From the IMG/VR virus record IMGVR_UViG_3300020477_000174, positions 1-20,016 of that record: DNA of 20,016 nucleotides; one strand, written 5' to 3'. Positions 1-20,016 of the stretch are shown piece by piece. Origin of the DNA: a virus. Positions within the stretch are counted from its first letter, which is position 1. Each line of letters opens with the position of its first letter. The notes under the pieces were generated by a model. It was not told where the DNA came from. It made no database searches and saw nothing but the letters and a program-made list of their open reading frames with translations. Both the position numbers and the translations under genes were made by a program.

Positions 1-614
1 ATCTTTACGATCGCGGGATGGTCGCCGAGTTTCCTGCCGTCTGCCAGGGTAACATCGTCAAACATTTCGGTGCTGCCCAGGAGCGCGTTTGCCGCGCGCT
101 TTGCGCTCTCCGCTTTCTGATCGAAAGCTCTGCCCCATTCCTGCCTTAATTCCTGCAGGCCGTCCTCGGTTGACTGAGCTGCGGCGTCTTCCTGCGCCTG
201 GTTGCCGCGTGTTTCCACCTCGGTATACCAATCAAGCAATGACTGCGCCTGCTGCGTATTTAGACCAGCAGCGTGGACTGCTTCGGCATACTCTCCGATC
301 AGCGGGCTGTCGCCTTCGCCATAGTTCAGCTCGTAACCGTCAGCCGCCTCGGGCCGACCAAGCTTGCCGTACACTTCCGCCCAATCGTCGGGGCTTGCAT
401 GCTTTCCAGGGATCGCGACTTTGTCTGCGCCGATCATCGATTGCACGTTGATGTAGCTCTTCGCCAGACCTTCTATGTCGTTAAATTTTAGAAGGCTGGC
501 ATTCATCTTCAAATCATCTGATAGACCGTCTCTCCAGCTTTCTGGAGCTGCCGTTTCTACAGGCTGCGATTGTGGCGCTTCTTCCGCCGTCGCAGTTGTC
601 TGTTCTTCAGCCAT
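1..614 (-). CDS. Capsid assembly scaffold protein (partial, C-terminus off window)
   Basis: The reading frame opens with ATG at 614-612 (MAEEQTTATAEEAPQ...) and stays open to the left edge, so about 204 residues are visible and the C-terminus is missing. The first 30 residues are acidic and Gln/Pro/Ala rich. They are followed by a segment around FNDIEGLAKSYINVQSMIG and then a Gln/Glu/Ala-rich helical region, which is the usual composition of podovirus scaffolds (T7 gp9 type) that guide procapsid assembly and leave before or during packaging. The FxxIEGLAKSYxNxQ pattern recurs in these scaffolds. It follows the portal and Bbp19-like genes and overlaps the latter by 8 nt, exactly where a scaffold is expected, with the major capsid gene predicted just beyond the left edge. 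The assignment is by composition, motif and position, not by a search. Confidence 0.82.
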   Translation of the reverse strand, partial: MAEEQTTATAEEAPQSQPVETAAPESWRDGLSDDLKMNASLLKFNDIEGLAKSYINVQSMIGADKVAIPGKHASPDDWAEVYGKLGRPEAADGYELNYGEGDSPLIGEYAEAVHAAGLNTQQAQSLLDWYTEVETRGNQAQEDAAAQSTEDGLQELRQEWGRAFDQKAESAKRAANALLGSTEMFDDVTLADGRKLGDHPAIVK

Positions 615-852
615 CGAGGTCTTCTCCTTCATCCAGTTTGCGGTCAGGGTTAATCATTCGCTCGATCGTCAGCACGACCGATCGCTGGCCTTCAAGGAAG
701 GCGCTTTCATGCGGGTCGCCTGCGACGAAGGTCGGGCTATTCATGTGGAACCTGGCGCGCAGATCATCCATGACGGTCTTGCCGTCGTCCGATCCGAATA
801 CGAAACGATACGCTGCGATCAGGTCACTCAGCGGCGGCAAGTTCCTGCTCAC
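607..852 (-). CDS. Bbp19-like small phage protein (81 aa)
   Basis: An 81-residue protein with a GTG start at 852. The core includes YRFVFGSDDGKTVMDDL, then FVAGDPHESAFLEGQRSVVL and a C-terminal IERMI segment. This F-x-x-VFG-x-x-x-G...F-x-x-GDPH-x-x-AF-x-EG-x-R pattern is what I recognise as the Bbp19 family of Bordetella phage BPP-1 type podoviruses, a conserved virion-region protein of unknown job. It sits between portal and scaffold, as in those phages. It overlaps the portal 3' end by 29 nt and the scaffold start by 8 nt, so translation is probably coupled. The GTG has no ideal ribosome site; a slightly later start is possible. Confidence 0.8.
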   Translation of the reverse strand: MSRNLPPLSDLIAAYRFVFGSDDGKTVMDDLRARFHMNSPTFVAGDPHESAFLEGQRSVVLTIERMINPDRKLDEGEDLDG

Positions 853-2455
853 CTATATTTGCGACTTCGCGGAGGGCTGGCGCGGCCTGACCTGCTGCCT
901 GTGCAGCCTGCATGGCTTGCTGCATTTCCTGTTCCTCAGCCATCTGCTGCTCACGCTGCTGCTGCGCAAGTGCGACCTCTGCATCGGAGCGTCGGACCTT
1001 GGCAGGCACGACCAGGGTGTCGAGCAGGTGATCGATAAGACCCTTCGGATCTATATGATCCATGACCGGCGCGATCTGGCCTACCTGGCTCATCACTTCC
1101 AGTGCACGCATGATCGACTGCAGGTCGGTTTGCTTGTGCGCCTTGGCAAGCGGGCTCACATACTGGATCTCGATCTCCTCGCCTTGCATCTCTTCTGGTG
1201 CTGCTTCGAACATTCCGCGGCGGTTCATCAGCGCGAACGACCGATTTATCAGTGGTTGAAGCAGCTCTGCTTGAAGCCTGCCCATCACAGGGCCGATCAG
1301 GCGCATCCGCTCTTCATTTTCCTGCAATACCTGGGTGGCCGTTTTGCGTGGACCGTCTTGGGCCGAGAGGAGCTGATCGACATAAAAAGCCGACCGGATC
1401 GCCTGGCGTCTTTGCTCTTCCATGTTAAGCGCGATCGGTATGGAGCTGCCGGTCACCAGCGGCTCGATGCGGTCGCGTGTGCCGCTGCGGTAGTAGTTGA
1501 TACCGCCAGGCCGGGTGCGGATCGGGCTGATCATGCCATCGTCTGGCACCATGAGGGGCGGATTGATCTGCACCTGCGCGGCGCGGATCGTCGTCTCGCT
1601 CATCTTGTTGAGCATCTTAATATCGCTGAGGCAGCTCATCGCGGGACTTCGACCGTATGTGCTCACCGAATCCTTCAAGAACCTGGGCGTCATAAACGCC
1701 TGTTCATGGTAGCCGGATTCCTTCAGCAGCGTCTTCGTATCAGGGTCGAAGTAGATGCTCGCGATCGGCATATTCTCCTGGCCGATCTTGCCGACATCGC
1801 GCTCCTCGCGTGGCATCATTACATGCACGACTTCGAACATGTCGAAGGGATCTTTCTCCAGCGCCTTGGCGACACGGCTCGGCAGGGCTTCCTCACCGAA
1901 CTGATCGGCCCAGGCGCGTGCCGTCTGCTTGTACTTGCGGAAGATCGTATCGACCCTGCCGCTGGCGTTCTCTGTCAGATAGACCTCGGCAATGTGCCTG
2001 GTCGCGAAACGTATGCCCGTCGCATCGTCTTCCTCGACATAGATGCAGCCGGTGCCGAACGTCACCAGGTCATAGTAAAGCTCGTGGATCTCCTGCTGAA
2101 AATTGCTGCGGTGGAAAGCCTCATACATGCGAGCTGTCGCGGCCTCAAGCCACTCCATTGCGGCGTCGTCGCCGCGCATCGCAGGGTCGCTATATGTCAG
2201 CGTGAACCATGGCGTGCTCGCGTTTGTCAGCATGCCATGTAAAGAAGCGGCCAATAACTCGACGGCGTGAATAGCGGTTGCGTCAAATATAAGCTCTGTT
2301 CGTTTGTCGCCTTCTTGCCTTCGCTTCGTGATATCGGCCTTACGCGGCAAACAGTAGTCCGCGATCTGTTGCCAATGGCTTTCCCATACGCTGCGCTGTG
2401 TGCGCAACGTATCGAAACGCCTGGCCAGCATGTCTGCGTTCTTATCAACAGCCAT
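824..2455 (-). CDS. Portal / head-tail connector protein
   Basis: A 543-residue protein, the normal size for T7-like head-tail connectors (about 500-560). It forms the dodecameric portal ring at one capsid vertex through which DNA enters and leaves. Typical elements are visible: an N-terminal helix with W-x-x-IADYCLPRK, then DLVTFGTGCIYVEED near residue 130, YGRSPAMSCLSDIKMLNKM near residue 270, INPPLMVPDDG near 300, and the helical region with FYVDQLLSAQDGPRKTATQV near 355. The C-terminus is Gln/Ala rich, as expected for the tunnel and crown region. The ATG at 2455 directly abuts the TAG of the preceding small gene, indicating coupled translation within the packaging and head operon. Confidence 0.95.
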   Translation of the reverse strand: MAVDKNADMLARRFDTLRTQRSVWESHWQQIADYCLPRKADITKRRQEGDKRTELIFDATAIHAVELLAASLHGMLTNASTPWFTLTYSDPAMRGDDAAMEWLEAATARMYEAFHRSNFQQEIHELYYDLVTFGTGCIYVEEDDATGIRFATRHIAEVYLTENASGRVDTIFRKYKQTARAWADQFGEEALPSRVAKALEKDPFDMFEVVHVMMPREERDVGKIGQENMPIASIYFDPDTKTLLKESGYHEQAFMTPRFLKDSVSTYGRSPAMSCLSDIKMLNKMSETTIRAAQVQINPPLMVPDDGMISPIRTRPGGINYYRSGTRDRIEPLVTGSSIPIALNMEEQRRQAIRSAFYVDQLLSAQDGPRKTATQVLQENEERMRLIGPVMGRLQAELLQPLINRSFALMNRRGMFEAAPEEMQGEEIEIQYVSPLAKAHKQTDLQSIMRALEVMSQVGQIAPVMDHIDPKGLIDHLLDTLVVPAKVRRSDAEVALAQQQREQQMAEEQEMQQAMQAAQAAGQAAPALREVANIGEQELAAAE

Positions 2456-2644
2456 CTAATAGGTTCCTGACATGAGCGATCGTTCTTTCGCCGCCTTGTT
2501 GGCTCGACCGCTCGTTTTCTGATCAAACCGGACCAGCGGGTCGACGCCAGCGTTCTGGTTGCCAAATTGCATAGGTTGTGGAGCCGAGCCGCCCATCAGC
2601 CCCGCAAGGGCCTGCTTCGGGTCTGTGGGTACTTTGCCGGTCAT
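2456..2644 (-). CDS. Small hypothetical protein between terminase and portal (62 aa)
   Basis: A 62-residue polar protein (MTGKVPTDPKQALAGLMGG...SLMSGTY) with no membrane segment and no domain I recognise. Its ATG overlaps the stop of the upstream proline-rich gene by 4 nt (ATGA) and its TAG abuts the portal ATG, so it fits a tightly coupled operon and is very probably translated. Small genes of unknown role are common between large terminase and portal in podoviruses. The Leu-Met-Gly-Gly segment near residue 16 faintly resembles the Leu-Leu-Gly-Gly endings of the two upstream proteins, but that is too short to claim relatedness. Confidence 0.7.
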   Translation of the reverse strand: MTGKVPTDPKQALAGLMGGSAPQPMQFGNQNAGVDPLVRFDQKTSGRANKAAKERSLMSGTY

Positions 2645-2868
2645 CCGCCTAAAAGCGCCTTTTTTTGCACGCTCGCGGGATCACCAAGCACGCTGCGCTG
2701 ACGCCGCACGGCTGCGGACGTTGATCGGCCTTGGCCTAAAGCGCGGCGCTTATCGTCTTTGCTATCTTCCGGTTCCGGCGCTGGTGGCGGCGCTGGTGGC
2801 GGCGCTGGAGCAGGGGCTGGAGCAGGGGCTGACGGCCTCGAAAAAAAATTCGCAACTGGACCCCCCAT
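2641..2868 (-). CDS. Proline/alanine-rich small protein (75 aa)
   Basis: A 75-residue protein with a short hydrophobic start (MGGPVANFF), a Pro/Ala linker at residues 13-32 made of AP repeats, a charged Lys/Arg/Asp segment, and a C-terminus SVLGDPASVQKKALLGG. It has the same order of parts as its upstream neighbour: Pro-rich linker, basic stretch, S-[VI]-L element, final K-x-x-L-[LI]-GG. This suggests an old tandem duplication. Proteins ending in K-T-L-L-G(-G) recur next to podovirus portals; their role is not known to me. It is coupled to both neighbours (1-nt contact upstream, ATGA overlap downstream). Confidence 0.72.
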   Translation of the reverse strand: MGGPVANFFSRPSAPAPAPAPAPPPAPPPAPEPEDSKDDKRRALGQGRSTSAAVRRQRSVLGDPASVQKKALLGG

Positions 2869-3104
2869 TATCTTGCCCCGCCAATCAATGACGGCTTCGT
2901 AGTTGTCGCTTCTTCTTCATTTAACAAGCCGCGGCCTGTGGTCAGTATCGATGCCTTGCGGCCAGCCTGACGGTTGATCCGATCACGTTCTGCCTGCTCA
3001 GCCTTCTTGACCGCTTCGTCGTCCCTGGTCGGTGCGGGCGGCGGTGGCGCGGGGGGCGGCGGTGGCGGGGGCATCTTGGGTGCCTTTGGCATTAAAAATG
3101 ACAT
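2868..3104 (-). CDS. Polyproline small protein next to terminase (78 aa)
   Basis: A 78-residue protein. It starts MSFLMPKAPKM, then has an almost uninterrupted run of Pro with some Ala at residues 12-25, a charged Glu/Lys/Arg helix at about 27-48, and an ending with ASILTTGRGLLNEEE and KPSLIGGAR. This layout (short hydrophobic start, polyproline, charged helix, ILTxxGxGL, KxLIGG) is a pattern I recognise from unannotated proteins beside podovirus portals. Its ATG overlaps the terminase stop by one base (TAATG). It may be a virion or chaperone-like adaptor, but there is no direct evidence for that. The polyproline run would normally need EF-P for efficient translation. Confidence 0.75.
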   Translation of the reverse strand: MSFLMPKAPKMPPPPPPPAPPPPAPTRDDEAVKKAEQAERDRINRQAGRKASILTTGRGLLNEEEATTTKPSLIGGAR

Positions 3105-4393
3105 TATGCGAAGACCTCGGTCCCTAACGGATTGTAGTTGCTGTCTGCAAACGGCTGTGTAGGCCGTCTGTGCTCTTCATGGTCGCGGATCGACAGGCAC
3201 ATGTATCTGAACGCGTCAGCGCCATGTGTTGACCAATCTCTCTTGGGTGTCGCGCCGTATGCTCGCGTCCGGTCGTTGTACGCACGGTGATACTGGCGAA
3301 GGGCCTCGATGCCGTGCTTGCAGCGCTCGTAGTCGAAATAAACCCGCGGCAGCGTTACCTGCGCGTTGTGTATGCCGTCTTCCACCGGAAGCTTGGGAAG
3401 AACTCGAAAGTCAATACCCAGATCATAGGCTATTTCCCTTCGACTTTTTCCGCTGCCCAGCTCGCGCACCTCGATATCATGCGGAGCGTAATGCTTGCCC
3501 CAGAGATAACCCTTCTCTTCAAGCACGCGAACGTAGTACGGCAAACCCTCGTTACGCTGTTCGAGATAGTCAACAACATGAATTGCATGCCCGATTTGCT
3601 GGTAGAAAAATATTGCAGTTGCGTCGTTTATGCCGAGATCCCAGGCGGTGTTTACACGCGCGGTGGCGTCGATCGGCACCCTGGTAATGCGGCCTTCGTC
3701 GTCGGCCTTCTGCATCTCCGCGCCAAAGATCGAACCTGGGACATTTGCGACCCAACTTGCCTCAAATTCTTGCTCGTACTGATCGCCGGTCATCATCGAC
3801 CTGGCGGCATCCAGCTCTTCCTGCGGCAAGATCCCCGTCTCACTCGCCTTGTATACGGCGGTGAACCAATCCTTATTCTGTTTGGCAGCCTCAAATAATT
3901 CGAAGAACGCGTTGTGACCGCGTGGTGTTCCCAGAAATATGGCGTAACCCTGGCGATCAGATAGCGCTGGCCTCAATATCTCCGCAAACAGACTTTCCGG
4001 CATGTCCGCATATTCGTCGCAGCACACGCCATCTAACGCCAGGCCCCTGAGACTATCAGGATTTTCTGCTCCCAGGAGCGTGATACGCGCGCCGTTCGGC
4101 AGGTCACAGCGCAGCTCCGTCTCATTAAACTTAACGCCGGGGATCGCACCAGCGAATAGCTTGAGGTAGTCCCAGCTTACCGCCTTGGCCTGCTTAAATT
4201 GCGGCGCGACATACGCAAATCGACCCATCTTATGGTCGCAGGTCGCCGCATCGCGCAAAAGGTGATTAACCGCCATGACCGTCTTGCCGAATCGGCGATG
4301 CATGACGCAGACCGACCAGCGATAGCCCGATAACTGCTTGTGCAGCTCTGCCTGCAAAGGCCGCGGTGTGTACGGTATCGAGACGCGCTTCAA
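3104..4393 (-). CDS. terL: Terminase large subunit (packaging ATPase/nuclease)
   Basis: A 429-residue DNA packaging motor. The N-terminal ATPase carries a Walker A-like HRRFGKT at residues 32-38, a Walker B and catalytic Glu in DGVCCDE at 121-127, and LGTPRG (motif III-like) at 154-159. The C-terminal RNase H-like nuclease shows WDLGINDATA at 251-260 (D252, D257) and HGADAFRY at 390-397 (D393), the usual acidic metal ligands. It cuts concatemeric phage DNA and pumps it through the portal. The start is TTG at 4393, inside a 4-nt TTGA overlap with the stop of the preceding 59-aa ORF. No ATG lies nearby in frame and residues from KRVSIPYTPRPLQ are already family-like, so TTG is preferred. Confidence 0.95.
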   Translation of the reverse strand: MKRVSIPYTPRPLQAELHKQLSGYRWSVCVMHRRFGKTVMAVNHLLRDAATCDHKMGRFAYVAPQFKQAKAVSWDYLKLFAGAIPGVKFNETELRCDLPNGARITLLGAENPDSLRGLALDGVCCDEYADMPESLFAEILRPALSDRQGYAIFLGTPRGHNAFFELFEAAKQNKDWFTAVYKASETGILPQEELDAARSMMTGDQYEQEFEASWVANVPGSIFGAEMQKADDEGRITRVPIDATARVNTAWDLGINDATAIFFYQQIGHAIHVVDYLEQRNEGLPYYVRVLEEKGYLWGKHYAPHDIEVRELGSGKSRREIAYDLGIDFRVLPKLPVEDGIHNAQVTLPRVYFDYERCKHGIEALRQYHRAYNDRTRAYGATPKRDWSTHGADAFRYMCLSIRDHEEHRRPTQPFADSNYNPLGTEVFA

Positions 4394-4569
4394 TGCAGCG
4401 GAGCCTTCTCAGCGTCCGCGAACGGCCCCATGATCCACTTCAGCGCACGCTCCGCTTCGCCACGCGACGAGAGGCCCTGGACCGCTATGACGAGCGAGTA
4501 GCCGCCTTCCGCTGAGGGTAGCGTGTACGCTGAGTAGAAGGGCTGGGTGTGTATGGGTGTAGCATCCAT
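4390..4569 (-). CDS. Hypothetical small protein upstream of terL (59 aa)
   Basis: A 59-codon frame starting MDATPIHTQPFYSAYTLPSA and ending WIMGPFADAEKAPLH. I do not recognise it. Evidence for coding is the high use of G/C at third positions like the neighbours, the strand, and the stop that overlaps the TTG start of terL by 4 nt. The middle (GGYSLVIAVQGL, then a helix with SRGEAERALKWIM) could form a small alpha/beta fold. Against it, no clear ribosome site precedes the ATG; the upstream sequence on this strand is CCTCCTAATGCG. It may be a terminase accessory or simply a spacer gene. Confidence 0.5.
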   Translation of the reverse strand: MDATPIHTQPFYSAYTLPSAEGGYSLVIAVQGLSSRGEAERALKWIMGPFADAEKAPLH

Positions 4570-4675
4570 GTATATAACGCATTAGGAGGAGCCGCCGAAA
4601 ATGGGGCGGGGTGGGGTCCGAAAATCCGCAGAAAACCAAGGCCCAGGCAGCGCGATCAGGTCATTAACCTGACGG
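4570..4675. other. Non-coding gap with palindromes
   Basis: This 106-nt interval between two small ORFs holds the inverted repeat CAGGT-CATTA-ACCTG (4657-4671) and, across its right edge, CTGACGGTCAG at 4669-4679, a palindrome around one central base. The 13-mer AACCTGACGGTCA at 4666-4678 is also the centre of the direct repeats flanking the attachment core near 15.4 and 15.7 kb. It could be an operator or a stray recombinase site. No promoter is obvious. Confidence 0.3.
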
Positions 4676-4801
4676 TCAGCCCTGGGATATCAATGACTTA
4701 TCGCCACTTCGCTGCAGATCCGTTGCACGCAACTCAAAAGCTGGGCGCTGCTCGTCGATCGGCTGGGTCGCGCGCGTGCTGCTGCGCCGCGGCGTCTGCA
4801 T
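4676..4801 (-). CDS. Possible small ORF between terS and terL (41 aa)
   Basis: A 41-codon frame (MQTPRRSSTRATQPIDEQ...SLISQG), polar and Arg-rich at the start, no recognised domain. It lies on the operon strand, 16 nt after the stop of the basic 38-aa ORF. No convincing ribosome site precedes its ATG (the upstream context is TTCCATTTTAA), so it may be untranslated. It is included because the interval between the terminase subunits is otherwise packed with short frames on the same strand. Confidence 0.3.
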   Translation of the reverse strand: MQTPRRSSTRATQPIDEQRPAFELRATDLQRSGDKSLISQG

Positions 4802-4817
4802 TTAAAATGGAACCCAG

Positions 4818-4934
4818 CTACTTCTTCCGGTCGTACTTCTTCCCGCTCGGCTTCACTCTCTGCCGATACGTTCTGCTCATCAGGCTGGCTGCCTTGGTGC
4901 TGCGCCGCTTGGGCTTCTTCTTAGCTGGCATCAT
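4818..4934 (-). CDS. Very basic small protein after terS (38 aa)
   Basis: A 38-residue frame beginning with two Met codons, then PAKKKPKRRSTKAAS, and ending with SGKKYDRKK. Roughly 40 percent of residues are Lys or Arg and there are almost no acids, so it should bind nucleic acid or an acidic partner. It overlaps the last codons of terS, and an AAGGACGAGG ribosome site lies just upstream of the ATG pair at the right distance, which argues for real translation. Between the two terminase subunits it could assist packaging or bind DNA, but nothing in the sequence proves this. Confidence 0.6.
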   Translation of the reverse strand: MMPAKKKPKRRSTKAASLMSRTYRQRVKPSGKKYDRKK

Positions 4935-5391
4935 CCTCGTCCTTGCTGCTCACCAGCTTGACGATGTCGGCGCTCTTCTGCGGCGACTGCTGCTCTTCAT
5001 CGCCCCACATCAGCACGACAGTGCCGCTGCTCGTATCAACGTCTTCCTTCTTATGCCTCACGCCTCTCGGCTGCATCCTGGCGAACGTCCACTTCAACGT
5101 ATCGACCTCGATGCGCCGTCGCTGAACCTCAGCGTTGGCGAGCTTCGGATCTATATCTGCAGGCAGCGGCGATCCAGCCAAGTCATGCATATGGTCAGCC
5201 AAGACCTCAGCGCCGATCGCTCGCGCCCTGCTGTACATCTCAAAAGCATCCTCATCGCGCTGCACTGTCTGCAGCACGGTGCTCCACGCTGGCATCGTAT
5301 CGTCGCCATCGCAGATGCTGCGAAGCGACTTGCCTTTCGCCAGCTCGTCGCAGACCCGCTGCATCTTAGCCTTGCTCAACCTGCCTGCCAT
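4921..5391 (-). CDS. terS: Terminase small subunit
   Basis: A 156-residue protein counted from the ATG at 5391 (MAGRLSKAKMQRVCDEL). The N-terminus reads as a helix-turn-helix (SLRSICDGDDTMPAWSTVLQTVQRDE), the DNA-recognition part of small terminases. It is followed by a helical region (YSRARAIGAEVLADHMHDLA) and VQRRRIEVDTLKWTFARMQP, a pattern common in this family (phage terminase small subunit, TerS/Bbp25-like). The acidic tail ends SSKDEDDAS. The frame stays open to 5460, but that extension would run through an intrinsic terminator at 5405-5444, so the later ATG is preferred. TerS recognises the packaging site and hands DNA to TerL, encoded 528 nt downstream. Confidence 0.88.
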   Translation of the reverse strand: MAGRLSKAKMQRVCDELAKGKSLRSICDGDDTMPAWSTVLQTVQRDEDAFEMYSRARAIGAEVLADHMHDLAGSPLPADIDPKLANAEVQRRRIEVDTLKWTFARMQPRGVRHKKEDVDTSSGTVVLMWGDEEQQSPQKSADIVKLVSSKDEDDAS

Positions 5392-5404
5392 AAAGCCAAC
5401 CGCC

Positions 5405-5444
5405 AAAAAAAAGGCCGAGCTGCGAAGGGACAACACAGCTCGGC
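5405..5444 (-). terminator. Intrinsic terminator upstream of terS
   Basis: On the minus strand a perfect 9-bp stem GCCGAGCTG/CAGCTCGGC (5436-5444 with 5414-5422) with a 13-nt loop is followed by C and eight T residues (5412-5405). This is a textbook rho-independent terminator for transcripts of the accessory operon (5543-9148). It lies just 14 nt before the terS ATG, so packaging genes must use antitermination, read-through or a promoter hidden in the short gap. Confidence 0.9.
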
Positions 5445-5472
5445 TGAGTGGGAGGGACACTTCGAATGACCC

Positions 5473-5502
5473 GCCAACAGGTAAGGAGACAGACCCGTTG
5501 GC
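5473..5502. other. Hairpin in the gap upstream of terS
   Basis: The inverted repeat GCCAAC (5473-5478) with GTTGGC (5497-5502), extended by GGT/ACC across one mismatch, forms a stem-loop in the 5445-5542 gap. No T-run follows on the minus strand. It could be part of a read-through or antitermination signal, or a protein-binding site; the sequence does not decide. Confidence 0.4.
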
Positions 5503-5542
5503 TTAATCTTAAAAAGCACGTTTCTCGGGCCGGTCGGTACAA

Positions 5543-5791
5543 CTATCTAAGATCACCGCCGCCAGGATCTGCCAGGTCTGTGGTCTGCTCGATCCAGTTA
5601 AAGAGACGCCGCAGAAGATAGCTGCGTGCCAGACTGACGGCCGTAAAAATGAGGCTAATCCATAGCGACGTGACCAGCGCAGGCTCAAGGTCGAACCACG
5701 GGAAGATCGTAAACGTCACGCCCCAGGCGACGACAATCCCGACAACCACATTTGTGGCTGCCTCGATAAAGCTGTTACGCCGCGATTGCAT
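5543..5791 (-). CDS. DUF7220-like small membrane protein (82 aa)
   Basis: An 82-residue protein with two membrane segments: about residues 9-30 (AATNVVVGIVVAWGVTFTIF) and 38-55 (LVTSLWISLIFTAVSLARSY), followed by LLRRLFNWIE. The opening QSRRNSFIEAATNVVVG and the S-x-x-RSYxLRRLFNW end are what I recognise as the DUF7220 family, small membrane proteins common in phages and prophages with unknown role. It overlaps the upstream DUF6362-like gene by 17 nt and is the last gene of the accessory operon before the terminator at 5405-5444. Confidence 0.78.
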   Translation of the reverse strand: MQSRRNSFIEAATNVVVGIVVAWGVTFTIFPWFDLEPALVTSLWISLIFTAVSLARSYLLRRLFNWIEQTTDLADPGGGDLR

Positions 5792-6188
5792 TCCAGCGAT
5801 AGGCTGTCTCGATTAGCACCTTCTCGTAGATGCTCTTCACCTGGCGTCGATCGCTGTGTCGTATTTTGGCAATCCGCGTCCAGCTCGGTCCACGATGTCG
5901 GAAGGCTGCACTGACAGCGATTGCCCATAGGAGCTGCCGGTCGCTCTCTAGCGGCACGGTCAGTACGACCTCATGGACGAAATCATAGTTGCTAATTTGC
6001 TCGGCAGTCGCTGGTGCCAGGCGCATCGTTGTCTTTTCTGGTGCGTACTGCATCCAATCGCTGAATGTCTCAGGCCACCAGCTCGATGGTGTGCTTCTCA
6101 CGCCTGGCGGCAATCGTCGATCAGTCTCTGCGGCCTCGATTAACAAGTCGTGCAATTCTGGTGCGGTAATGCGCTTGTTCTGCCTCAC
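5775..6188 (-). CDS. DUF6362-like protein with HTH character (137 aa)
   Basis: A 137-residue protein starting at GTG 6188, with GGAG eight bases upstream (6196-6199 region), which favours this start despite a 68-nt overlap with the upstream gene. The centre has LESDRQLLWAIAVSAAFR and the C-terminus RGPSWTRIAKIRHSDRRQVKSIYEKVL. The pattern 'errllW-x-RA...W-x-x-IA...sR-x-x-v-x-x-x-w-x-x-aL' is that of DUF6362, a helix-turn-helix-like phage family. It may bind DNA in phage regulation. Function is not established. Confidence 0.68.
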   Translation of the reverse strand: MRQNKRITAPELHDLLIEAAETDRRLPPGVRSTPSSWWPETFSDWMQYAPEKTTMRLAPATAEQISNYDFVHEVVLTVPLESDRQLLWAIAVSAAFRHRGPSWTRIAKIRHSDRRQVKSIYEKVLIETAYRWNAIAA

Positions 6189-6609
6189 TCATATTGCTCC
6201 ATGATTGCCAGAACTCGCCGCGATCTTGCGGGTTCATCTGCTCTGCAAATTTGCTTACAGGGTCGCTGCGGACAGACTTCCCAGCAACGACTGCCTGGTA
6301 GCCTGCATGGAAATTTCGACGGTCCGTAGCTAAGCTTAGAAGCTCAGGCACCTGAGCTTCGTAAGAGCATTTAACTTTATATTTTTTTGGGTGTTTTAGC
6401 TTAAGAGCACGTCGATTATGCGCTCGTAGCTTAGAGGCGCAGCTAAGTTTAGAAGCCTCCACAAAACCACTGTCAAGAAGAAAATTCGCAGCAGTCGCAA
6501 ATGTACACGACAGCCTTGCCGAGACTTGCTGTTCCAGTACCAACACGTCGGCCTCGCCACCGGCCTCGACCAGGGCTGAGATCACCAATGTAGCGTCGTG
6601 AGAGATCAC
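6121..6609 (-). CDS. Hypothetical protein (162 aa)
   Basis: Not recognised. The frame is open to 6654, but the GTG at 6609 is the likely start: it overlaps the stop of the upstream zinc-ribbon gene by 4 nt (GTGA) and has GGAAGG eight bases before it. The N-terminal 55 residues (VISALVEAGGEADVLVLEQ, then ATAANFLLDSGFVEA) look like a small winged-helix or HTH unit. The middle is Lys-rich (LKLKHPKKYKVK), and the C-terminus has FWQSWSNMSEAEQAHYRTRIA. The stretch 6339-6440 holds an AT-rich segment, an A7 run and a 22-bp inverted repeat, unlike the rest of the operon. It might be a DNA-binding accessory protein. Confidence 0.62.
   Translation of the reverse strand: MISHDATLVISALVEAGGEADVLVLEQQVSARLSCTFATAANFLLDSGFVEASKLSCASKLRAHNRRALKLKHPKKYKVKCSYEAQVPELLSLATDRRNFHAGYQAVVAGKSVRSDPVSKFAEQMNPQDRGEFWQSWSNMSEAEQAHYRTRIARLVNRGRRD
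6339..6360. repeat. 22-bp inverted repeat inside a coding region
   Basis: The arms GAAGCTCAGG (6339-6348) and CCTGAGCTTC (6351-6360) are perfect complements separated by two bases. It lies within the 162-aa hypothetical gene, about 24 nt downstream (minus strand) of a run of seven A. It can form a strong mRNA hairpin or bind a dimeric protein. No T-run follows, so it is not an intrinsic terminator. Confidence 0.7.
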
Positions 6610-6806
6610 GATTCGCGCCTTCCCGAGTACTCCATTTCGGCATGCGCTGTGCATCTCGGGCAGGCATCCATGCCGCCGACCTGCTCCTCGTAGTGCTCGT
6701 TAATAACCTTGTCGCCGACGTTCACTTCTCTGATCCGCTGCACATATTTCTTCGGCAGCATGATGTAGCGCTCGCCGTGGCATGTCGGGCAGTCATCGAT
6801 CAGCAT
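6606..6806 (-). CDS. Small zinc-ribbon protein (66 aa)
   Basis: A 66-residue protein with two Cys pairs, CPTC near residue 6 and CPRC near residue 50, the spacing of a treble-clef or DnaJ-like zinc ribbon. The region between is Lys/Arg/Val rich (LPKKYVQRIREVNVGDKVI). The ATG at 6806 overlaps the methyltransferase stop by one base (TGATG), and its own stop overlaps the next GTG by 4 nt, so it is embedded in a coupled operon. Zinc ribbons of this kind often bind nucleic acid or proteins; its partner is not known. Confidence 0.72.
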   Translation of the reverse strand: MLIDDCPTCHGERYIMLPKKYVQRIREVNVGDKVINEHYEEQVGGMDACPRCTAHAEMEYSGRRES

Positions 6807-7882
6807 CAAAGCCGCTCCACCATCGCGATGCGCTTACCGATCCAGCGCATCACCGGCACCGCCATCGAATTGCCAAGCGATTTGTACCGGGGACCATCTG
6901 GACAATGCTCAGCGGGTTTGCCGCGATACGCTATCTGCGTGTAGTCGTCGGGGAACCCCTGCAACCGCTCGCACTCTCGCGGCGTCAGGCGGCGCACGGC
7001 GTAGTTATGTGCGACTGCCAAAGGGTTCTCTGCCTGCAGCGTCTCCGATAAGTCAGAGCCCCATGATGGGTATGACATATTGTGCTTAAACGTCAGCGGA
7101 ACCCCGCGACCGGTGCCGTCTTCGCTGGCGTCATATCCTTCGCCGCGCAGCGCGTGCGTAATTATTGTCTGACCTTTATCAGCCGTCGTATTGACGCCTT
7201 TAGCCATACGCGCAGTTAGTGGATTTGCTGTTTTCGGGAGACACTCCTCTACGAAGTCGCCGGGGAACTTGCTACACTGGTTAGCGCCGACCGTAAGGCT
7301 ATCGGCAACTCTTTTCCCCGCCTCTCGGCGCGGCGCAATATCCCCTGACAGGCTTTCGCGCTCAAAAAGAACCGCCGCGGCACGTCGCCAGTTTCCAAGA
7401 TGTCCGACAACGAAGACGCGACGCCGTCGCTGGGGTACTCCAAAGTTTTGAGCGTCAAGAACTCTGTAGCTGAACCCATACCCGAGTTCGACCAAGCCCC
7501 CGAGTATGGCACCAAAGTCCCGTCCTTTTCCTGATGACAGGACGCCGGGCACGTTCTCCCAAACCAGCCATCGGGGCCGCAATCTTTGAGCCAATCTAAG
7601 ATATTCGAGGGCCAAGTTACCGCGGTCGTCATCCAATCCTTCGCGGAGGCCGGCAATTGAGAAAGATTGGCAAGGTGTTCCTCCGACCAGAACGTCGATT
7701 GCATCATATTCATCTGCCTTGATTGTTGTAAAATCGCCATGCAGCGGCGTATCAGGCCAGCGCGCAGTCAGAACAGCGCGCGGGAACTTCTCGATTTCGG
7801 AAAAGAACGACGCCGACCAGTTAAGCGGCTCCCATGCAACCGTCGCAGCCTCTATACCGCTGCAGACAGACCCGTAAATCAA
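6806..7882 (-). CDS. DNA (cytosine-5-)-methyltransferase, orphan
   Basis: A 358-residue C5 cytosine methyltransferase using S-adenosylmethionine. Motifs in order: I GSVCSGIEAATVAW at residues 4-17, IV GGTPCQS at 67-73 with catalytic Cys71, VI WENVPG at 108-113, VIII QRRRRVF at 151-157, then a target-recognition region, IX RLTPRECERLQGFPDDY near 300, and X YKSLGNSMAVPV near 338. No partner restriction enzyme with a clear specificity domain is present, so it is probably an orphan phage enzyme that shields phage DNA from host restriction or alters gene expression. Target sequence cannot be read from the protein. It overlaps its upstream neighbour by 4 nt (ATGA). Confidence 0.95.
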   Translation of the reverse strand: MIYGSVCSGIEAATVAWEPLNWSASFFSEIEKFPRAVLTARWPDTPLHGDFTTIKADEYDAIDVLVGGTPCQSFSIAGLREGLDDDRGNLALEYLRLAQRLRPRWLVWENVPGVLSSGKGRDFGAILGGLVELGYGFSYRVLDAQNFGVPQRRRRVFVVGHLGNWRRAAAVLFERESLSGDIAPRREAGKRVADSLTVGANQCSKFPGDFVEECLPKTANPLTARMAKGVNTTADKGQTIITHALRGEGYDASEDGTGRGVPLTFKHNMSYPSWGSDLSETLQAENPLAVAHNYAVRRLTPRECERLQGFPDDYTQIAYRGKPAEHCPDGPRYKSLGNSMAVPVMRWIGKRIAMVERL

Positions 7883-8106
7883 TTTGACTGCCCCAGCCTG
7901 GCCGCACGATGCACCTTCTCCAGGTGCTCAGCAGTGCGATAGATGTCATGCTTCGAAGCTTGCTGGCGTATCGCATTAACGCTGCAAACGAAGAACGCCG
8001 CGATCGCCTCGGTCGGCACGCCAGACACATACATCTTGCGTAGCCTTTCGATGCTTTCGGCGTTCCAGCTTCGCCTTGGCTGCTTATCTATTCTTGTTCT
8101 TGGCAT
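7879..8106 (-). CDS. Small HTH (Myb/SANT or GcrA-like) protein (75 aa)
   Basis: A 75-residue protein whose centre, SWNAESIERLRKMYVSGV then TEAIAAFFVCSVNAIRQQASKH, has the W-x-x-x-x-x-x-x-L...G-x-x-x-x-x-IA...S-x-x-A-I-x-x-x-A layout of Myb/SANT or GcrA-like DNA-binding helices. It is Arg/Lys rich at both ends. It probably binds DNA as a regulator. It overlaps the upstream double-HTH gene by 19 nt and the methyltransferase start by 4 nt. Confidence 0.7.
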   Translation of the reverse strand: MPRTRIDKQPRRSWNAESIERLRKMYVSGVPTEAIAAFFVCSVNAIRQQASKHDIYRTAEHLEKVHRAARLGQSN

Positions 8107-8609
8107 TCATCCCTCACGATCTGCAGCCGATAACCAATGTTGCCGAGCACAGCCTCAAAGCTTTGCAGGGTCGGCGATCGGCGGTATCGCCACTCGCTAA
8201 CTGTCTTTTTCGATACGCCTGATCCCTCGACAACGTCACCGACAAGAAGCTTGTGCTCGTTTATGAGTTCGTAGAGGTCGCGGACCAGCTCAGGTGCGTT
8301 GTCAGGCACCTTGAGCTTGCCTGCGTAGCGATGAGCCCCGCGGCCCTTAGCCAGGTTGTCGATCGACCGCTTGCGGCTCTGCTGCGGATTACGCCGCGAT
8401 ACACAAGGCCGGAGCAGATCCTCTGGAGTGACGTTGAACACGCTCGACAGCCGAGACATGTGACCTGAGTGCATCTCAAGCTTGCCTGTTTCGAGTTGCC
8501 GCACGGTCCACTCGTCAATCCGGCTCGCCAATGCAAGCTCTGGCAGCGACCAGCCTTTGATACCGCGATATTTCACGATGCTATTTGGATGTTTCCACCT
8601 GCTAGGCAT
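8088..8609 (-). CDS. Transcription regulator with two XRE-type HTH domains
   Basis: A 173-residue protein. The first HTH, at about residues 18-65, reads GWSLPELALASRIDEWTVRQ then LETGKLEMHSGHMSRLSSVF and ends VTPEDLL. The second, at about 110-165, reads LLVGDVVEGSGVSKKTVSEW, RYRRSPTLQSFEAVLGNIGY and RLQIV. A basic linker (RRNPQQSRKRS) joins them. Two XRE-like units in one chain suggest binding to two half-sites as a monomer, or one unit specialised for protein contacts. It is the third gene from the divergent control region, so it probably takes part in the early or lysogenic switch. It overlaps the nuclease gene upstream by 8 nt. Confidence 0.82.
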   Translation of the reverse strand: MPSRWKHPNSIVKYRGIKGWSLPELALASRIDEWTVRQLETGKLEMHSGHMSRLSSVFNVTPEDLLRPCVSRRNPQQSRKRSIDNLAKGRGAHRYAGKLKVPDNAPELVRDLYELINEHKLLVGDVVEGSGVSKKTVSEWRYRRSPTLQSFEAVLGNIGYRLQIVRDECQEQE

Positions 8610-8970
8610 GGCGCAGCTCGATGAACTGCTGCAGAAAGTCGTGCGTGTCGTCGATCGAGCGGACTAAGCCGACGCGGCAACCCGCCTTGCGCAACTCAAG
8701 GTGCACTGTCTTTTGATTAGCTGACAGCCGACCTTTTGCCGTCTTGATTTCAAGCATGATCGGCGACCAGGTCGCATCGTCGTGCCACCAAGTGCGCTGC
8801 ACAAATATCTCAAGATCCGGCCAGCCAGCACGCATGCCCAGCGACTTCTGCAGCATGCGATACTGCACGCGGTGCTTGCCTTCGTTCGGGCTGTGATGCA
8901 CGACGCTGCCAGATGGCAGGACCGCCGCCAGGTAATTAACAATGCCGCGATGGATCTCGCGCTCAGACAT
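8602..8970 (-). CDS. VRR-NUC domain nuclease
   Basis: A 122-residue, single-domain nuclease, the usual length of phage VRR-NUC proteins. The family signature is complete: HHSPNEGKHR at residues 25-34, LGMRAGWPDLEIF at 44-56 with metal ligand Asp52, LEIK at 73-76 (Glu74 and Lys76), and GRLSANQ at 80-86 with Gln86. It belongs to the PD-(D/E)XK superfamily, related to FAN1 and Holliday-junction-type nucleases, and may resolve branched replication or recombination intermediates or cut host DNA. It overlaps the upstream Cro-like gene and the downstream regulator by 8 nt each. Confidence 0.92.
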   Translation of the reverse strand: MSEREIHRGIVNYLAAVLPSGSVVHHSPNEGKHRVQYRMLQKSLGMRAGWPDLEIFVQRTWWHDDATWSPIMLEIKTAKGRLSANQKTVHLELRKAGCRVGLVRSIDDTHDFLQQFIELRHA

Positions 8971-9148
8971 TGAAGTCGGCCATGCTGACCTCGCCGTCTG
9001 TCAGCACAAAGATCTTTTGCATCAGCGGCAGGCTCGGCATGCGAGATCCGCTGCAGAGCAGGCTTACTGCAGGCTGACTTATCCCCAGCCACCTGGCTGC
9101 TTCAGATTGCGTTAAGCTTCTGTTTTGTAACCATTCTGAGAGTTTCAT
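8963..9148 (-). CDS. Cro-like XRE regulator
   Basis: A 61-residue HTH protein counted from the ATG at 9148 (MKLSEWLQNRSLTQSEAARW). The HTH reads LTQSEAARWLGISQPAVSLL, followed by a short strand-forming end (GEVSMADFNV) like lambda Cro or small Xre regulators. A TTG 9 nt upstream could add three residues, but GGGAGG lies between them and very close to the ATG. It is the first gene of the leftward accessory operon and faces a rightward operon across about 100 nt, the classic position of one half of a lysis-lysogeny switch. Confidence 0.85.
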   Translation of the reverse strand: MKLSEWLQNRSLTQSEAARWLGISQPAVSLLCSGSRMPSLPLMQKIFVLTDGEVSMADFNV

Positions 9149-9251
9149 TCCTCCCAAATAAATTACTACAAGTTATCAATCAACAGACTTGCTTGACGCG
9201 TTGGTAGCATATCGGTAACAATCGTCTCTTAACGGTAACTTTAATCAAATA
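9149..9251. promoter_or_regulatory. Divergent control region with GGTAAC operators
   Basis: This gap separates leftward and rightward operons. On the plus strand TTGACG (9193-9198) is followed 18 bases later by AACAAT (9217-9222), a possible rightward promoter; the -10 match is modest. CGGTAAC occurs at 9213-9219 and again at 9233-9239, 20 bp apart (two helical turns), and a related AGTTATCAATC lies at 9171-9181 near the leftward start. These are candidate operators for the Cro-like protein or the XRE protein encoded at 9958. The leftward promoter is not clear; the AT-rich 9150-9185 stretch is its likely site. Confidence 0.55.
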
Positions 9252-9968
9252 ATGCGAGGGAGAATGCCACTACGGAAATATAATATAGACGACACAGCGC
9301 CCGCTGATGTCGTCGAATTATTCAAATCAATTGACCCGGTATACGACAAAAACATACGTCGGCTGGTCACAACGTACCTGGCGAGCGGAGTTGCTGCACC
9401 AGGCGGCGGAACGACCGACCTGCGCACACGAATGCCGATAGATTTGATTCAAGCTTACGGGCTGTGTAGCCCGCATGCCGTCACCCGCGCGCCAATAAAT
9501 TTAAACGTGCATGATAGGCTAGATTACGCGAGGCTGATCAGGAACCCTTACATAATCAGGGTTATTCAATGCTCGGTCGCAGCTTATTTTAACGAACTGC
9601 CGCTAACCCGCGAGATCCTGTCAAACCTCGTTAGGCATTATATCCCAGGTGGTCTTGTAAAAGGTGTTGAAATTGGACTTGAAAAGGGGTGGCTCAAATT
9701 TGTGGATGAAGACGGCTGGCCTGACGACATGTGCGGTATGCCAATTCGCGCAGGCGATAAGCACCTTCGACCGACACGCATCGGAATATATAGAACGATC
9801 GAGGCAATCACCTGGATTATGGATTGCACAGCACGTGTCAGGGCAATGCTGAACAACGACGACATGCACATCAGTTACAACACCTTCCGCTCACGCTGGC
9901 CGCATGAAACCGTCAATATCGAAGGCGTGACTGCCAATTCCGAATGGAAATTATGGGGTGAAGCTTAA
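9252..9968 (+). CDS. Unknown protein, possible winged-helix regulator (238 aa)
   Basis: First gene of the rightward operon, 238 residues from ATG 9252 or 234 from ATG 9264, which has GAGGGAG very close upstream. I do not recognise the family. The region at about residues 118-183 has a pattern like a winged helix: LPLTREILSNLVRHY, then GVEIGLEKGWLKFVDEDG, then HLRPTRIGIYRTI, which resembles the wing and trailing 'R-P-T-x-x-G' of MarR-type proteins. The N-terminal half (YNIDDTAPADVVELF, FKSIDPVYDKNIRRLV) is unknown. Its place immediately behind the switch suggests a regulator or replication function. It overlaps or abuts the XRE gene that follows. Confidence 0.7.
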   Translation: MRGRMPLRKYNIDDTAPADVVELFKSIDPVYDKNIRRLVTTYLASGVAAPGGGTTDLRTRMPIDLIQAYGLCSPHAVTRAPINLNVHDRLDYARLIRNPYIIRVIQCSVAAYFNELPLTREILSNLVRHYIPGGLVKGVEIGLEKGWLKFVDEDGWPDDMCGMPIRAGDKHLRPTRIGIYRTIEAITWIMDCTARVRAMLNNDDMHISYNTFRSRWPHETVNIEGVTANSEWKLWGEA

Positions 9969-10407
9969 AATGTGTGGGCATGCGTATAAAGCTTTAAAAG
10001 ACCTCCCCGCCAGCCTGCGAGCAGCTCGCCAGTATCACAAGAAGAGTGGCGTAGAAGTCGCTGAGGCACTCGCAATGTCGCCAGCAGCCTATCGTCGCTA
10101 CGAACGTGGCGAGACAATGCCTTCTGCCGGTGTGATCTTGCAGCTCAGCGAGCTGTACGGTTGCTCGCCGACTGCGGTGATGCGATCCGGCGGCGTTGAG
10201 GCTGACAAACCGGAAAGCGCGTCGAAGCACAGCGTCGAGCTAAACCTTGAAGCTGGCGACACTTTCACAATCACAATCAACGCAACCGCCGCCGCAGCGC
10301 AGGCAGAAGAAGCGGCAGAAGAAGCGGCAAAAGAGTTCTACGAACCGCCATTCAAACCGCGGTCAGAGCCGCGTTTGACGACGGCAAAATCAAAGAAGCG
10401 TGCATAA
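9958..10407 (+). CDS. XRE-family repressor-like protein
   Basis: A 149-residue protein from GTG 9958, or 145 from ATG 9970; the choice is open because neither has a strong ribosome site. The HTH lies at about residues 17-65: LRAARQYHKKSGVEVAEALA, MSPAAYRRYERGETMPSAGV and LQLSELYGCSPTAVM. The C-terminal half has VELNLEAGDTFTITINATAA and an Ala/Glu coiled segment, possibly for oligomerisation, with a basic tail (SKKRA). There is no LexA/CI-type protease domain, so induction would not be by RecA-stimulated self-cleavage. It is a good candidate for the immunity repressor or a second Cro-like factor. Confidence 0.82.
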   Translation: MKLKMCGHAYKALKDLPASLRAARQYHKKSGVEVAEALAMSPAAYRRYERGETMPSAGVILQLSELYGCSPTAVMRSGGVEADKPESASKHSVELNLEAGDTFTITINATAAAAQAEEAAEEAAKEFYEPPFKPRSEPRLTTAKSKKRA

Positions 10408-10454
10408 CCTCTAGTATCGTTAAATAACTATAATGTGATGTTTACCTACCAAAG

Positions 10455-10483
10455 TTGACGTTTCTGTATTGTTCCTGTAGAAA
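10455..10483 (+). promoter_or_regulatory. Promoter for recombination operon
   Basis: TTGACG (10455-10460), a 17-bp spacer and TAGAAA (10478-10483) form a good sigma70-type promoter in the 107-nt gap after the XRE gene. AAGGGA at 10501-10506 then provides a ribosome site eight bases before the GTG start at 10515. The rest of 10408-10454 is AT-rich without further recognisable sites. Confidence 0.6.
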
Positions 10484-10514
10484 GGTGCGTTACAAGCACT
10501 AAGGGAACTGAAAC

Positions 10515-11444
10515 GTGACATTCGACGATTTACCGAGCTGGGCTGAGCGCTTTAATTTCTCTGCGCACAGCCCCTCGGGAACCTCCCGACCAAATTGCAA
10601 AGAATTTTTTGAGAAGGCTGTCGCAAGACCGCTGCGTTTATACGCGCCTGCCGGTTGCCGAATGATTGCAGGCAAGGTCGCCGAGCAATACAGCAAGGAT
10701 GTCGTGATTGCTGGCGATGATATGAGCACAGCCTTCCGCGCTGCGGTAGCCAGCTTCGACGAGCACAAGCCGCTGCCGCACGACCCAAACGATATCGTGC
10801 GCTGGAGCAATATCCGCGACGACATCTACGAGATCCCCCTCAGCAAAGCAGAGAAGGACGCTGGTGCGCTTGCCGCGTCGGGGTCAATACTAGAGCTGAC
10901 CTGCAGACATACGGCTGAGGGCCTCTCTGAGGCGACTAGAGAGGCTAACCAGGTCACAGATGGTCGCTGGGTTTCGGTCCAGCTCGATGACGTGGAGCTG
11001 GACTTCATCGGCGAGATCGATGTCGAGGCCAATGGCGTCGTCGAAATCAAAACGAAATGGCCGACCCTGTCTGCGAAATCAAAGCGCGGCTGGCACGTCA
11101 ATAGTCTGCCTGCCAGGCCCGACCCGAACCATGTGCAGCAGGTAGCGCTGTACTGGAAGTGGCTGCGACGGCAATCCGAAAACGTGCCGGTGAAGCTCGT
11201 CTACGCGAATTGCAAAGGGTTCCGCGTTTTCGATAGCCGCGACTGCGAAGAGCTATCGGTCGCGAACCTGGAGAAAGCACTCGATCGCATGCGGGTGGTC
11301 GCGCGAGCCCGCGAACGAATGATGCAGATGGCGGGTTCGATCGACGAGCTGCTGCAGATGGTTCCGCCAGATTTCAGTCACTTCATGTGGAAGGACGTGC
11401 CGCCTGAGTATCGCGCGGCGGCGGAAAAGAAATGGGGGATCTGA
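10515..11444 (+). CDS. PD-(D/E)XK exonuclease (RecB/YqaJ/Cas4-like)
   Basis: A 309-residue nuclease with a GTG start supported by AAGGGA. The catalytic core shows FIGEIDVEANGVVEIKTKW at residues 164-182: Asp169 and the Glu177-x-Lys179 pair are the PD-(D/E)XK ligands. HVQQVALYWKW at 206-216 holds the Q-x-x-x-Y motif (Gln209, Tyr213) found in RecB, YqaJ and Cas4-like nucleases. An upstream helix with AGKVAEQYSKD matches the substrate-side region of that family. Together with the annealing protein encoded at 12248 it probably works as a two-part recombinase, resecting DNA ends so that single strands can be annealed. The four Cys of a Cas4 iron-sulfur cluster are absent. Confidence 0.88.
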   Translation: MTFDDLPSWAERFNFSAHSPSGTSRPNCKEFFEKAVARPLRLYAPAGCRMIAGKVAEQYSKDVVIAGDDMSTAFRAAVASFDEHKPLPHDPNDIVRWSNIRDDIYEIPLSKAEKDAGALAASGSILELTCRHTAEGLSEATREANQVTDGRWVSVQLDDVELDFIGEIDVEANGVVEIKTKWPTLSAKSKRGWHVNSLPARPDPNHVQQVALYWKWLRRQSENVPVKLVYANCKGFRVFDSRDCEELSVANLEKALDRMRVVARARERMMQMAGSIDELLQMVPPDFSHFMWKDVPPEYRAAAEKKWGI

Positions 11445-11656
11445 TGTTTACAAAGCAAGACCTGGAGACGGTCGTAAGCTGGCTTGAAGGCCGGAAAGAT
11501 TGGCTTGAAACCGAACGCCTGGTGATCGAGCGCGGTGATAATTTTTCTGCAACAAACGGCAAATACTACCGCGTTGAAGACATCACGCGCGAGGTATCCG
11601 CGATCCGCTCCTCGATCAAAACAGCTCGCGATCAGATGGAGTTGGCAAATGAATAA
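11444..11656 (+). CDS. Small coiled-coil protein (70 aa)
   Basis: A 70-residue protein from ATG 11444 (MFTKQDLETVVSWLEGRKDW), which overlaps the nuclease TGA by one base and has GGGGGA five bases upstream. A start at 11432 is possible but would lie inside the nuclease gene and lack that site. It is mostly charged helix, with a short NFSATNGKYYRVEDITREVS segment in the middle. No domain recognised. Its position suggests an accessory to recombination or regulation. Confidence 0.65.
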   Translation: MFTKQDLETVVSWLEGRKDWLETERLVIERGDNFSATNGKYYRVEDITREVSAIRSSIKTARDQMELANE

Positions 11657-11786
11657 GCTTCCCCGCATACGGATAAGAGACTGCCTCGCGCTAATTTGCA
11701 TTGTGGTCATGTTCTACTTTTTGACCGTCTTTGCGTGTGCCTTCGACGACGCCTGCAGCGCCGTACACATGGTGCCTTTGCAATGA
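11649..11786 (+). CDS. Single-pass small membrane protein (45 aa)
   Basis: A 45-codon frame (MNKLPRIRIRDCLALICIVV...MVPLQ). A basic N-terminus is followed by one hydrophobic helix at about residues 12-31 (CLALICIVVMFYFLTVFACA) and a short acidic and Cys-containing tail, so it should sit in the inner membrane with the N-terminus inside. It starts within an 8-nt overlap of the preceding gene and ends in a 4-nt ATGA overlap with the next, so translation is likely coupled. Function unknown; superinfection exclusion is one possible role for such early membrane peptides. Confidence 0.6.
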   Translation: MNKLPRIRIRDCLALICIVVMFYFLTVFACAFDDACSAVHMVPLQ

Positions 11787-12091
11787 TTTATCCGGCACAT
11801 CCCGGCGCACGGGATCGCGACACAAGCATCGCTGCTGCCGACGCTATCGCACCGCAGGCACCGAACCTGCGCACCGCAACGAAGTCTGCGCTAGCGGCAA
11901 GCGAGCCTCACGGGCTGACAGCCGACGAGGTCGCAGCCGTGCTTGGCTTATCAATTCTATCGATCCGACCGCGCGTGACCGAGCTGTCTCGCATGGGCGT
12001 GATCGAAGACAGCGGCGCACGCCGCGCAAATCAGAGTGGAAAGAGGGCAATCGTTTGGAGAATGAAATGGAAAAGAGACTTATTTGCTTAG
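11783..12091 (+). CDS. Winged-helix DNA-binding protein (102 aa)
   Basis: A 102-residue protein starting at ATG 11783, which overlaps the upstream TGA as ATGA. The first 40 residues are Ala-rich and polar (SIAAADAIAPQAPNLRTAT). The rest is a clear winged helix: HGLTADEVAAVLGLSILSIR, then PRVTELSRMGVIEDSGARR and a wing ending SGKRAIVWRM. This small wHTH type is common in phage early regions. A role in transcription or replication control is likely, but the target is unknown. Confidence 0.78.
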   Translation: MIYPAHPGARDRDTSIAAADAIAPQAPNLRTATKSALAASEPHGLTADEVAAVLGLSILSIRPRVTELSRMGVIEDSGARRANQSGKRAIVWRMKWKRDLFA

Positions 12092-12255
12092 GCGACCAGG
12101 TACAGGTCGATGTCTTTGGAGCCACGGCGGTTGGACAGGTAATCGCCAAGACGTATTCGCAGCCAGTGCGGTTCGACGTTGAGATCAAAGGCAAGACAGT
12201 ACGCAGCATACCGCAAGGTTCGGTGACACTGATCGAAGGCGTAACGCATGGCTGA
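12067..12255 (+). CDS. Small beta-rich hypothetical protein (62 aa)
   Basis: A 62-residue protein (MEKRLICLGDQVQVDVFGAT...SVTLIEGVTHG) starting at ATG 12067. GGAG sits six bases upstream, inside the end of the winged-helix gene. Alternating hydrophobic residues (QVQVDVFGATAVGQVIAK, RFDVEIKGKTVRSI) suggest a small beta barrel of SH3 or KOW type, which would fit nucleic-acid or protein binding. No family recognised. Its stop overlaps the next gene's start by 8 nt. Confidence 0.65.
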   Translation: MEKRLICLGDQVQVDVFGATAVGQVIAKTYSQPVRFDVEIKGKTVRSIPQGSVTLIEGVTHG

Positions 12256-12871
12256 GTTAACGACAGTCATGGAAGCGCTTGAAACAGCTAATAAGGAGCG
12301 CGGCGTTTCTCTGGGGCGCGGTCGTGGCGGCAAGCTGTACACGATGGTGCAGGACCGCGTGCTGGAATGGCGCAGGGTTTTCGGCTGTCAACACGGCATC
12401 AGCACGGCGATCCTGTCTGACGATGGCAACGCCGTCGTCGTGAAGGCAACGATCACCGACGAGCAGAGCAGGGTTATCGGCAGCGGCATGGCGGAAGAGA
12501 TCCGCGGTGCGTCAGGCGTTAACAAGACGAGCGCACTGGAGAACTGTGAGACAAGCGCGATTGGTCGTGCGCTTGCGAGCCTCGGACTGCACGGCGGCGA
12601 ATACGCGTCTGTGCAGGAGATTGGCAAGAAAGATCGCTACGCGGAGAAAGAAGCCGCTGAGAAAGTCGAGCCTGCGCCAACGCCTGATTGGGCAGGCTGG
12701 GTCGCCGATCATATCGCCGGAATGCAGAAGCACCGCAACATGGCTGAGCACAAGCGCTGGTCATCAACAGTGCGAACAGACCGCGAGAAACTGGCGCGGG
12801 AAGACCCAGCTCTGCATACCAAATTGCTCGATGCCTACAACAATCGCAAAGCAACCCTGGAGAATTATTGA
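12248..12871 (+). CDS. Putative single-strand annealing protein (Sak3-like)
   Basis: A 207-residue protein. The N-terminal 130 residues include GKLYTMVQDRVLEWRRVFG, VVVKATITDEQSRVIGSGMA and ALENCETSAIGRALASLGL. The E-N-x-ETSA-x-GRAL-x-x-x-G signature is, to my recollection, typical of the Sak3-like class of phage annealing proteins, related in role to ERF and Red beta. The C-terminal 75 residues form a charged helical tail after a Pro-rich hinge (PAPTPDW). It would coat and pair single strands made by the nuclease encoded at 10515, giving recombination-dependent repair or replication. The annealing role is inferred from signature and neighbours. Confidence 0.7.
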   Translation: MAELTTVMEALETANKERGVSLGRGRGGKLYTMVQDRVLEWRRVFGCQHGISTAILSDDGNAVVVKATITDEQSRVIGSGMAEEIRGASGVNKTSALENCETSAIGRALASLGLHGGEYASVQEIGKKDRYAEKEAAEKVEPAPTPDWAGWVADHIAGMQKHRNMAEHKRWSSTVRTDREKLAREDPALHTKLLDAYNNRKATLENY

Positions 12872-13137
12872 TGCCCATGAACTACGAGAAAATTAAGCGG
12901 TTTAACTTGTTTGCAGAAACAGATAAGCCAATCGGCTCGCGCTTGCCTGATTATAAGAACGGCAAAGTCGTGTTTGAGGTCGGCCTGGAGCCTGGCCGGT
13001 ATTCGATCGCTGGCTGGCGGTATGAAGACACTGGCAACATTAGCCTGGAGATCCAGCGCGTCACTGAAGAAATCCCTGCCGGTGTACCTGCAGCACCGGC
13101 ACAGCCTGTCGATACGATGGGGGGATTTGATGACTGA
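12871..13137 (+). CDS. Hypothetical small protein (88 aa)
   Basis: An 88-residue protein from ATG 12871 with GGAG eight bases upstream; a second in-frame ATG is at 12877. It reads as beta strands (GKVVFEVGLEPGRYSIAGW, NISLEIQRV) followed by a Pro/Ala tail and acidic end (GGFDD). An acidic tail ending in Asp-Asp behind an annealing protein recalls single-strand-binding proteins, which recruit partners through such tips, but the body is too short and unlike OB-fold SSBs to claim this. Unknown function. Confidence 0.65.
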   Translation: MPMNYEKIKRFNLFAETDKPIGSRLPDYKNGKVVFEVGLEPGRYSIAGWRYEDTGNISLEIQRVTEEIPAGVPAAPAQPVDTMGGFDD

Positions 13138-13327
13138 ACCGCTCCCGCTGCTAGTAGATACCGGGGAAGCCTGTCGGCTCATCTTCGGATCGCGCGCACG
13201 CAAGAACTATTATCGCCTATACGAGATGATCGAACGGGAAGAGATCGCAGGCACAAAGATCGGCGGTCGCTGGTTCATCCCTGGCAAGGCTATGCAGAAA
13301 TTTATCGATGACATCGCGGATGACTAG
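13130..13327 (+). CDS. Excisionase-like HTH protein (65 aa)
   Basis: A 65-residue protein from ATG 13130 with GGGGGG five bases upstream. The core YYRLYEMIEREEIAGTKIGG then RWFIPGKAMQKFIDD matches the HTH_17/excisionase layout: a helix, then 'G-x-x-x-G-x-R-W-x-I-P-x-x-x-x-x-x-F'. Such small MerR-like proteins bend DNA at attachment sites to direct excision, or act as regulators. No other gene in the window looks like an excisionase, so this is the best candidate to work with the integrase at 14062-15336. It overlaps both neighbours by 8 nt. Confidence 0.75.
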   Translation: MTEPLPLLVDTGEACRLIFGSRARKNYYRLYEMIEREEIAGTKIGGRWFIPGKAMQKFIDDIADD

Positions 13328-13595
13328 CCCGGCTGAGATACTCCGTAACGCCGCGAGCGTCGTCTCTGAGCGCGAAGACACGCACGGTGATTGGCGTGTG
13401 TGTATGGATACGACCGCGGCCATGTGGAGCCTGTACCTCGGCGTGCCGGTCAATGGTAAGCAGGTTGCTCTGTTGAACGCGCTGCAGAAAATTGTCCGCG
13501 ATGCTGTCGGCAACAACAACCCCGACGACACGCTGGACGTGACGGGTTACGGATCGATCGCTGCTGCCTGGGATGCCCAAAACACGGTGGAGTAA
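13320..13595 (+). CDS. DUF6378-like protein (91 aa)
   Basis: A 91-residue protein from ATG 13320 (a start at 13308 is also in frame). Pattern: LRNAASVVSEREDTHGDW near the start, then MDTTAAMWSLYLGVPV, KQVALLNALQKIVRDAVGNN and DDTLDVTGYGSIAAA. The 'ER-x-x-x-x-G...A-x-x-W-x-x-yLg...v-x-l-x-x-l-x-KI-x-R...D-x-x-x-D-x-x-GY' layout is that of DUF6378, a phage and prophage family sometimes likened to MazG-type all-alpha nucleotide hydrolases. I cannot confirm catalysis from sequence alone. Confidence 0.78.
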   Translation: MTSPAEILRNAASVVSEREDTHGDWRVCMDTTAAMWSLYLGVPVNGKQVALLNALQKIVRDAVGNNNPDDTLDVTGYGSIAAAWDAQNTVE

Positions 13596-13761
13596 GACAG
13601 GCAAACCGCAGATCCCGCGCGACCCATGCGCGCACTGCGGCAAGCCGGTCGATCTGTACGGCTGGGTCATCAACGGCGCAGGAGACCTGCTGCATTACCC
13701 GAGCTGCTTCGACGAACGATGGAAACAAAGATCGGCACCAATTCCAAACGTAGGGGGGTAA
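13573..13761 (+). CDS. Small putative zinc-binding protein (62 aa)
   Basis: A 62-residue protein with CAHC at about residues 19-22 and HYPSC near 41-45, a Cys/His arrangement that could bind one zinc. The N-terminus is basic (PKTRWSKTGKPQIPR). It overlaps the DUF6378-like gene by 23 nt and has no strong ribosome site, but the frame ends right at the non-coding region, as the last gene of the rightward operon should. Role unknown. Confidence 0.5.
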   Translation: MPKTRWSKTGKPQIPRDPCAHCGKPVDLYGWVINGAGDLLHYPSCFDERWKQRSAPIPNVGG

Positions 13762-13877
13762 CTCCAGAAGGCGACTGTTAGCGTCATCTCAAAAAAGATT
13801 GCCTGCTATACCCGCCCCCCTTTTCCCCTAACGAGACCGGGGGAATGACACTACTGGGTTAAGGCAATCAACTAACA

Positions 13878-13920
13878 GAGGAGGGGGCGGAGCTGTTTCT
13901 TCACAGTTTCTCCCCCTCCC
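13878..13920. other. Large G/C-run stem-loop
   Basis: GGAGGGGG (13880-13887) pairs with CCCCCTCC (13912-13919). Inside, CTGT (13893-13896) pairs with ACAG (13902-13906 region) around the loop TTCTTC. On the plus strand the 3' side is followed by C, TT and GGC, so it is a weak terminator at best. Eight-base arms GCAATCAA and TTGATTGC at 13864 and 13933 frame it and would extend it into a cruciform. Confidence 0.55.
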
Positions 13921-13979
13921 TTGGCGTTTCGATTGATTGCTGGTTGGCCCCGAAAAAGAAAATTGTTTTATAGAACCAG

Positions 13980-14006
13980 AAAAAGGGGGGCTTGATGCCC
14001 CCCTTT
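13980..14006. terminator. Bidirectional intrinsic terminator
   Basis: A 10-bp stem AAAGGGGGGC/GCCCCCCTTT (13982-13991 with 13997-14006) around the loop TTGAT. Read on the minus strand it ends in CCCCCCTTTTT, a good terminator for integrase transcripts; on the plus strand it ends in TTT and can stop the rightward operon. The convergent layout of the two operons fits this double use. Confidence 0.85.
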
Positions 14007-14061
14007 CGCTCGTCGAATTGAATTTTTAAAATCCAGTTCGCTCAATCAGCCCCATTATGTG

Positions 14062-15336
14062 CTAGCCGAGCCCAACTTGTGCTTCGACCGCTGAGCCTAC
14101 CGCGCGGTTCTTTTGCGCGTTCAAGATCCAGTGCACATAGTGCTTGAACGTCGTCTTAATCGAAGCGTGACCCATCAGCCTTGAGATTTCCTGCCAACCG
14201 TCCTCAACCGATTTACCAGGCTGGTTTTCTTCAACCAGGATTGACGCGTAGACGTGGCGCAAATCGTGCCAGCGAATGTGCGGGCAGCTTTCGATCACTG
14301 CCTTACCGCAATCGACCAGTACGCGGTTCCGCCAGTTGTCGGAGCTGACCTGGGGCTCGCCGCCGCGGGTGATGAAAACGTAATCGTCGTCACCGCTTTT
14401 TGGTGAACGTGCCTTCCATTCCCGCAGTGCCTGCAAAACTGTCGGGCCGATAGGGATGACGCGACGGCGCGCATCGGCCTTACCGTAACCGAAACCGATC
14501 CGGTTCTTGCCGACCAAGCGATTGGCACCGTAGATTTTGACCTCACTTTCGGTGAAGTTTATGTATTTCCACTTAATGGCAGAATGCTCGCCGAATGAAA
14601 CGCCGGTCGTCGTTGCGAAAACGAGCGCCAACCCGTCACACCATGCCGGTGTGATCTGTTCACCGTCTTTGTCGAAGACAGGCTTGTCATACTGCATCGC
14701 GTTTCTGATCAAAGCGCCAATCAGGGAAAGGTCAAGACGCTCGATCCCGTCGCTCGCGCTCTCGACCTCTTCGACCGTGACCTGGTGCTTATTGCTCTCA
14801 TGCCTATATTTCCGAGCGGGGTTGTCGCGGTCTTCTTTCGACCAGGATGCCCAACCCAAAACGCCTGCGTAATCGAGCGCGATCTTGAGCGAACGCAGGT
14901 GCTCTTTCTGCGTCTTGTACGACTGCGTCATGGCATCGACCAGCTCTTCGATATCGAGCACGGTGACATCGACACACTTCAGCTCGCCGAAACGAACACC
15001 GTCGCGAATGATGGTTTGAGCGAAGCCTTCAACGTGACCCTTTTGGCTTTCGCTGTGCTTGAAAACGATGTTCCCTTTTTCAACGCGCCTGTCGTTGCGC
15101 TCAGCAAATTTCTCAGCCAAGGCATCGATCGTGCCTGCTTCTGAAACGGTGACCGCGCCGCCAGCCAGTTGGGCCAAGTTTACCCTTTTCGCGTAAGCGT
15201 CGGCGGCATCCTTGTTGCTGCCGAACTCTTTCTGCTCGCCTTTTTGCCCCGGCGCTTTGCGTATGCTCTTTGGCCTGGTGTCTACGACCCACTGTTTGAT
15301 GCCGTGATGCTTACGATACTTGGCAGTTACCTGCAT
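14062..15336 (-). CDS. int: Tyrosine-family site-specific integrase (Arg I replaced)
   Basis: A 424-residue phage integrase. The N-terminal part has an arm-binding-like stretch (residues 1-60) and a SAM-like core-binding domain at about 65-180. In the catalytic domain the Lys in the beta hairpin (near K286), H357-x-x-R360 in HDLRH, H390 in LMGHAS and the nucleophile Y400 in TFKHYVH are all present. The first arginine, expected in the 'TG-x-R-x-GE' box, is Ser247 here (TTGVSFGEHSAIKW; codon TCA). ATG at 15336 has AGGAG seven bases upstream. It should recombine the phage site at 15518-15567 with a host initiator tRNA gene. The lost arginine normally contacts the scissile phosphate, so activity is uncertain. 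Confidence 0.95.
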   Translation of the reverse strand: MQVTAKYRKHHGIKQWVVDTRPKSIRKAPGQKGEQKEFGSNKDAADAYAKRVNLAQLAGGAVTVSEAGTIDALAEKFAERNDRRVEKGNIVFKHSESQKGHVEGFAQTIIRDGVRFGELKCVDVTVLDIEELVDAMTQSYKTQKEHLRSLKIALDYAGVLGWASWSKEDRDNPARKYRHESNKHQVTVEEVESASDGIERLDLSLIGALIRNAMQYDKPVFDKDGEQITPAWCDGLALVFATTTGVSFGEHSAIKWKYINFTESEVKIYGANRLVGKNRIGFGYGKADARRRVIPIGPTVLQALREWKARSPKSGDDDYVFITRGGEPQVSSDNWRNRVLVDCGKAVIESCPHIRWHDLRHVYASILVEENQPGKSVEDGWQEISRLMGHASIKTTFKHYVHWILNAQKNRAVGSAVEAQVGLG

Positions 15337-15366
15337 GGTTATCTCCTGGTTATATAGTGTCCGTTA

Positions 15367-15400
15367 CAGTTATATATATAACCCATAGTTATTATTGCAA
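15367..15400 (-). promoter_or_regulatory. Integrase promoter region with 14-bp palindrome
   Basis: On the minus strand TTGCAA (15400-15395) and an AT-rich -10 element ATATAT or TATATA (15377-15371), spaced 17-18 bp, form a likely integrase promoter. The -10 lies within the perfect palindrome GTTATATATATAAC (15369-15382), which could be an operator. AGGAG then precedes the ATG at 15336. Confidence 0.5.
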
Positions 15401-15405
15401 GCAAA

Positions 15406-15426
15406 AAAACCTGACGGTCATGCAAC
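15406..15426 (+). repeat. Direct repeat, left copy (candidate Int arm site)
   Basis: A 21-bp element with core CCTGACGGTCATGCAAC, identical to the copy at 15701-15721 and in the same orientation. It lies 91 bp from the tRNA-derived core, a distance typical of integrase arm-type sites. The role is inferred from placement. Confidence 0.85.
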
Positions 15427-15458
15427 GCGTTGCAAATCGAATGCAACGTATTTGCAAC
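15421..15458 (+). repeat. Phased TGCAA array
   Basis: TGCAAC or TGCAAA occurs at 15421, 15431, 15442 and 15453, spaced 10, 11 and 11 bp, that is, once per helical turn on the same DNA face. The first copy is the end of the 21-bp repeat. Further TGCAAC copies lie at 15693 and 15716. This suggests cooperative binding by Int, an excisionase or a host bending protein. Confidence 0.7.
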
Positions 15459-15464
15459 GAACGC

Positions 15465-15491
15465 AAAAAAGCGCCGGCCAAAGCCGACGCT
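15465..15491 (-). terminator. Late-operon terminator inside attP region
   Basis: On the minus strand AGCGTCGGC and GCCGGCGCT (15491-15483 with 15478-15470) form a 9-bp stem with one U-G wobble and the loop TTTG, followed directly by T5-6 (15470-15465). It should stop leftward late transcripts before they enter integrase. Confidence 0.85.
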
Positions 15492-15517
15492 AATGCATTG
15501 TTCTGATTGGGTAAATT

Positions 15518-15567
15518 TGGTTGCGGGGGTTGGATTTGAACCAACGACCTTCAGGTTATGAGCCTGA
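15518..15567 (-). other. attP core: 3' fragment of initiator tRNA-fMet (CAT)
   Basis: Read on the minus strand from 15567, the 50 nt match the 3' part of initiator tRNA: anticodon arm TCAGG-CTCATAA-CCTGA (anticodon CAT), variable loop AGGTC, T arm GTTGG-TTCAAAT-CCAAC, then the 3' acceptor strand CCCCGCA, A73 and CCA. Upstream of the anticodon stem the sequence leaves the tRNA pattern (no D arm or 5' acceptor), so it is not a functional gene. Such a piece next to int is the identity segment that rebuilds the host tRNA after integration. The anticodon stem has AGG/CCT rather than the usual GGG/CCC, a variant I recall from alphaproteobacteria. Confidence 0.88.
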
Positions 15568-15640
15568 TACGACCTTGATTGTCTTTGTCGATTAAATACC
15601 AATACGTCGCTCAAAGCCGCAGATACTCTGGGTTTTTAAT

Positions 15641-15666
15641 GCACTGTGTGCCGATCCCTACAGTGC
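15641..15666. repeat. Inverted repeat between attP core and late operon
   Basis: GCACTGT (15641-15647) and ACAGTGC (15660-15666) are perfect arms around a 12-nt loop. No T-run follows the minus-strand reading, so it is not a clear terminator. It may bind a protein of the integration complex. Confidence 0.5.
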
Positions 15667-15700
15667 TTATTGCGGGTGTCGGCGGTTTCGCGTGCAACCG

Positions 15701-15721
15701 AAAACCTGACGGTCATGCAAC
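15701..15721 (+). repeat. Direct repeat, right copy (candidate Int arm site)
   Basis: The second copy of the 21-bp element (core CCTGACGGTCATGCAAC), 133 bp to the other side of the tRNA fragment and in the same orientation as the left copy. Its last nine bases are also the final codons of the metallophosphoesterase gene, so the site has been kept despite coding overlap. Confidence 0.85.
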
Positions 15722-16753
15722 ATTTGCACGCTTCCAGGCAAGGTAGTCAGACGCCTCGGCAAGGTCAACGAAGCACGTCACAAAGCGCGCCTCGCTGTCA
15801 GCCTGCGGATCGATCACCGCGCAGACTGTGGCACCATGCTGCTGGCTCGCGTAGCCGAGCTTATCAGCATAGTCGTCGATGTACTTGTAGCCTCGCGCGC
15901 GAACTAGCCAATAGACGAACTCCCGGTGTGCGTTCTCCTCTTGGTGGATTGCCCAGTTATGCTTGTGACCACTGGCATATATATGTGCATCAGTTGTTGT
16001 CGTCGCTGCGCGCTGGTTAGAGTGCAGGGAGTTCCACATTGAATGACCAGGGAAGTCGTGCGCGGTAATGATCCGACACTCCCGATTGTTTTCGAACCGG
16101 ATCTTCCAGTGTGCTGACCAATCCATCATGGGGATTTTCTGCACGTTCATGCGGCGCAAAATCTCCGCGCCTTCGCCCCACGCATCATGGTTGCCGATCA
16201 GGATCGCGAGCCATCGCAAACCCGTGTCATTGAGGAACCAATCCGCGAGCCTGCGAGCTGTCGTGATCGACTGATCGCTTTGCGCGTGCAGGCGCATCAA
16301 CCTGCCAGGCCAATCGCCGTCTGTGGTGTCGCCTAAATTTACGCAGTACATGCCAGGCTGCGTCATCAGCTCAATGTCTCTCCGCAGCAGAGAGATGTTG
16401 CAGCCATTGCTATCTATGTGCGGATCACCAACGAAGCAGAGGCCCATTGGCTCATCGTTCTTGACTTTGACCGTGAACCATTTGCGAGCCGCTGCTGCCC
16501 GCGTGCGCTTTTCAAAGCGCCGCTCCATCGTGTCGAGAATATCCTCGACGGGGATGTCATCACTTGGGAAGGTCGGCAGCTCGATCTCTGCTTCGGGCTC
16601 AGCTTTGAACCGCTGCTTCGCCGCGCTCACGCGACTTTCAAAAGTCGAGCGGGGAATATCGAGCATCCGCGCAGCCGCCGCAACATTACCCGCCTGGTCA
16701 ACAGCGGCGAGCGCTTCGCGCAGAACCTCGTCGGTCAGCCTATGCGCTGCCAT
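15713..16753 (-). CDS. HTH-metallophosphoesterase
   Basis: A 346-residue calcineurin-like phosphoesterase counted from ATG 16753 (MAAHRLTDEVLREAL). An earlier in-frame start at 16855 would read through the lysozyme gene and is less likely. The N-terminal 50 residues form a Fis/HTH-like helix pair (NVAAAARMLDIPRSTFESRV). The metal site follows: GDPH 109-112, GD 141-142, GNHD 187-190, H232, and GHKH 262-265, complete for a two-metal enzyme. The HTH plus phosphoesterase layout recurs in marine phages, where it may act on nucleic acid ends or nucleotides; the substrate is unknown. It is the last gene of the late operon and overlaps the endolysin stop by 14 nt. Confidence 0.88.
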   Translation of the reverse strand: MAAHRLTDEVLREALAAVDQAGNVAAAARMLDIPRSTFESRVSAAKQRFKAEPEAEIELPTFPSDDIPVEDILDTMERRFEKRTRAAAARKWFTVKVKNDEPMGLCFVGDPHIDSNGCNISLLRRDIELMTQPGMYCVNLGDTTDGDWPGRLMRLHAQSDQSITTARRLADWFLNDTGLRWLAILIGNHDAWGEGAEILRRMNVQKIPMMDWSAHWKIRFENNRECRIITAHDFPGHSMWNSLHSNQRAATTTTDAHIYASGHKHNWAIHQEENAHREFVYWLVRARGYKYIDDYADKLGYASQQHGATVCAVIDPQADSEARFVTCFVDLAEASDYLAWKRANVA

Positions 16754-17165
16754 ATCGGATCTTGAGCTGCAGGCGCTCGGCACGGTTCGGCACCTGCCTA
16801 GCAAATAAACTGTCGAGCAGCTCGTCAGCCGCCTGGTCGTAGTTGCCCTCCGCAAGTGCTGCCAGCATGCGTTCGAATTTCGACAGCCTGGTGATGCCGA
16901 GCTGAAAGGCGAGCTGCACGACGACAGACGCGCGCACGTCGTCGAGCCCGTCGAACCATTCGAATCGGCTGCGCACCTCCTCGGTCGTGCGCATGATATC
17001 GTTTCGCAGCAGGTAGTCAGCCTCAGCCTCGGTGATACCTATGCCGCCGTTGCTATCAATATTACGACCATAGCCGATCGTGTGCGCGCCAGCGGTGCAC
17101 ATGTAGCAGTGCTCAGAGAAGCCTTCCTCGGCCTTCAGATCGTCAGCGACTTCGTCGAGGAACAT
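16740..17165 (-). CDS. Endolysin, GH24 lysozyme
   Basis: A 141-residue muramidase, somewhat shorter than T4 lysozyme (164). The catalytic pattern E-x8-(D/C)-x5-T is exact: Glu14, Cys23 and Thr29 in EEGFSEHCYMCTAGAHTIGYG-type sequence (residues 13 onward), with Cys at the position that is Asp in T4, a known variant in this family. The helical remainder includes VVVQLAFQLGITRLSKFERM. It cleaves peptidoglycan at the end of infection. There is no signal peptide or SAR helix, so release depends on the 3TM holin encoded directly upstream, which overlaps by 23 nt. Confidence 0.9.
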   Translation of the reverse strand: MFLDEVADDLKAEEGFSEHCYMCTAGAHTIGYGRNIDSNGGIGITEAEADYLLRNDIMRTTEEVRSRFEWFDGLDDVRASVVVQLAFQLGITRLSKFERMLAALAEGNYDQAADELLDSLFARQVPNRAERLQLKIRYGSA

Positions 17166-17583
17166 CTGGTTTCTTCAAATTGTTGGCGATTTTTTCCCCG
17201 GAGCGGCCCAAAGTGTAGCCCCCCACACCAATGGTCAGGAGCATCCATAGCTCCTCGGGCAGCTCGATAGCGAGCGGGAGATCGCTGCCGGTGAACAGCA
17301 TGACGGCAAGCTCGATAAGCGGGGCGAATAAAAAATTCCAGGCGACAATTGCGGTAATTGTCAGCATGAGTAAGGGACGCCAGGAAGATGTAATCCAGTG
17401 TTCGGATTTCGCCTCAGCCAGGATGATGTCGCTCGCGGCCTTCTCGACGCTGGCCGAGTTCATCATTAGCTGCATGTTCAGCTCGCGCTCGATCTCCGCG
17501 GCCTTGTCCTTATCCTCGGGCAAGACGCGTTTAACCACGTCGCCCAGGATCGGCGCGAGCACTGGAAGCAGTGCACCTATCAT
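17143..17583 (-). CDS. Holin, GTA-type 3TM family
   Basis: A 146-residue membrane protein. An N-terminal hydrophobic segment (IGALLPVLAPILGDVVKRVL) is followed by a charged helix (DKAAEIERELNMQLM), the conserved SEHWITSSWRPLLML, a membrane helix to about residue 92 and a third hydrophobic segment (LWMLLTIGVGGYTLGRSGEK). This is the layout of the GTA 3TM holin family first described for gene transfer agents and frequent in phages of alphaproteobacteria. AGGA lies about seven bases before ATG 17583. It would open the inner membrane for the endolysin encoded next. Confidence 0.9.
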   Translation of the reverse strand: MIGALLPVLAPILGDVVKRVLPEDKDKAAEIERELNMQLMMNSASVEKAASDIILAEAKSEHWITSSWRPLLMLTITAIVAWNFLFAPLIELAVMLFTGSDLPLAIELPEELWMLLTIGVGGYTLGRSGEKIANNLKKPDVPRRSR

Positions 17584-17593
17584 TGGGTTGTCC

Positions 17594-17668
17594 TCAGAAA
17601 ATAAATGTCAATTTGACGATCAGATAGCCCTGGCTGGCCTCGGCTGAAAGGTACTGCAGCAAGGTCAT
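17594..17668 (-). CDS. Possible 24-aa peptide between spanin-like gene and holin
   Basis: ATG 17668 overlaps the stop of the coiled-coil gene as ATGA and the 24-codon frame (MTLLQYLSAEASQGYLIVKL...) ends at 17594, 11 nt before the holin ATG. It ends hydrophobic (LIVKLTFIF). The overlap is the same coupling seen across this operon, but so short a frame may be chance or only serve to carry ribosomes to the holin. Confidence 0.3.
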   Translation of the reverse strand: MTLLQYLSAEASQGYLIVKLTFIF

Positions 17669-17985
17669 TTGCGCAGATCCCTTACGCTTTCGCGGAGGTG
17701 CATGATCTCCATGTTGTGCCGTTCGAGCTCGCGGGAGTGCTTGTCTCGCTCGGACGGGTTGAACATATCTCTGAAAATGGAGATTGATTTCGCGGAAGAA
17801 TTGACGGCGACATCGAGTGCATCGATCCTGCCATCTAACGCGCGCAGGCGCTGTTCTACGTCAGTCTGAAACGCCTGCAATTGGTCGATGGTGGATGCCA
17901 ATTTTGTCTTCACAATAACTGCGGCGGACAGAATGCTGCCAGCGACGCCTGCTAGGGTAAGGAGTAACCGTAAGTCGAGCTCCAT
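17665..17985 (-). CDS. Membrane-anchored coiled-coil protein, spanin-like
   Basis: A 106-residue protein with one N-terminal membrane helix (LLLTLAGVAGSILSAAVIV, about residues 7-25) and a long charged coiled coil after it (TDVEQRLRALDGRIDALDVA, later SRELERHNMEIMHLRESVRD). This is the shape of an inner-membrane spanin (Rz-type), which bridges the periplasm in the last lysis step. It lies directly upstream of holin and endolysin. No lipobox partner is seen, so it could instead be a generic phage membrane coiled-coil protein. Its ATG abuts the TAG of the secreted protein gene. Confidence 0.62.
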   Translation of the reverse strand: MELDLRLLLTLAGVAGSILSAAVIVKTKLASTIDQLQAFQTDVEQRLRALDGRIDALDVAVNSSAKSISIFRDMFNPSERDKHSRELERHNMEIMHLRESVRDLRK

Positions 17986-18294
17986 CTAACTTTTAGGCCC
18001 GACCGGTTTTGGCTCGACGGCCTGCCACTGCGTGCCTTTTTGGCCGATCAGCATTAAACAACTCATCATATCTTCTGGACGAACAAGCAAAATAGTCCAG
18101 CCATCATCGCCACCCCATATCTCAAGCATGCGTCCTGCGGCGTCGATGCCTCTGCCTAGAATCACCTCAGAGTGCTTTTCCATCAGCCTTGCCGTCATAG
18201 CCGAGTACGGCCCGCAGACGTTTTGCGCTGCCGCTGGCACGCACAAAAAAACCGCCATGATGGCGGCGGATGCGGCGAGGGCTAGGCGGGTCAT
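17986..18294 (-). CDS. Small secreted protein of unknown role (102 aa)
   Basis: A 102-residue protein from ATG 18294, chosen because it overlaps the upstream stop as ATGA and begins an ideal signal peptide (MTRLALAASAAIMAVFLCVP, then AAAQ as a cleavage site). The mature part has CGPYSAMTARLMEKHSEVIL, a W-containing GGDDGWTILLVRPEDMMSC stretch and LIGQKG. The 'CGP...L-x-x-x-x-x-E...G-W-T-I-L...P-x-x-x-x-C-L' pattern is familiar from small periplasmic proteins of alphaproteobacteria and their phages, without known function. The two Cys may pair. Within a lysis cluster it could help outer-envelope disruption. Confidence 0.75.
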   Translation of the reverse strand: MTRLALAASAAIMAVFLCVPAAAQNVCGPYSAMTARLMEKHSEVILGRGIDAAGRMLEIWGGDDGWTILLVRPEDMMSCLMLIGQKGTQWQAVEPKPVGPKS

Positions 18295-18452
18295 TTCCTG
18301 ATCCGCCATTGTCGGCAAGCCCAGCTAATCATGCGGCCAAGCGTCCAGATCAGAGAGGCGGCGGCTGCTGCGGCTGGCAAATATTCAAGCACCGCGCCCG
18401 CTGCAACTCCAAGAGACGCAGCGTCGATGATGCTCTTTAGCTGATCGCTCAC
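18291..18452 (-). CDS. Small hydrophobic phage protein, holin candidate (53 aa)
   Basis: A 53-residue protein with GTG start at 18452 (MSDQLKSIIDAASLGVAAGA...), overlapping the tail-fibre stop as GTGA and the next gene's start as ATGA. The middle is hydrophobic, with two possible segments at about 11-23 and 26-47 (LPAAAAAASLIWTLGRMISW), and the C-terminus is basic (CRQWRIRK). The I-x-D-x-x-S-x-G-V...LP-x-x-A-A-x-x-S-x-I-W-x-x-x-R pattern recurs in podovirus genomes beside fibre or lysis genes. It may be a second holin-type or regulatory membrane protein. Confidence 0.72.
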   Translation of the reverse strand: MSDQLKSIIDAASLGVAAGAVLEYLPAAAAAASLIWTLGRMISWACRQWRIRK

Positions 18453-19195
18453 GCGATGGCTCTAATGTTAATCATCGGCGGAACAACTATTGAGCTTCCC
18501 GTGCCATCAAAATTTGCTGGTGAGTGCAAATCGCACTCATTGGAGCTGCCATACTCGCGTGCTTGGAACTTGATTGTTTTTGCAGAACCCCAGCTAGCCA
18601 CGCGGCCAATCGCCGTGTCGGCGCTGCCGCCGATTTGAAAGACCCATGGGAAGGTCTCGTAGGTCTCTGCCAGTGATGCGCCAGCGGATCGCCTAAACGC
18701 CGTCACCTCGTCGCTGTCGAGGAAGAGCTTCCAGTGCGTGATCGCATTGGTATCGTTATATCCAAGCAGTGCGTGAAAGGTGAACAACACACGGGTTGTG
18801 CCTGTCGGTGGAGTGTAAGCGAACGAACTCCCTGTCACATCGGCGTAGGTGGTTGTCAGCGCCTGCATCGCGCTCACAGTTGGCGCGGTATAGGAGCCAC
18901 TCAAAACAGTTTGCGCCATGCCGTTGCAGATGAGTGATATTTCTTCGATCACCTCGCCTGCGCGATATCCGACCCATTCGGGAGCGGTCGCGCCGCTGTT
19001 CATTTGCAACTTTTGCCCAGCGGTGCCTTTCGCCAGCCTCTCGTAGTTACTTGACCCTCGAAACAGGATATCTCCTGCCGCGTCACTGCCCATCGCAATT
19101 TTTGGCCCTGTGACCGCCCCAGGCGCGATGTTCGCCGTCGCGACCTCTGACGTTGCGAGCGTTCGAACTCCGCTAGTTACTTTCGTCAGCGCCAT
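18449..19195 (-). CDS. Tail fibre / receptor-binding protein
   Basis: A 248-residue protein from ATG 19195 (MALTKVTSGVRTLATSEVAT), with GAGG about seven bases upstream and the family-like start; an earlier in-frame ATG at 19225 lies inside the previous gene. Residues 38-75 hold the phage-fibre element GDILFRGSSNYERLAKGTAG then QKLQMNSGATAPEW, which recurs in many tail-tip and fibre proteins. The C-terminal 165 residues are Thr/Ser/Gly/Ala rich with predicted beta strands (TTRVLFTFHALLGY, ITHWKLFLDSD) and probably form the receptor-binding head. It fits a short fibre. The receptor is unknown. Confidence 0.85.
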   Translation of the reverse strand: MALTKVTSGVRTLATSEVATANIAPGAVTGPKIAMGSDAAGDILFRGSSNYERLAKGTAGQKLQMNSGATAPEWVGYRAGEVIEEISLICNGMAQTVLSGSYTAPTVSAMQALTTTYADVTGSSFAYTPPTGTTRVLFTFHALLGYNDTNAITHWKLFLDSDEVTAFRRSAGASLAETYETFPWVFQIGGSADTAIGRVASWGSAKTIKFQAREYGSSNECDLHSPANFDGTGSSIVVPPMINIRAIA

Positions 19196-19406
19196 CTTCC
19201 ACCTCGTCTTTTTGCAAACTTGCAATCAATTGTGCGGTAAAAAATTCTATGCTGCCGACCGTCTGGTCGAGCGCCCGGCTACGTTCTGCGCGTTGAAGCT
19301 GAAGCTCTTTAATTTGGCTCGCGAAATACTTTTGCTGATCTGTCAGATCGTCCGATGAGTACGATTTGTCTCCGAGCCTCACCACATTTTCCCCCGCCTC
19401 TACCAT
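19173..19406 (-). CDS. Small coiled-coil phage protein, DUF6447-like (77 aa)
   Basis: A 77-residue protein: VVRLGDKSYSSDDLTDQQKY, then a helix LQLQRAERSRALDQTVGSIE and an acidic end. The 'L-G-D-K-x-Y-x-x-D-x-L-x-x-x-x-x-x-x-x-x-x-I-x-x-x-x-x-x-x' layout followed by one coiled coil is common in small proteins next to phage fibre genes (DUF6447-like). It could be a fibre chaperone. It overlaps the fibre gene start by 23 nt and the upstream gene stop by 7 nt. Confidence 0.68.
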   Translation of the reverse strand: MVEAGENVVRLGDKSYSSDDLTDQQKYFASQIKELQLQRAERSRALDQTVGSIEFFTAQLIASLQKDEVEDGADESN

Positions 19407-19759
19407 GACGCGGGCGCTCCTGTCAGAGATGTCGGCGTGATATGCTCGTTCACGCTGGCCTGCACGTTGGCTTCAACGTCGGATTTGATCACCTTGTTCA
19501 TATCGCCGTCTCGATCAGAATCGGTTTTCCAAATCCAGCCTAGGATCTGATCCTTGGTCAAATCATCGAAAGGCGTAAACGATGCGTCTTTGTCGTACGC
19601 GATCATCGTTGTGCCATGCGCAGACGACGAATAGGTCTTGCCGTCTTTTTCTTCTGTTCCAGAGCAGACCCACGGCACCTCAAACACAACATTGCTTTTG
19701 CCGTCATGCGTCGGATAGTACGCCAAATCCGATACATCCCATTTCATAGTAGCAGCCAT
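19400..19759 (-). CDS. DUF7936-like phage protein (119 aa)
   Basis: A 119-residue protein with ATG 19759 preceded by AAAGGA about eight bases upstream. Pattern: MKWDVSDLAYYPTHDGKSNV, VFEVPWVCSGTEEKDGK, then FTPFDDLTKDQILGWIWKT and an ending SLTGAPASW. This 'V-x-x-v-x-W-x-c...f-x-p-x-d-x-L-t-x-x-q-x-x-x-W...G-x-P-x-W' layout is what I know as DUF7936, found near tail-fibre genes of marine podoviruses. It is probably a small virion or assembly protein; function unknown. Confidence 0.75.
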   Translation of the reverse strand: MAATMKWDVSDLAYYPTHDGKSNVVFEVPWVCSGTEEKDGKTYSSSAHGTTMIAYDKDASFTPFDDLTKDQILGWIWKTDSDRDGDMNKVIKSDVEANVQASVNEHITPTSLTGAPASW

Positions 19760-19773
19760 TTTTAAAATCCTTT

Positions 19774-20016
19774 CTATTCGGTTTCAGATTTTTCTGGCTC
19801 AACGATTACTTTGCCGTCATCGTCAGTCCACTCTGTGTCATACATATGCTGATCTTTCCGCTCACCAACGACCATCCACGACACTGTGTCAGTGCAGTCA
19901 GAGTCTTGTGCTTCGATGGTCAAGGTCGCGCTGGATACGCTGCCGCGCACTGCGGTCCAGCCAGTTTCGTTGGTGGTAAAACATTGAACGTCGCGGCAAA
20001 GAACCTCGAACGTCCC
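19774..20016 (-). CDS. Hypothetical tail-region protein (partial, N-terminus off window)
   Basis: The C-terminal 80 codons of a gene entering from the right edge. The visible part has alternating strands with two Cys (FEVLCRDVQCFTT), VRGSVSSATLTIEAQDSDC, then VSWMVVGERKDQHMYD and an acidic end (IVEPEKSETE). The 'SWMVVGERxDxHMxDTxWTDxxGxVIxEP' type ending recurs in structural-region proteins of related phages as far as I recall. Role not known. It lies 14 nt upstream of the DUF7936-like gene, same operon. Confidence 0.7.
   Translation of the reverse strand, partial: GTFEVLCRDVQCFTTNETGWTAVRGSVSSATLTIEAQDSDCTDTVSWMVVGERKDQHMYDTEWTDDDGKVIVEPEKSETE

Follow-up and report, generated by a model that had tools for sequence, protein, structure and literature searches.

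Genes and features around the half-tRNA segment

The window, by which we mean the whole 20,016-bp stretch of DNA analyzed, coincides with the complete virus record, a linear contig. It carries genes of temperate tailed phages, including those for the terminase subunits, a head-to-tail connector, a holin of the GTA_holin_3TM family, and a lysozyme, as well as genes for HTH regulators, a cytosine methylase, and a VRR-NUC nuclease. The methylase is a phage-encoded C-5 cytosine DNA methylase at positions 6806–7882 (PF00145, 9e-57). The genes for the terminase and the connector point to a virion of the podovirus type. Among these genes lies a 50-nt segment with the sequence of the 3′ half of a tRNA gene (Table 1). 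The start of the integrase gene int lies 181 nt beyond the CCA of this half-tRNA on the same strand.

Table 1 Features of the attachment region in the window
Feature	Position	Strand	Basis
attP core: final 50 nt of an initiator tRNA gene, from the anticodon stem-loop to CCA	15518..15567	-	Sequence; 49-nt core exact in four complete initiator genes; in L002 the same place holds an initiator half whose T-stem differs
Anticodon loop CTCATAA, 7 nt flanked by the inverted repeats CAGG/CCTG; likely region of strand exchange	15556..15562	-	Predicted crossover position
Putative P-arm site, GTTGCATGACCGTCAGGTTT	15702..15721	-	20-bp direct repeat flanking the core; repeat and spacing kept in L002; predicted integrase binding
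Putative P′-arm site, other copy of GTTGCATGACCGTCAGGTTT	15407..15426	-	Direct repeat, kept in L002; predicted integrase binding
int, tyrosine integrase, 424 aa	14062..15336	-	PF00589 4e-15; phrog_1 7e-33
DNA-repair-exonuclease-like gene, phrog_7339, on the opposite side of attP from int	15713..16855	-	Syntenic homologue adjoins attP in L002

The segment is half of an initiator tRNA gene

Read on the minus strand from 15567 to 15518, the segment is TCAGGCTCATAACCTGAAGGTCGTTGGTTCAAATCCAACCCCCGCAACCA and comprises, in this order, the anticodon stem-loop, the variable loop, the T-arm, the 3′ acceptor strand, and CCA, with the anticodon CAT at 15560–15558. The match to tRNA is exactly 50 nt long, as the adjacent upstream base (A) is no longer tRNA-like. 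Neither ARAGORN nor Rfam finds a complete tRNA in the window, an observation that the preliminary description had named beforehand as one that would speak against it.

A 49-nt core is identical in 4 of 385 alphaproteobacterial genomes, and in each of them it forms the 3′ portion of a full CAT tRNA gene. Judged by the sequence, chance cannot be the source of an exact match of this length, and an alphaproteobacterial origin of the half-tRNA is supported. The four source genes start with CGCGGGG and end with CCCCGCAACCA (CCCCGCA-ACCA), and the C1xA72 mismatch is present. This mismatch, with C1 and A72 unpaired, is a mark of initiator tRNA; because the source genes combine it with CAT, they encode initiator rather than elongator tRNAs. 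The preliminary description had placed the 3′ half of tRNA-fMet at this position and proposed an alphaproteobacterial initiator tRNA gene as the type of target; its coordinates and identity are right to the base, and the type of target agrees with the four complete genes.

Direct repeats flank the core

The two 20-bp copies of GTTGCATGACCGTCAGGTTT enclose the core, whereas the longest repeat found in shuffled window flanks was 10. Viral contig L002 encodes an integrase 75% identical to that of the window and has the same gene order. When the two are aligned, two blocks besides the core are conserved, and both are the repeat copies, which measure 20–21 bp. Several distant relatives (L013, L058, L102, L107, and L225) each have a flanking repeat of their own, located about −133 to −146 and +47 to +69; in shuffled flanks, repeats reached 11 at most. 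The same test detected no flanking repeat in relatives L012, L064, and L217. By its sequence, the repeat–core–repeat layout corresponds to P arm, core, and P′ arm, and the integrase would bind the arms.

The 3′ half of an initiator gene occupies the same place in L002, where the T-stem is GCAGG/CCTGC as against GTTGG/CCAAC in the window. Because both strands of the stem have changed and pairing is kept, the core appears to track host tRNA genes. These paired changes also bear on the origin of the segment. Phages often carry tRNA-Met genes, and the segment might be such a gene in decay, or what an imprecise excision left behind, with no role in integration. However, the segment stops at the anticodon stem with its 3′ end kept exactly, repeats flank it, and the half-gene stands in the same place beside int in dozens of contigs, which together with the T-stem changes makes such an origin extremely improbable.

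Being a fragment, the contig could in principle end near a prophage junction, in which case the segment would be the attR or attL of an integrated prophage. This is largely refuted by the phage genes that flank the segment, which span at least 4.4 kb in one direction and 15.5 kb in the other, and the repeat and the synteny with L002 likewise extend to both sides; we give this possibility hardly any credence. Since the same repeat and phage DNA conserved in L002 stand on both flanks, the segment points to the unintegrated form with an intact attP, as the preliminary description had claimed. Phage-specific sequence lies to the left of the tRNA match, which starts in the 5′ strand of the anticodon stem. 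From this starting point, and by the established behavior of tRNA-integrating phages, a crossover in the anticodon loop is most likely.

The integrase lacks Arg I and has an arginine at K+4

The window integrase fits the tyrosine recombinase family profile PF00589, and its predicted fold does likewise (AlphaFold model and Foldseek). It keeps the catalytic residues K286, H357, R360, and H390 and the nucleophile Y400. In its box I, TTGVSFGEHSA, Ser247 takes the place of the arginine (Arg I) found in relatives; the same site is Ser in L002 and L003 and Ala in L004. The PF00589 homology stands, and the canonical catalytic set is incomplete. This missing arginine and the repeats flanking the core go beyond the preliminary description.

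Arg I is conserved in nearly all tyrosine recombinases, and its replacement by Ser247 would fit an inactive integrase with attP as a relic. Yet among the three divergent integrase copies of the window, L002, and L004, pS is 0.69–0.80 and pN 0.15–0.19; with nonsynonymous change (dN) so far below synonymous change (dS), the integrase is under strong purifying selection. The other catalytic residues are all kept, all 30 distinct relatives without Arg I have an arginine at K+4, and IntDOT works although its canonical Arg I position lacks the arginine (PMC8138268). A relic is therefore very unlikely.

The K+4 residue of the window integrase is Arg290, four residues after the catalytic Lys286. We compared 187 distinct aligned integrases, 30 without and 157 with Arg I. 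An arginine at K+4 (K-x3-R-x-R) is present in 30/30 of the former versus 11/157 of the latter, several of these 11 by gap placement. The integrase of L016, with His at the Arg I site, shows no arginine at K+4 in the MAFFT alignment used for the tree, and its case is uncertain. The integrases of L016 and L055, both beside an initiator half-gene, have His or Asp at the Arg I site and sit on long branches of unsure placement.

Phylogenetically, the three-member window clade is nested within Arg I integrases (99% SH-aLRT for a 12-row clade). A second group without Arg I, with the motif FTG[SA]ANELQGLQW and grouped with L055, lies far from it, and the tree requires a minimum of three changes. Integrases that lack Arg I and have an arginine at K+4 occur in at least two lineages. 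We infer from the sequences, and by analogy with IntDOT in principle, that the catalytic arginine has been relocated, Arg290 in the β2–β3 hairpin standing in for Arg I. We also lean toward the view that Arg I was lost from box I at least twice among initiator-tRNA phages, in the window clade and in the FTG[SA]ANELQGLQW clade, and that the K+4 arginine in the hairpin took over each time. If Arg290 is catalytic, this would be a clean convergent case of an active-site residue shifted within an otherwise conserved enzyme, and motif filters demanding Arg I would discard genuine integrases. The AlphaFold model has a mean pLDDT of 75 and predicts an N-terminal β-sheet/helix domain of the arm-binding type; residues 285–289 in the hairpin fall under pLDDT 50, so we claim no distances for Arg290.

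A further set of integrases, represented by L021, L017, L034, L072, and their relatives, has GGFRK instead of the usual HxLRH, and Arg I is missing as well. This group is large and mostly associated with initiator tRNA.

Proposed integration into initiator tRNA genes

In the proposed course of integration, the integrase would bind two kinds of site, namely the arm repeats to either side of the core and the CAGG/CCTG inverted repeat that belongs to the anticodon stem. Strands would be exchanged within the anticodon loop of the host's initiator tRNA gene, and the 5′ half from the host would become continuous with the 3′ half brought by the phage. The attL side would retain a whole initiator tRNA gene under its own promoter, and attR would be marked by the host 3′ half that had been displaced. 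An essential gene would thus survive integration because attP restores its 3′ half. The anatomy and tRNA identity of the segment, the flanking repeats and their conservation, the recurrence beside integrases, and the purifying selection on the integrase are direct observations. Taken together, it is very probable that the window derives from a temperate tailed phage of an alphaproteobacterium, that the segment is an intact attP core with putative arm sites, and that the integration explanation holds as a whole; its inferred parts are the crossover point, integrase binding, and the replacement of Arg I by Arg290.

Candidates for prophages with a related integrase at this segment, which the preliminary description had proposed to look for, were seen among distant relatives, but none belonged to the window's own clade. 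In L023, a complete initiator tRNA at the contig edge is joined to phage DNA with its int, the arrangement expected of an attL. In L137 (Silicibacter lacuscaerulensis ITI-1157, 6956–11480), a 4.4-kb element that encodes an integrase of its own is bounded by a complete initiator gene and by a half-gene whose T-stem differs from that of the complete gene. The 385 sampled alphaproteobacterial genomes contain no integrated copies of the window's integrase clade (window, L002/L003, and L004), and two scans of public genome contigs found no close integrase relatives, the profile scan giving distant ones only. When isolated phages were searched at the protein level with the window integrase, none of the matches listed exceeded 31% identity.

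The initiator site is in common use

The preliminary description regarded this integration site as uncommon, which does not hold. Scanning viral contigs by exact pattern, we found at least 119 stretches with the initiator half-gene sequence. Among the 119 listed, 34 are complete tRNAs, 82 are partial, and 3 are too close to an edge to call. A same-strand integrase lies within 2.6 kb in 46 of the 49 partial copies (119 listed) with 2.6 kb of downstream sequence, as against 1/49 for the other strand. Rhodobacteraceae genomes contain other integrases with an initiator half-gene downstream. Pairs of integrase and half-gene like that of L137 recur in many Rhodobacteraceae genomes (L131–L150). Several stretches, L045, L052, L078, and L093 among them, have a complete initiator tRNA near the viral contig edge and, within the stretch covered, none of these integrase families; a different integrase may serve there, with the stretches being the ends of prophages.

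The initiator tRNA site is widespread, but the papers found rarely identify it as initiator. Alphaproteobacterial viruses thus make heavy use of a gene indispensable to the cell as their docking site. It is established practice to match half-tRNAs to hosts (PMC3861242), and the half-gene matches are useful for broad host assignment. The attP described here is another case of a common kind, and the integrase variant is the more interesting part.

Relatives at another site had also been named as an outcome that would count against the preliminary description. No close relative uses one, but distant relatives (36% identity) do, such as L130 at tRNA-Asn. Within the window's wide integrase family, the initiator half is present in 17/57 and any tRNA, including Asn and others, in 36/57. 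The second group without Arg I was assembled by protein alone, with no tRNA selection, and members with at least 1.5 kb upstream were counted; 42/50 have the initiator half and 0/50 another tRNA. In these sets, loss of Arg I and use of the initiator site are truly associated. With only three state changes, the tree has too few to test the association. We do not argue for a causal link, as many Arg I integrases share the site and independent events are few. L379, the single match in the 385 alphaproteobacterial genomes for prophages of the Arg-I-less group, was rejected, its integrase having the canonical Arg I.

Comparison with known systems

Roseophage CRP-3, of the HMO-2011 type, was shown to integrate at tRNA-Met(CAT) (PMC6918029), and the CRP-3 sequence we examined has an attP half-gene ending in TCCCGCAACCA, which is of the initiator type. 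Like the window phage, CRP-3 is a temperate alphaproteobacterial phage with a tyrosine integrase and an att core over the 3′ end of an initiator-type tRNA-Met. However, its integrase is hardly related and has an arginine at the Arg I position, which rules it out as proof of an active enzyme lacking Arg I. Moreover, its tRNA match begins after the anticodon loop, and its half-gene lies about 1.7 kb from int.

Many Paracoccus prophages also sit in tRNA-Met(CAT); they likewise enter alphaproteobacterial CAT tRNA genes, and most of them have a tyrosine integrase (PMC6536676). Unlike the window phage, they are siphoviruses of about 39–61 kb, and their site is labeled tRNA-Met with initiator or elongator unspecified. 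As far as the available text of both precedents extends, tRNA-Met is the only label given to the site (PMC6918029, PMC6536676).

IntDOT of CTnDOT, in the IntCTnDOT subgroup, has no Arg I in box I, and a downstream arginine does its job (PMC8138268). The window integrase similarly combines a box I without Arg I with a predicted N-terminal arm-binding domain. IntDOT, however, belongs to a Bacteroidetes conjugative element, and the likeness is one of principle. The closest structural match of the predicted fold by Foldseek is Tn1549 Int (6en2, 6emz), which, unlike the window integrase, has Arg I at its canonical position (R225 according to the entry titles) and is transposase-like rather than a phage integrase.
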